Assembly: GCF_000832015.1 (NCBI RefSeq)
Contig: NZ_JXCJ01000001.1
Span: forward strand, 3,314,971-3,365,362
DNA: 50,392 nucleotides
Direction of reading: 5' to 3'
Source of the DNA: Gilvimarinus agarilyticus
GTDB lineage: Bacteria > Pseudomonadota > Gammaproteobacteria > Pseudomonadales > Cellvibrionaceae
Shown: positions 1 through 50,392 of the stretch, in pieces
Position numbering within the stretch: the stretch's first letter is position 1
Layout: every line of letters begins with the position of its first letter
Position numbers and translations under genes: made by a program
The notes under the pieces: model-generated
Told to the model about the DNA's origin: nothing
Database searches by the model: none
The model's input: the letters and a program-made list of their open reading frames with translations, nothing else

Positions 1-176
1 CTAATCAGCATAAACGTGCCCACCAGCGCGCTGGTGGATATATCCATTACCGCCCAACCGATATACACCGGTAAGAACGATAAACTAGCGTGAAAAACGA
101 TGCCCAACAACAACGCAAACGCGCGTACGGCATCAAGGTAATCTAAGCGTTGAAGCGCTTGGTTTGGCGTAGCCAT
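1..176 (-). CDS. Acyltransferase 3-family membrane protein, N-terminal part
   Basis: The gene runs off the left edge, so only about the first 58 residues are present. The start is the ATG at 174-176, giving MATPNQALQRLDYLDAV. The sequence RLDYLDAVRAF, then a hydrophobic segment containing GIVFHASLSF, is the typical first transmembrane helix of acyltransferase-3/OpgC-like proteins. The His in that helix is the conserved residue thought to take part in acyl transfer. These integral inner-membrane enzymes O-acylate glycans such as cell-surface sugars or periplasmic glucans. The substrate cannot be told from this fragment. It lies 77 bp downstream of the CIA30-domain gene on the same strand and could be co-transcribed with it. 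Confidence 0.75.
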   Translation of the reverse strand, partial: MATPNQALQRLDYLDAVRAFALLLGIVFHASLSFLPVYIGWAVMDISTSALVGTFMLI

Positions 177-253
177 GGTAACGGCCCGTAGTAAAGGTGA
201 AGGTATGTTGCGGAGCCCCCCATTCAGCGCCCCGCTACACGCTCAGTTACCTA

Positions 254-853
254 TTAATAAAAGCTGACAGAATCCAGTGACACATCAAAGGGCTCTGGCT
301 GCACGGCGTAAGCGACTATACTGATACCGTTTACTGTTTTGGGGTTAAGTGGCGCCTGCTCGGACCAGGCACGTTTTAACGATGCAAACGGCACCTTTAC
401 CTCGTGAAACTCGCCATCTTGAGTGACCGTAATGGGGGCGGCGTGATAGTCAAAGTTAGTGACCTCAGTGCTGTTAACAGAAACCGACAGGTTGCCTTTA
501 GTGAGCTTTACCCGTAACACCACCCCCTCATAAGGGCTAGCGTCCTGTGCGCCTCCCTCTATGTCGAGCGGCAGCACGTAGCTCACCCAACCCAGTTGGC
601 CACGGGCGGGCACAATCTCGCCCTGAAGGGTAACCACGCCCCTCTCTACACTTTGCGTTGCACTGGACCCACCGCCCATCACGGCATCGGTGAGCAGCTG
701 GCGCGGCAGGTTAAGTTGGTTATTGGCGACATCATCAAAGGTATCGACGTGAGGCGCGAGCGGTGCGGCAAAGGCGCTGCTGGCACAAACCACAGCGGCC
801 ATAAAAGTCAGTTTTTTAAGTATGGTTACGTTAGCTGGTTTAAACCTTGTCAT
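254..853 (-). CDS. CIA30-domain secreted protein (galactose-binding-like fold)
   Basis: This encodes 199 residues. I chose the ATG at 851-853 because AGGAG stands about 8 bases upstream. An upstream in-frame start at 952 would add an unconvincing leader. Residues 1-30 form a signal peptide (ILKKLTFMAAVVCASSAFA, cleavage near AFA-AP). The mature part has the features of complex I intermediate-associated protein 30 domains: the motif LLTDAVMGGGSS, then beta-rich segments ending in VSLDSVSFY. In bacteria these domains are jelly-roll modules of unknown function, often periplasmic. The gene is divergent from the membrane-fused sigma factor, and both face copies of the same promoter-like element, so joint control is likely. 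The function is otherwise unknown. Confidence 0.75.
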   Translation of the reverse strand: MTRFKPANVTILKKLTFMAAVVCASSAFAAPLAPHVDTFDDVANNQLNLPRQLLTDAVMGGGSSATQSVERGVVTLQGEIVPARGQLGWVSYVLPLDIEGGAQDASPYEGVVLRVKLTKGNLSVSVNSTEVTNFDYHAAPITVTQDGEFHEVKVPFASLKRAWSEQAPLNPKTVNGISIVAYAVQPEPFDVSLDSVSFY

Positions 854-961
854 ACTGTGTGCTCCTAATGAAATAATGGGTGGCTCGGAATTCTCCAACG
901 AGTGCGAGCAAGCTGTTGCTATAAACCCGGCCAGAAAAACACGCCGGTACATACGCGTCGG

Positions 962-1072
962 GGTATAAGTGCCTTGAGCAAAACAAAAGGTGACAAGTTT
1001 TTATAAAAAATCAGACAAAGAATTAATTTAATAAAAGCCGTCACCTTTTACCGACAAGCGGGCACTTATACC
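962..1072. promoter_or_regulatory. Mirror-image pair of composite promoter-like elements
   Basis: Two copies of one composite element face outward. The left copy (minus strand) has GTCACCTTTT at 985-994 and GGCACTTATACC at 962-973. The right copy (plus strand) has GTCACCTTTT at 1040-1049 and GGCACTTATACC at 1061-1072. In both, an 11-bp spacer separates the two blocks; the spacers differ in sequence while the blocks are identical. A 45-bp AT-rich stretch separates the copies. The block size and spacing fit -35 and -10 elements. The right copy would start transcription about 15-20 bp before the sigma-factor ATG, and the left copy would give a leader of about 100 nt on the CIA30 gene. The reading as an autoregulated ECF divergon is inference. 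Confidence 0.65.
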
Positions 1073-1095
1073 TTTTAAGCCGGAAAAACAAAGCT

Positions 1096-2700
1096 ATGGG
1101 CCTTTTTAAAAAGCGTATCAACTACAAAAATTCAGCCGATACCAGCCTAGTGCTGGCATCCATCGGGGGCGACCGCGACGCCTTTGGCGAAATCGTCGGC
1201 CGCTACCAAAGCCTGCTGTGCTCGCTTGCGTACTCATCGGTGGGTGACTTAAAACACAGTGAAGATATTGCGCAGGAGACCTTTGTCGAGGCTTGGCGCA
1301 AGCTAGATACTCTGAGTGACCCGGCCAAACTTAAAGCGTGGCTATGCGGTATTTTGCGCTTTAAAATCAGCCGCTACCGGCGCAAAGAAACCCGCCACGC
1401 GCCCCAGCCCACAGACGAGCTGCACGAGCAGGTGGCTGAACACAGCCGGGTGGATGACGCGGTGATACAAGAGCAAGAGCAAGCCTTACTCTGGCAAGCG
1501 TTGCAGCAACTGCCCGAGACCTACCGCGAGCCACTAATTTTGTTTTACCGCGAACAGCAGTCGGTCGAACATGTGGCGGCGGAGCTGGAGTTATCGGAAG
1601 ACGCGGTAAAGCAACGGTTATCGCGCGGGCGCAAAGCGTTGCAGAAAGCCATGGTCAACTTTGTGCAAGACACTCTTGCCAAAAGCAAGCCAGGCGCCTC
1701 CTTTACCATGGCGGTGTTACTGGCCATTAGCACTATATCGGCGCCTAAAGCCAAAGCGGCTTTGTTTAGCGCTGGCGTCGCGCACACCGGCAGCGCCATC
1801 AAGTGGAGCAGCTTGCTGACAATAATGGCGTCTTTTTCGGGGGTGATCGGCTCGTTTTTTAGTGTGCGGGCAAGCCTCGCGCAATCGCGCACCGAGCGCG
1901 AGCGGCGCGCTACCCTCAAAATAGTAGCATTGTACTTTTTGGTGGCGGCGGTTTTTGTCGCCGGTATGTTTTTGCTTAAGTATGTTGCCCTCGCAAATAC
2001 CAACTACCAAGGGCTTTACGCCCTAGGCTCGCAGCTTATGGTAGTTGCGTTTATTGCCGTCTATCTAGGGTTGTTAGCGCACATGCTTATCAGCCAGCCG
2101 CGGCTGCGAGCACAAGAACGCCAACGACAGCCGGAGGCTTTTCTCGCCGAGTATGATCAGGTGAATTCCAAGCGGCGCGATTACAAGAGCCGGCTTTCGC
2201 TTTTTGGCGCGCCTCTTATTCACGTCAAGCTGGGCCTGCCCGAGATGCACGAGAAACCCGCCTTTGGCTGGATTGCCGGTGGCAATAGAGCTTACGGGTT
2301 AGTGTTCGCCTGGGGCGGTTGGGCAGTGGCACCCATTAGCGTCGGAATTGTATCGGTAGGCGTAGTAACCGTTGGGGCATTGGGGCTTGGTATTTTAGCC
2401 GCCGGCACCGTTGCCGCTGGGGTTGTTGGCTTTGGCGCCTCGGCGATTGCCTATAAGGCTTACGGATCGCTCTCAGCGCTGGGCTGGGAGAGCGCATGGA
2501 GTGGCGGTTTTGCTATCGCCAAAGACGCGGCCATGGCCCCTATATCGTTTGCCACGCTGACCAATAGTGAGCACGCTGCCAGCATCGTTGACCTTGCCGC
2601 ACTAAGCCAAAATCACCTCTGGGTATTGGGGGCGATGAGCGTACTGGTGATTGCCCCCGCTATTTGGCACTCCCATATGGTGCGCAAGCGTATGGGGTAA
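1096..2700 (+). CDS. ECF-type sigma factor fused to a C-terminal membrane domain
   Basis: This encodes 534 residues, about three times the usual ECF sigma length. Sigma region 2 lies at about 25-95 (AFGEIVGRYQSL, HSEDIAQETFVEAWRKL). Region 4 is at about 128-185 (LPETYREPLILFYRE, then the helix-turn-helix around LSEDAVKQRLSRGRKAL). From about residue 200 the protein turns hydrophobic, with likely membrane spans near 203-217, 239-256, 274-296 and 305-331. It then has a Gly/Val-rich repetitive segment at 396-455 (VGIVSVGVVTVGALGLG). No separate anti-sigma gene is adjacent, so the membrane part may tether or restrain the sigma domain; that is inference. Its promoter region carries the mirrored element shared with the CIA30 gene. 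The ribosome-binding site is weak (GGAAAA). Confidence 0.8.
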   Translation: MGLFKKRINYKNSADTSLVLASIGGDRDAFGEIVGRYQSLLCSLAYSSVGDLKHSEDIAQETFVEAWRKLDTLSDPAKLKAWLCGILRFKISRYRRKETRHAPQPTDELHEQVAEHSRVDDAVIQEQEQALLWQALQQLPETYREPLILFYREQQSVEHVAAELELSEDAVKQRLSRGRKALQKAMVNFVQDTLAKSKPGASFTMAVLLAISTISAPKAKAALFSAGVAHTGSAIKWSSLLTIMASFSGVIGSFFSVRASLAQSRTERERRATLKIVALYFLVAAVFVAGMFLLKYVALANTNYQGLYALGSQLMVVAFIAVYLGLLAHMLISQPRLRAQERQRQPEAFLAEYDQVNSKRRDYKSRLSLFGAPLIHVKLGLPEMHEKPAFGWIAGGNRAYGLVFAWGGWAVAPISVGIVSVGVVTVGALGLGILAAGTVAAGVVGFGASAIAYKAYGSLSALGWESAWSGGFAIAKDAAMAPISFATLTNSEHAASIVDLAALSQNHLWVLGAMSVLVIAPAIWHSHMVRKRMG

Positions 2701-2750
2701 TCCCGCAGAGGGCCACCGTGCCGGGCGAGCGGCGCGCAACAACCAGGCAT

Positions 2751-2779
2751 AAAAAAACCGACGCAAGCGTCGGTTTTTT
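2751..2779. terminator. Bidirectional intrinsic terminator
   Basis: A perfect hairpin, CCGACGC-AA-GCGTCGG, is flanked by an A run on the left and a T run on the right. It can therefore end transcription on both strands. It sits between the convergent sigma-factor gene (ends 2700) and sapC (ends 2797). Confidence 0.9.
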
Positions 2780-2796
2780 ACAGCCAGTTAACAAAC

Positions 2797-3540
2797 TTAG
2801 TTAGCTAACTTGGCGTTTTTCAGCTCAACCAAGCGATTTAAATTGCTCAGTGACTGCAAGTGCGCGTAGATCAGCTCGAGGCCGTCTTTTTTGAACAAAT
2901 CCAGAACCTGCTCGTCGCCCAGCTCTTTCAGTTTTTCACGCTTAACGGTGTAAAAACCTTTGATGCTCATGTTGTTTTCGGCTTTGCCGTTAAACTCGAT
3001 GTTTGCTTGCATAGGCTCCAGCAGGTCCAGCTCTTTGAGCTTTTTGCAGAAGGCTTTGGTCATTTCGGCGCGATACTGGTAATCCTGCAAAAACTTGATC
3101 ACGTCTTTCAAGTGCTCAGTTTGCTCGCCGTTGTCGTCAAACAAACGCTCGCCGCGGCTGCCGTCAGCGTGCAATGCTTTACTTTTTTCGTCGATGCACA
3201 GGGTCAGGTTTTCTGACTCGTTACCGCCGGCAAAGACAAACGGATAGCGACGTACAAAGGCAGGAACGTAACGAGCATTGATGCTGCCGTCGTCGCTCAG
3301 CATTAAGTTCTCGCCCTGCTTAACGCCCATAACGGCCAGAGGAGTGTGCTCACCCTCGGCATTAGGTGCCGAGAAGATCACAGCGTACTCAGCGGCGGCA
3401 AACGGAATCTCGGTAGCCAACAGGGGCGATGAGGTCATCTCGTCGATAAAATCGTATGAGTCGATTTTAACCGACATGTTGCGGTGTTTTTCGCTGCTTA
3501 GAGCCTGAATGTCGTTGTAAATCATTAACTGCTTGGTCAC
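2797..3540 (-). CDS. SapC family protein
   Basis: This encodes 247 residues and matches the SapC family along its length. Features include PLLATEIPFAAAEYAVIF near the N-terminus, VPAFVRRYPFVFAGG in the middle and FYTVKREKLKELGDEQV near the C-terminus. The family takes its name from a Campylobacter S-layer-associated protein. In marine gammaproteobacteria it is usually a soluble protein of unknown role, sometimes placed beside TonB receptors or tryptophan halogenase genes; none is adjacent here. There is no signal peptide. It stands alone, between a shared terminator downstream and tRNA-Pro upstream. Family assignment is confident; function is not. Confidence 0.85.
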   Translation of the reverse strand: MTKQLMIYNDIQALSSEKHRNMSVKIDSYDFIDEMTSSPLLATEIPFAAAEYAVIFSAPNAEGEHTPLAVMGVKQGENLMLSDDGSINARYVPAFVRRYPFVFAGGNESENLTLCIDEKSKALHADGSRGERLFDDNGEQTEHLKDVIKFLQDYQYRAEMTKAFCKKLKELDLLEPMQANIEFNGKAENNMSIKGFYTVKREKLKELGDEQVLDLFKKDGLELIYAHLQSLSNLNRLVELKNAKLAN

Positions 3541-3764
3541 GTGAATACTCCGTTGTTATTGTCGCGCCCTATCAGGTTCGCAAAGTAAAAAAATAGGCGC
3601 ACATAGTAGCATTTTGGCAACTCACTGCCACCCTATCTAACGGCCATTACTGGTTTCTGGGGGCACACCCACAGAAATACAAGGTCAATAGTTGCCAAGA
3701 TATGAAAAACCCTAGGGGGTAACGGAGAATAACGGGAAGAAGGCCAAGAAACAGAAAGGAAAAA

Positions 3765-3841
3765 TGGTCGGAACGGCGGGATTCGAACCCACGACCACTA
3801 CACCCCCAGTGTAGTGCGCTACCAGGCTGCGCTACGTTCCG
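3765..3841 (-). tRNA. tRNA-Pro (GGG anticodon)
   Basis: This is a 77-nt cloverleaf on the minus strand. The acceptor stem is CGGAACG paired with CGTTCCG, the T arm contains GTTCGAATC, and the anticodon stem CTACA/TGTAG encloses the loop CTGGGGG, giving anticodon GGG (reads CCC/CCU). The discriminator is A and the CCA end is encoded. It follows the merR-like gene on the same strand, an arrangement common downstream of ihfA in gammaproteobacteria. Confidence 0.95.
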
Positions 3842-3982
3842 ACAGTCGAAACAGGCCAGAAGGCTTGCGTCGAGAGCTGGGCATAATACCGGAATTATTT
3901 AAGAATGCAACAGAGAAAAACGGCGAGTGAGCAGGCCAACAACCGGGCGTTGGCTTGCCCGGCTATTAAGTAATCAATTGAT

Positions 3983-4342
3983 TTACTTGGTTTTTAACAC
4001 GTCCAGCAATTGCTCGAGCTCAGAGATCATTTGATTGACCAACTGGTTAAAGTGGCTGGCATCTTGCTGGGCGGTTTCGCCGCTCATTTGTTGGCGAGCA
4101 CCGCCGATGGTAAAGCCCTGATCGTACAGCAGTGCACGAATTTGGCGAATGGTGAGAACATCGGTGCGCTGATAGTAGCGGCGGTTACCGCGGCGCTTAA
4201 CGGGCTTAAGCTGAGGGAATTCCTGCTCCCAGTAGCGCAACACGTGCGGCTTTACGGCGCACAGCTCACTGACTTCACCGATGGTGAAGTAACGCTTACC
4301 GGGTATAACCGGCAGCTCGTCGTTATGGCTTGGTTCCAGCAT
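3983..4342 (-). CDS. MerR-family transcriptional regulator
   Basis: This encodes 119 residues. The N-terminal winged helix-turn-helix of the MerR type spans about 15-85: [40 protein letters not shown], then the recognition and wing region. A short coiled-coil tail ([19 protein letters not shown]) would serve dimerisation. There are no cysteines suited to metal sensing, so it does not resemble CueR or SoxR. It overlaps the end of ihfA by about 20 bp and closes the thrS-to-ihfA operon. This ihfA-merR-tRNA-Pro order is conserved in related genomes. Its targets are unknown. Confidence 0.9.
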
Positions 4343-4631
4343 AGGTCTCTACTCGTGCCTTCAGCTTCTGTCCTGGTCTGAAGGTGACTACCCGGCGAGC
4401 GCTGATGGGGATCTCCTCGCCGGTTTTGGGGTTTCGCCCTGGGCGCTGACTTTTATCGCGCAAATCAAAATTGCCAAACCCTGACAACTTCACCTGCTCG
4501 TTGGTTTCCAATGAGCCGCGAATTTCTTCAAAAAACAGTTCGACCAGCTCTTTGGCCTCACGCTTATTGAGGCCAAGCTCTTCGTATAGTTTCTCTGCCA
4601 AATCCGCTTTTGTCAGCGCGCCGTTGGGCAT
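4323..4631 (-). CDS. ihfA: Integration host factor subunit alpha
   Basis: This encodes 102 residues, the normal IHF-alpha length. It carries the DNABII signature [21 protein letters not shown], the beta-arm region that intercalates into and sharply bends DNA. The N-terminal [26 protein letters not shown] is characteristic of the alpha subunit. IHF-alpha pairs with IHF-beta (not in this window) to organise the nucleoid and assist recombination, replication and sigma-54 promoters. It begins 10 bp after pheT, the classic pheST-ihfA order, and overlaps the following merR gene. Confidence 0.97.
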
Positions 4632-4641
4632 AGGTTGTCGC

Positions 4642-7020
4642 CTATCTCAGGGTTGCACCATGTTGGTTTTGCAGATGTTCGACCACCTGCCCGACAAATC
4701 CATTGATTTCATCATCGGTAAGAGTGCGCGAAGGATGCTGAAAGGTCAAGCCCAAAGCGACACTTTTTCTATGTGGATCAATGCCTTTGCCCATATAGAG
4801 GTCAAACACCTTTAAGTCTGCCAGGTACTCTCCGGCGGTTTTACGCACGCCACTTAACAAGCTCTCGGCGGGCAATTCGCGATCTACCAGTAGTGCTAAA
4901 TCGCGACGGTTAGCGGGGAACCGTGACAGAGGGGTAAAACTTGGCACCCGCGCTTCGAGCAGTGATTTAAGCGCCACCTCAAAGACAAACACGCCAGCGG
5001 GGATATCCAGCTGTTGCTGCAATGCGGGGTGAATCGCCCCGACAAAACCAATCACCTCACCATCGGCGAGCACTTCGGCACACTGCCCTGGGTGCAACGC
5101 CGGATGCGACCCGGCCCGAAAACTAAAGTTAACGCCGTTGCCCGTTTGCGCCAACAGTGATTCTAGGTCGCCCTTGATATCAAAAAAGTCGACGGTGCGG
5201 TCTTGCTCGTTCCAGTTTTCGGCCGCCAGCGGCCCATACACCAAGCCCGCCAGAGTGGGCTGCTGGTCGACACCGTCGACACCGGGAATAAACCGTTGGC
5301 CACTTTCAAACAAGCGCAAACGGCTTTGCTGGCGGTTAAGGTTGTGACGCAAGGTCGCCACCAGCCCAGGCAACAAGGTGGTGCGCATCACAGCCATATC
5401 GGCACTGATGGGGTTCTTAAGGGCAATGGGGCTCAGCTCCGGGTCAAACCTGGCGTTATCGGCCGGGTCGACAAAGCTGTAGGTCACCACCTCTTGGTAA
5501 TCGCGGCTAATTAAGTGCCGGCGCAGCTGCGCCAGCGGCAAACGCGACTCGGTGTGGGCCTTAATGGCCATGGGTGAGTCGGGCACGCGAGTTGGCAGAC
5601 GGTTGTAGCCGTAAATACGTGCCAGCTCTTCAAGCAAATCGGCCTCGATGTCGATATCAAAGCGCCAGCTTGGTACGGTTATTTTCCAGTCGTTGTCGCG
5701 ACTCTCGGCGATCTCAAGCCCTAAGCGGGTCAGGATATCTTCGACGGTCGCCGCGTCCATATCGATGTGTAACCCACTGGCGATACGCTCTTGACGCAAT
5801 ACAACTTGAGGGGCCTGAGGCAACTCGACCGAAACCTCCTCGACAATGGGTCCGGCTTCACCGCCGACGATTTCCAGCAATAACGCGGTGGCCCGTTCAA
5901 TAGCCTCGCGCTGCAGCTGATAGTCGACACCGCGCTCAAAGCGGTGTGAAGAATCGGTATGCAAACCATAGTTGCGCGCGCGACCGGCAATGGCCAAAGG
6001 ATTAAAGAACGCACTTTCTAACAAGATGTTTTGCGTGGCCGGGGTAACCGCGCTCGCTAAGCCGCCCATAATGCCGGCCATGGCCAACGGGGCGTCATCA
6101 TCAGCAATAACCAGGGTGCCCGATTGCAAAGTTACCTCTTGCTCATCGAGCAGGGTGAGCTTTTCGCCTTCGCGTGCATCGCGCACGGTAATACCGCCCT
6201 GAATTTTAGCTAAATCAAAGGCGTGCATGGGCTGGCCCAACTCAAGCAGCACGTAGTTGGTAACATCCACTACGGCATCAATCGAGCGCACACCCGAGCG
6301 ACGCAGTTTTTCTTGCAGCCACAGGGGGCTCGGCGCGCTGACATTAATATTGCGGATAACCCGGCCCAGGTAGCGGCTACAGGCGTGCGATGCCTGCAAG
6401 GTAACCGGTACGGAGTCCTCTATTGTGGCAGCCACCGGCTGCACCGCAACCGGGTTTACCGCTTGGCGGTTAATCACCCCCAACTCGCGGGCAAGGCCGC
6501 GCACACTTAAGCAGTCACCACGGTTGGGCGTAATGTCTACCTCAATCAGAGTGTCGTTGAGGTTTAAGTACTCACGCAAGTCTTGCCCTACCGGGGCATC
6601 TACCGCCAGTTCCCACAGGCCAGAGTCATCGTCACCGGCCTCTAATTCCGTTTGGCCGCACAGCATGCCAAAGGATTCGACCCCACGCAGCTTGGCTTTT
6701 TTGATTTTAAAGTCACCCGGCAGTTGCGCACCCACGGTGGCGAACGGCGCTTTTAGGCCAACCCGCGCATTGGGTGCACCACACACGACCTGAGTTTCGC
6801 CGCCCTCGGGGTGACCGGCCACCTGACACACGCGTAGCTTGTCGGCATCCGGATGCTGCTCTACAGCCACAATCTCACCCACTACCACACCGGTAAAAGC
6901 TCCGGCAACAGGCTCGGTAGCATCGACCTCAATGCCGGCCATTGTCAGCTGCTCAACTAAAGTGGCAACACTCACCTCGGGGTTAATCCACTCGCGCAAC
7001 CAGGATTCACTTACTTTCAT
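4642..7020 (-). CDS. pheT: Phenylalanine-tRNA ligase beta subunit
   Basis: This encodes 792 residues, the expected full length. In order it has the EMAP-type tRNA-binding domain (about 39-150, [21 protein letters not shown]), the B3/B4 editing region (about 210-370, containing [18 protein letters not shown]), the B5 domain (about 400-475), a catalytic-like core, and the C-terminal FDX-ACB anticodon-binding domain (from about 700, [13 protein letters not shown]). With PheS it forms the (alpha-beta)2 enzyme that charges tRNA-Phe and edits Tyr. It follows pheS by 71 bp. Confidence 0.97.
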
Positions 7021-7091
7021 AGTTCAATCTCTTTCGGCCTGCGGGGCCTATCTGTTTTGTTTTGGGCGGTTATTCGGCGACGTTCGGCCTA

Positions 7092-8144
<1,053 letters not shown>

Positions 8145-8160
8145 TTAGCGTGGGTTAAGC

Positions 8161-8180
8161 CGCTGTGATTGAGCACAGCG
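8161..8180 (-). promoter_or_regulatory. Small hairpin in the pheS leader
   Basis: A perfect 7-bp stem (CGCTGTG/CACAGCG) with a 6-nt loop lies between the rplT terminator-like hairpin and the pheS start. It may be part of a leader structure. No T run follows on either strand. Confidence 0.35.
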
Positions 8181-8198
8181 AATAGCACATAGCGCAGA

Positions 8199-8234
8199 TA
8201 AAAAAGGGGAGGCCCATAACAGCCCTCCCCTTTA
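8199..8234 (-). terminator. Terminator or attenuator between rplT and pheS
   Basis: Read on the minus strand, the stem AAGGGGAGG/CCTCCCCTT is followed by a run of six T's. That is a standard intrinsic terminator shape located 45 bp after rplT and about 70 bp before pheS. In enteric bacteria an attenuator with a Phe-rich leader peptide occupies this place. No Phe-rich ORF is visible here, so it is either a plain, leaky terminator or a different kind of attenuator. Confidence 0.75.
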
Positions 8235-8278
8235 TCGCATAGCGGCGCAGGCTAAAAGCCCGAGCGTGCAAGCGGTAA

Positions 8279-8638
8279 TTAAGCAGCCAGAGCTGTTTTA
8301 GCCTGAGCTACTACAGCAGCAAAAGCTGCCTTATCGTAAACCGCCAGATCCGCCAATACACGACGGTCCAGAGCGATGTTGGCTTTCTTCAAACCAGCAA
8401 TAAGCTGGCTGTAAGTCATGCCTTCAGCGCGAGACTGAGCATTGATACGAGTGATCCACAAAGCGCGGAAGTTACGCTTGTTAACGCGACGGTCGCGGTA
8501 AGCGTACTGGCCGGCTTTGATAACGGCTTGCTTGGCAACACGGAAAACTCGTGAACGAGCACCGTAATAACCTTTTGCTGCTTTTAAAACTTTCTTGTGA
8601 CGGCGACGCGCCTCTACACCACGTTTTACACGGGCCAT
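8279..8638 (-). CDS. rplT: 50S ribosomal protein L20
   Basis: This encodes 119 residues, the normal size. It is very basic at the N-terminus ([19 protein letters not shown]) and carries the L20 signature [19 protein letters not shown]-type segment in the middle. L20 is an early 23S rRNA assembly protein. In E. coli it also binds its own mRNA to repress rpmI-rplT. It is 32 bp downstream of rpmI. Confidence 0.98.
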
Positions 8639-8670
8639 AATAAACTCCTAATTATCCGAAATTAAACCAA

Positions 8671-8868
8671 TTACTTGGCGCGAAGCATACGATCAACAGC
8701 TGGGGCATCTACAGCATTAAGGATGCTGGTGCCACGCAGTTGACGCTTGCGCTTAGTGGTCATTTTGGTAAGGATGTGGCTCTTGTTCGCGTGTTTGTGC
8801 TTGTAACCGGCCGCAGTCTTTTTAAAGCGCTTGGCGGCGCCACTGTGTACTTTAGCTTTTGTTGCCAT
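8671..8868 (-). CDS. rpmI: 50S ribosomal protein L35
   Basis: This encodes 65 residues, full length, and very rich in Lys and Arg. It contains the L35 signature ([36 protein letters not shown]). It is part of the large ribosomal subunit. It lies between infC and rplT in the standard operon, with a 65-bp gap from infC that could carry the L20 autoregulatory site. Confidence 0.98.
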
Positions 8869-8933
8869 GAGATAAACTCCGCATTTGCAATAACATTAAT
8901 ATTAAGTAACTAAGGCAGCTAAAAGCCCAGCTA

Positions 8934-9470
8934 CTATCTCTTTCTCGGGGCCATGACCATAATCAGTTGGCGACCTTCCATTTTAGGCCGTTGCTCCACT
9001 GTTGCCAGTTCCTCCAGATCGGTCTCGATGCGTTGCATCATTTCCATCCCGAGCTCCTGGTGAGCCATTTCGCGGCCGCGGTACCGAAGCGATACCTTGG
9101 CTTTGTCCCCGTTTTCAAGGAAACGTATAAGGTTGCGTAGTTTGACCTTATAATCCCCTTCTTCCGTCCCTGGACGAAACTTCATTTCTTTAACCTGCTG
9201 CTGCTTTTGCTTCTTCTTAGCAGCCGCTTTGGTCTTTTTAATCTCAAACAGGTGCTTGCCGTAGTCCATAACTTTACAGACTATCGGCGTACTATCAGCC
9301 GCTATCTCGACCAGATCCAGCGAGGCATCCTGGGCGATTTTTAAGGCCTCATCCAAGGGGACAATTCCCACTTGCTCTCCGTCGGCACCAATTAGACGAA
9401 CTTCGCTCGCTTCAATTTGGTCGTTAATACGGGCTTTCTTGGACTTACCTTTAGCGTTATCTCGTTTGAT
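8934..9470 (-). CDS. infC: Translation initiation factor IF-3, with an AUC start codon
   Basis: This encodes 178 residues if read from the ATC at 9468-9470. A GTG at 9369-9371 would give only 145 residues and would cut off the conserved IF3 N-terminus (the [20 protein letters not shown] region). Upstream of the ATC there is an in-frame TAG only five codons away, preceded by an overlapping TAGGAG Shine-Dalgarno sequence. No ATG, GTG or TTG occurs between that stop and the conserved N-terminus. IF3 discriminates against non-canonical starts, and infC is known to use AUU or similar for autoregulation. The C-terminal domain is intact ([32 protein letters not shown]). The gene follows thrS by 20 bp. 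Confidence 0.93.
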
Positions 9471-9490
9471 AGTGTCTTTCTCCTATTTGA

Positions 9491-11431
9491 TTAATCTTGC
9501 GAGTCAGAAGCCGCCACGCGACTACGATTAGCGATATCGGCACTCAGATGCTCACTGAACGCTTCCAGACTCATTGCGCCCAAGTCTTGACCGTCACGGG
9601 TACGGACCGCCACTTGGTTGGATTCGACCTCTTTGTCACCGATGACCAAGAGATACGGAACCCGCTGAATTGTGTGCTCGCGGATTTTAAAGCCGATTTT
9701 CTCGTTTCTCAAGTCCGAAACAGCCCTAAACCCATTATTTGCTAGGGTTTTTTCGACTTTTTGCACATATTCGGCCTGATTGTCCGTAATATTAGCCACC
9801 ACCACCTGAACCGGCGCCAGCCAAGTGGGGAAAGCCCCCTCGTAGTTTTCGATCAAAATACCGATAAAACGCTCGAACGAACCGAGGATCGCCCGGTGCA
9901 ACATGACCGGCACCTGACGCGAGCCATCTTCGGCCACGTACTGGGCATCGAGCCGGCCTGGCATCGAGAAATCCACCTGAATGGTGCCGCACTGCCACAC
10001 CCGATCGAGGCAATCTTTTAACGAGAACTCGATTTTGGGGCCGTAAAAGGCGCCCTCACCCGGCAGTAACTTGTACTCCAGACCTTTGGCATCCAGCGCA
10101 TCGGCCAATGCTTGCTCGGCGCGATCCCAGTCTGCGTCAGACCCTACCCGCTGCTCGGGGCGAGTCGAGAGGCGAATAATCACTTCGTTGAAGCCAAAGT
10201 CGGCGTATACCTGATACAACAGATCGGTGAAAGCCGCCACTTCGTCCTGAATCGCCGCCTCGGTACAAAAGATATGCGCGTCGTCCTGGGTAAAGCCACG
10301 CACCCGCATAATACCGTGCAACGAGCCAGAGGCCTCGTTGCGGTGGCACGAACCAAACTCCGCCAAGCGCAACGGCAGGTCGCGATAGCTGCGCAACCCC
10401 TGGTTAAACACCTGCACATGGCAGGGGCAGTTCATGGGTTTAACGGCAAATTCGCGATCTTCCGACTTCAGCATAAACATGTCGTCGCCAAACTTGTCGG
10501 CGTGACCGGATTTTTTCCACAGGCTTAAATCCACCACCTGGGGGGTTTTGATCTCCTGATAGCCGTTATCGCGCTGTACTTTGCGCATGTACTGCTCGAT
10601 AGCGGTGTACACCGACCAACCTTTGGGGTGCCAAAACACCATACCCGGGGCTTCTTCCTGCATATGAAACAGGTCAAACTTTTTAGCCAGTTTGCGGTGA
10701 TCGCGCTTTTCGGCCTCTTCCAGACGATGCAAATACGCTTTTAACTCTTTTTTGTCGTTCCAGGCGGTGCCGTAAATGCGCTGTAACTGAGTGTTGCTGG
10801 CATCGCCACGCCAGTAGGCGCCCGATACCCGCATCAATTTAAAGTGACGCATTACCCGGGTATTGGGCACGTGTGGGCCACGGCACATATCTACATATTC
10901 TTCGTGATGATACAGGCCCACAGCCTCTTCACCGGCCTCGATCAGACCATCAACCAGCTCGACCTTGTAGCTTTCGTTGCGGCTGTTAAACACCTCGCGG
11001 GCGTCCGCAATCGGGGTCATCTTCTTAACGACGTCGTAATCTTTTTTAATCAGCTCTTTAATACGCTGCTCAATGGCGTTTAGATCTTCTGGCGTCAGGG
11101 TGCGCTCGTACTCGATATCGTAGTAAAAGCCGTTGTCGATAACCGGACCAATAGCCATTTTTGCCTCGGGGTACAACTGCTTAATCGCGTGCCCTACCAA
11201 GTGCGCAAAAGAGTGGCGAATAACCTCCAGGCCCTCGTCGTCACGGCCGGTAATCAAGCTGATAGAGGCGTCGTGATCAATCAGCTCGCAGGCATCAACC
11301 AGCTCGCCATCAATACGGCCGCACACGGTGGCCTTGGCCAAACCGGGGCCAATATCCTCAGCTACCTGCAACAGGGTAACGGGCTGGGCAAACTCGCGAG
11401 TAGAACCATCGGGAAGAGTAATAACTGGCAT
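9491..11431 (-). CDS. thrS: Threonine-tRNA ligase
   Basis: This encodes 646 residues. In order it has the TGS domain (1-61), the editing domain (about 62-225, with [13 protein letters not shown] and the MCRGPHVP segment), the class II core (about 240-535) with [10 protein letters not shown] and [20 protein letters not shown], and the anticodon-binding domain (from about 540). The Cys and His residues of the catalytic zinc site are visible. It is the first gene of the translation operon, and infC follows by 20 bp. In E. coli thrS represses its own translation through a leader structure; I did not verify such a structure here. Confidence 0.98.
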
Positions 11432-11862
11432 GTTACATCCTTAATCTCAGTGGTGACCCCTACCAAAGGCCACTTGTTGCTGTGTTTGGGCGTGCAGCCC
11501 CTATAAATTCGGGCGGGCAGTATATAAAACCCACAGGCAATAAGCCACCGCCGCTGTAACATTTGGCCCCGCCCCGCGTCTTTATTAACACCTTGTGTAC
11601 CACTCGCGGTAAAACCAGCGAAAGGAGTTTTTAATGTCCCCCTTAACGTTTTCGGGCCGTAACGGGCGCATGTTCTTAATGGCTCTTACCGCAACAATCC
11701 CCAGGGCCCTAAACCCGATTACCCGCTATTAAGTGCTGCACCATGCTATATTACCCGCTTATTAATAGTGGCAACGCGTGGCGCTGCAACTGGGCGCGCC
11801 CCCGAAGGTCGCTCTGCATCCAGTGGGCCGGCGTTCAGACAACTCAGGAAAATCTACCTCTT
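11432..11862. other. Divergent intergenic region between thrS and an ECF sigma gene
   Basis: About 430 bp hold the thrS leader and promoter (left side) and the upstream region of the sigma factor (right side). The only coding candidate I can see is a 32-codon ORF at 11634-11732 with a strong ribosome-binding site. A TATATT at about 11747-11752 could be a -10 element for the sigma gene. This would explain why the ATG at 11743, which gives an unusual Trp/Cys-rich extension, is probably not the real start. Confidence 0.5.
11634..11732 (+). CDS. Possible small protein or leader peptide, 32 residues
   Basis: ATG at 11634 is preceded by AAAGGAG with about 7 bases of spacing, one of the best ribosome-binding sites in the window. 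The product begins MSPLTFSGRNGRMFLMALTA and ends in NPITRY. It has a short hydrophobic middle flanked by Arg, so it could be a membrane-associated small protein. It lies 130 bp before the TTG start proposed for the sigma factor. I recognise no family. Ribosome profiling or conservation would be needed to confirm it. Confidence 0.35.
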   Translation: MSPLTFSGRNGRMFLMALTATIPRALNPITRY

Positions 11863-12501
11863 TTGAGTACGATCAGTACCCTTAACGTGACGCCGTCCAC
11901 CCCGGACGAGCAGCTGGTAAGCGCCGCGCAACAAGGCGCAGAGGCCGCTTTAGTCGAGCTAATTAACCGCTACCAGACGCTGCTGCTAACTGTGGCGCGC
12001 GCCATTGTCGGCCAGGCCCATGCCGAAGACACAGTTCAGGAGGCCTGGCTGTCGATTTACCGCTCGCTGGATCGCTTTGAGGGGCGCTCCAGCTTTAAGA
12101 CCTGGGCCGTGCGCATTGTCAGTAACGAAGCCAAAACCCGCCTAAGGCGAGAGTCGCGCACAGTAGCGCTGGATGAGGCCGAGTTAGAGCGCCCCCGCCT
12201 GGACGAAAACAACTTTAAAAACAACGGCCACTGGGCCGCCCCACCGTCGCGCTGGCACAGCGAGACACCTGACGCCCTACTCGAAGAGACTCAGCTAAAG
12301 CGTTGCATCGAGAAAACCCTGAGCTTGCTGCCCGAGCGCCAAAAAGCCGCGTTTATGCTGCGCGATTTAGAGCAACAGCCACTGGAGGAGATCGCTGACA
12401 CCCTGACAATCAGCAACGCCAACGTTCGGGTATTGCTACACCGGGCCCGCCTGACTTTATTGCAAGTGGTAGAGCACTATCAGGAGACAGGCCAATGTTA
12501 A
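11863..12501 (+). CDS. ECF-family RNA polymerase sigma factor
   Basis: The product is about 212 residues from the TTG at 11863. Other in-frame starts are the ATG at 11743 and the GTG at 11887. Sigma region 2 spans about 15-85 (LVELINRYQTLLLTVARAIV, HAEDTVQEAWLSIYRSLDRF). Region 4 lies at about 145-205 (LSLLPERQKAAFMLRDLE, then helix-turn-helix around LTISNANVRVLLHRARLTLL). This is a classical two-domain group IV sigma factor. It overlaps the next gene, a small zinc-type anti-sigma factor, by 7 bp, so the two are translationally coupled and form a sensor pair. Stimulus and regulon cannot be read from the window. Confidence 0.87.
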   Translation: MSTISTLNVTPSTPDEQLVSAAQQGAEAALVELINRYQTLLLTVARAIVGQAHAEDTVQEAWLSIYRSLDRFEGRSSFKTWAVRIVSNEAKTRLRRESRTVALDEAELERPRLDENNFKNNGHWAAPPSRWHSETPDALLEETQLKRCIEKTLSLLPERQKAAFMLRDLEQQPLEEIADTLTISNANVRVLLHRARLTLLQVVEHYQETGQC

Positions 12502-12737
12502 GCTGCCGCGATGTTGCACAACAGGCGAGCGACCACCTCGATATCACTGACGAGCCAGGCCTAAAGCCCAGCATGCAGATGCGCTTGCACTTGCTGCTGT
12601 GCCGCCACTGTCGCCGCTTTATACGCCACCTGCGCGCCAGTCGGACACTTGCGGTGCAAGTACAACAAAAACACCAACGCTGCGAGCAAGGCGAGCGTAT
12701 TTTGCGGCAGGTTAAACGCGACAAACCCGAAAGTTAG
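12495..12737 (+). CDS. Small zinc-binding anti-sigma factor (zf-HC2 type)
   Basis: This encodes 80 residues. It shows C4, then H32-x3-C36-x2-C39, the HxxxCxxC pattern of zinc anti-sigma domains. The rest is a short basic helical tail and there is no transmembrane segment, so it would act in the cytoplasm, as RsrA- or ChrR-like proteins do, by clamping the sigma factor until the metal or thiol site is disturbed. Its start lies inside the sigma stop (ATGTTAA). It is shorter than most anti-sigma factors and lacks a separate sensory domain. Confidence 0.75.
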   Translation: MLSCRDVAQQASDHLDITDEPGLKPSMQMRLHLLLCRHCRRFIRHLRASRTLAVQVQQKHQRCEQGERILRQVKRDKPES

Positions 12738-12931
12738 TGTCGTTATCCCCCCTAAGAGCGGCGCCGTGACTGGGCTGATAGAACAAATGATGCTATGTTG
12801 CTGTCTCTAGGTGTACCAAAGCCGCTGCCCAGGCGCCGATGTTTCACGCCGGGCCCGAGCGCCCAAAGTGGGCGCCGCATAAAAAGCAGCGGTGATTGAC
12901 TATTTAAAACTAAGAATACCGAGAGCGTTAT

Positions 12932-15085
12932 ATGCTGGAAATGTTGTGTAAATCCCACCGCGTTAAAGCGGGTGTACTGTGTGTAGGCCTTGGCGTTAGC
13001 CTGCTGGGCGCCGCCGTTTTTGCGACTGCTGCAGAGCTTGAGCCGCTGCAGATAACCGAGCAGCAGCGTAAAACCACTGCTGAGATCGTCAGCTCGCTGC
13101 ACAAACACCACTACCGGGATCAAAATATTGACGACGCTCTGTCGCAGAAGTTTTTAACCAACTACCTCGACACCCTCGACCCCAGTCGCAGCTATTTTTT
13201 ACAAGCGGACATCGACGAGTTTAATAAGCACCGGGACAAGTTTGACGAAGACTTTGAAAAAGGCGAGCTAAAAACCAGCTTTGTCATTTTTAATCGCTAC
13301 CGCGCACGCCTCATGGCGCGCCTTGAGAGCGTTGTGGCGCAACTCGAAGACGACGAACGCCGTTACGATTTTAGCCAGGATGACGCCCTGAATGTCGACC
13401 GCGAAAACGCCCCCTGGCCCGCTACCGCTGCCGAGGCCGATGAGCTATGGCGCAAGCGCACTAAAGCCGACCTACTCAACTTAGTGCTCGCCGATAAAAC
13501 CGTAGAGGAAGCCCGCGAGGTGCTCATAAAGCGCTACAACAACCAGCTGCGCCGTATAGGCCAGCAAACCGGTGAAGACGCTTTTAGTGCTGTTATTAAC
13601 GCATTCACCATGCTCTATGACCCGCACACAAATTACCTTTCGCCGCGGATGCTGGAGAACTTCAACATCAATATGTCGCTCTCACTGGAGGGCATTGGTG
13701 CCATGCTGCAAAGTGAAGATGAGTACACCAAAGTGGTGCGCCTGATTCCCGCAGGCCCTGCCGATAAGCAAGGACAACTAAAACCGGCCGACCGTATCGT
13801 GGCCGTCGGTCAGGATAAAGAAGGCGAGCTGATAGACGTTGTCGGCTGGCGCCTGGATGAAGTGGTCGATTTGATTCGCGGCAAAAAAGACAGCGTTGTG
13901 CGCCTGGAAGTACTGCCGGCTAAAGCGGCCGCTGGCGCCGCCACCCACGTGATTAACATTAAGCGCGACAAAGTAAAACTGGAAGAACAGGCCGCGCAAA
14001 AAGCGGTGTTTGAGCTGTCAGATAAAGACAACAACAGCTATAAACTAGGTGTTATCGACATTCCAACTTTTTACATGGACTTTGAGGCCTATCGCAAGCG
14101 CGACCCCAACTACAAAAGTACCACCCGGGATGTGTTTAACCTGTTGGGCGAACTGGCACGAGAAAATGTCGACGGTATTATCGTCGATTTGCGCAACAAT
14201 GGTGGTGGCTCGCTGCACGAGGCCACGGCCCTCACCGACCTCTTTATCGATCAGGGGCCAGTGGTACAAATTCGCCAAACCAATCAACTGATTTCACGCA
14301 ACTATCGCTCTCACTCGAAGGCGGTGTTTCGCGGGCCAATTGTCGTTTTAATCAATCGCCTGAGCGCCTCGGCCTCGGAGATTTTTGCCGGAGCCATTCA
14401 AGATTACGGCCGCGGCATTATCGTCGGCAGCCAGAGCTTCGGCAAAGGCTCTGTGCAATCACTGCAGCCACTGCAATCGGGCCAGCTTAAAATTACCGAG
14501 TCTAAATTTTATCGGGTATCAGGCGGCAGCACACAACACAAAGGTGTGGTGCCCGACATTTCTCTGCCCGATATGATTGACCCTGAAGAAGTAGGCGAGA
14601 GCAGCTACGACTACGCCCTGCCCTGGGATCAAATCCACGAGGTAAAACACGATCACTACTTCGATATTGCCGCACTTTTGCCCGCCATTCAGGCCGAGCA
14701 TGATGAGCGCATCAAGGTCGATCCGGATTTTATCTTCCTCAGCAAGCAGCAAAAGCTGATTGATGAAAACAGCGACCGCGCTCACATCTCACTAAACGAG
14801 AAAACCCGTCGTCAGGAAAAAACTGACTACGAGCAGCAACTGCTGAGCATCGAGAACGAGCGCCGCAAAACCCGCGGCCTTACGCCTTACAAAACCTACG
14901 CTGAAATAAGCGAAGACGACAAGAAGGATGCCGAAGACCCCGAAGCAGAAATGGCCGAGGCGGAAGCGGAGCCGGAGAAAATCGACCCAGCTAAAGACCC
15001 ACTGCTTACCGAGGCTGGTTACATTTTGCTCGACTTTATTCGTGGCGCCAACCAAAAAGACGAGCAAAAAGTGGCTAACTTTTAA
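12932..15085 (+). CDS. prc: Carboxy-terminal processing (tail-specific) protease
   Basis: This encodes 717 residues, close to the E. coli Prc length. An N-terminal signal sequence (to about 34, GVSLLGAAVFATAAE) exports it to the periplasm. The N-terminal vault domain carries YLDTLDPSRSYFLQADIDEF. A PDZ domain lies at about 245-335, and the S41 core has the catalytic Ser in LSASASE (about 480-482) and Lys505 in FGKGSVQ. The C-terminus has the Prc-specific extension, here very acidic (about 640-690). Prc trims C-termini of periplasmic proteins such as FtsI, degrades tagged proteins and controls murein hydrolases. The gene stands alone, with its own 194-bp upstream region. Confidence 0.95.
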   Translation: MLEMLCKSHRVKAGVLCVGLGVSLLGAAVFATAAELEPLQITEQQRKTTAEIVSSLHKHHYRDQNIDDALSQKFLTNYLDTLDPSRSYFLQADIDEFNKHRDKFDEDFEKGELKTSFVIFNRYRARLMARLESVVAQLEDDERRYDFSQDDALNVDRENAPWPATAAEADELWRKRTKADLLNLVLADKTVEEAREVLIKRYNNQLRRIGQQTGEDAFSAVINAFTMLYDPHTNYLSPRMLENFNINMSLSLEGIGAMLQSEDEYTKVVRLIPAGPADKQGQLKPADRIVAVGQDKEGELIDVVGWRLDEVVDLIRGKKDSVVRLEVLPAKAAAGAATHVINIKRDKVKLEEQAAQKAVFELSDKDNNSYKLGVIDIPTFYMDFEAYRKRDPNYKSTTRDVFNLLGELARENVDGIIVDLRNNGGGSLHEATALTDLFIDQGPVVQIRQTNQLISRNYRSHSKAVFRGPIVVLINRLSASASEIFAGAIQDYGRGIIVGSQSFGKGSVQSLQPLQSGQLKITESKFYRVSGGSTQHKGVVPDISLPDMIDPEEVGESSYDYALPWDQIHEVKHDHYFDIAALLPAIQAEHDERIKVDPDFIFLSKQQKLIDENSDRAHISLNEKTRRQEKTDYEQQLLSIENERRKTRGLTPYKTYAEISEDDKKDAEDPEAEMAEAEAEPEKIDPAKDPLLTEAGYILLDFIRGANQKDEQKVANF

Positions 15086-15104
15086 CGCTTTGTGCACCCT
15101 TAAC

Positions 15105-15128
15105 CTGTGGCGGCCTAGGCCGCCACAG
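15105..15128. terminator. Perfect 24-bp palindrome downstream of prc
   Basis: CTGTGGCGGC-CTAG-GCCGCCACAG is a perfect inverted repeat 19 bp past the prc stop and 33 bp before xthA. A strong hairpin would form in the transcript. The following bases (TGCGTTTAA) have only a short T run, so termination may be weak or factor-assisted. Confidence 0.55.
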
Positions 15129-15161
15129 TGCGTTTAACCCGACTGATATTAACGACCCGCT

Positions 15162-15974
15162 ATGAAAGCTATCTCTTTTAACATCAACAGCATCCGCTCA
15201 CGCCCCCACCAGCTGCAAGCGATTATCGACACCTACAACCCAGACTTTATTGGCCTGCAAGAAACCAAAGTAGCCGATGAGCAGTTTCCGCAAGAAATGG
15301 TCGAGGCGATGGGATATCACGTGGCTTTTCACGGCCAAAAATCCCATTACGGGGTGGCGTTAATGTCTCGCCACCCGTTTATCGAGACCATTAAAGGGTT
15401 TCCGGGCGACACGGAAGAGTCGCAGCGACGTTTTATCGGTGGACGATTTGAGGTGCCCGGCATGGGCGAGATGCTGGTGTACAACGGTTATTTTCCGCAA
15501 GGGGAAAGCCGCGACCACCCGCTTAAGTTTCCGGCCAAACAAAAATACTACGCCGACCTAACGAACTTTTTGCAAGAGCAGCACACCCCCAACGACCCGA
15601 TTATTGTGATGGGCGATATTAATATCTCCCATCAGGATATCGATATTGGTATTGGCGAAGATAACCGCAAGCGCTGGCTGCGCACGGGCAAGTGCAGCTT
15701 TTTACCCGAAGAGCGTGAATGGCTGGAAACTTTGATAGGGTGGGGACTCAGCGACACCTATCGCGCCCTCCACCCAACGGTTGATGACGTGTATAGCTGG
15801 TTTGATTATCGCTCGCGCGGCTTTGAGCGCGAACCTAAGCGCGGCTTACGCATCGACCAAATTCTGGCCACTAAGCCACTGCTAGAGCGCTGTACCGGCG
15901 CCGGTATCGACTACGAGTTGCGGGCCATGGAGAAGCCTTCAGATCACTGTCCTATTTGGGCCGAGTTTAACTAA
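15162..15974 (+). CDS. xthA: Exodeoxyribonuclease III
   Basis: This encodes 270 residues of the AP-endonuclease/EEP fold, full length. Metal and catalytic motifs are in order: [12 protein letters not shown] (Asn7), GLQETKV (Glu), [23 protein letters not shown] (Asp/Asn), and C-terminal [10 protein letters not shown] (His). It removes 3' blocking groups and cleaves at abasic sites in base-excision repair. It is monocistronic, convergent with the hybrid kinase gene with only 23 bp between stops. Confidence 0.96.
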
Positions 15975-15997
15975 CAAACTCTTCTCGGCCCTGCCAG

Positions 15998-18250
15998 TTA
16001 CTCCGCCGCCGGCAGCGGCGGCGGAGTAATATCCAGCCAGCGTTGCAAGCGCCCCTCCAAAGCCTCATAGCGCAGCGGCTTACCCACCTGATCATCAAAA
16101 CCGGCGGCCAGTAGCTGATTAACCTCGTCATCGGAAAGCTCGGGAATCATCCCCACAATTGGTACGCGACGGCTGTTAGCGGCTTTTTCGTGTTCACGAA
16201 TTTTATGGACGGCGCTGATGGCGGCGTCATCCGGCAGCTCACTATCGAGCAGCACCAAATCAAATCGCTCTTTTTCTAAGATCGCCACCGCCTCTGGACC
16301 GTTACCCACCAGCTGTACATAACAACCCAACTTTTTAAGCATGCCAGAGGCAACCATTTGATTAACCCGGTGGTCCTCCACAACCAGAATTCTCCGCGTA
16401 CCCGGGACATCTAATACTGGCGCCACAGGGCCGGGAGCCGGCTCGACAACCGATTCTGTATTGCTATTCGGTGAACTCAACAAGCGCTGGCACAGCGCCT
16501 CGTAAAGCTGCTTATAAATCACCGGTTTTTCCAGGCAACTTACCTGTGCGTAGTGCGTCAAATGCTGCTGTACCTCATCGGTATCGCGCTGCAATACGCT
16601 CATGGCAATCACTTGTTTTAACTCGGCGGTTTCATCGGTAGCCGCCAGCTCACGAGATAGCGCCAGCGCGTTAAAGCTGTTGAGGCGGTTGTAGATCAGC
16701 ACTAAATCCACCGGTGCGCCTTTTTCTCGCTCCTCAGCGATACGTGTTACCGCCTGCTCGTAGCCGTAGACGGTGTTGGTGTCCACCCCCCAGTTGTTGA
16801 GCTCACTCTCCAGGTCCATGGCCACCCGGTCGGGCAGGTCCACTAACAACAAGCGCTTGCCGCTAAGCTTTTGATCGGCGCCTAAGGTTTTACCCTGATG
16901 GCTAATGGTTTGCAGGCGCACGTTAATTACCAGCCGATTCCCACCAGCGGGGTTTTTTAGCAAATGCACACTGCCGCCCATACACTCGGCCAAGCCCTTG
17001 CTGATTGAAAGGCCAATACCCACCCGACCAGTTTGCTCAGCCTCTTGCAGGCGCGACTCATCCACCTCGGCTTTTGCCTCGTCAGTGCGGTGGTAATGGC
17101 TATCGCTGATAACCGCTTGCAGCTCGCCCATATCGTCGTCAGAACTGGCGTAACTAACCTCTATAAAAACGTTTCCGGTGACCGAAAATTTAATCGCATG
17201 CCCCAACAAGGTAGCGGTGATTTGCCGCAAGCGTGCAGCATCGCCACGCACCCGGCTGGGCAACTCCGGATCGAGCAAGTAATTTAACTCTACCCCCTGC
17301 TGGTGCGCCTCCAGTGAGAAATCGCGCACCAGCTTGGCCACCAGGCGGCGCAAATCAAATACGGATTCATCCAGCTCTAAGCTTTTGGTGGTGATCTTCG
17401 AAAAGTCCACCACGTTGTTCACCAAGTCCAGCTGCCGCTCGCCGGCTTTTGAGGCCATACCCAGCAAATCGCGCTGACGATCGGACAGCTCGGCGTCATC
17501 CACCAGCGCTAACGTCCCAAGGATATCGTTAAGAGAGGTACGAAACTCGTGCCCAAGATTTACCAAAAATTCGTTTTTAAGCTCAATCGCGGCGCGGGAG
17601 CTTTTCTGCTCGTTCTCCAGTCCCCGGGCGCGCTCGTGCAACACAAAGTTGGCCTCGAGCCGCTGCCAATACCCCGTGCCGGTAACCCGCGCCTGGTGTA
17701 TCAGCATCATATAAAACAACACCATAATAGCCGCGTATAAATAACCCTCGACCGTTGCCAGCGCCATGGCCGTAAGAGCGGCGGGTATCATGCCAATAAA
17801 CAGGTAGATTTTTAAAAAGCGGATATAAGGGGCAAATACATTGGCTACCGACGAGTAAAACACCACCGTGTAGAGCCACATAATGAGCGTTTCTTCACGC
17901 ATACCCAACACCCAGGTCAGGCTAACCAGAATAACGCTCCACCAAATGGCGCCCAAAAAAGAGGCGATAAAATATTGGGTGCGCCAGCGCCTTGGGGCAC
18001 GACTATAAAGTGCCTCAAAGCGGAACAGGTAATAACTGCGCAGCAGCGTTACCAGTAGTAGACCGGTGACCAAAACGATGGCGAGATTGTTTTCGCGATA
18101 GAAAAAGTCGCCAAACACCAGGCTTAGGACAAACACCAAAAAATTAAGCAGCAAGCCGCGACGACTGTACTTGGCGACTCGGGCGTCGGTATCGTGAATA
18201 ACCTGGCGGTCTTTCTGGACCTTGGAGGTCGGCGTAAAGAGCTCGAACAT
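15998..18250 (-). CDS. Hybrid sensor histidine kinase with degenerate ATPase and receiver motifs
   Basis: This encodes 750 residues. The N-terminal region (about 33-190) has several transmembrane helices and no obvious periplasmic sensor. HisKA is at about 222-290 with His234 in NLGHEFRTS. The HATPase region (about 335-448) is altered: the N-box reads LLGHAIKFS with His351 where Asn is expected, and the DxGxG box is DSHYH (383-387), both Gly being replaced. The G2 box (GIGLSISKGLAE) is kept. The first receiver (about 466-592) has Tyr520 where the phospho-Asp belongs. The second receiver (about 620-745) keeps Asp669 and a Lys in VGKPL. The architecture recalls BarA/GacS-like kinases. Kinase activity may be lost; this is inference from motifs. 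Confidence 0.88.
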   Translation of the reverse strand: MFELFTPTSKVQKDRQVIHDTDARVAKYSRRGLLLNFLVFVLSLVFGDFFYRENNLAIVLVTGLLLVTLLRSYYLFRFEALYSRAPRRWRTQYFIASFLGAIWWSVILVSLTWVLGMREETLIMWLYTVVFYSSVANVFAPYIRFLKIYLFIGMIPAALTAMALATVEGYLYAAIMVLFYMMLIHQARVTGTGYWQRLEANFVLHERARGLENEQKSSRAAIELKNEFLVNLGHEFRTSLNDILGTLALVDDAELSDRQRDLLGMASKAGERQLDLVNNVVDFSKITTKSLELDESVFDLRRLVAKLVRDFSLEAHQQGVELNYLLDPELPSRVRGDAARLRQITATLLGHAIKFSVTGNVFIEVSYASSDDDMGELQAVISDSHYHRTDEAKAEVDESRLQEAEQTGRVGIGLSISKGLAECMGGSVHLLKNPAGGNRLVINVRLQTISHQGKTLGADQKLSGKRLLLVDLPDRVAMDLESELNNWGVDTNTVYGYEQAVTRIAEEREKGAPVDLVLIYNRLNSFNALALSRELAATDETAELKQVIAMSVLQRDTDEVQQHLTHYAQVSCLEKPVIYKQLYEALCQRLLSSPNSNTESVVEPAPGPVAPVLDVPGTRRILVVEDHRVNQMVASGMLKKLGCYVQLVGNGPEAVAILEKERFDLVLLDSELPDDAAISAVHKIREHEKAANSRRVPIVGMIPELSDDEVNQLLAAGFDDQVGKPLRYEALEGRLQRWLDITPPPLPAAE

Positions 18251-18372
18251 AAGGTGCCTTTATTCGCGTGTTACATTAGAAGATTATCGTTAGCGTGCGT
18301 ATTGCTTTAATGCCAGTGCTGCACCTACGGCCTCAAGTGAAAAACACAATAGGCCGGGCACTGTTGGCGCAA

Positions 18373-18576
18373 TCACTGATGGATAAAATACTCCACCAGA
18401 ACAGTTTTGATCACAAAACCGAGCAGACCGAGGCCGAGTGCAAGAAACAGTATAAAGGTGCCAAAACGGCCCGCCTTCGATTTTTTTGCCAGGTCCCATA
18501 CAATAAAGACCATAAAAGCAATTAAACCGCCCACACCCAACACCAGCGACCAGCTTTCAAACTGCTCAAAAGACAT
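18373..18576 (-). CDS. DUF2788 small membrane protein
   Basis: The product is 67 residues from the ATG at 18574-18576; a GTG three codons upstream is possible. It begins MSFEQFESWSLVLGVGGLI and has two hydrophobic helices (about 9-27 and 39-60) separated by the basic turn DLAKKSKAGRFG. The whole chain matches the DUF2788 family as I know it. These are small inner-membrane proteins of unknown role in Pseudomonas-like gammaproteobacteria. It lies 122 bp upstream of the hybrid kinase on the same strand. Confidence 0.8.
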   Translation of the reverse strand: MSFEQFESWSLVLGVGGLIAFMVFIVWDLAKKSKAGRFGTFILFLALGLGLLGFVIKTVLVEYFIHQ

Positions 18577-18780
18577 GCGTAACACCCACTCTTTACCACA
18601 ACAACCCGCAGCACCATTGGCGGCTGCAATGCTGTCATTGTAACCAAGTTGCCTCCTACACGCACTAAAATCAGCCTTAAACCCATTTAACCCGGCGCCG
18701 CTTTGCGCACGCTGAAAAGTCTTTTAAACTAAACAGGCTCGCGCTGATATTGCTCTGGCTGCAGCGAAGGGAGCGGTAAT

Positions 18781-18864
18781 ATGACCCTGACACTGCCTAA
18801 GAGTAAACCCCACGACTTTCCGAGCGCGGCAGCACCTAACCATTACTTGAGGGATTATCCATGA
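18781..18864 (+). CDS. Possible 27-codon leader ORF coupled to the lipoprotein gene
   Basis: ATG at 18781 is preceded by AAGGGAG at good spacing. The frame stays open to a TGA at 18862-18864 that overlaps the ATG of the lipoprotein gene as ATGA. The product starts MTLTLPKSKPHDF and ends in YLRDYP. It is Pro-rich, with no recognisable domain. The exact stop/start overlap and strong ribosome-binding site suggest translational coupling, possibly a regulatory leader. I have no evidence of conservation. Confidence 0.4.
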   Translation: MTLTLPKSKPHDFPSAAAPNHYLRDYP

Positions 18865-19256
18865 AAACCAAAACTCTAATCGGTACTCTTCCGCTCATTG
18901 CAATACTCGCCGCTTGTAGCCCCAACGAGGACAGCTCATTGAGCGAATCCGCGCAAAGCACGATGTCGAGCGCCAAAGAGACCGCCAAGGCGGCCACAGA
19001 CGCGGCGGCTGAAAAGGCGCGCGAATTAAAAGACGATGCCGCCGAGATGGCCGATGACGCGGGCGATGCTACCGCCGATGCGTGGAATGACACGAAAGAG
19101 GCCACCTCTGAAGCGTGGGAAGATACCAAAGAAGCGTCTAAAGAGGGTTGGGATAAAACCAAAGAGATGAGTAAAGATGGCTGGGAAGCCACCAAAGAGG
19201 CGGGCGAAGATGCCGCCGATGCAATGGATGACGCTGTTGACGACATGAAAGACTAA
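18861..19256 (+). CDS. Repeat-rich lipoprotein, LEA/apolipophorin-like helix
   Basis: This encodes 131 residues. It begins with a lipoprotein signal (about 1-18) ending in the lipobox LAAC with Cys19. The remainder is low-complexity, rich in Ala, Lys, Glu and Asp. From about residue 70 it shows imperfect 11-residue repeats of the type AWEDTKEASKE and GWDKTKEMSKD. This period is typical of group 3 LEA-like amphipathic helices that bind membranes or protect against desiccation; that role is inference. It would be a periplasm-facing anchored protein. The gene is preceded by an overlapping leader ORF. Confidence 0.7.
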   Translation: MKTKTLIGTLPLIAILAACSPNEDSSLSESAQSTMSSAKETAKAATDAAAEKARELKDDAAEMADDAGDATADAWNDTKEATSEAWEDTKEASKEGWDKTKEMSKDGWEATKEAGEDAADAMDDAVDDMKD

Positions 19257-19389
19257 GGCTCTACTCCCCGGCAGTACGACGAACAGATTTGGCGTGCTGC
19301 CGGCGTCCCAACCTTTTGTGCCACTCTAAGCACAACGCCAGCCTGAGATTAGCTTTTAGCTCGCGGCCACTTTTGGTTTACGTAGTGCG

Positions 19390-19869
19390 CTACTGTGAGA
19401 ACCACTGCGCCGCTGCTACATCATCCTGCTCCCGCGCGGCCACCCAGCGAGCGCCACTGGCGCGATGCTCTTTCTTCCAAAACGGCGCACGGGTTTTTAG
19501 ATTGTCCATTAAAAAACGCGCCGCTAAAAACGCCTCGTCCCGGTGCCTGCTGCTAACCGCCACCAGTACAATTTGCGCCCCGACCGCGAGTTTGCCAACG
19601 CGATGCACGATCGTAATGGCGTCCAATGACCAGCGCTCCCGAGCCTCAGCCACCAGCCGACTCAACGATTTCTCAGTCATCGCCGGATAGTGCTCAAGCT
19701 CGAGCGCCTGCACCGGATCTACCTCAGACTCGGCGCGCACTTTACCGATAAAAAACACCACGGCCCCAGTATTGCCGGCCAGCTGCTCCAGGCGCGCATA
19801 ATGCTCGGCCAGCGAAAAATCCTCCTGCTGCACTTGCACCAAATCATGCTCAACCACGTCCGTCACCAC
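19390..19869 (-). CDS. moaE: Molybdopterin synthase catalytic subunit
   Basis: This encodes 159 residues starting with GTG. It carries MoaE motifs: GAVVFFIGKVRAES near residue 35, LELEHYPAMTEKSL, ITIVHRVGKLAVGAQIVLVAVSSRHRDEAF (shown here as the conserved central region, interrupted at Val-Gly), and APFWKKEH with the catalytic Lys. It inserts two sulfurs from MoaD thiocarboxylate into precursor Z to make molybdopterin. It overlaps the moaD stop by one base (TAGTG), so translation is coupled. Confidence 0.95.
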   Translation of the reverse strand: MVTDVVEHDLVQVQQEDFSLAEHYARLEQLAGNTGAVVFFIGKVRAESEVDPVQALELEHYPAMTEKSLSRLVAEARERWSLDAITIVHRVGKLAVGAQIVLVAVSSRHRDEAFLAARFLMDNLKTRAPFWKKEHRASGARWVAAREQDDVAAAQWFSQ

Positions 19870-20117
19870 TATCCCCCCGTTACCGGAGGAAAAAGCGCCA
19901 CCTCGTCACCATCGTTAATGGTGGTAACCGGTTTTGCCATGGCCTGATTCACACTCAGCAGCCAAGGCCTACTTTGCAGCACCTCGGCCCACTGGGGATT
20001 AGCGGCGATTAATGCCGGCACCAGGTCCGCCGCGACCGCGACACTACCGGCGGCCAGTGTTGCCTCCTCGCACGCCAGCTGCTCACGCAGCTGGGCAAAA
20101 AACAATACCGTAATCAC
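19869..20117 (-). CDS. moaD: Molybdopterin synthase sulfur carrier subunit
   Basis: This encodes 82 residues from the GTG at 20115-20117, which has GGGAG just upstream and overlaps the moaC stop as GTGA. A longer frame reaching 20171 would lie inside moaC and is not credible. It is a ubiquitin-like fold ([14 protein letters not shown]) ending in the functional double-Gly tail FPPVTGG, which is adenylated and thiocarboxylated by MoeB-type enzymes. It is the sulfur donor to MoaE. Confidence 0.93.
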
Positions 20118-20593
20118 GTACTCTCCCGCTGATAGTGGCCGCGTCGGCCGCCGCTTTTTTCTAGCAAGCAAACGCCTTCGATTACCATGGCCATGTCGAT
20201 GGCCTTGGCCATATCGATCACCGTTAGCGCCGCCACGCTGGCCGCAGTTAGCGCCTCCATCTCAACACCGGTTTTACCGCTGAGCTTACAATAGGTTTCA
20301 ATACGTAACTGGCTGCGGTCATGGTCAAGCTGAAATTCAACCGCGACTTTTGACAACGCCAATGGATGGCATAACGGAATTAAGTCTGAGCATTTTTTTG
20401 CCGCCTGAATACCGGCGATTCGGGCAACACTCAAAACATCACCCTTTTTTAGATCGTTGGCCGCGATGGCCGCCAATGTCGCCGGCTGCATGGCCACCCG
20501 CGCCTCGGCCCGGGCCTCCCGCACCGTATCGGCTTTGGCGGAGACATCCACCATGGATGCGGCCCCCTGCTCATCACAATGTGTCAAATTCAT
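20114..20593 (-). CDS. moaC: Cyclic pyranopterin monophosphate synthase
   Basis: This encodes 159 residues, full length. Signature segments are [20 protein letters not shown], the central [20 protein letters not shown], and [20 protein letters not shown] followed by the catalytic-loop Lys and Asp. It converts the MoaA product into cyclic pyranopterin monophosphate. It heads a moaC-moaD-moaE operon. moaA and moaB are not in this window and must be elsewhere if the pathway is complete. Confidence 0.96.
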
Positions 20594-20652
20594 TTTTAGC
20601 CTCTACACTTAAACGGTTAAGGCACCTCAGTCGACAACACCGCGGAGGCCCC

Positions 20653-21348
20653 ATGCATTTGCAATTGGTTAAAGAGCGCTGGCCCGCCCAACACCCACGG
20701 CGCATTCAGCTGTACTCAATGAACACCCCCAACGGCATAAAAGTAGCGCTGGCGCTGGAGGAAATGCATCTCGCGTACGAGCCCCATACCGTGGACATTA
20801 CTCACGGGGACCAATTTTGCGACGCCTTCCAGGTTATTAACCCCAACCGTAAGATCCCGGCCCTTCTTGACCCGGAGGGGCCGGACGATCACCCCATTAG
20901 CCTTATGGAATCATGCGCTATTTTACGCTACCTCGCCGAGAAAACCGGAGAATTTATACCGCTGGATAAAGCCGGCAAAAGTGCCTGCGAGCAATGGCTG
21001 TTTTTTCAGGCCGGCCACATAGGGCCCATGTTTGGCCAGTTTGGTCACTTTTACAAGTACGCGCAAAACGATTGCCAAGACCCATACCCGCTGGAGCGTT
21101 ATCGCACCGAGACGCAGCGCCTGCTGCAGGTTTTGGACAGGCACTTACAAAGGCACGACTACATGCTGGGCGAGAGTTACAGCATCGTAGATATGGCAAT
21201 CGCCCCGTGGGTCGACTGCCTGGAACGATTTTACGAGGCGGGCGAGGTTCTCGGGCTTAAGCAATATGAGCGCACCAACGAGTGGCTGTCACACTGCACC
21301 CGTCGCCCGGCCTACAATCGGGCTAAGGATGTCTGCGCGCCGGGCTAA
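20653..21348 (+). CDS. Glutathione S-transferase family, YghU/YfcG-like
   Basis: This encodes 231 residues from the ATG at 20653, with GGAGG upstream. A longer frame starting at 20350 would run antisense into moaC and lacks homology. The N-terminal thioredoxin-like domain (about 15-105) contains IQLYSMNTPNGIKVALALEE, where the TPNG-type loop is typical of the YfcG/YghU nu-class, and NPNRKIPALLD with the cis-Pro. The helical C-terminal domain follows (about 110-225). These enzymes act as GSH-dependent disulfide-bond reductases. It is divergent from moaC. Confidence 0.88.
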   Translation: MHLQLVKERWPAQHPRRIQLYSMNTPNGIKVALALEEMHLAYEPHTVDITHGDQFCDAFQVINPNRKIPALLDPEGPDDHPISLMESCAILRYLAEKTGEFIPLDKAGKSACEQWLFFQAGHIGPMFGQFGHFYKYAQNDCQDPYPLERYRTETQRLLQVLDRHLQRHDYMLGESYSIVDMAIAPWVDCLERFYEAGEVLGLKQYERTNEWLSHCTRRPAYNRAKDVCAPG

Positions 21349-21378
21349 CGTCGCACAGACATCTACGAGCAACGTCCG

Positions 21379-22152
21379 TTAAAAGTTATAAACCAAGTTA
21401 ATATAGGTGGTGGTATCGGTACCGTCTTTATCATCGGCAACGTCTGTGTCGTGATTAACGGTGTAACCTACCTTCATTTGCATGCGATCGCTGATTTTAG
21501 TGCTAAGCGAGGTATCACTCACGTAACGAGTGTTTTCTTCGGCCGCTTCAGCCGCCAGCTTTTGGTTAAAGGTGGCATTTTCCGTAATCGCCCATTGCAG
21601 CTCGCCGGCAACCCGAACCATAAAGCCTTCTTCTTCGACGATAATGTCGTTGTCCTCGTCTTCCACTTTATCGCCCCAAAAGTAACCTGGGCCGACCTCA
21701 GCGTCCAAGCTCAAGGTATCTCGGTCAATAAAGCGCGCACCATATCCGGCGGATACGACGGTGTAATTGCGGTAGGCACCAAACTCATCGTGGGTGTGTG
21801 AGCCGTATACAAACAGGCTGCTAAACTCATCCGATAGCTTATAGGCGCTTTTGGCCGAGGCAAAATACTTCTCGGCCGTGGTTTCGCTCTGCTCGCTACC
21901 GTCGTCTTGCTCAACCATGTCATTTTTATACAAAGCGCTGGCAACATATTGGTTTTTCCAGCGATCCAAGTGGTGCGTTACGTCAATTTTGCCGTTGAAC
22001 GATTCGGTCTCGGTATTACCCGTGGTTCGCAGCGCACCCAATTCGGCTGAAACCTCCCAGGTTTTTTCCGCCTCCAACTCATCCTGAGCCAAACTACTGC
22101 TCGCAGCGGCAGCCAGTAAAACCCCGGCCGCAGCCATTGTGTACATCTTCAT
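21379..22152 (-). CDS. DUF481 outer-membrane protein (YdiY-like)
   Basis: This encodes 257 residues. Signal peptide: residues 1-22 (GVLLAAAASSSLAQ). The mature part is a DUF481 beta-barrel: WEVSAELGALRTTGNTETES at its start, alternating amphipathic strands, YGARFIDRDTLSLDAEVGPGY in the middle, and the terminal aromatic residue (INLVYNF) recognised by the BAM machine. Members are called salt-induced outer-membrane proteins, but their function is unclear. It stands alone; its gene ends convergent with the GST gene, 30 bp away. Confidence 0.88.
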   Translation of the reverse strand: MKMYTMAAAGVLLAAAASSSLAQDELEAEKTWEVSAELGALRTTGNTETESFNGKIDVTHHLDRWKNQYVASALYKNDMVEQDDGSEQSETTAEKYFASAKSAYKLSDEFSSLFVYGSHTHDEFGAYRNYTVVSAGYGARFIDRDTLSLDAEVGPGYFWGDKVEDEDNDIIVEEEGFMVRVAGELQWAITENATFNQKLAAEAAEENTRYVSDTSLSTKISDRMQMKVGYTVNHDTDVADDKDGTDTTTYINLVYNF

Positions 22153-22268
22153 AGCGTCCCCTTATGTGTGGATCAGTCGAAATTTAAGGCGATTATTATA
22201 CACACCCTAACGTCTTGTCTGTCAGGCGAGCGAGCACTTCAGGAGGGGATAACACAGCAATTGAGAAT

Positions 22269-22287
22269 CGCGGCAAATTTAGCCGCG
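22269..22287. repeat. Hairpin upstream of DUF481, downstream of the PACE gene
   Basis: CGCGGC-N7-GCCGCG forms a 6-bp GC stem in the spacer between two minus-strand genes. There is no T run. It may be a second, weak part of the PACE 3' end. Confidence 0.3.
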
Positions 22288-22316
22288 TACATTAAATCAA
22301 GCTGTTAAGCAGATCA

Positions 22317-22344
22317 CGCCTCCCGAAAGAGATGTCGGGAGGCG
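22317..22344 (-). terminator. Stem-loop 3' of the PACE transporter gene
   Basis: CGCCTCCCGA-N8-TCGGGAGGCG is a perfect 10-bp stem lying just after the PACE stop. It is strong but is followed on the minus strand by TGATC rather than a T run, so termination by this stem alone is uncertain. It could also stabilise the 3' end. Confidence 0.55.
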
Positions 22345-22352
22345 TTTGGGCA

Positions 22353-22814
22353 TTAACCGTACGCCACCTCACCACGTCCTGCAGCGGTACCGGTGCCTGT
22401 ATCGGTCTCGCTCAGCCACATCGGCCGCAGAGCGTCGTAGGCAACGTTAAAGGCAAAGGTATAACCCATAACAAACAGTGTTACCCAAACATCTAATAAA
22501 AGCGCCTCGAGTAAACCGACGTTAAGAATCATCGCGACCATGGGAGTCGTCAGAGCTAGCAGGCAAACATCAAACAAGCAGGTATAAAGCACCCTAACCC
22601 ACAATCCGCGCTGGGCCCTAGGGCCAGGAAACCAGCGATCAAACAGAATATTAAAATAAAAGTTATAAACCAGCGCAACCAATGAAATTGCCAGCATAGA
22701 GCCAAAAACCGCACCAGGGCCATACTGTGTAAACAACAGCAGACCGATAATGGTTAGCACTAACGCCAAAAACTCGTACAAAAAGGCATGCACCATACGC
22801 TCTAAGGTAGACAT
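22353..22814 (-). CDS. PACE-family efflux transporter
   Basis: This encodes 153 residues from the ATG at 22812-22814, which has AGGAG upstream. A longer frame to 22877 is less likely. It has four transmembrane helices in two tandem bacterial-transmembrane-pair repeats: RMVHAFLYEFLALVLTIIG begins repeat 1 and RVLYTCLFDVCLLALTTP begins repeat 2. Each repeat ends in the conserved YNFYFNILFDRWFP or FNVAYDALRP. Known members (AceI-like) export chlorhexidine and other biocides, and their native substrates appear to be polyamines or diamines. It is divergent from a LysR regulator, the usual arrangement. Confidence 0.9.
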   Translation of the reverse strand: MSTLERMVHAFLYEFLALVLTIIGLLLFTQYGPGAVFGSMLAISLVALVYNFYFNILFDRWFPGPRAQRGLWVRVLYTCLFDVCLLALTTPMVAMILNVGLLEALLLDVWVTLFVMGYTFAFNVAYDALRPMWLSETDTGTGTAAGRGEVAYG

Positions 22815-22860
22815 GATTACGACTCCTCGTGTGGGCAAATAGTGGCGTCCATTATGGCGA

Positions 22861-22904
22861 GTGATCACAGTAAGCAAAAGTTAGCAGCCATCACAATAAG
22901 TGAT
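22861..22904. promoter_or_regulatory. Likely LysR operator region between PACE and its regulator
   Basis: The spacer contains GTGATCAC at 22861-22868 and ATCAC-AATAA-GTGAT at 22890-22904, both dyads of the same half-site. The second is a classic interrupted palindrome of LysR type and lies 45 bp before the regulator ATG. Together they could be the recognition and activation sites controlling both divergent genes. Confidence 0.55.
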
Positions 22905-22948
22905 AGCATGGGCATTAATTAAACCATCAGCTTACCGCGGGGCGTAGC

Positions 22949-23869
22949 ATGTACAGCTTGGAGCAGCTCAACATTTTTGTCACTGTGTGCGAAACCGGCT
23001 CGTTTTCAGCCGCAGCCCGACAGCTCAACCGCGCCCAGTCGGGCATTAGTCAGGCCATATCAAACCTGGAGATCGCCTTTAACCGCCCCCTGTTTGACCG
23101 CAGTGGCAACACGCCTCAGCTAACGCCCGACGGCGAAGCACTGTTACCCATCGTGCAGTCAATTTTGGATCAACGCCTACAGCTCGAGCAAAAAGTTGCC
23201 TCGCTCGACCAACAGCACGAGCACGAGTTAAGCATAGTGATTGAAGAGAGCCTGCTCGATGCCCCGCTATTGGCCACCCTAGCCCCTCTCGCCGAGCTAT
23301 ACCCCAGCACCAGCATCAACCTCCAGTCAGCCTCCACCTTCGACGCTGAAGATATGGTGCGGGAGGGGCACGCTCACATCGGCGTGGTTTACACCGATGG
23401 CCAAATACTAACCGATGTGGACTTTTTTGCGCTGGGGCATAAACGCTTTATTACTGTCGCCTCCCCCAAACACCCGCTGGCCGTACTCGATAGCGTCACC
23501 CATGCTGACCTCCGCCGCCACCGACAAGTGGTGCAGCGCGCCAGTACCGGCAAAGAGTTGTGGTTTAGCTATGGCATCAGCACGCAAACCTGGTACGCCA
23601 GCACGCACCAAATGCTGTGTCAGCTTGCCCAGCAGAACGTAGGCTGGGCGATTGTGCCCGAGAGCCTCGCCCAAAACCTCCTGAATCTGGGCCAGCTGAG
23701 CGCACTTAAAGTCGACTTTGAGCCCAATGGCTGGATCAGCTCGATTGACTGCATCACCTCGCGCAGTCACCAGAGCGGCCCCGCGTTTAAAGCGGCTATT
23801 AGCCGGCTAAAACAACACTTTAAGCTGCCACCAAACCCTGCCCTGAGCACCAAACCGCCCCTCAGCTAA
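22949..23869 (+). CDS. LysR-family transcriptional regulator
   Basis: This encodes 306 residues. The N-terminal winged helix-turn-helix (about 1-60) reads LEQLNIFVTVCETGSFSAAA, then RAQSGISQAISNLEIAFNRPLFD. A linker helix follows, with the effector-binding domain from about 90 to 290. It is divergent from the PACE transporter, as AceR is from aceI, so it probably activates the pump on sensing the exported compound. That is inference from gene order. Confidence 0.9.
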   Translation: MYSLEQLNIFVTVCETGSFSAAARQLNRAQSGISQAISNLEIAFNRPLFDRSGNTPQLTPDGEALLPIVQSILDQRLQLEQKVASLDQQHEHELSIVIEESLLDAPLLATLAPLAELYPSTSINLQSASTFDAEDMVREGHAHIGVVYTDGQILTDVDFFALGHKRFITVASPKHPLAVLDSVTHADLRRHRQVVQRASTGKELWFSYGISTQTWYASTHQMLCQLAQQNVGWAIVPESLAQNLLNLGQLSALKVDFEPNGWISSIDCITSRSHQSGPAFKAAISRLKQHFKLPPNPALSTKPPLS

Positions 23870-23987
23870 AATCGCGTGTAGGTTGTATCACGCCACTTTG
23901 GCAACACACGCTATTGCGAGTAAACTAGCGGCCCTGTCAGCCACACAGAGCTGTCCCTACAACAGTGAACTACAAGGCTTCCGCACG

Positions 23988-24998
23988 GTGAACAACCCCC
24001 ACACAAACATCAGCCGCCGCTTTTGCGCCGCCCCGATGATGGACTGGTCCGATAGACACTGCCGGTTTTTTTGGCGCCTACTGAGCAAAAACACCCTGCT
24101 GTATACCGAAATGGTCACCACCGGCGCTTTGATTCACGGCGACCGCGAACGTTTTTTGGCGTTTAGCCCCGCCGAGCAACCGGTGGCTCTGCAGGTGGGC
24201 GGCTCTGACCCCGAGGCTCTGGCACAGTGCACCGGGTTTGCCGCCCAGTGGGGTTACAGTGAGATCAATTTAAATTGTGGCTGCCCCAGCGATCGGGTAC
24301 AAAGTGGGCGCATAGGCGCTTGCTTAATGGCCGAGCCCGAACTGGTGCGCGACTGCATCCAAGCGATGCGCGATGCCGCCGACATCCCCGTAACCATTAA
24401 GCACCGTATCGGCATCGACGATATGGATGATTACCAAGGGCTGAGGGATTTTGTCGCAATCGTTGCCGAAAGCGGCTGCAAAACCTTTATTGTTCATGCG
24501 CGCAAAGCCTGGCTGCAAGGGCTGAGTCCTAAAGAGAACCGCGATATACCGCCGCTCGATTACTCGCTAGTGGCCCGCTTAAAAGCCGAATTCCCTCAGC
24601 TTGAGATCATCGTAAACGGTGGCATTACTACACTGGAGCAATGTGAGACGCTGCTACAAGATGTTGACGGGGTAATGCTAGGGCGCGAGATCTACGCCAA
24701 TCCCTACCTGCTTGCCGGAGTGGATCGAGCCCTGTTCGATAGCGCTGCCCCAACACCCGGGCGAAGCGAAGTAATGGCCCAGTTTATGGACTACTGCGAG
24801 CTTGAGCTCGCCAAAGGCACCCGCCTCAACCAAATGACCCGCCATATTCTGGGCCTATACCAAGGGCTACCGGGCGCGCGCCGGTTTCGGCGCGTAATTA
24901 GCGAGAACGCCCACAAACCCGGCGCCGGCATCGAGGTTCTGCAACAGGCATTAAGCCAACTTGAGCAACGTAACAGCGCTTTGCCCGCCGCCCAATAG
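23988..24998 (+). CDS. dusA: tRNA-dihydrouridine synthase A
   Basis: This encodes 336 residues from the GTG at 23988. The longer frame from the TTG at 23883 would add about 35 unsupported residues. It is a TIM barrel that binds FMN: FCAAPMMDWSDRHCR at the start, EINLNCGCPSDRVQSGRIGA with the catalytic Cys, and IVNGGITTLEQC at the phosphate-binding end. It ends with the helical tRNA-binding domain (MTRHILGLYQGLPGARRFRR), all typical of DusA. It reduces U20/U20a in the tRNA D-loop. The start is the least certain point. Confidence 0.92.
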   Translation: MNNPHTNISRRFCAAPMMDWSDRHCRFFWRLLSKNTLLYTEMVTTGALIHGDRERFLAFSPAEQPVALQVGGSDPEALAQCTGFAAQWGYSEINLNCGCPSDRVQSGRIGACLMAEPELVRDCIQAMRDAADIPVTIKHRIGIDDMDDYQGLRDFVAIVAESGCKTFIVHARKAWLQGLSPKENRDIPPLDYSLVARLKAEFPQLEIIVNGGITTLEQCETLLQDVDGVMLGREIYANPYLLAGVDRALFDSAAPTPGRSEVMAQFMDYCELELAKGTRLNQMTRHILGLYQGLPGARRFRRVISENAHKPGAGIEVLQQALSQLEQRNSALPAAQ

Positions 24999-25183
24999 CG
25001 TTTACAATAGGCGCCCTGAGGTTAACTGGCCCGTCCTGGACGGCGCCAAATACAAGCCGGTCCAGCTCCGCAGAGAGTGACTAGAAAACCGGGGTGCCGC
25101 GCACCACACCCAATGCGCTACATCGAAGAGATCGCCCTACTGCGTTTAACTTTTCGCACAACGAATCTACTTAGGAGCCAAAT

Positions 25184-26143
25184 GTGAGCACTAAACTCGA
25201 GCAACTGAAGCAAATGACCGACGTTGTCGCCGATACCGGTGACATCGAAGCCATCAAACTGTACAAACCCCAAGATGCCACCACCAACCCATCGCTGCTA
25301 TTAAAAGCGGCGCAACTGCCCCAGTACAAAAGCCTGCTGGATCAGTGCATTGTGGCCGCCAAAAAAGAAGGTGGCAGTTCAGACCAGCAACTTAAGTACG
25401 CCAGCGACCACCTGGCGGTAGCCATTGGCTGTGAAATTTTGAAAGTCGTACCGGGACGTATCTCAACCGAGGTTGATGCGCGCTTGAGCTTTGACACCGA
25501 TGCCAGCATCGATAAAGCCCACCACCTGATTGATCTGTACCAGCAAAATGGTATCGACAAGTCACGGGTTCTGATCAAGCTCGCTTCTACCTGGGAAGGT
25601 ATTCGCGCCGCTGAAAAACTGGAAAAAGAAGGCATCAACTGTAATCTGACCCTGCTGTTTGGCTTTAATCAGGCCGCTGCCTGTGCCGATGCCGGTGTAT
25701 TTTTGATCTCGCCTTTTGTAGGCCGCATTTTGGACTGGTATAAAGCCAGCACCGGTCAGGACTACACCGCCGAGACCGACCCAGGTGTACTGTCTGTGCG
25801 CCACATCTACAACTACTACAAGCAACACGATTTTAAAACTGTGGTTATGGGCGCGAGCTTCCGTAACACCGGCGAGATCGAAGCACTGGCCGGCTGTGAT
25901 CGTTTGACCATTAGCCCGCAATTGCTGAAAGAGCTGGACGAAGATACCGGCACGTTGGAGCGCAAGCTATCCGCCGAAAACACCGGCGATGCCATCGCCC
26001 GTTACGCTGATACCGAGAGCAGCTTCCGCTTTGGCATGAACGACGACGCCATGGCAACCGAGAAGCTGGCCGAAGGTATCCGCAATTTTGCGAAAGATCA
26101 GGTTAAGCTTGAAGACCAGTTAAAAGAGCTGGCTAATGCTTAA
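25184..26143 (+). CDS. tal: Transaldolase
   Basis: This encodes 319 residues, TalB size. It is a beta-barrel aldolase with [14 protein letters not shown] near the N-terminus, the active-site Lys in [16 protein letters not shown] (about 132), and the conserved VGRILDWYK and [18 protein letters not shown] segments. It interconverts sedoheptulose-7-P plus glyceraldehyde-3-P with erythrose-4-P plus fructose-6-P in the non-oxidative pentose phosphate pathway. The final codons overlap the next gene by 8 bp. Confidence 0.97.
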
Positions 26144-26600
26144 TCGTCTTACCCAGTTCTTTGAGCGCCATCTGCAAACCGATGGCGCCGAAGAAACGTT
26201 GTCTTTTTCGCAAAAGCAGCTGGCCGCCGCAGCGCTTCTTATGGAAGTGGCTGCGGTAGACCGCGTGTTTGAAGATGCCGAGTTTGAAGAGTTTAAGCGT
26301 ATCGTTGCCAATGTATACAACATTGCCGATGACGAGATCGAAGAGCTGTGCGAGCTGGCCCGAGACAAACAAGATCAGGCCACATCGTTATTTCAGTTTA
26401 CGCAATTAATTAACGATCACTGCAGTAACGAAGAAAAGTTTACCCTGGTGAAGTCCATGTGGCAGATAGCGCTGGCCGATGGCGATCTGGATAAATACGA
26501 AGAACACCTGATTCGGCGTGTGGCCGAGCTTATTTATTTATCGCACACCGACTTTCTAGTGGCCCGCAACGCCGCACGCGAGCAATCGGGCACGAGCTAA
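26136..26600 (+). CDS. TerB-like/DjlA N-terminal-type protein
   Basis: This encodes 154 residues, an all-helical, acidic cytosolic protein. It is of the TerB fold: [20 protein letters not shown] near 35, then the repeated partner [18 protein letters not shown] near 110, with Asp/Glu pairs suited to metal binding. Proteins of this kind are annotated as TerB-family proteins, but solitary ones like this are not shown to give tellurite resistance. It overlaps tal by 8 bp and is likely co-translated. Function unknown. Confidence 0.8.
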
Positions 26601-26662
26601 ATTCAGCGGCCCCCTCGCGCTTACGCGGTATCGTATCGGTATATATCAAACTGCGGGCGGGG

Positions 26663-27151
26663 CTACTGGCCGTCTTCTAGCATGTTTACCAGGTTGGTAA
26701 ACGTCTGCTCATTGGCATCGTTCATTTGCATCAGATAACGATGCGCCTCTATTACTTTACCCTTTACCTGCTCTTCGCAGTTTTCGGCATCGGCCTCAAG
26801 CGCTGCAGTGGGCTGCACCGGGGTGTGGAAGTCTTTGACGATGGTAAAAATATCCGCAAATCCCATGGTCTCAAGGATGCGGTTAATACTCTCGCTGGTT
26901 GACAAAATAACCGGGTAACAACCTAAGCGCTCTTCCCCCAGCAAAGAGATCTTCGCCATTAAGCCCAAGGTAGTACTATCGATGGCCTCAGCGGCAGAGA
27001 GATCGAACAGCACCGCTTTAAAGTCCGGGTGGGCAAACATATCATCGATGAATTGATCGAACGAAATACAGAGCGTCAGGCGAACATCGCCCGTCATCTT
27101 AATGACGAAAACGCCGTCGTGTTCGGCAACCAGAATCTGTCCAGGCTGCAT
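26663..27151 (-). CDS. STAS-domain anti-sigma factor antagonist
   Basis: This encodes 162 residues. The STAS domain (about 1-105) contains AVLFDLSAAEAIDSTTLGLM, whose Ser in the DST site is the residue phosphorylated in SpoIIAA-like proteins. The C-terminal extension (about 110-162) is helical. It starts 2 bp after the stop of the response-regulator/PP2C gene. The pair resembles HsbR-HsbA of Pseudomonas or CrsR-CrsA of Shewanella, in which the phosphatase dephosphorylates the STAS protein, and the STAS protein then binds an anti-sigma partner controlling motility or stress genes. Which partner applies here is unknown. Confidence 0.88.
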   Translation of the reverse strand: MQPGQILVAEHDGVFVIKMTGDVRLTLCISFDQFIDDMFAHPDFKAVLFDLSAAEAIDSTTLGLMAKISLLGEERLGCYPVILSTSESINRILETMGFADIFTIVKDFHTPVQPTAALEADAENCEEQVKGKVIEAHRYLMQMNDANEQTFTNLVNMLEDGQ

Positions 27152-27153
27152 GT

Positions 27154-28341
27154 TTAATAACCTCGAGTAATGGTCAGAATAGCAATGTCATCGGGTGTGG
27201 CTGTTACTTCATCAACCCCTACCGCGTCGCACACTGCTTCTAGATTTTGCGCCTTTTGGGCGAGCAATTCCAGTAAATACGCCTCTTTTTCTTGTAGCGT
27301 TGAGGGGGGCAATATTTCTAGCACCCCGTCAGAAAAACACACAAGTGAGAATTTCTCAGGCAGTATCTGTGAGTGAATCGTCCAGCTAACGTCGCGAAAG
27401 ATTCCCACCGGTTTGCCATTGCCACTAATAAATTCAGCCCCCTGTTCGGTTACCAGTAAGGGCATCGGTAGGTGGCCGGCAACCACATAGCGCATCTCGT
27501 TGGTGTGCGTATCAATGACACCCACAAAAAACGTTAGGTGGTGATTTAGACGGGTTTCTACCAGCTCGCGGTTGATTGCGCGCAGCATTTCATTGGCGCC
27601 GTCGGTAAACGAGGCTTCATCACCAAACAACCCCTCTTCGCGAACCATCCGACTCACAATATGCTTAAGCCAAATGGTGACAAACGCCGACGACGCACCA
27701 TGACCGGAGACATCGGCCAAATAAAACGCCAAGTAGCGCCCTTTAATATGGGCATAATCAACAAAGTCACCACTTAAATACAGTGACGGAGCAATATGGT
27801 GCGCTGCACTGTAACCCTCGGCCGTGGTCAGTGGTTTGGGCAACAAGCGGCGCTGCACTTGACGCCCCGCCAACTGGTCGCGCTCAAGTACGCGCAGATT
27901 GTCCCGCAGATCTTTGTTGGCTTTTTCGAGTTTTTCGCGGTATTTTTTGTTTTGTGCAAGCAGGTCGCGGCGCTCTAACGCCTTCTCAACCGAGTGCTCC
28001 AGCACTTCCATATCGACAATGGGTTTTATCAGATAATCGGCGGCGCCGAGCCGCAATGCCGAGACCACGTCGCTCATAACCCCGGCACCCGAAATGACAA
28101 TAACAGGAATATCGCTGGATTTTTCGTGCAGGCTTTTTAATACGCCCAAGCCATCCATTGTCGGCATACGCAAGTCGGTAATTACCAGCTCGACGTCACC
28201 TTCGTCAAACAATGCTAAGCCACTGGGACCATCGGCTGCCTCCAGCACACGGTAACCACTGTCTTCTAAAAAGGCTGTAATACTGTGCCTTACCGGCTTA
28301 TCGTCGTCGATAATCAGCAGTGTTCGGCAGCTTTCGTTCAT
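27154..28341 (-). CDS. Response regulator fused to PP2C serine phosphatase
   Basis: This encodes 395 residues from the ATG at 28339-28341. In-frame starts up to 28386 exist without a better ribosome-binding site. The receiver domain (about 5-120) has LLIIDDDKPVR acid pair, phospho-Asp in VITDLRMPTMDG and Lys in LIKPIVD. A coiled-coil linker follows (about 125-170), then a PP2C/SpoIIE-type phosphatase (about 180-390) with SGDFVDYAHI, LADVSGHGASSAF and FSDGVLE metal-binding Asp residues. Phosphorylation probably switches its activity on the downstream STAS protein. No cognate histidine kinase is adjacent. Confidence 0.88.
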   Translation of the reverse strand: MNESCRTLLIIDDDKPVRHSITAFLEDSGYRVLEAADGPSGLALFDEGDVELVITDLRMPTMDGLGVLKSLHEKSSDIPVIVISGAGVMSDVVSALRLGAADYLIKPIVDMEVLEHSVEKALERRDLLAQNKKYREKLEKANKDLRDNLRVLERDQLAGRQVQRRLLPKPLTTAEGYSAAHHIAPSLYLSGDFVDYAHIKGRYLAFYLADVSGHGASSAFVTIWLKHIVSRMVREEGLFGDEASFTDGANEMLRAINRELVETRLNHHLTFFVGVIDTHTNEMRYVVAGHLPMPLLVTEQGAEFISGNGKPVGIFRDVSWTIHSQILPEKFSLVCFSDGVLEILPPSTLQEKEAYLLELLAQKAQNLEAVCDAVGVDEVTATPDDIAILTITRGY

Positions 28342-28535
28342 GGTTTGAGTCCGCGTAGCCATTTCGGATACAGCTGCGCCCGGCAACTGTCGTAATGGCG
28401 CCTAACAGTACTCCGATAGCGACAGCGGCGCAAGCATTCAGGCCCCCGAGAGCCGCGTATGGAGTTAGCGAAAAAACGCTGATACTCTTATATGGCTCTG
28501 AACACCACTGCATCGTCCCGTTGGAGGGCCAAAAA

Positions 28536-28841
28536 ATGAGCCATTCAGAGAGCTTTTACGCCGAAAAACGCGATTTTATTCGCATGAAGATTGAGTTGCC
28601 CCTAAGCGGAACCCTCACCAATGACAGTGGCCGCATCACTGGCCAATGCCATGAGCTAAGCGGTGGCGGGCTTCAGCTCGAACTGCCCGAGGCGGTCGCG
28701 GTGGAATCTCAGTGGGAGTTACACCTAAGCGCCGAGCACGATGAGCGAGCCCAGCTGCGAGCTGTGGTAAAGGTCGTTAGATGCACAACGGAGGGAGATC
28801 ACTTTAGTGCCGGCCTCCAGATCGTGCAGGTGATTGAGTAG
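28536..28841 (+). CDS. PilZ-domain protein
   Basis: This encodes 101 residues from the ATG at 28536, with GGAGG upstream. It is one PilZ domain. The arginine motif RDFIR (RxxxR) near residue 12 and the later ELSGGG, a variant of D/NxSxxG, form the cyclic-di-GMP site. The Asp/Asn of that motif is Glu here, so binding strength may differ. It probably carries c-di-GMP signals to motility or surface functions. It is divergent from the PP2C/STAS pair and close to it, which may be functional. Confidence 0.85.
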   Translation: MSHSESFYAEKRDFIRMKIELPLSGTLTNDSGRITGQCHELSGGGLQLELPEAVAVESQWELHLSAEHDERAQLRAVVKVVRCTTEGDHFSAGLQIVQVIE

Positions 28842-28875
28842 CGCTACCGGAAGCAAGGCGAACGCTTAGATGAGC

Positions 28876-29598
28876 TTAAAAGTCATCAAAGCTATCTAAG
28901 TCATCGACATCACTACCGAACGAGTCTTCTACCTCGCCGTCTTTAACCAAATAGTCACGACGCTGTAGGTAGATATCGCGGAACAGCGTGTACTTATCAG
29001 CCCCAATGTCTTGCTCCAGCGCTAACAAACGTGCCCGGGCATCGACCAACTCCAGTACTTTGATCTCATAGCTGGTTTGGGTATGGCCGATATAGGTCTT
29101 GGGGTCAGTGACCCAATCAACCGGGGTGGCCGCGGCATCGCGCAGCGTACGTGGGCCAAATATTGGCAGTACCAGATAGGGACCGTCAGGCACCCCCCAA
29201 CGCCCTAGCGTTTGACCAAAGTCTTCACTGTCGGTACGTGGCATTCCCATATGCTTAGCAACATCAAACAACCCTACAACACCCAAGGTCGAGTTAATCA
29301 CAAAACGGCCGCTGTCTTTGCCCGCCTGAGAGAATTTACCCTGCAGCAGGTCATTAAATACCTTCGGCACCTCAAGGATATTGCTGAACATATTGTTGAC
29401 CCCCTGACGCACAGGCCCCGGGGTAATCGCGTGGTAGCCACGCGCAACTGGTTTGAGAACGTAGGTATCCGCCGCGTCATTAAAAGCAAAAATGGCGCGG
29501 TTGTACTCTTCCCACGGGTCTTGTTCGTCGGAGGCAAAAGCCAATGCAGTAAGGCCCGACAGCAACAGTGCCAGACATAGACGTACGAGTGAATTCAC
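28876..29598 (-). CDS. mlaA: MlaA/VacJ-family protein without a lipobox
   Basis: This encodes 240 residues. The family signature is clear: DPWEEYNRAIFAFND, LKPVARGYHAITPGPVRQG, NNMFSNILEVP, and GRWGVPDGPYLVLPIFGPRT. MlaA, with a porin, removes phospholipid from the outer leaflet of the outer membrane and passes it to MlaC. The signal peptide ends LTALAFAS-DE and has no Cys at the cleavage site, so it would be processed by signal peptidase I. E. coli MlaA is a lipoprotein. Partner mla genes are not in this window. It ends in an acidic tail, and a TetR-like palindrome lies upstream. Confidence 0.92.
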   Translation of the reverse strand: MNSLVRLCLALLLSGLTALAFASDEQDPWEEYNRAIFAFNDAADTYVLKPVARGYHAITPGPVRQGVNNMFSNILEVPKVFNDLLQGKFSQAGKDSGRFVINSTLGVVGLFDVAKHMGMPRTDSEDFGQTLGRWGVPDGPYLVLPIFGPRTLRDAAATPVDWVTDPKTYIGHTQTSYEIKVLELVDARARLLALEQDIGADKYTLFRDIYLQRRDYLVKDGEVEDSFGSDVDDLDSFDDF

Positions 29599-29663
29599 GG
29601 TGTCTTCCTAGTTTAGGACAAGGCGCTCTGGTTCCATCCAAAATAATAACTAGCAACCCAGAA

Positions 29664-29677
29664 TGAACGATCGTTCA
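29664..29677. promoter_or_regulatory. Perfect 14-bp palindrome upstream of mlaA
   Basis: TGAACGATCGTTCA is a perfect inverted repeat about 66 bp upstream of the mlaA start. Its form (a half-site containing GAACG) fits operators of TetR-family repressors. It could control mlaA; the regulator is not adjacent. Confidence 0.5.
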
Positions 29678-29732
29678 CATTTTACCGAATAACCACACGC
29701 TAAACAATGTGCAAGTCCATAGAATGGGACAT

Positions 29733-30176
29733 TTAACGACAATAAAATTTCATATAAAGGCCTGTGGCGCCCCGCGCTTCTGGCATATAAGACTCTTCGA
29801 TAAGCGCTGCAGCGCCCTCGCAGTGCTCTGTCGCTTGCCTCACCAGTGCGTAACGCGCCTGGAGCATATCCAATGCACTGGCTATGGTATTACGACTCAG
29901 GGTAAATTCATCCCCCACAGCCACTGCGCTATCAGCCGAGGCCTTTAACTCGCTGGACTCCTCAGCGGGCTTAGCATCGCCGCGGCCTTGCAGCCAACCG
30001 TTTAAACCTTCATCGCTGTAATCACACTCGGCGATACGGTTAACGGCGTCGTTACTCTCCATCAGGTCTACAGCCGGTTCGCATTCTTGCCCTACCGCAC
30101 TGGCGCCGTATAGCAATGTGGCTATCACAGCGACCAGTGTAGCACCTGGTTTGCGCACGGATCCGTTCACACTCAC
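29733..30176 (-). CDS. Uncharacterised periplasmic protein
   Basis: This encodes 147 residues. A signal peptide is likely (about 1-29, VIATLLYGASAVGQ). The mature part has four Cys, which could form two disulfides (in GQECEP, IAECDY, TEHCEG and the terminal KFYCR), and a helical middle. I recognise no family. It begins 5 bp after the porin stop, so it is probably in the same operon and under the same phosphate-type promoter. A role beside the porin is inference. Confidence 0.6.
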   Translation of the reverse strand: MSVNGSVRKPGATLVAVIATLLYGASAVGQECEPAVDLMESNDAVNRIAECDYSDEGLNGWLQGRGDAKPAEESSELKASADSAVAVGDEFTLSRNTIASALDMLQARYALVRQATEHCEGAAALIEESYMPEARGATGLYMKFYCR

Positions 30177-30181
30177 CCCGA

Positions 30182-31087
30182 TTAGAATTTCATTTCCAGG
30201 CCGACACCCAAATAATCGTCATCGCGAATGGCGTCATCCTGATTCGTCGTAAAATAGGCAAAAGCCTTGGCCGTTTTTGAAAAGATATAATCGCCACCCA
30301 GGCTGAAACTCTCGCGGCCTTCGACTTTGATGTCCGACTGGCCATACTGAGTTTTAAGAATCCACTGATCGGTAAGGCTCCACTTAAGTGAGGCAAAATA
30401 GCCATCACCGCTGCCTATGTGTCGCTCATACTTTTCGTAAGCGCCGCCCAGCTGAAATGCACCCAGCGAATAGGCCCCAACCAAACGATAGGTATCGGTG
30501 TTGTCGACGTTGTCCTCTACGTCCTGATCCATCGCCATGGCGAGATATAAGTCTTCAAGTTTATAAGCGGCCGAGGCCGAGACGCCGTCAATACCATCGA
30601 CTTCTTTCGTGATGTAAGCCACTTTAGCGGTAACCGGGCCTAGGGATTTTGGGGTGACGTACTGAACGATATTCTTGGGACGGTTTTCGCCGGCGAATAT
30701 GCTGCGGATATCGCCCTCAAGATCGTTAAATAAATCCACCCCGGCGGCAGCGGTTTTGAGGGGAGAGTCAAAAACCCCACCCATCAGAGTACCGCCGGCG
30801 GTTTGCAGGCCCAGGTAGATATTGCGTTGGGTCAGCGTCTGGCCATCTTTATCGCCGTCATCAACACTGGTTTCATATTCAAAACGGTAGAGGATAGCCA
30901 CACTATCCGATAGGGACTCCTGCCCCATAAGGCCGATACGCGACGAGTTACTCTGTAGCTCAATCTCGCGGTTACCCGCCTCATCAGCATGCTGCAACGA
31001 AACATTCGCTTTACCGTAAACCGTTACATCAGCAGAGGCCTGAGCGGACACTAAAGCGGCCGCGGCCAGTAAAAATGGAACTCGCAT
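30182..31087 (-). CDS. Gram-negative porin (Porin_4 type)
   Basis: This encodes 301 residues. Signal peptide: 1-19 (LLAAAALVSAQASA-DV). The mature chain opens with DVTVYGKANVSLQHADEA, the usual first strand. It contains LGLQTAGGTLMGGVFDSP near the constriction loop region and ends in GLEMKF with the C-terminal Phe required for outer-membrane insertion. It is a trimeric diffusion-porin type. Its promoter region holds five Pho-box repeats, so I infer it is a phosphate-starvation porin. The sequence family itself does not tell substrate specificity. Confidence 0.88.
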   Translation of the reverse strand: MRVPFLLAAAALVSAQASADVTVYGKANVSLQHADEAGNREIELQSNSSRIGLMGQESLSDSVAILYRFEYETSVDDGDKDGQTLTQRNIYLGLQTAGGTLMGGVFDSPLKTAAAGVDLFNDLEGDIRSIFAGENRPKNIVQYVTPKSLGPVTAKVAYITKEVDGIDGVSASAAYKLEDLYLAMAMDQDVEDNVDNTDTYRLVGAYSLGAFQLGGAYEKYERHIGSGDGYFASLKWSLTDQWILKTQYGQSDIKVEGRESFSLGGDYIFSKTAKAFAYFTTNQDDAIRDDDYLGVGLEMKF

Positions 31088-31109
31088 GAATCTTCCCCAA
31101 CTTTCAAAT

Positions 31110-31160
31110 ATGACAACAAGATGTACACTTGATGACGATTAGATGACAGATATATGACAA
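31110..31160 (-). promoter_or_regulatory. Pho-box array, five repeats
   Basis: On the minus strand five heptamers stand exactly 11 bp apart: TTGTCAT, CTGTCAT, TCGTCAT, TGTACAT and TTGTCAT (plus-strand starts at 31154, 31143, 31132, 31121 and 31110). Each is separated by 4 bp. The PhoB box is a pair of CTGTCAT-like heptamers with a 4-bp spacer. The array ends 22 bp before the porin ATG. Some repeats may overlap the -10 region. Confidence 0.8.
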
Positions 31161-31255
31161 ACCTGCGTATCATGCGAGCCAATTGTTGCAGTATTGTTAC
31201 AAGCGGGCAATATTTTCTGCATTCTGCGTGTTTGTCTATCTGATTACCAACACCA

Positions 31256-32011
31256 TCATTCGGCAGCCGGCCACAAAACATCTTTTTGGTATAGTTCGAG
31301 AAGTATAGACTCTCCCAGCGCTATAAAACGAGCCGTGTCGGCGAAACCAACCTCTTGCGACAGTGCCGTCAAGGCCGCCCGCGCCGGAGTGGCTTCTGCC
31401 TGTAGCATTTGCACCATGCGCACGGTCACGGCATTCGAGTGGATGAACTCCACCTGATCGGCGCGATTGCGAAAAACCAATACAAAAGTCGGCTCATCTG
31501 GCGGCGCCAGGGGTTGGTAATCTGGCCCAAGCCTATGCACCGGATACTGGTAGTTAAGACACCAAACCAGAGGCGATACATCAATAACGCTATCGAGCAG
31601 ACTTAGTTCAACGGAAGGCTTAGGCGGCAAGTCGCCGGGCGCAACATCCAGCGCTAACTCGACCCACTCGTAATGGGCCAACTCCAACATAAAGGGTGGG
31701 TCGGAGGCATCGCTTGAGCGCTCGTTTTGCAGGTAGAGTAAAAACTCCTGGCTGATTTCTAAAAAGTAAGGGCTGTGGCTTTTGTGCCGCGAAATAAAAT
31801 CCCGCACCATCGCGTGCCAGTGAGCATCGGGCAAGATTTCACGCAACACCGGAAACCCGCCGGCAATAAAGCCCTCAATATTGTTGTAAATTAAATCGCG
31901 GTAAACCGCCAGACGGCGATTTTCTATACCTTCAGGGGCCGCATTAACATCAGGGTGACGTAAATGCCCGGTAAAGGCTTGCTGCAATTTGGCCAGCGAC
32001 GATTCGCTCAC
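31256..32011 (-). CDS. hvfC: DUF2063-type maturation partner (HvfC/BufC-like)
   Basis: This encodes 251 residues. The N-terminal DUF2063 domain (about 5-95) has LAVYRDLIYNNIEGFIAGGF and FPVLREILPDAHW. The C-terminal part (about 130-245) is the second domain common in this family (SPLVWCLNYQYPVHRL). In the family it acts with the DUF692 protein to modify Cys residues of a short secreted precursor, as MbnC does in methanobactin synthesis. It overlaps hvfB by 4 bp (ATGA), so the order is A-B-C with coupled translation. Confidence 0.88.
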   Translation of the reverse strand: MSESSLAKLQQAFTGHLRHPDVNAAPEGIENRRLAVYRDLIYNNIEGFIAGGFPVLREILPDAHWHAMVRDFISRHKSHSPYFLEISQEFLLYLQNERSSDASDPPFMLELAHYEWVELALDVAPGDLPPKPSVELSLLDSVIDVSPLVWCLNYQYPVHRLGPDYQPLAPPDEPTFVLVFRNRADQVEFIHSNAVTVRMVQMLQAEATPARAALTALSQEVGFADTARFIALGESILLELYQKDVLWPAAE

Positions 32012-32886
32012 ACCAGCACCCTCTTATGCGCCGATGTAGCGGCCGCTGCGCCAGCCTGAATACGCGTACCAGTCTGCAATCGCCTAATAGTATCGAGCTC
32101 AGACAACAGCTCTGCTACCGGCGGAATATTAAAATCGCGCTCAAGCAAGGTGGCAACCGGCCCGGCCTGTTGATAAACCGCTTCTAGCAAATCCCACACA
32201 GGGTCTTCCACCGGGGCACCGTGGGTATCGACGCGTAAATCTTCGGCCTCATGAAAGTGCCCGGCCACATGCATATAGGCCACCCGGTCCAGCGGCAAGC
32301 CTGCCAGAAAATCATCCGTCCGATAACGATGATTAATGCTGTTTACGTATAAATTATTCACATCCAGCAGTAGGCTGCAATCGGCCTCGGCCACGACCGC
32401 GTTAATAAATTCCAGCTCGCTCATCTCCTGTCCGGGAGCGCAATAATACGACGCATTTTCGATAGCGATGCGCTCGCCCAAAATATCCTGAGCCTGACGA
32501 ATTCGTGCGGCCACATGGTGAACGGCCACCTCCGTAAAAGGGATGGGCAATAAATCGTATAGGTGTCCATCGTCGCTGCAGTAGCTTAAATGCTCGCTGT
32601 AGCCGCGAACCTGGTGCTCACGCATAAACGTCTTGACGGATGTTAAAAGCTCCACATCCAGCGGCGCCTGCGAGCCAATGGACAAGGACAAACCGTGACA
32701 CACAAACGGAAAACGCTCGGTGTAGGCGCGAAACTGTCGCCCTAACCGACCACCAACGTTAATCCAGTTCTCGGGGGCCACTTCCATAAAATGGATATCG
32801 TTAGTGGAGAGGTTCTCGAGGGGTTTGAGTAACGACCGGCGCAGGCCCAGGCCCGCACCGGTAACGTCAAAGCGATGCGAACTCAT
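32008..32886 (-). CDS. hvfB: DUF692 multinuclear non-heme iron enzyme (HvfB/BufB/MbnB-like)
   Basis: This encodes 292 residues from the ATG at 32884-32886, which overlaps the hvfA stop as TGATG. A start at 32898 would lie inside hvfA. It is a TIM-barrel with family metal-binding motifs: VCHGLSLS, RGYSEHLSYC, IENASYYCAP, LLLDVNNLYVNSIN, MHVAGHF, VDTHGAP and LLERDFNIPP. DUF692 enzymes with two or three irons oxidise Cys side chains in precursor peptides to oxazolone-thioamide. The HvfA motifs (EGKCG) match substrates described for this family. Confidence 0.92.
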   Translation of the reverse strand: MSSHRFDVTGAGLGLRRSLLKPLENLSTNDIHFMEVAPENWINVGGRLGRQFRAYTERFPFVCHGLSLSIGSQAPLDVELLTSVKTFMREHQVRGYSEHLSYCSDDGHLYDLLPIPFTEVAVHHVAARIRQAQDILGERIAIENASYYCAPGQEMSELEFINAVVAEADCSLLLDVNNLYVNSINHRYRTDDFLAGLPLDRVAYMHVAGHFHEAEDLRVDTHGAPVEDPVWDLLEAVYQQAGPVATLLERDFNIPPVAELLSELDTIRRLQTGTRIQAGAAAATSAHKRVLV

Positions 32887-33272
32887 CAGTGACCGCAAGT
32901 ACCTTCAGCGCCGGACTTTTTCTCGCCACAAGCGCCTTCACGGTCGGCCTTTTTCTCTCCACATTTACCTTCGCCGCACTTGCCCTCATCGTCGGCTTTA
33001 GCTTTTGCCTCACCGCACTTGCCTTCACCACATTTACCTTCGTGCTCAGCCTTGTCCTCGCCACACTTGCCTTCACGCTCGGCTTTTTTCTCGCCGCACT
33101 TACCTTCACCGCACTTGCCCTCAGCGCTGTTCTCAGCAAGCTTGTAACCGGCGCTTAGCGATTCGGCGGCAAATGGATTTTCTGCCGCCGAGGCAACCGG
33201 CGCTACTACGGCCGAAGCCATAAAAGCCGCGCCAACTGCGGCGGCCAAAGGAGATGCAAATTTCTTATTCAT
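32886..33272 (-). CDS. hvfA: HvfA-like secreted precursor with nine Cys motifs
   Basis: This encodes 128 residues. Signal peptide: 1-29 (AFMASAVVAPVASA-AE). From residue 51 it is built of repeated EGKCG pentapeptides: seven exact copies plus EGACG and EGTCG. Cys are at 54, 59, 70, 81, 86, 99, 104, 115 and 126. The spacers are charged (KKAERE, KADD), and there is no fold beyond this. It is the presumed substrate of the two downstream enzymes. Family knowledge (HvfA, bufferins) links such peptides to copper chelation in the periplasm. No DoxX-like or other accessory hvf genes follow. Copper binding is inferred. Confidence 0.88.
   Translation of the reverse strand: MNKKFASPLAAAVGAAFMASAVVAPVASAAENPFAAESLSAGYKLAENSAEGKCGEGKCGEKKAEREGKCGEDKAEHEGKCGEGKCGEAKAKADDEGKCGEGKCGEKKADREGACGEKKSGAEGTCGH
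32889..33122 (-). repeat. Imperfect coding repeat (EGKCG unit)
   Basis: The second half of hvfA is an imperfect tandem repeat whose 15-bp core encodes EGKCG, in singles and doubles. It is a coding repeat rather than a separate element; unequal recombination could change the motif number. Confidence 0.8.
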
Positions 33273-33335
33273 GGGTTAACTCCATTACTCGATTGTTAAA
33301 ATGCAGCGGCTTTGCACTGACTTAGCCTACTGTAT

Positions 33336-33341
33336 GGTTAC
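33336..33341 (-). promoter_or_regulatory. Possible ECF -35 element for hvfA
   Basis: Read on the minus strand, GTAACC lies 64 bp before the hvfA ATG. GTAAC-type -35 blocks are used by ECF sigma factors that control related bufferin operons. A matching -10 (CGAA) at the usual distance is not present; CAGT stands in its place. Weak evidence. Confidence 0.2.
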
Positions 33342-33497
33342 GCAGCCAACCCCGTTCAGGATCAACTGTTAAGTACTGATGCACGAACAAGGCTTTTGTT
33401 ACATAACCTATCGGGCAGTGGCCACTATTACCGGCCTCCACATAATACGCCTCAACCACCATTTTAATCCCGCTCAAGTTCTCGATTATCGCACGAG

Positions 33498-36400
33498 CTA
33501 ACGTTGGGTCGCCTCTAACCAGAGTTTATTAAGCCGCTTACCCGATACCGGAAACCGGGTTTTTAGGGTCTGAGCAAACAACGACACCCGAAACTCCTCG
33601 ATAGCCCAACGATAACGCATCAGATCAGGGTTTTCGGTTAACTGATAACGCCCGTGCAACTGTAAGTACTCCGCCAGACGCTCCTCGTGCGGCTCTACTT
33701 CAATCATCTGCAGGCGATCTTTTTGCGGGTTAAGAGCCGCCTTTTCCAGGCGCATATTAACCGCCTGTAAATAGCGCGGGTACTCCTGAAACCACTCCTC
33801 AGGCGTATCAAATACCAACGAGGGCTGAAACAACCGGTCCAGTTGCTGGGCAATATCGCCGGCCGCCAAGGCAATTGCCAGTGCATTTTTCGAGTGTTTA
33901 AGCTGTTTTTTTAGCGCCACCACTAAGCCCAGCGAGGCAACCAGTGTTTTCTCTAGCTGTTGCGCCTGTGCCACTAAATCGGGCTTAACCTTAGCCAAGC
34001 AAGCCTCAAACTCAGCCTCGGTGCGCGGCAGCTGGTCATTGGGCATCGCCAACTGTCGTGCCGCCGCCATGATAATATCGTCCACCACCCGATCACGGTT
34101 GCCAATTTGCACAACGCTTAGGCCCAACTCCTTGCCTTTTAACAGCTGTTTTTGCAGATATTTAACCGTCTCTTTACTTTGCAGCAGCAACAAGCGGGCA
34201 ACCCCGGCGAGCGAGGCCGAGTGCGCCTCCTGCGGGTTATCCAGCACTTGCATAGACGCCGAGTCGCGCTTATCCAACAGGGCAGGATAAGCACGAATGC
34301 TCAACCCCCGGCGTTTAAGCTGTACTTGCTCGGGCAGCTCCAAATCCCAAGCGGTAATTTGCTCCCGGGTAATATCATCGGCGGCGTCGCGAATATTATC
34401 CTGCACTCGTTCACGGTAATTCGCTTTAAGCTCAGTTAAGTCGCGGCTGGCCGCTATGATTTTACCCCGGTCGTCCACCACCTTAATGTTAAACCGGTAG
34501 AAGTTCTCCAGCCGCTCACTCTGCCAATCACCAGGTTTAAGCTCTACTAAAGTTTGGCGCTTTAGTTGCAAACTTAACGCCTCGGTCAAAGGGCTATTAT
34601 CGGGCGCCAAGCCGGCCAGCGCTTTGTCGACAACGTCGGGCACCGGCACAAAATGTTTGCGCAGTGGTTTGGGCAGGCTTTTTACCAGCTCGATGCATTT
34701 ATCACGCAGTAGCCCCGGCACCAACCACTCCAGCCGGTGCTCGGGCAGCTCATGCAATAGACTAACCGGCACGTGTACACTTACGCCGTCGTCTTTATGG
34801 CCGGGCTCAAAGTGATAGCTCAGGGGGTAAGTCACCCCTTTGTGGTCGAGCGTATCGGGAAACTGCACCTCGCTTACGGCGCCAGCGCCCTGCAAAACCA
34901 AACGCTCACGCGGGATTTTTAAAATACCCGGTTGCTCTTGCTCGGCCTTTTTACGCCAGGCATCAAAGCCTGCGCGATTGACCACGTCCGCGGGGATACG
35001 CTCATCGTAAAAGGCAAAAATTTCCTCATCGTCCACCAAGATATCCCGTCGCCGGGATTTGGCCTCCAGGGCCTCGATCTCCTGCACCAGCGCTTGGTTA
35101 TGTGCGTAAAAAGGCACTGACTTTTGGCCGCGTTTAACATAGCGCCCCTCTACCAAGGCGGCGCGGATAAACACCTCACGGCAGACTTTCGGGTCAATTT
35201 TACTGTAGTTAATACGGCCTTTCTCGACCAGCGCCAAACCATACAAGGTGACCCGCTCGTAGGCTTTCACCTGCCCCGCCTTGGCATCGTAATGAGGCTC
35301 AAAGTAGTTGCGTTTTACTAAGTGCTCGGCTGCCTGTAGCAGCCACTCGGGTTCGACCTTGGCAACGTCGTGAGCAAACAGCTGGGACGTCTCTAGTAGC
35401 TGCGCCGCCACCAACCACTTGGGGCGCTTTTTTTGCTGCGACGAGCCGGGGAAAATCGCAAACTTGCGGTTGCGCGCGCCTAAGTAATCACGGCCCTCAT
35501 CGTGAAAGCCGATATTGCCTAATAGCCCGGTTACCAGCGAGCGGTGGACCGCTTCATAGTCAGCCGGATGGCTGTTCGCTTGCAGGCCAATCTTTTTAGC
35601 GGCTAATTTTAGTTGCCGGTGGATGTCGCGCCATTCGCGCATGCGCATAAACGCCAAAAACTCTTTTTTACATTGCTTACGCAACTGGTTTTGGCTCAGC
35701 TCCTGACGCTGCTGCTCAAAATACCGCCAAAGATTTACATACGCTAGAAAATCAGAGTGCTCGTCGGCAAAGCGCTTGTGTTGTTGGTCGGCGGCTTGCT
35801 TTTTTTCAGCGGGACGTTCGCGCGGGTCTTGTACCGAGAGCGCACTGACGATAATTAACACCTCTTCCAGCGCTCCGAGCTTGTCAGCCGCCAACAACAT
35901 ACGGGCCAGCTGCGGGTCGACCGACAGCTGAGCTAAACGACGGCCATCGCCAGTTAAGCGCTTGCGATTATCGACCGCATGCAGCTCTTCGAGCATTTTA
36001 AAGCCATCATTTATCTGACGGGAATCCGGCGGGTCGACAAACGGAAACTTGTGAATATCGCCAATGCGCAGCTGCAGCATTTGCAAAATAACCGCCGCCA
36101 AATTCGTGCGCAGAATCTCGGCATCGGTAAATTCCGGGCGGCTTAAAAAGTCGTCTTCGCTGTACAGGCGAATACAAATACCGTTACTCACCCGCCCGCA
36201 ACGCCCTTTACGCTGGTTGGCGCTCGCTTGCGATATGGGCTCGATAGGTAGGCGCTGTACTTTAGTGCGCACACTGTAGCGACTGATACGGGCCACACCG
36301 GTATCAATCACGTACCGAATGCCCGGCACGGTAATAGAGGTTTCGGCCACATTAGTGGCCAGAACTATACGTCGCCCGCGATGGGCCGAGAACACCAGGT

Positions 36401-37409
36401 TCTGCTCGGCAAGGCTTAAGCGCGCGTAAAAGGGCAATACCTGATAGTGACGTAAATCAGCCTGACGCAGGCGTTTAGCAGTTTCGCGAATTTCCCGCTC
36501 ACCACTTAAAAACACCAGTATATCGCCGCCACGCTTACCGCTTTTGCGCTCGTGCTGATCAATCTCTTCAATCGCATCCAGAATCGGCTGATAGGTATCG
36601 CCGTCGCCATCATCGCTGGTTTCAAACGGCGGCCGGTACCACACATCGACGGGGTACGTGCGCCCGGACACCTCGATAACCGGGGCGTTATCAAAGTGAC
36701 GGGAAAAGCGCTCAACATCGATGGTCGCCGAAGTAATGATTAATTTAAGGTCCGGGCGCTTTTTAAGCAGCTGCTTTAAATAACCGAGCAAAAAGTCGAT
36801 ATTTAAGCTGCGCTCGTGGGCTTCGTCGATAATAAGCGTGTCGTAGCGACCAAGGGTGGGGTCTTGCTGTATCTCGGCCAGCAAAATGCCGTCGGTCATC
36901 ACCTTGATTAAGGTATTGTCGCCAGCCTGCTCAGTAAAACGCACCTGGTAACCCACCGCTTCACCCAGCGGCGAGCTCAACTCTTCGGCCACCCGGGCCG
37001 CCACCGTATGGGCGGCAATTCGCCGCGGCTGAGTATGACCAATGAGTCCGCGCACGCCGCGGCCTAACTCCAGGCAAATTTTGGGCAGCTGCGTGGTTTT
37101 ACCCGAGCCCGTCTCACCGGCCAGCACAACCACCTGGTTGTCGCGGATTAACGCGGCAATCTCATCGCGTTTGCCACTGACGGGCAGCTGCTCGGGAAAC
37201 TCGATCGGGTTGGGTACACGCTCACGCCGTGTTGCACACCGCAAGCGTGAGGCTTCGAGGTCGGCCTGCCATTTGCTAATGGCTTTATCGGCGGGCTTAC
37301 CCTGCGCCAGGCGCTCGGCAATGTCACCTGCTTTGCGGCGCAGGCGATTGGCATCGTTCAACATGGCGCTGGCGAGCGCTGTGTCGATATCGGCGGGTAA
37401 ACCGGTCAT
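33498..37409 (-). CDS. hrpA: ATP-dependent RNA helicase HrpA
   Basis: This encodes 1303 residues, the same size as E. coli HrpA. It is a DEAH-box helicase: Walker [14 protein letters not shown] (about 97), [15 protein letters not shown], and the RNA-type [12 protein letters not shown] motif VI. HA2 and OB-like domains and a long C-terminal DUF3418 region follow. In E. coli it resolves stalled ribosomes and helps process fimbrial mRNA. It is monocistronic, 113 bp below the Dps-like gene. Confidence 0.95.
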
Positions 37410-37489
37410 AAGCGTCCCTCTTTAGATTCAGATGGGGCGCATTCTACCAGTTTACGGCGAGAGGTTTGAGGTACGCGATATCAGGCGGG

Positions 37490-37516
37490 GCGCCATGCCC
37501 ACTAGGGGCACGGCGC
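37490..37516. repeat. GC-rich hairpin between the Dps-like gene and hrpA
   Basis: GCGCC-atgccc paired with ggggca-c-GGCGC makes an 11-bp stem with one bulge and a 4-nt loop. It lies 6 bp past the dps stop. The minus strand shows no T run after it, so it is at best a weak terminator. Confidence 0.35.
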
Positions 37517-37522
37517 AGTTGG

Positions 37523-37993
37523 TTACTCTTCGAGCAGCGAGCGCAGCATCCAGGCGGTTTTTTCATGCAACTGGATACGCTGAGTCAGCAAATCGCCGGT
37601 CGCTTCGTCGTTGGCTCTATCGACCAGTGGGTACAAGGAGCGTGCGGTTTTCACGACCGACTCCTGCCCCTCTACCAAGAGTGCGATCATCTCCTTAGCG
37701 GCGGGAATGCCCTCTTGCTCTTTAATGGAGGACAGCTCGGCGTACTGCTTGTAAGTACCGGGGGCCGGGTAACCCAGCGAGCGAATACGCTCGGCCAGAT
37801 CGTCCACAGCTACCGCCAACTCGGTGTATTGAGTTTCAAACATCAGATGCAACGTTTGAAACATGGGCCCTTTAACATTCCAGTGAAAGTTATGGGTTTT
37901 AAGGTATAGCGTGTAGGTATCGGCCAGTACCCGCGACAAACCCTCGGCCAACTGACGGCGGTCATCCTGCTCAATACCAATATCAATATCCAT
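37523..37993 (-). CDS. dps: Dps-like ferritin
   Basis: This encodes 156 residues from the ATG at 37991-37993, with AAAGGAG upstream. It is the Dps four-helix bundle: HNFHWNVKGPMFQTLHLMFE carries the ferroxidase His and nearby acidic residues, and YTELAVAVDDLAERIRSLG carries the partner Asp and Glu. It forms a hollow 12-mer that oxidises iron with peroxide, and many members also protect DNA. The N-terminus is not very basic, so DNA binding may be weak. Confidence 0.92.
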   Translation of the reverse strand: MDIDIGIEQDDRRQLAEGLSRVLADTYTLYLKTHNFHWNVKGPMFQTLHLMFETQYTELAVAVDDLAERIRSLGYPAPGTYKQYAELSSIKEQEGIPAAKEMIALLVEGQESVVKTARSLYPLVDRANDEATGDLLTQRIQLHEKTAWMLRSLLEE

Positions 37994-38131
37994 GCTGTAC
38001 TCCTTTATCAATACCAAGACCTACAAGGGTTCGCAGGTCGTTCATTAATCAAACGATGATCGTATCCCTATAAGATGGGCCCGGGGTGCTGGCTTTTCAA
38101 GGCGGTGAACCATCAAGTTCGTCTATAAGGA

Positions 38132-38932
38132 CTATAGTTCTTCGCTATGCTGCGCCCGATAAGCAATTTCCCCGCGATCAAACACAATAAACTCCCCCGC
38201 CGCCATGGCCTGCCAGGTTTCATTCACGGTTAACGGGTTAGTCGCAATCACGGTAACGATGTCATTGGCGGTGGTGTGCTCGCCAAAATCGACCGTTAAG
38301 TCAGAGTCCGACAAACGGGCCTCACCAAACGGCGCACGCCGGGTAATCCAACTGAGCTTAGTAGCGCAATAGGCAAACAAGTAGCGACCATCGCTGAACA
38401 AAAAATTGGCCACCCCGCGGGGGCTCAACTCGTCGCACCAACGATGCAGTTGCTGCCAATAAGCGGTTTCGTCAGCTTCAAGTGTGGCGCTGTTGGTAAA
38501 ACGCTCGCGAATACGTGCCAATAACCAGCAAAATGCTCGCTCGCTATCGGTGCTGCCCACCGGAATAAAATCTCCCAGGGTTAATGCCTCGGTACCGGCC
38601 AACTGCCCATTGTGCGCAAAGCTCCAGTTGCGACCAAACAGCTCGCGCACAAACGGGTGGGTATTTTCTAAATTAACGGCGCCGACGTTAGCCTCGCGAA
38701 TATGGCTAATGGCAATACAGGTTTTCATGGGTAAGCGGCTAACAAGCTGCGCGATTTCAGAGCTAACGCTGGGTGCCCAATCGCGAAAGGCACGGATGCC
38801 GCGGCCTTCATACAACACCACGCCCCAGCCATCACGGTGCGGCCCGGTGCCGCCACCACGTTGCAATAACCCGGTAAAACTAAAGCATAAATCGGTCGGC
38901 ACATTGGCCGACATGCCCAGCAGTTCGCACAC
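38132..38932 (-). CDS. Class II glutamine amidotransferase (YafJ-like)
   Basis: This encodes 266 residues. Cys2 directly follows the initiator Met (MCELLGMSANVP) and would be the N-terminal nucleophile. RDGWGVVLYEG, SHIREANVGAV, NTHPFVRELFGRNWSFAHNG and the SDSERAFCWLL-like segment match the YafJ/EgtC-like glutaminase domain. The acceptor is unknown. It is the last gene of a group with GNAT and VWA genes on the same strand. Confidence 0.9.
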   Translation of the reverse strand: MCELLGMSANVPTDLCFSFTGLLQRGGGTGPHRDGWGVVLYEGRGIRAFRDWAPSVSSEIAQLVSRLPMKTCIAISHIREANVGAVNLENTHPFVRELFGRNWSFAHNGQLAGTEALTLGDFIPVGSTDSERAFCWLLARIRERFTNSATLEADETAYWQQLHRWCDELSPRGVANFLFSDGRYLFAYCATKLSWITRRAPFGEARLSDSDLTVDFGEHTTANDIVTVIATNPLTVNETWQAMAAGEFIVFDRGEIAYRAQHSEEL

Positions 38933-38954
38933 CCTTAAACTCCTTACACATTGG

Positions 38955-39410
38955 TTACGTTTGTGCGCGCCAGCCCATTAGAACGAACGATTTACCGCGC
39001 TCGCGATAGCGCCGATAAGGCTCTGCAATAGGTTCTGGCACCGCATCCGCGGCCAGCGGAGAAAAGCCCAAGCTTAGATAAAATTCGCGCAAATAATCCA
39101 GCGCATAACAGTACAGTCCCGGTTCACGGGCCTCGCGCTGTATATGTTGCATCAACTCTCGAGCCAAACCACGCCGGCGACGCGAGGGGTCGACGGTTAA
39201 ACTACGCAACAAAAAACAGCCGGCGGCGGGCTCCAGTACTCGCGCCGCCGCCAGTACCTGACCGGCGTCGGACAAGGCGTAAACACGATCTTTTTTACCG
39301 CACTTTACCTTCTGCCCCCACTGACGAAACTGTCGGGTTATCTCGGGGTAAGTCGCAACGGGCACTACCCACAGAGCTCGCTCGGCGTCACTTAGCTGGC
39401 TATCAATCAC
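38955..39410 (-). CDS. GNAT-family N-acetyltransferase
   Basis: This encodes 151 residues with one acetyltransferase domain. The acetyl-CoA-binding loop is visible as VDPSRRRRGLARELMQHIQ (Q/RxxGxG/A motif variant RRRGLA) near residue 83, preceded by LLRSLTV and followed by CYALDYLREFYLSLGF. The substrate is unknown. It overlaps the VWA gene by 4 bp (ATGA), so the two are co-translated. Confidence 0.88.
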   Translation of the reverse strand: MIDSQLSDAERALWVVPVATYPEITRQFRQWGQKVKCGKKDRVYALSDAGQVLAAARVLEPAAGCFLLRSLTVDPSRRRRGLARELMQHIQREAREPGLYCYALDYLREFYLSLGFSPLAADAVPEPIAEPYRRYRERGKSFVLMGWRAQT

Positions 39411-41533
39411 TGCCCGGCGCCTTTGTTGTCATCACGATTATCTGGTGCGGCCGGTTTGCCTTTATCTGCCCCAGCCTCGTCACTGTCGAGCTGTACCGCC
39501 GGCTCACCCAGGTCGCCCATATCGGCAAAAACGTCGTCAAAAGCGCCGGCCTCAAGCTCTTCTTCGTCGGCGGGAGCTTGCTCGTCGCTTAACTGTTGCT
39601 CAATTTCACCCAACTCTTCTTCCATCGACTTGCCACTAAAACGCCGATACAACCAATAAACTAACGCCAGCAAAGCCACATTAAACAATGCGATTAATGC
39701 TATCAACCACCAGCGGGTTCCGCTTTCTTCTGCGGGTTTAGGGGGCTCATCTGCGCTTTTTAGCGACGAGCTCTGTGCCGACGACGCAACCACCGGCTGC
39801 TCCGGTTGCGGCAGAGGCTCATTGCGCTCACGCGCTAACGCTGCGCGCTCGTCGAGCAATGCCTGCTCTAATGCCAGCAAGGTGTCATCCTCGACGATCT
39901 CTTGGGGGTCACCCTCGGCCGGGTAACTAAAATACTGCGAAGGCAACGCTTCAGAAAACACCCGGCCATTAGAGTCGGCACCTTTAGCCTGTAGCTCCAC
40001 CACATAGCGAGCCCGGTTGTCTGGAGTAATTGTAAGCCCCCAGCCACCACTAGGCAGGCGAGCTAATGGTTGCATAGCGCTAGCGCCGGTAGAATCTTTG
40101 ACATGCGCCACCAACTCAGTGTTATCAGAGTCCAGTGACGGCGCCGCTGTCACGGTTAATTGATAGTTTACGCTCGTCCCACTGTCTTGCGTTTGCTGTG
40201 ATTTATTCAGCTGTACCCTAAACTTAGGCTCCACCGCCAGGTTACGTTGATACTGCCGGCTAAAGGTAGCGCCGTCGACCCGCAGGTTCAGCTGAAAACG
40301 CCCCGGGGTTTCTGGAGTAACCGCACGCACTAAAAAATGGCCACGTTCATCGGCCGGTATCAAGGTGACGTTTTGTGAACGTGGCGCTGCCAAACTGCCA
40401 TCGTGGTTGTAAGGGGCGATGCTCACGCGCGCACGAAGCTGCTCGAGGAGCGGATTATCGATAACCAGCTGACCGCGCTCGCGTAGCGAAAAATCTAACA
40501 TTATGGGCTCGCCCGGCACCAGCGTCGGTGCGAGAGGCTGCACCTGTAAGCTAAGATCTGTGAGCACACTGACTCTTGTTTCGCTGCCACCATCGACGAG
40601 CTGCCAGCGACCACTTTGGGGCTTGGGGATAGTTACTAAATCATAGTGCGGCCGCGATACCCAGCGCACGCCCGCCGCATGAGTTTGCTGACCTATACGC
40701 GCAAGCTTAGGGTCGAGTAAATGTGGCCTGGTGTCCGCTTGAGCCGGGTGATACATCAACACCGTTAACTCCTCCACATGGGCGTCCACATGAAACCCAT
40801 CCCCTGTCAGAGGCAATCGTTGCGGCGGTACCGCTTGATCGAGAATCTCGACAAAGACGGACACCAGCTGGTCACGATTGGTCACCACCCGGTGCTCGCC
40901 CGCACTGGTGCTGGCAATGCGCTGCAACAAGTCGGCATCGGCATCGACGGATAACGCAATCGTGTGTACAACAAAGCCGCGCGCGACTAAATTGGGAATC
41001 AGCTCGGTCAGAATACTATCGCGCTCGCGTGCATTGCGCTCAGAATCACTGTGTATGTCGACCTTGCCGTCAGTTAACAAAATAATATGCGCTTGTGCCG
41101 CATTTTTGGGCGCTCGCCCGGCTCGAGCCAAGGCCGCGCCTATATCGGTGAGTTGTCCGTTGGAGCGAAGCTTTTGCAGTGACTCAAGTGCGCGTTGACG
41201 CCAATTGGCATCCACTGAGGCGGCCGGCACCACCTCGTTAACACTGCCGGCAAAGCTCCACAAACCGGCGCGGGTGCCTGCGGGTAACATTCTGCTCAAC
41301 AGCGTTAACCCCTCGGACCTCAGGTTTTGCGGGTCGGACTGATTCATACTGCCAGACACATCCACCAACAGCCGAACGTCGGCCGGGGTCAATGGCTCGT
41401 CCGCCACACCAGGAACTGCGGAAAAAAACGGCAACAACAAAGTAGCCACGACTAAAAACCGCCTTGGCCGACACCACGTCAGGCTTAATAATGTACTAGC
41501 AATGTTGTGAGCTATCCGATGGGTCTTGGCCAT
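39407..41533 (-). CDS. Membrane VWA-domain protein
   Basis: This encodes 708 residues. A signal or anchor segment is at about 24-44. The von Willebrand A domain (about 52-240) has an intact metal-ion site: DVSGSMN (58-64), Thr in QLTDIGAAL, and LLTDGKVD. Beta-sandwich-like repeats fill about 250-545. A single transmembrane helix is near 618-638 (WLIALIALFNVALLALVYWLY), followed by an acidic cytoplasmic tail. It probably works as a cell-envelope adhesion or scaffold protein; similar gammaproteobacterial proteins exist without known function. It begins the VWA-GNAT pair. Confidence 0.85.
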   Translation of the reverse strand: MAKTHRIAHNIASTLLSLTWCRPRRFLVVATLLLPFFSAVPGVADEPLTPADVRLLVDVSGSMNQSDPQNLRSEGLTLLSRMLPAGTRAGLWSFAGSVNEVVPAASVDANWRQRALESLQKLRSNGQLTDIGAALARAGRAPKNAAQAHIILLTDGKVDIHSDSERNARERDSILTELIPNLVARGFVVHTIALSVDADADLLQRIASTSAGEHRVVTNRDQLVSVFVEILDQAVPPQRLPLTGDGFHVDAHVEELTVLMYHPAQADTRPHLLDPKLARIGQQTHAAGVRWVSRPHYDLVTIPKPQSGRWQLVDGGSETRVSVLTDLSLQVQPLAPTLVPGEPIMLDFSLRERGQLVIDNPLLEQLRARVSIAPYNHDGSLAAPRSQNVTLIPADERGHFLVRAVTPETPGRFQLNLRVDGATFSRQYQRNLAVEPKFRVQLNKSQQTQDSGTSVNYQLTVTAAPSLDSDNTELVAHVKDSTGASAMQPLARLPSGGWGLTITPDNRARYVVELQAKGADSNGRVFSEALPSQYFSYPAEGDPQEIVEDDTLLALEQALLDERAALARERNEPLPQPEQPVVASSAQSSSLKSADEPPKPAEESGTRWWLIALIALFNVALLALVYWLYRRFSGKSMEEELGEIEQQLSDEQAPADEEELEAGAFDDVFADMGDLGEPAVQLDSDEAGADKGKPAAPDNRDDNKGAGQ

Positions 41534-41576
41534 AATGCGGCACTCTTTAGCGGGCTCGCCGCTGCGATATATTTTA

Positions 41577-41927
41577 TTATTTTGCGGGCGTACTTGCCTC
41601 GCCGCCGCGTTTACGGGTAACCAGCAATAACACTAAGGTTAGCACCAATGCGACCAGCCAAATTAATGCGAGGGTAACGGCGGCATCCAGCCCCTCCTCT
41701 ACCCCCAAAAAAACACTGTTTAACACAGCCACAAACAATGCCGGGGCGTAAGCTCCCGGGTGGTTGTCCAAATTTAAACTAAACGGGGTAAACAGCAATA
41801 CGGCTATCGACACTGCAAACAGCCACTGTGCATAGCGAGAAAATGGCCGGGCAATACGCCAGCCAAACAAAACCAACAACAAAGCGCCTATCAGGTAAAT
41901 GCCCCAGGCGATCATCGACTCACTCAA
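41577..41927 (-). CDS. Small integral membrane protein
   Basis: This encodes 116 residues with three to four hydrophobic helices (about 5-22, 33-49, 63-76, 83-106) and a basic C-terminus (TRKRGGEASTPAK). There is no recognised domain. It lies 43 bp upstream of the VWA gene on the same strand, so it may belong to that operon. Confidence 0.65.
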   Translation of the reverse strand: MSESMIAWGIYLIGALLLVLFGWRIARPFSRYAQWLFAVSIAVLLFTPFSLNLDNHPGAYAPALFVAVLNSVFLGVEEGLDAAVTLALIWLVALVLTLVLLLVTRKRGGEASTPAK

Positions 41928-41952
41928 GCCCTACTCCCCATGTGTTAAGTAA

Positions 41953-42396
41953 TTATACTACCCAGTGAATTATATACTCTTCCAGCTCATCCGGTGTTAC
42001 CTGCGCCTCGGGCACCACTTTACCGGCTACCGACATTCCCGCGCGGTGAATGGCATCCGGGTCGCCACTGACCAGCGGGTGCCAGTCGGGCAGAGGCTCA
42101 CCCTCGGCCAGCAAGCGGTAGGCGCAGGTGCTGGGCAGCCATTCAAACTCGTGCAGATCGTCGAGCGTGAGGGTTAAACACTCCGGCACGCGCGCTTTGC
42201 GGCTGGGGTAATCTGTGCAGCGGCAAGTATCGGTATCCAGCAACTGGCAGGCCACGGCGGTATAGTAGACCTCGCCGTCATCTTCATCTTCGAGCTTATG
42301 CAGGCAACATTTACCGCAACCGTCGCACACAGACTCCCACTCGGCAGGCGTCATTTGCGCCAGGGATTTTTCTTGCCAAAAGACGCGCGCCGCCAT
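41953..42396 (-). CDS. ycgN: YcgN-family cysteine-cluster protein
   Basis: This encodes 147 residues. It contains [19 protein letters not shown], then further Cys in [21 protein letters not shown] and PECLTL, the metal-cluster pattern of the UPF0260/YkgJ-like family. Function unknown, possibly a metal-binding protein. Its start overlaps the ycgL stop (TGATG). The order rnd-ycgL-ycgN is conserved in gammaproteobacteria. Confidence 0.93.
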
Positions 42397-42686
42397 CAGG
42401 ACAGTTTACTGTTGCGGGACTGAATATCGGTGACTTGCGCATCGGGCTCTACCCGCGGTGGTAACTGCAGGTAATAGCCGGGATCATCTAAGCTGGCAAT
42501 CACTTTATTGACATCCACCCGTGCGAGCTTGCGATTGCTGTCTAGCGCCAATACCATCGCCGGTTCCGCCACACCAAAGCGTTTGCGCAGTGGCTCAGGG
42601 ACTTTGTCCAGACCATCTTCTTTGCGGCAATAAAGGTACATGCCCTCTTCGCGTTTGCTGCGATAAATCTGACAGATCACCTTCAT
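42396..42686 (-). CDS. ycgL: YcgL-family protein
   Basis: This encodes 96 residues and matches the YcgL domain: [20 protein letters not shown], then LRKRFG and GYYLQLPP. It is a small cytoplasmic protein of unresolved role, near-always next to rnd; links to cell division have been suggested for relatives. It overlaps rnd by 4 bp (ATGA). Confidence 0.93.
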
Positions 42687-43828
42687 GCGTTCGCTCCATC
42701 ACGTAGCTGCTGTACTTTTTGCAGCAAACCGGCGCCAATCACATCATAGCGCCACCCGTTTAAACGCTCTGGCAACTGCGGCGCACCAACAATTGCACTG
42801 CGCACAATCGCCTCGTACTCTTTTTTACGAATCAAGACTTCCGGCGGTAACTCGTGAGACTCGGCCTGAGTTAACACATACGCTTTAAGTGCTTTCATCC
42901 AGGAGCCATACTCGCGGCCCAATGGCGGGTCGAGCCGTTCGGGCCAACTCTCAGAGGGCTTAGCCAACTCCTGGGCAATAATATCCAGCAGGGTTTCGCC
43001 ATCTTCGGCAATGGTGCGCCGGGGCATACCCTCAATCCGCTTAAGCTGATTGACTTGATCGGGCAACTGCCGGGCAAGCTCATACATGGGTTGCTCTTTC
43101 ATGAGGCGGTTGCGGGGGATGTTGCGCTGGCGCGCTTCAACTTCGCGCCAGTAGCTCAGCGCCCGCAACACCGCCAGGTTTTTAGGCTGCAACTTCCAGC
43201 CCAAACCAACACGGGTGTAAAAGCCATCCAGGTCAGCCTCTTGGCGAGCGGCGGCTACTAAATCGGCGCAATCGGATTTAACCCAGCTGAGCCGGTCATC
43301 GATTTTTAAACGCTGCAGCAGCTTGCCATATACAATCAGCAAGTGCGCCACATCCAGCGCCGCGTATTTAAGCTGCGCCACACTCAGCGGGCGCTGCAAC
43401 CAATCGGAGCGGGTTTCACCTTTGGGTATTTCAACATCCAGTAACTCGCGGGCTAATGCGGCATACCCCAATGAAAAGCCGCAACCGGCAAAAGCGGCGC
43501 CAATTTGCGTATCAAAAATCGGGCCCGGCACCGCGCCCAGCAAGGTATTAAACACCTCTAGGTCTTCCGAACAAGCGTGCAGCACTTTGGTCACGTGCTC
43601 ATCAAGCATCAGCTCGGTCAGTGGGGTTAACTCATCGAACGCCAGCGGATCAATTAAATAACAGCCCTGACCGTCGCCGATTTGAATCAATCCGGCAATC
43701 GGGTAAAACGTATCACTGCGCATAAACTCGGTATCAACCGCAATGGCCGCCTGAGTACGCCAGCGCTGGCAAAGCTCCGTTAATTGATCGAGCGTATCAA
43801 CCCAAATCGGGTCTGTTGGAATAGCCAT
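42683..43828 (-). CDS. rnd: Ribonuclease D
   Basis: This encodes 381 residues. DEDDy exonuclease motifs are intact: AVDTEFMRSDTF (Exo I), LHACSEDLEVF (Exo II) and YAALDVAHLL (Exo III). Two HRDC domains follow (about 210-290 and 300-370). It trims 3' ends of tRNA precursors. It heads the rnd-ycgL-ycgN operon. Confidence 0.95.
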   Translation of the reverse strand: MAIPTDPIWVDTLDQLTELCQRWRTQAAIAVDTEFMRSDTFYPIAGLIQIGDGQGCYLIDPLAFDELTPLTELMLDEHVTKVLHACSEDLEVFNTLLGAVPGPIFDTQIGAAFAGCGFSLGYAALARELLDVEIPKGETRSDWLQRPLSVAQLKYAALDVAHLLIVYGKLLQRLKIDDRLSWVKSDCADLVAAARQEADLDGFYTRVGLGWKLQPKNLAVLRALSYWREVEARQRNIPRNRLMKEQPMYELARQLPDQVNQLKRIEGMPRRTIAEDGETLLDIIAQELAKPSESWPERLDPPLGREYGSWMKALKAYVLTQAESHELPPEVLIRKKEYEAIVRSAIVGAPQLPERLNGWRYDVIGAGLLQKVQQLRDGANA

Positions 43829-43868
43829 AACTACCTAATAAGACGAGCGCACTTAAAAGCGCGCTAAA

Positions 43869-44462
43869 TTAAAGTGAGCGGCGACTGCTAAACGCGTGGG
43901 CCAAAGTGCCACCGTCGATGTATTCTAGCTCACCCCCAAGGGGCACGCCGTGGGCTATGCGGGTGACGTTGATACCGGCTTTTTTGGCCCGCTCGCTGAT
44001 GTAATAGGCGGTCGCCTCGCCCTCCACCGTGGGGTTGGTGGCCAAGATAATTTCGGCCACCGGCTCCGCCTCAAGCAGCGCCAATAACTGATCGATACCG
44101 ATATCCTCAGGCCCAACGCCGTCGATGGGCGACAAGTGCCCCAGCAACACAAAATACTTACCCTGGTAGCTACCGGCCTGCTCGATGGCAAGCACATCGG
44201 CTGGCGTCTCGACGACACATAACAGCGAGTTATCGCGCCGCTCACTGGCACACACACCGCACAACGGCTGCTCGGTTAAGGTGCGGCAGCGGCCACAGCG
44301 GGCAACACCCTCGACTGCACGCTGCAGACTATCGGCCAGGCGTAGGGCGCCCTCACGATTGTGTTCTAAAAGCTGTAACGCCATGCGCTGGGCACTTTTA
44401 GGGCCAACGCCTGGCAGCACTTTAAGCGCGTGCATTAATTCATCGATAAGCGGACTGAACAT
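43869..44462 (-). CDS. recR: Recombination protein RecR
   Basis: This encodes 197 residues. A helix-hairpin-helix is at the N-terminus ([20 protein letters not shown]), then the four-Cys zinc finger [16 protein letters not shown], then the TOPRIM domain ([20 protein letters not shown]) and a Walker-B-like C-terminus. It loads RecA with RecF/RecO at gaps. It lies 15 bp after ybaB, in the usual dnaX-ybaB-recR operon. Confidence 0.97.
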
Positions 44463-44477
44463 AAATTCGTAAGCGCC

Positions 44478-44798
44478 TTAAAAGGGCATTTTAAAACCGG
44501 GGGGCATGCCCATACCCGAGGTCATCTCGGACATTTTATCGCGGCTATTAGCCTCTACCCGGCGCACGGCATCATTGACCGCAGCGGCCAATAAGTCTTC
44601 CAGCATTTCTTTGTCTTCTTGCAGTAAGCTGGGGTCAATGCTGACATTTTTTACGTCGTGACGACCGGTCATGGTGACTGACACCAAACCCGCGCCCGAT
44701 TGACCGATAACTTCGGCGTTGGCCAGCTCTTCTTGCATTTTTTGCATGCGCTCCTGCATCTGTTGCGCCTGCTGCATTATGTCTCCCATGCCTTTCAT
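44478..44798 (-). CDS. ybaB: YbaB/EbfC-family nucleoid-associated protein
   Basis: This encodes 106 residues: a Met/Gln-rich N-terminal helix ([20 protein letters not shown]), a small beta-sheet core ([19 protein letters not shown]) and a C-terminal helix. It binds DNA as a dimer with a tweezer shape. It lies 19 bp after dnaX. Confidence 0.96.
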
Positions 44799-44817
44799 GG
44801 TATTACCTCGTATCGTG

Positions 44818-46938
44818 TTAATTCTGATCGATTGGCTCGACGGTGCCTTCGTCTAAGGTGGCGGCAAAATGTTCTACCAGCTGCTGCACAATGGGGTCTG
44901 ACTTAACCGATTCAACCGCCTGCTCGTAGCGCTCACTTTGCTTGCGTATGGCGATTTGTGCAGGCGTTTCGGTTTGTACTTGCCCGGGTTGAATCACCAC
45001 ACTGACCGGCTCACCATAGTATTCGTTAAGAATATCGGCCAGGCGCTGCTGGTGGCTTTCGTCGTACAGGCTGCTATTTTGCTCATCCAAAATAAAGTGC
45101 AGCTGATTACCCTGCCGCCCCACCAGCTCACAATTAGCCGCCGTATTGCGCATTACGCCGCCGACCGATAGCCCTAGATAAATCTCAGGCCAGCGCAGGG
45201 GGGCGGTATCAGCAAGGCTCACCATAGCGATGGGCTCGGGAGCCGATTTAAGCTCCGGCGCCGGTGGCGCTGGGCTGGGTGTCACTTCTGGCTGTGCTGG
45301 TGACGGTGATTGCGCTGCCGGTTCACGGGGTGTGGCTGCGGGCTGAGTGGGTGCTCTGGCAGGCTCATCCACCTGCCAGGGTACCTCAACCGCTGGCGCA
45401 CTGGCGGGATCTGCTGGCTGGGGCTCTGACTGTGTCGCGCTGGACTCATTGTGGGCTTGGCCAGCTAACTGCTCATACTCGGCCGCCGCCTGAGAGCCTG
45501 AGTCGTCGTAAGGCTCGTAATCCGGGGCGCTATCTTCCTGCTCGTTGCGCTGCGGGTGGGCACTGTTATCACGCCCCTCAGCACTTTGGTTCGCAGGCGT
45601 GACCGGGTCTTGCGAGGCGGCTGGGGGCTCGGGCGGACGCTCTGCCGGCGCCTCCTGATCTTCTGGTGCTGGCGCCGCTGTGGTGGTCGTCTCGGCTAAC
45701 GGCGCAGTCGGCGCGGCACTCTGAGCGACCGGTGACTCAGCCGCAGGGGATGCCTGATTGGTATCAGGTGCAACATGTGCCACTTGGGTCGCCGCGCCGT
45801 GCGCGGGATTGGGCGAGCCCGACGCCAGTGCCCGGGTAGGCACATCAGCCACGCCTTGAGGGCGAAACGCCAACATGCGCAACAGGACCATCTCGAGCCC
45901 GGCGCGCGGATCTGGCGCCAGGGGTAAATCGCGCCGGCCAATCAGGCCGGTCTGATAAAACAGCTGTACGTCTTCGGCGGGTAACTGCTGCGCTAACTGC
46001 AGGATTTGCTCGCGATCACCGTGGCTGTTATCCACCGCCTCGGGCAGTGCCTGGGCAATGGCCACCCGATGCAAAATAGACAGGATGTCGGCCAGTGCGC
46101 TGGCAAAGTCGGGCGCGTGCTCGGCCATTTGCGCCACGGCATCCAGCACCTGCTTGCCGTCGCCGGCGGTAAGCGCTAACACCATATCGTAAACCGCGCT
46201 GCGATCGATGGTGCCCAACATAGCGCGAACATCGGCCTCGACCACTTTACCCGAACCAAAGGCAATGGCCTGATCGGTGAGGCTTAGGGCATCGCGCATA
46301 CTGCCGTCGGCAGCGCGGCCCAGCTGCCACAAGGCGCTCTCTTCAAAGGGCACCATCTCGGTTTCGAGCACGTGCTGCAAATGACCAGTAACCAGCTCGG
46401 GGGTCATGTTTTTGAGGTTAAACTGCAGGCAGCGTGACAAAATCGTCACCGGCAGGCGCTGAGGATCGGTGGTCGCCAGCAAGAATTTGACGTGCGGTGG
46501 TGGCTCTTCCAGAGTTTTCAGCAACGCATTAAACGAATGCGTCGAGAGCATGTGCACCTCATCGATCAGGTACACCTTGTAGCGGCCGCGAGTCGGCGCA
46601 TACTGCACGTTCTCCAGCAGCTCGCGGGTATCTTCTACCTTGGTGCGGCTGGCCGCATCCACCTCAATCAAATCGACAAAGCGGTTCTCGGCAATCTCGA
46701 CGCACGCAGCGCACTGGCCGCAGGGCTCGGAGCTTACGCCCGTCTCGCAATTTAAGCACTTGGCAAGAATCCGGGCGATGGTGGTTTTACCCACACCGCG
46801 TGTACCGGTAAATAAATAGGCGTGGTGCAGCCGATCGTGGTCGAGCGCGTTAACCAGCGCTTTGAGCACATGCTCTTGCCCCACCAAATCGCGAAACGTA
46901 CGGGGGCGCCACTTTCGGGCCAGGACCTGATAACTCAT
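44818..46938 (-). CDS. dnaX: DNA polymerase III subunits gamma/tau
   Basis: This encodes 706 residues. AAA+ domain: Walker [13 protein letters not shown] (about 45), zinc finger Cys in [26 protein letters not shown], and sensor ILSRCLQF. The collar domain ends near 360. A long Pro/Ala/Glu-rich linker (about 375-570) joins to the tau C-terminal domain that binds the polymerase alpha subunit. I see no A-rich slippery site of the E. coli type in the linker, so a frameshift gamma form is not evident. It is transcribed with ybaB and recR. Confidence 0.96.
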
Positions 46939-47066
46939 GCCTTCCTCGATTCCTTAGTCGTAATCTTCGGGATTATAGCTGTCCCGGATACAAATAAATA
47001 CGGGGCCACGATACCGCCAGACAGACAGCGTAAAAATTGAGCAAAGGGAGAAGCAAAAAGAAGATG

Positions 47067-47178
<112 letters not shown>

Positions 47179-47268
47179 ATTGCAGCGACAGAGCGAGTCT
47201 GTCGAGGCCGCGCATTATCCTGAGTTTTAACCCCGAATGCAAGGGCGCTTTTTAACGGCCAGCAGCTC

Positions 47269-48765
47269 TTATGCCTGAGGCCCGAGCGGCAGCCCAATCA
47301 GCAACCACAGCGCGAACATAAGTGACCACACCAGTAAAAAACTCAACGAGTAAGGCAGCATCATCGCCGCCAGGGTGCCCATGCCACAGTCTTTGCGATA
47401 GCGTGCGGCAAATGCCACCACCACCGCAAAATACGGCATCAGCGGCGTGATAATGTTGGTGCTGCTATCGCCGATGCGATAAGCCATTTGTGCTTGCTCG
47501 GGCGCCACGCCTAATAAATACAGCATGGGCACAAACACCGGCGCCAACAGCGCCCACTTGGCCGAGGCGCTACCGACAAACAAATTAATCAGCGCACTGA
47601 CAACAATAAAGCCCACAAGCAATAAAACGCCCTGCCCCTCAAGGGCACTTAACAGCGTGGCGCCGCTGGCCGCAATCAACGCGCCCAGGCTCGTCCAGTT
47701 AAACCACGCGACGCACTGCGCGGCAAAAAACATAATCACCAAATAACTGGCGAGAGTGGCCATAGCCTCTTCCATACCGGCCACCATATCGCCCACGGCG
47801 CTATAGCGGCCGCTAACACGGCCAAACAATAAACCAGCCATAGCAGCATAAATAGCAATCAAAGGGACCAACATGGTCAGCTGTAACGAGCCAGACTCAT
47901 CGCGTAAAGGAGCGTCCACAGCCACGCTCGCCCACAGTACCAGCGCCATAAACAGCAGTGACCAAGCCCCTACCAGCCATAGCGCGCGGGTATCTCGCGG
48001 CCGCTCCTGCATAGGCTCGGGCGCAGGCGCATCAAGCGCCTCGTCGTCTTCACCCAAAAACGGCGCCACCCAGCGCTCGGTTACCCAGGCGCCCACCAGC
48101 GCCAATACAACCGTGGAAGCCGCTGTAAAGTAATAGTTGGCGGCAACGCTCACGCGGTAATCTGGCACCACGCCCGCCATTGCCTCTTGGGTGATGCCGG
48201 CCAAAATTACATCCGCCGGGCCCAGCAGCAAATTAGCGCTGTAGCCGGCCGACACGCCGGCAAACGCGGCAGCAATACCGGCCAGAGGCGGCCTACCGGC
48301 CAACTGAAACAATACGCCCGCCAGCGGGATCAACAACACATAACCCACGTCAAACGCCAGGTTCGACAAAATACCCGTCAGCACCACCATCACACTTAAC
48401 AGGCTGCCCCGGGCGCGGCGCACTAAGCGCAACAGCACGCAACGCAGTAAGCCCGAGTGTTCGGCTACACCCAGCCCCAACATAGTGACCAATACCGCCC
48501 CCACAGGCGCAAAACCAACAAAGTTATCCACCATCGAGTTAAGTAACCAGCGCACGCCCTCGGCACTGATCAGGCTGCGTGCGACTACCAGCTCGCCTCC
48601 AAGCAGGCTTGCCTGCCAGCCCGCAAGGCTCGCCAACCAAGAGGCTACGGCAATCAGTCCGGCCAGCCAGACAAACAGCAAGGCCGGGTTTGGCAAGCGG
48701 TTGCCAATACGCTCAAGTCTGGCCAACAGGCGATGGGCACGGGAGGCGTCAGTGGCTGGTGTCAT
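47269..48765 (-). CDS. AbgT-family transporter
   Basis: This encodes 498 residues and about 11-13 membrane helices. It has AbgT/MtrF motifs: [20 protein letters not shown] near the N-terminus, [60 protein letters not shown] and [18 protein letters not shown]. Characterised members take up p-aminobenzoyl-glutamate or export sulfonamides using the proton or sodium gradient. Which applies here is not visible. It stands alone. Confidence 0.92.
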
Positions 48766-48790
48766 ATCAATATCAGCTTTGTCGGTTTAA

Positions 48791-48823
48791 TTGAGTGGGC
48801 AGATTAAATGCTCGCCCATTGAA
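48791..48823. repeat. Imperfect inverted repeat between abgT-type gene and tpx
   Basis: TTGAGTGGGC is matched by the reverse complement of GCCCATTGAA with 8 of 10 bases, separated by 13 bp. It lies in the divergent spacer (AbgT start 48765, tpx start 48912), so it could be an operator. No regulator is nearby. Confidence 0.35.
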
Positions 48824-48911
48824 TTTTACAGCTTTGCCACCACAGTAACAGGAGCGATGCACAGAGCCTCTCGCCCCTTCACTTACACGCGATTAACGCA
48901 CGGAGTTTTAT

Positions 48912-49406
48912 ATGGCTACGGTTACCTTAAAAGGCAATTCTATTAACACCAACGGCGCGCTACCCGCCACTGGCAGCGCGGCACCGGATTTTACTCTGGT
49001 TAAATCAGACTTGTCTGAACTGAGCCTGGGCGATTTAAAAGGCAAAAAAGTCGTGCTGAACATCTTCCCCAGTGTCGACACCCCCACCTGCGCCCAGTCG
49101 GTACGTACCTTTAACGAGCAGGCCAACAAGCTCGACAACACCGCTGTCGTCTGTGTATCGCAAGATCTGCCCTTTGCCCAGGCGCGCTTCTGTGGCGCCG
49201 AAGGCCTGGATCAAGTAGAAAACGGCTCGGCCTTTCGCTCAAGCTTTGCCGAAGATTACGGCGTTAAGTTTGTCGACGGCCCATTGGCTGGGCTTACCGC
49301 CCGTGCAGTGGTGGTCATCGATGCCGATGGCAAAGTGGCCTACTCGGAGCTGGTTAGCGAAGTGGCCGACGAACCAAACTACGATGCCGCGTTAAAAGCC
49401 CTGTAA
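48912..49406 (+). CDS. tpx: Thiol peroxidase
   Basis: This encodes 164 residues, an atypical 2-Cys peroxiredoxin. Peroxidatic Cys60 is in [12 protein letters not shown] and resolving Cys94 is in [10 protein letters not shown], the Tpx pattern. It reduces hydrogen peroxide and lipid hydroperoxides with thioredoxin. It stands alone with its own promoter, followed by a hairpin. Confidence 0.96.
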
Positions 49407-49432
49407 ACGGCTGACGCTACAGGCACCATGAA

Positions 49433-49454
49433 CCCGGCGGCGAGCGTCGCCGGG
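49433..49454 (+). terminator. Hairpin after tpx
   Basis: CCCGGCG-N8-CGCCGGG forms a 7-bp GC stem starting 27 bp after the tpx stop. There is no T run (ATCTGC follows), so termination is weak or factor-dependent. Confidence 0.45.
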
Positions 49455-49498
49455 ATCTGCTATCATGCGGGGCATTAACGAGCCCGGACCCTTCACCT

Positions 49499-50347
49499 AT
49501 GTTACTGTTTGTCGACAACCTCACCAATGTGGATTTTAGCTATCTCGACGCCTCTCGCGGGCTACTGGGCGAGACTTGGCTTGCCAATATTCGCCTGCAC
49601 GGCGATTTGGACGATCAGAGCATGGTGTGCGACTTTGGCGTGGTTAAAAAAATCGTGCGCGATTGGCTCGATACCGAATTAGACCACCGCCTGGCCGTAC
49701 CCACCCAGGCACCCAACATCGAGATTAACGCCAATGGCGATCAGCTCGACATCCGCTGGACGCTCGATAACGGCGAACACATTCACACCACGAGCCCGCG
49801 TCAAGCCATTGCCTTGGTCGAGGCCGAAACCCTAACCGCCGAAACCATTGCCCGCTGGTGCGAGCAGCAGCTGAAAAGCGCGTTTCGCGATGAGATCGAA
49901 AAGCTCGAACTCAGCTTTAGCACCGAACACATAGAGGGCGCTTTTTATCATTACTCCCACGGCTTAAAAAAGCACGGTGGCAACTGCCAGCGCATTGCCC
50001 ATGGCCACCGCTCACGCATCGACATTTGGGCCGAGGGGGAAAAGTCGTCTAATCTGGAACAGTGCTGGGCCGAGCGTTGGCGCGATATTTATATTGGCAG
50101 CCGCGAGGACATCAGCGCCGAACCCACCATTAACGGCGCTGATTATTTCGACTTTGCTTACACCTCAGAGCAAGGTGCCTTTACCTTACAGCTGCCAAAG
50201 CGCTGCTGTTACATCATCGATACCGACACCACCGTCGAGTGTCTAGCCGAACACATTGCCGCCACAACCGCCGCCGATAACCCCAGCGTCGAGCTGCGTA
50301 TTCGCGCGTTTGAAGGCATCAATAAAGGCGCTGAAGCCTACCGCTAA
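49499..50347 (+). CDS. Two-domain 6-carboxytetrahydropterin synthase (QueD/PTPS-like)
   Basis: This encodes 282 residues, twice the normal QueD length. The N-terminal half (about 1-90) keeps the segment after the metal site, MVCDFGVVKKIVRDWLDTELDHRL, a typical QueD helix with LDH, but the Cys-HGH zinc motif is absent. The C-terminal half (about 145-280) carries KHGGNCQRIAHGHRSR, with the zinc His pair and nearby Cys. The two halves may together form the complete enzyme. QueD makes the queuosine/7-deazaguanine precursor. The function is inferred; neighbouring que genes are not in the window. Confidence 0.8.
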   Translation: MLLFVDNLTNVDFSYLDASRGLLGETWLANIRLHGDLDDQSMVCDFGVVKKIVRDWLDTELDHRLAVPTQAPNIEINANGDQLDIRWTLDNGEHIHTTSPRQAIALVEAETLTAETIARWCEQQLKSAFRDEIEKLELSFSTEHIEGAFYHYSHGLKKHGGNCQRIAHGHRSRIDIWAEGEKSSNLEQCWAERWRDIYIGSREDISAEPTINGADYFDFAYTSEQGAFTLQLPKRCCYIIDTDTTVECLAEHIAATTAADNPSVELRIRAFEGINKGAEAYR

Positions 50348-50392
50348 CAGCGGCTCGCTAACCGTAAAAATCCGGCTCGCCGGGTGGGCGGG

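Follow-up and report, generated by a model that had tools for sequence, protein, structure and literature searches.

The window, i.e. the whole analysed stretch of 50,392 nucleotides from the Gilvimarinus agarilyticus genome, contains a three-gene hvfABC cluster and, about 20 kb away and outside positions 31256-33272, genes for an ECF sigma factor and a small anti-sigma-like protein. The features considered here are the following:

31256..32011, reverse strand: hvfC, DUF2063 / NGO1945_C partner protein of 251 aa, starting with GTG
32008..32886, reverse strand: hvfB, MNIO (DUF692) peptide maturase, 292 aa
32886..33272, reverse strand: hvfA, 128 aa precursor with a signal-peptide-like N-terminus, the motif EGKCG seven times, EGACG and EGTCG once each, and the C-terminus CGH
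33374..33403, reverse strand: promoter-like element of hvfA, TGTAAC-N16-CATCAG, its end about 100 bp upstream of the hvfA start codon
11555..11584, forward strand: promoter-like element of the sigma gene, TGTAAC-N16-CGTCTT
11743..12501, forward strand: ECF sigma factor gene, orthologue of the sigma gene after hvfX in sister species; start codon uncertain
12495..12737, forward strand: small anti-sigma-like protein gene, 80 aa, HxxxCxxC motif

All three Hvf proteins were recognised by profile models. HvfB passed the cut-offs of NCBIfam NF003818 (434.8 bits, cut-off 360) and Pfam PF05114 (345.1 bits, cut-off 25), HvfC those of NF050145 (302.7 bits, cut-off 142) and PF09836 (95.4 bits, cut-off 27.2), and HvfA, with its nine Cys, that of the repeat model for EGKCG precursors, NF050137 (68.4 bits, cut-off 19.5). 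The stricter HvfA equivalog NF050188, a narrow model that does not define the EGKCG captophorin group, gave 55.6 bits, below its cut-off of 95, and a Pfam scan of HvfA matched no family. By sequence, the closest solved structures are 3bww for HvfB and 3dee for HvfC; the N-terminus of HvfA, judged by eye only, shows a basic start, a hydrophobic stretch and an ASA/AE-like site. Based on its sequence, the cluster is assigned to the HvfABC/captophorin Lys-Cys (EGKCG) group. An earlier note on this DNA had described the cluster as an HvfA-type, copper-related modified-peptide system; the coordinates, the motifs and the DUF692 and DUF2063 genes are confirmed, and the family matches support the system type. 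The overlap between the hvfA stop and the hvfB ATG reads TGATG, as the note had it, whereas the ATGA given for hvfB and hvfC is GTGA, since hvfC starts with GTG.

A search of the window genome revealed one MNIO match and hence no second enzyme of this type. It also showed no further HvfA precursor: there were three domain matches, the one listed lying inside hvfA, and HvfA itself contains three stretches matching the HvfA domain model. Conservation of the DUF692 active site, which had been proposed as a check, held up in an alignment of 87 rows of relatives (two of them, L032 and L119, being one gene). In 86 of these rows, 15 positions were identical to the window HvfB (R16, R17, H64, H99, E143, D175, N177, N178, H206, H210, D220, H222, E249, D251 and F252), the exception being locus L054 with Lys replacing R16. 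By manual counting, R16/R17 correspond to Arg15/Arg16 and D251/F252 to Asp249/Phe250 of FonB (residues from PMC13097082), and D220 and H222, in the alignment with 3bww, to Asp242 and His244 of Haemophilus HvfB (PMC13419390).

Several described systems resemble the cluster. Microbulbifer mmrABC (PMC12538549), the source of bulbicupramide, shares the A-B-C gene set, the EGKCG precursor and the location between hrpA and mlaA, whereas the window HvfA has nine motifs, two of them without Lys, and the window genome has no hvfX. All six Cys of MmrA carry the modification, and a bulbicupramide fragment binds Cu(I) (PMC12538549). MmrABC remained undetected with or without copper, and its authors hesitate over a role in copper protection (PMC12538549); this non-detection counts against the explanation favoured below for the window. 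Fontimonas fonABC (fontiphorin), of the captophorin class, likewise combines a minimal ABC set with EGKCG repeats and the RR and DF specificity/catalytic residues (PMC13097082). Haemophilus influenzae hvfABCX (oxazolin) has the same HvfA, HvfB and HvfC families (PMC13419390, PMC7907618). Bufferins (DUF2282 and 6/12-Cys forms, PMC12452194) share a related MNIO and the DUF2063 partner; membership in that group was rejected, as HvfA is without a Pfam match and HvfB scored 261 against a cut-off of 310 with the bufferin maturase model NF050167. The earlier note thus annotated well a system that was already known, as is its chemistry: the product of HvfBC is a 5-thiooxazole (PMC13097082, PMC13419390), which supersedes the oxazolone-thioamide that the earlier note had expected at the Cys residues.

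The note had further taken the variant residue at the third motif position as a mark of a distinct cluster. This view did not survive the comparison of precursors, because at least one non-Lys motif occurs in 19 of the 100 distinct precursors collected and FonBC processes a substrate of two repeats in which position 3 is Ala or Thr (PMC13097082). These two residues were made in the laboratory in fon (PMC13097082) and occur naturally in the window HvfA. The precursor set was drawn from the 80 best HvfB relatives, eight genomes of the genus and the 30 HvfA domains with the highest scores, and comprised 113 sequences, 100 of them distinct over their last 70 residues; three loci (L045, L097, L098) were left out as wrong ORFs, and in three others (L062, L068, L078) no precursor was found. 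Among their 806 motifs of the form [EDQS][GAH]xCG, position 3 was non-Lys in 35 of 129 unpaired and only 3 of 677 paired motifs (40/131 and 5/686 with a few stray Cys included), in a set that is biased to close relatives and tidy repeats and whose species are not independent. Eighteen precursors combine paired with unpaired motifs and include at least one variant; of their 37 variants, 35 were unpaired, compared to 16.9 expected, and none of 20000 within-protein shuffles reached this number. Most variant motifs retain E, G, C and G, the replacement being S, T or A. In the window HvfA both variants are unpaired and form the last two motifs; a last motif EG(T/A/S)CGH recurs in 7/8 Gilvimarinus genomes, paired in two of them (G043, G046). 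These data suggest that the paired EGKCGEGKCG unit is constrained. A literature search under EGSCG, EGTCG or EGACG found no paper on an HvfA-type system.

Since FonBC accepts Ala and Thr, the very residues of the window variants, the Cys of EGACG and EGTCG are probably modified too. It is conceivable, though rather unlikely, that the two unpaired motifs are instead decaying and unmodified, which would leave HvfA with seven thiooxazoles rather than nine. The near confinement of non-Lys residues to unpaired motifs fits such a relaxed constraint, and a FonA peptide with a single repeat was left unmodified, two repeats being modified (PMC13097082); acceptance of both residues by FonBC, the retained E, G, C and G with S, T or A as replacement, and the recurrent ending in Gilvimarinus argue for modification. 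Far less probable is a methanobactin-like copper-acquisition system carrying oxazolone-thioamide groups. The enzyme superfamily is indeed shared, but HvfB matched the MbnB model TIGR04159 with only 43.5 bits against a cut-off of 325, for which methanobactin membership was rejected; moreover, the partner is a DUF2063 protein, and oxazolin and its relatives have been reassigned to 5-thiooxazole (PMC13097082, PMC13419390).

In the chromosome, the window cluster lies within a block of the form hrpA-hvfABC-(porin)-mlaA that is also present in Microbulbifer, and based on this common hrpA/mlaA block it is the positional orthologue of Microbulbifer mmrABC. Among the 80 named loci encoding a close HvfB, the cluster is flanked by hrpA and/or mlaA in 40 (37 with hrpA, 34 with mlaA, 31 with both). 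The gene following hvfC was collected in 70 of these 80 loci; four loci end early and six have no ORF of at least 100 aa within 400 bp. Of the 69 next genes scanned with Pfam (L110 was left out), 32 contained a DoxX domain. A DoxX-like next gene is present in at least 32 of the 40 non-block loci and in none of the 40 block loci, two of which end too early to tell; the longest ORF was taken as the next gene, a procedure that can miss DoxX (L077 and L100 look like such cases). The earlier note had read the lack of DoxX as the sign of a distinct, minimal version. The lack itself is real, as no DoxX gene adjoins hvfABC or is found in the window genome, but the missing neighbour does not set the cluster apart: no block locus showed one, and both fonABC, termed minimal by its authors, and Microbulbifer mmr also consist of A, B and C only (PMC13097082, PMC12538549).

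In the window genome, which comprises two contigs and is listed as 100% complete, the DoxX family PF07681, an hvfX protein query and the HvfX model NF050144 all gave zero matches, so the HvfX of the four-gene hvfABCX type is missing here. HvfX has been termed uncharacterised (PMC13419390). Across 144 family genomes, HvfA domains exceeded the cut-off in 102: hvfA and hvfX occur together in 92 genomes, hvfA alone in 10 (including the window genome), hvfX alone in three and neither in 39 (Fisher odds ratio about 120, for species that are not independent). In the Microbulbifer genus (g22), hvfX was over the cut-off in 45/48 genomes. Of 66 genomes with both genes and coordinates, hvfX is located within 5 kb of hvfA in eight, 19-22 kb away in five (Gilvimarinus), and farther away or on another contig in 53, where draft contigs do not exclude nearness. 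The co-occurrence and the separate positions together tie HvfX to the pathway, mostly in trans. The absence of any HvfX is therefore an uncommon trait of the window genome, shared by 10/102 hvfA genomes. Five sister species show the gene order thrS-hvfX-sigma-anti-sigma-prc, and the window and G043 the order thrS-sigma-anti-sigma-prc, without hvfX; a search for an hvfX remnant at 11401-11900 of the window gave a best E value of 0.45, which is noise. From this comparison of gene orders, the window species appears to have lost hvfX.

The sigma gene at this second locus leads to the explanation that we favour and, taken as a whole, consider quite probable: a captophorin-type hvfABC cluster under the control of the ECF sigma factor whose gene lies about 20 kb from it, with HvfX lost. 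The sigma protein passed the cut-offs of PF04542 (67.2, cut-off 24), PF08281 (52.2, cut-off 25.7) and TIGR02937 (107.4, cut-off 42.9), and stayed under that of PF07638 Sigma70_ECF (19.9, cut-off 21.1). The anti-sigma-like protein scored 44.4 with NF052368, under the cut-off of 50, which counts against the favoured explanation; the two relatives scanned reached 54.7 and 50.8. In five Gilvimarinus genomes and in genus g9, taken as Cellvibrio from precursor sequences common to named loci, the gene downstream of hvfX encodes an ECF sigma factor and the next one a small protein. Overall, 21 of the 30 best-matching hvfX loci showed sigma and anti-sigma matches near hvfX, within the stretch examined, a count that leaves out L165 with its weak matches; in four g27 loci hvfX and the sigma gene are divergent. 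No sigma gene adjoined hvfX in the 12 Microbulbifer loci examined, which also counts against control by such a factor.

The hvfA and hvfX genes of relatives share an upstream element, TGTAAC-N16-C(A/G)TCTA. When the upstream regions of the eight Gilvimarinus hvfA genes were aligned, TGTAACA was followed in most by CTATAG at a fixed distance. The resulting pattern, TGTAACA-N18-CTATAG, occurs once each in 5/8 genus genomes, always before hvfA (control 0). Searched exactly in 144 family genomes, it gave 11 matches compared to four for the reversed-pattern control; nine lie before hvfA (five in Gilvimarinus, four in g9) and two before a stand-alone hvfX (g9). Because this pattern was derived from hvfA alone, its matches at hvfX represent an independent test, and within two mismatches it was found upstream of 14/21 hvfX genes (control 0/21). 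The form TGTAAC-N16-CRTCTA, written after the hvfX loci had been seen, matched exactly in 11/21 and within two mismatches in 17/21 of these genes (control 0). Both counts refer to 21 of 30 loci, as no hvfX start was located in the other nine.

Upstream of hvfA, TGTAAC-N16-CRTCTA was detected within two mismatches in 16/44 block loci (control 1/44), and in 9/36 (control 1) when Gilvimarinus was left out. At hvfX of Microbulbifer, TGTAAC-N16-CRWCTA matched within two mismatches in 11/12 loci, with at least four mismatches in all controls, although this pattern had been widened after the Microbulbifer hvfA elements were seen. In the window genome, TGTAAC-N16-CRTC-N2-TA, a pattern fitted to the window's hvfA and sigma-gene elements, gave four matches (reversed control 0): one before hvfA and one before the sigma gene, while the other two lie within genes or point away from them. 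No further targets of the element were identified in this genome, another scan giving three matches, two of them in genes, compared to two in the control. It should be noted that all these patterns were shaped on sequences of this group of species. Plain GTAAC upstream of hvfA is little informative, with 20/44 block loci compared to 12 after shuffling and 8/36 other loci compared to 9.

ECF control is already known for this class from Neisseria, Haemophilus and Caulobacter. The Neisseria NMB2140-2145 sigma-E operon unites DoxX, three hypothetical genes, sigma-E and MseR in one regulon; MseR is a zinc-type anti-sigma factor, and the promoter has the shape of the element described here, whereas a single operon in Neisseria stands against two loci about 20 kb apart, without hvfX, in the window (PMC2893595, PMC3240639). 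Written as GTAACNNNN-N12-CGTCTA, the element agrees in spacing and -10 core with the Neisseria sigma-E consensus (GTMAGBWTT - 12/13 nt - CGTCTAAH, PMC2893595) and differs in the -35 part by C instead of G. In Haemophilus, an ECF sigma factor (RpoE2/HrsE) with a small anti-sigma factor at another locus controls the cluster, an arrangement similar by genes to that of the window (PMC13419390, PMC7907618); hvfX, in contrast, is part of the hvf cluster in Haemophilus, lies beside the sigma gene in the window's relatives and is not found in the window species. The Neisseria and Haemophilus factors control a DoxX gene with three hvfABC-like neighbours, and msrAB (PMC3240639, PMC7907618), and the related Haemophilus sigma factor has been linked to hypochlorite stress; ECF group 13 is named for Neisseria and Streptomyces relatives (PMC7907618). 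In Caulobacter, sigma-F controls a bufferin cluster via GTAACC-N16-CGAA (PMC3511200). A split with hvfX beside the sigma gene, or its loss, was not found in the literature searched, from which subscription papers were mostly absent.

The main alternative is that of an ordinary captophorin operon with a housekeeping or copper-sensor promoter, next to which the nearby sigma pair is a positional coincidence. The following observations favour this alternative or count against the explanation we prefer. The window's own hvfA element is degenerate, a weak match with two mismatches to TGTAAC-N16-CRTCTA and a weak -10 half, CATCAG; TGTAACA-N18-CTATAG has no match in the window genome, G045 or G048; and at non-block hvfA the CRTCTA form is at control level (2/36 compared to 1/36). 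G048 contains no close sigma orthologue (best identity 30%) and no hvfX over the cut-off, and retains hvfABC with a near-intact element. The looser pattern TGTAAC-N16-CNTCTA shows no overall excess in the eight Gilvimarinus genomes, with 11 matches (four before hvfA, two before hvfX, five elsewhere) compared to 10 in the reversed control, and the 18-22 kb spacing in Gilvimarinus could reflect simple synteny. What speaks against a coincidence is that in Gilvimarinus and Cellvibrio the same element lies upstream of hvfA as well as of hvfX, that the form TGTAA(C/G)-N16-CGAC precedes hvfX in 11/12 Microbulbifer loci, and that a sigma-70 consensus scan of 30900-33560 revealed two sites against 1.9 expected, with the single site on the hvfABC strand located downstream of hvfC. 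On these grounds we consider a coincidence unlikely.

According to the favoured explanation of an ECF-controlled captophorin cluster, hvfABC would encode a captophorin/oxazolin-type peptide. HvfA would be synthesised with a Sec-type signal peptide, and the predicted HvfB-HvfC pair, an iron-dependent MNIO with its recognition partner, would convert its Cys to 5-thiooxazoles able to bind Cu(I), the Cys of EGACG and EGTCG very probably among them. The modified HvfA would then reach the periplasm and bind copper under envelope, metal or oxidative stress. Transcription of hvfABC would probably be turned on by the sigma factor (11743-12501), restrained by its putative zinc-type anti-sigma factor (12495-12737) and acting via the shared TGTAAC-N16-C(A/G)TC promoter. 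In relatives HvfX may belong to the same sigma regulon, mostly away from hvfABC, and it would have been lost in the window species. Gene identity, active-site conservation, the shared hvfA/hvfX element of relatives, the conserved neighbourhoods and the absence of hvfX were directly observed, and from these sequence features we infer the chemistry, the export, the binding of copper, the control by the sigma factor and the nature of the inducer. As sequence anatomy, the two-locus regulon with one member lost appears well supported in relatives; support is weaker at the window's own hvfA element, and the sigma mechanism is putative.

Extending this to the family, it seems on balance plausible that the captophorin system of Cellvibrionaceae is a split regulon under one ECF promoter, in which hvfABC occupies one locus and hvfX, frequently accompanied by its sigma and anti-sigma genes, another. 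Clusters described as minimal ABC, mmr included, would then be four-gene systems, with hvfX at the other locus under the same promoter; they would respond to an envelope-stress sigma factor and not to copper, and the window species would represent a natural hvfX-loss mutant in which the remaining parts are retained. The gain from this view is regulatory and evolutionary, not chemical. The authors of the Microbulbifer study had no explanation for mmr being strictly kept and yet undetected with added copper (PMC12538549); a shared ECF promoter, if true, predicts that the missing mmr inducer is the signal of the sigma factor. Genomes with ABC but no X could serve as natural controls for the role of HvfX, against a background in which 92/102 keep both.

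The genes following hvfC, the partner gene in the precursor–maturase–partner cluster hvfABC, recur across the genus. In the window, the next gene after hvfC encodes a Gram-negative porin, which is followed by a small protein lying in the interval between the porin and mlaA:

30182-31087, minus strand: Gram-negative porin (PF13609)
29733-30176, minus strand: 147-aa protein

Each of the seven other Gilvimarinus loci has a related porin after hvfC, as do 11 of the 80 named loci, those with a close HvfB, including Cellvibrio, Pseudomaricurvus and Pseudoteredinibacter. The 147-aa protein, for which a Pfam scan returned no match, is likewise conserved in the other Gilvimarinus loci (7/7, 33-49% identity). 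A further pair of divergent neighbours is also present in each of these seven loci:

27154-28386, minus strand: response regulator fused to a SpoIIE-type phosphatase
28395-28841, plus strand: PilZ protein

Upstream of hvfA, five Microbulbifer loci (L058, L059, L087, L092 and L102) carry the promoter-like element in a Microbulbifer form whose -10 half reads CGAC or something close to it, and this form may be a reason why a single pattern fails across the whole family.

Among the precursors of relatives, the natural precursor of Pseudomaricurvus alcaniphilus (L047) is an extreme example of the change at the third position of the EGKCG motif: EGSCG occurs in it eight times and EGKCG just twice. 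In two other loci (L065 and L080), the repeats of EGKCG precursors are interrupted by an EF-hand-like insert (DADGDGS...).
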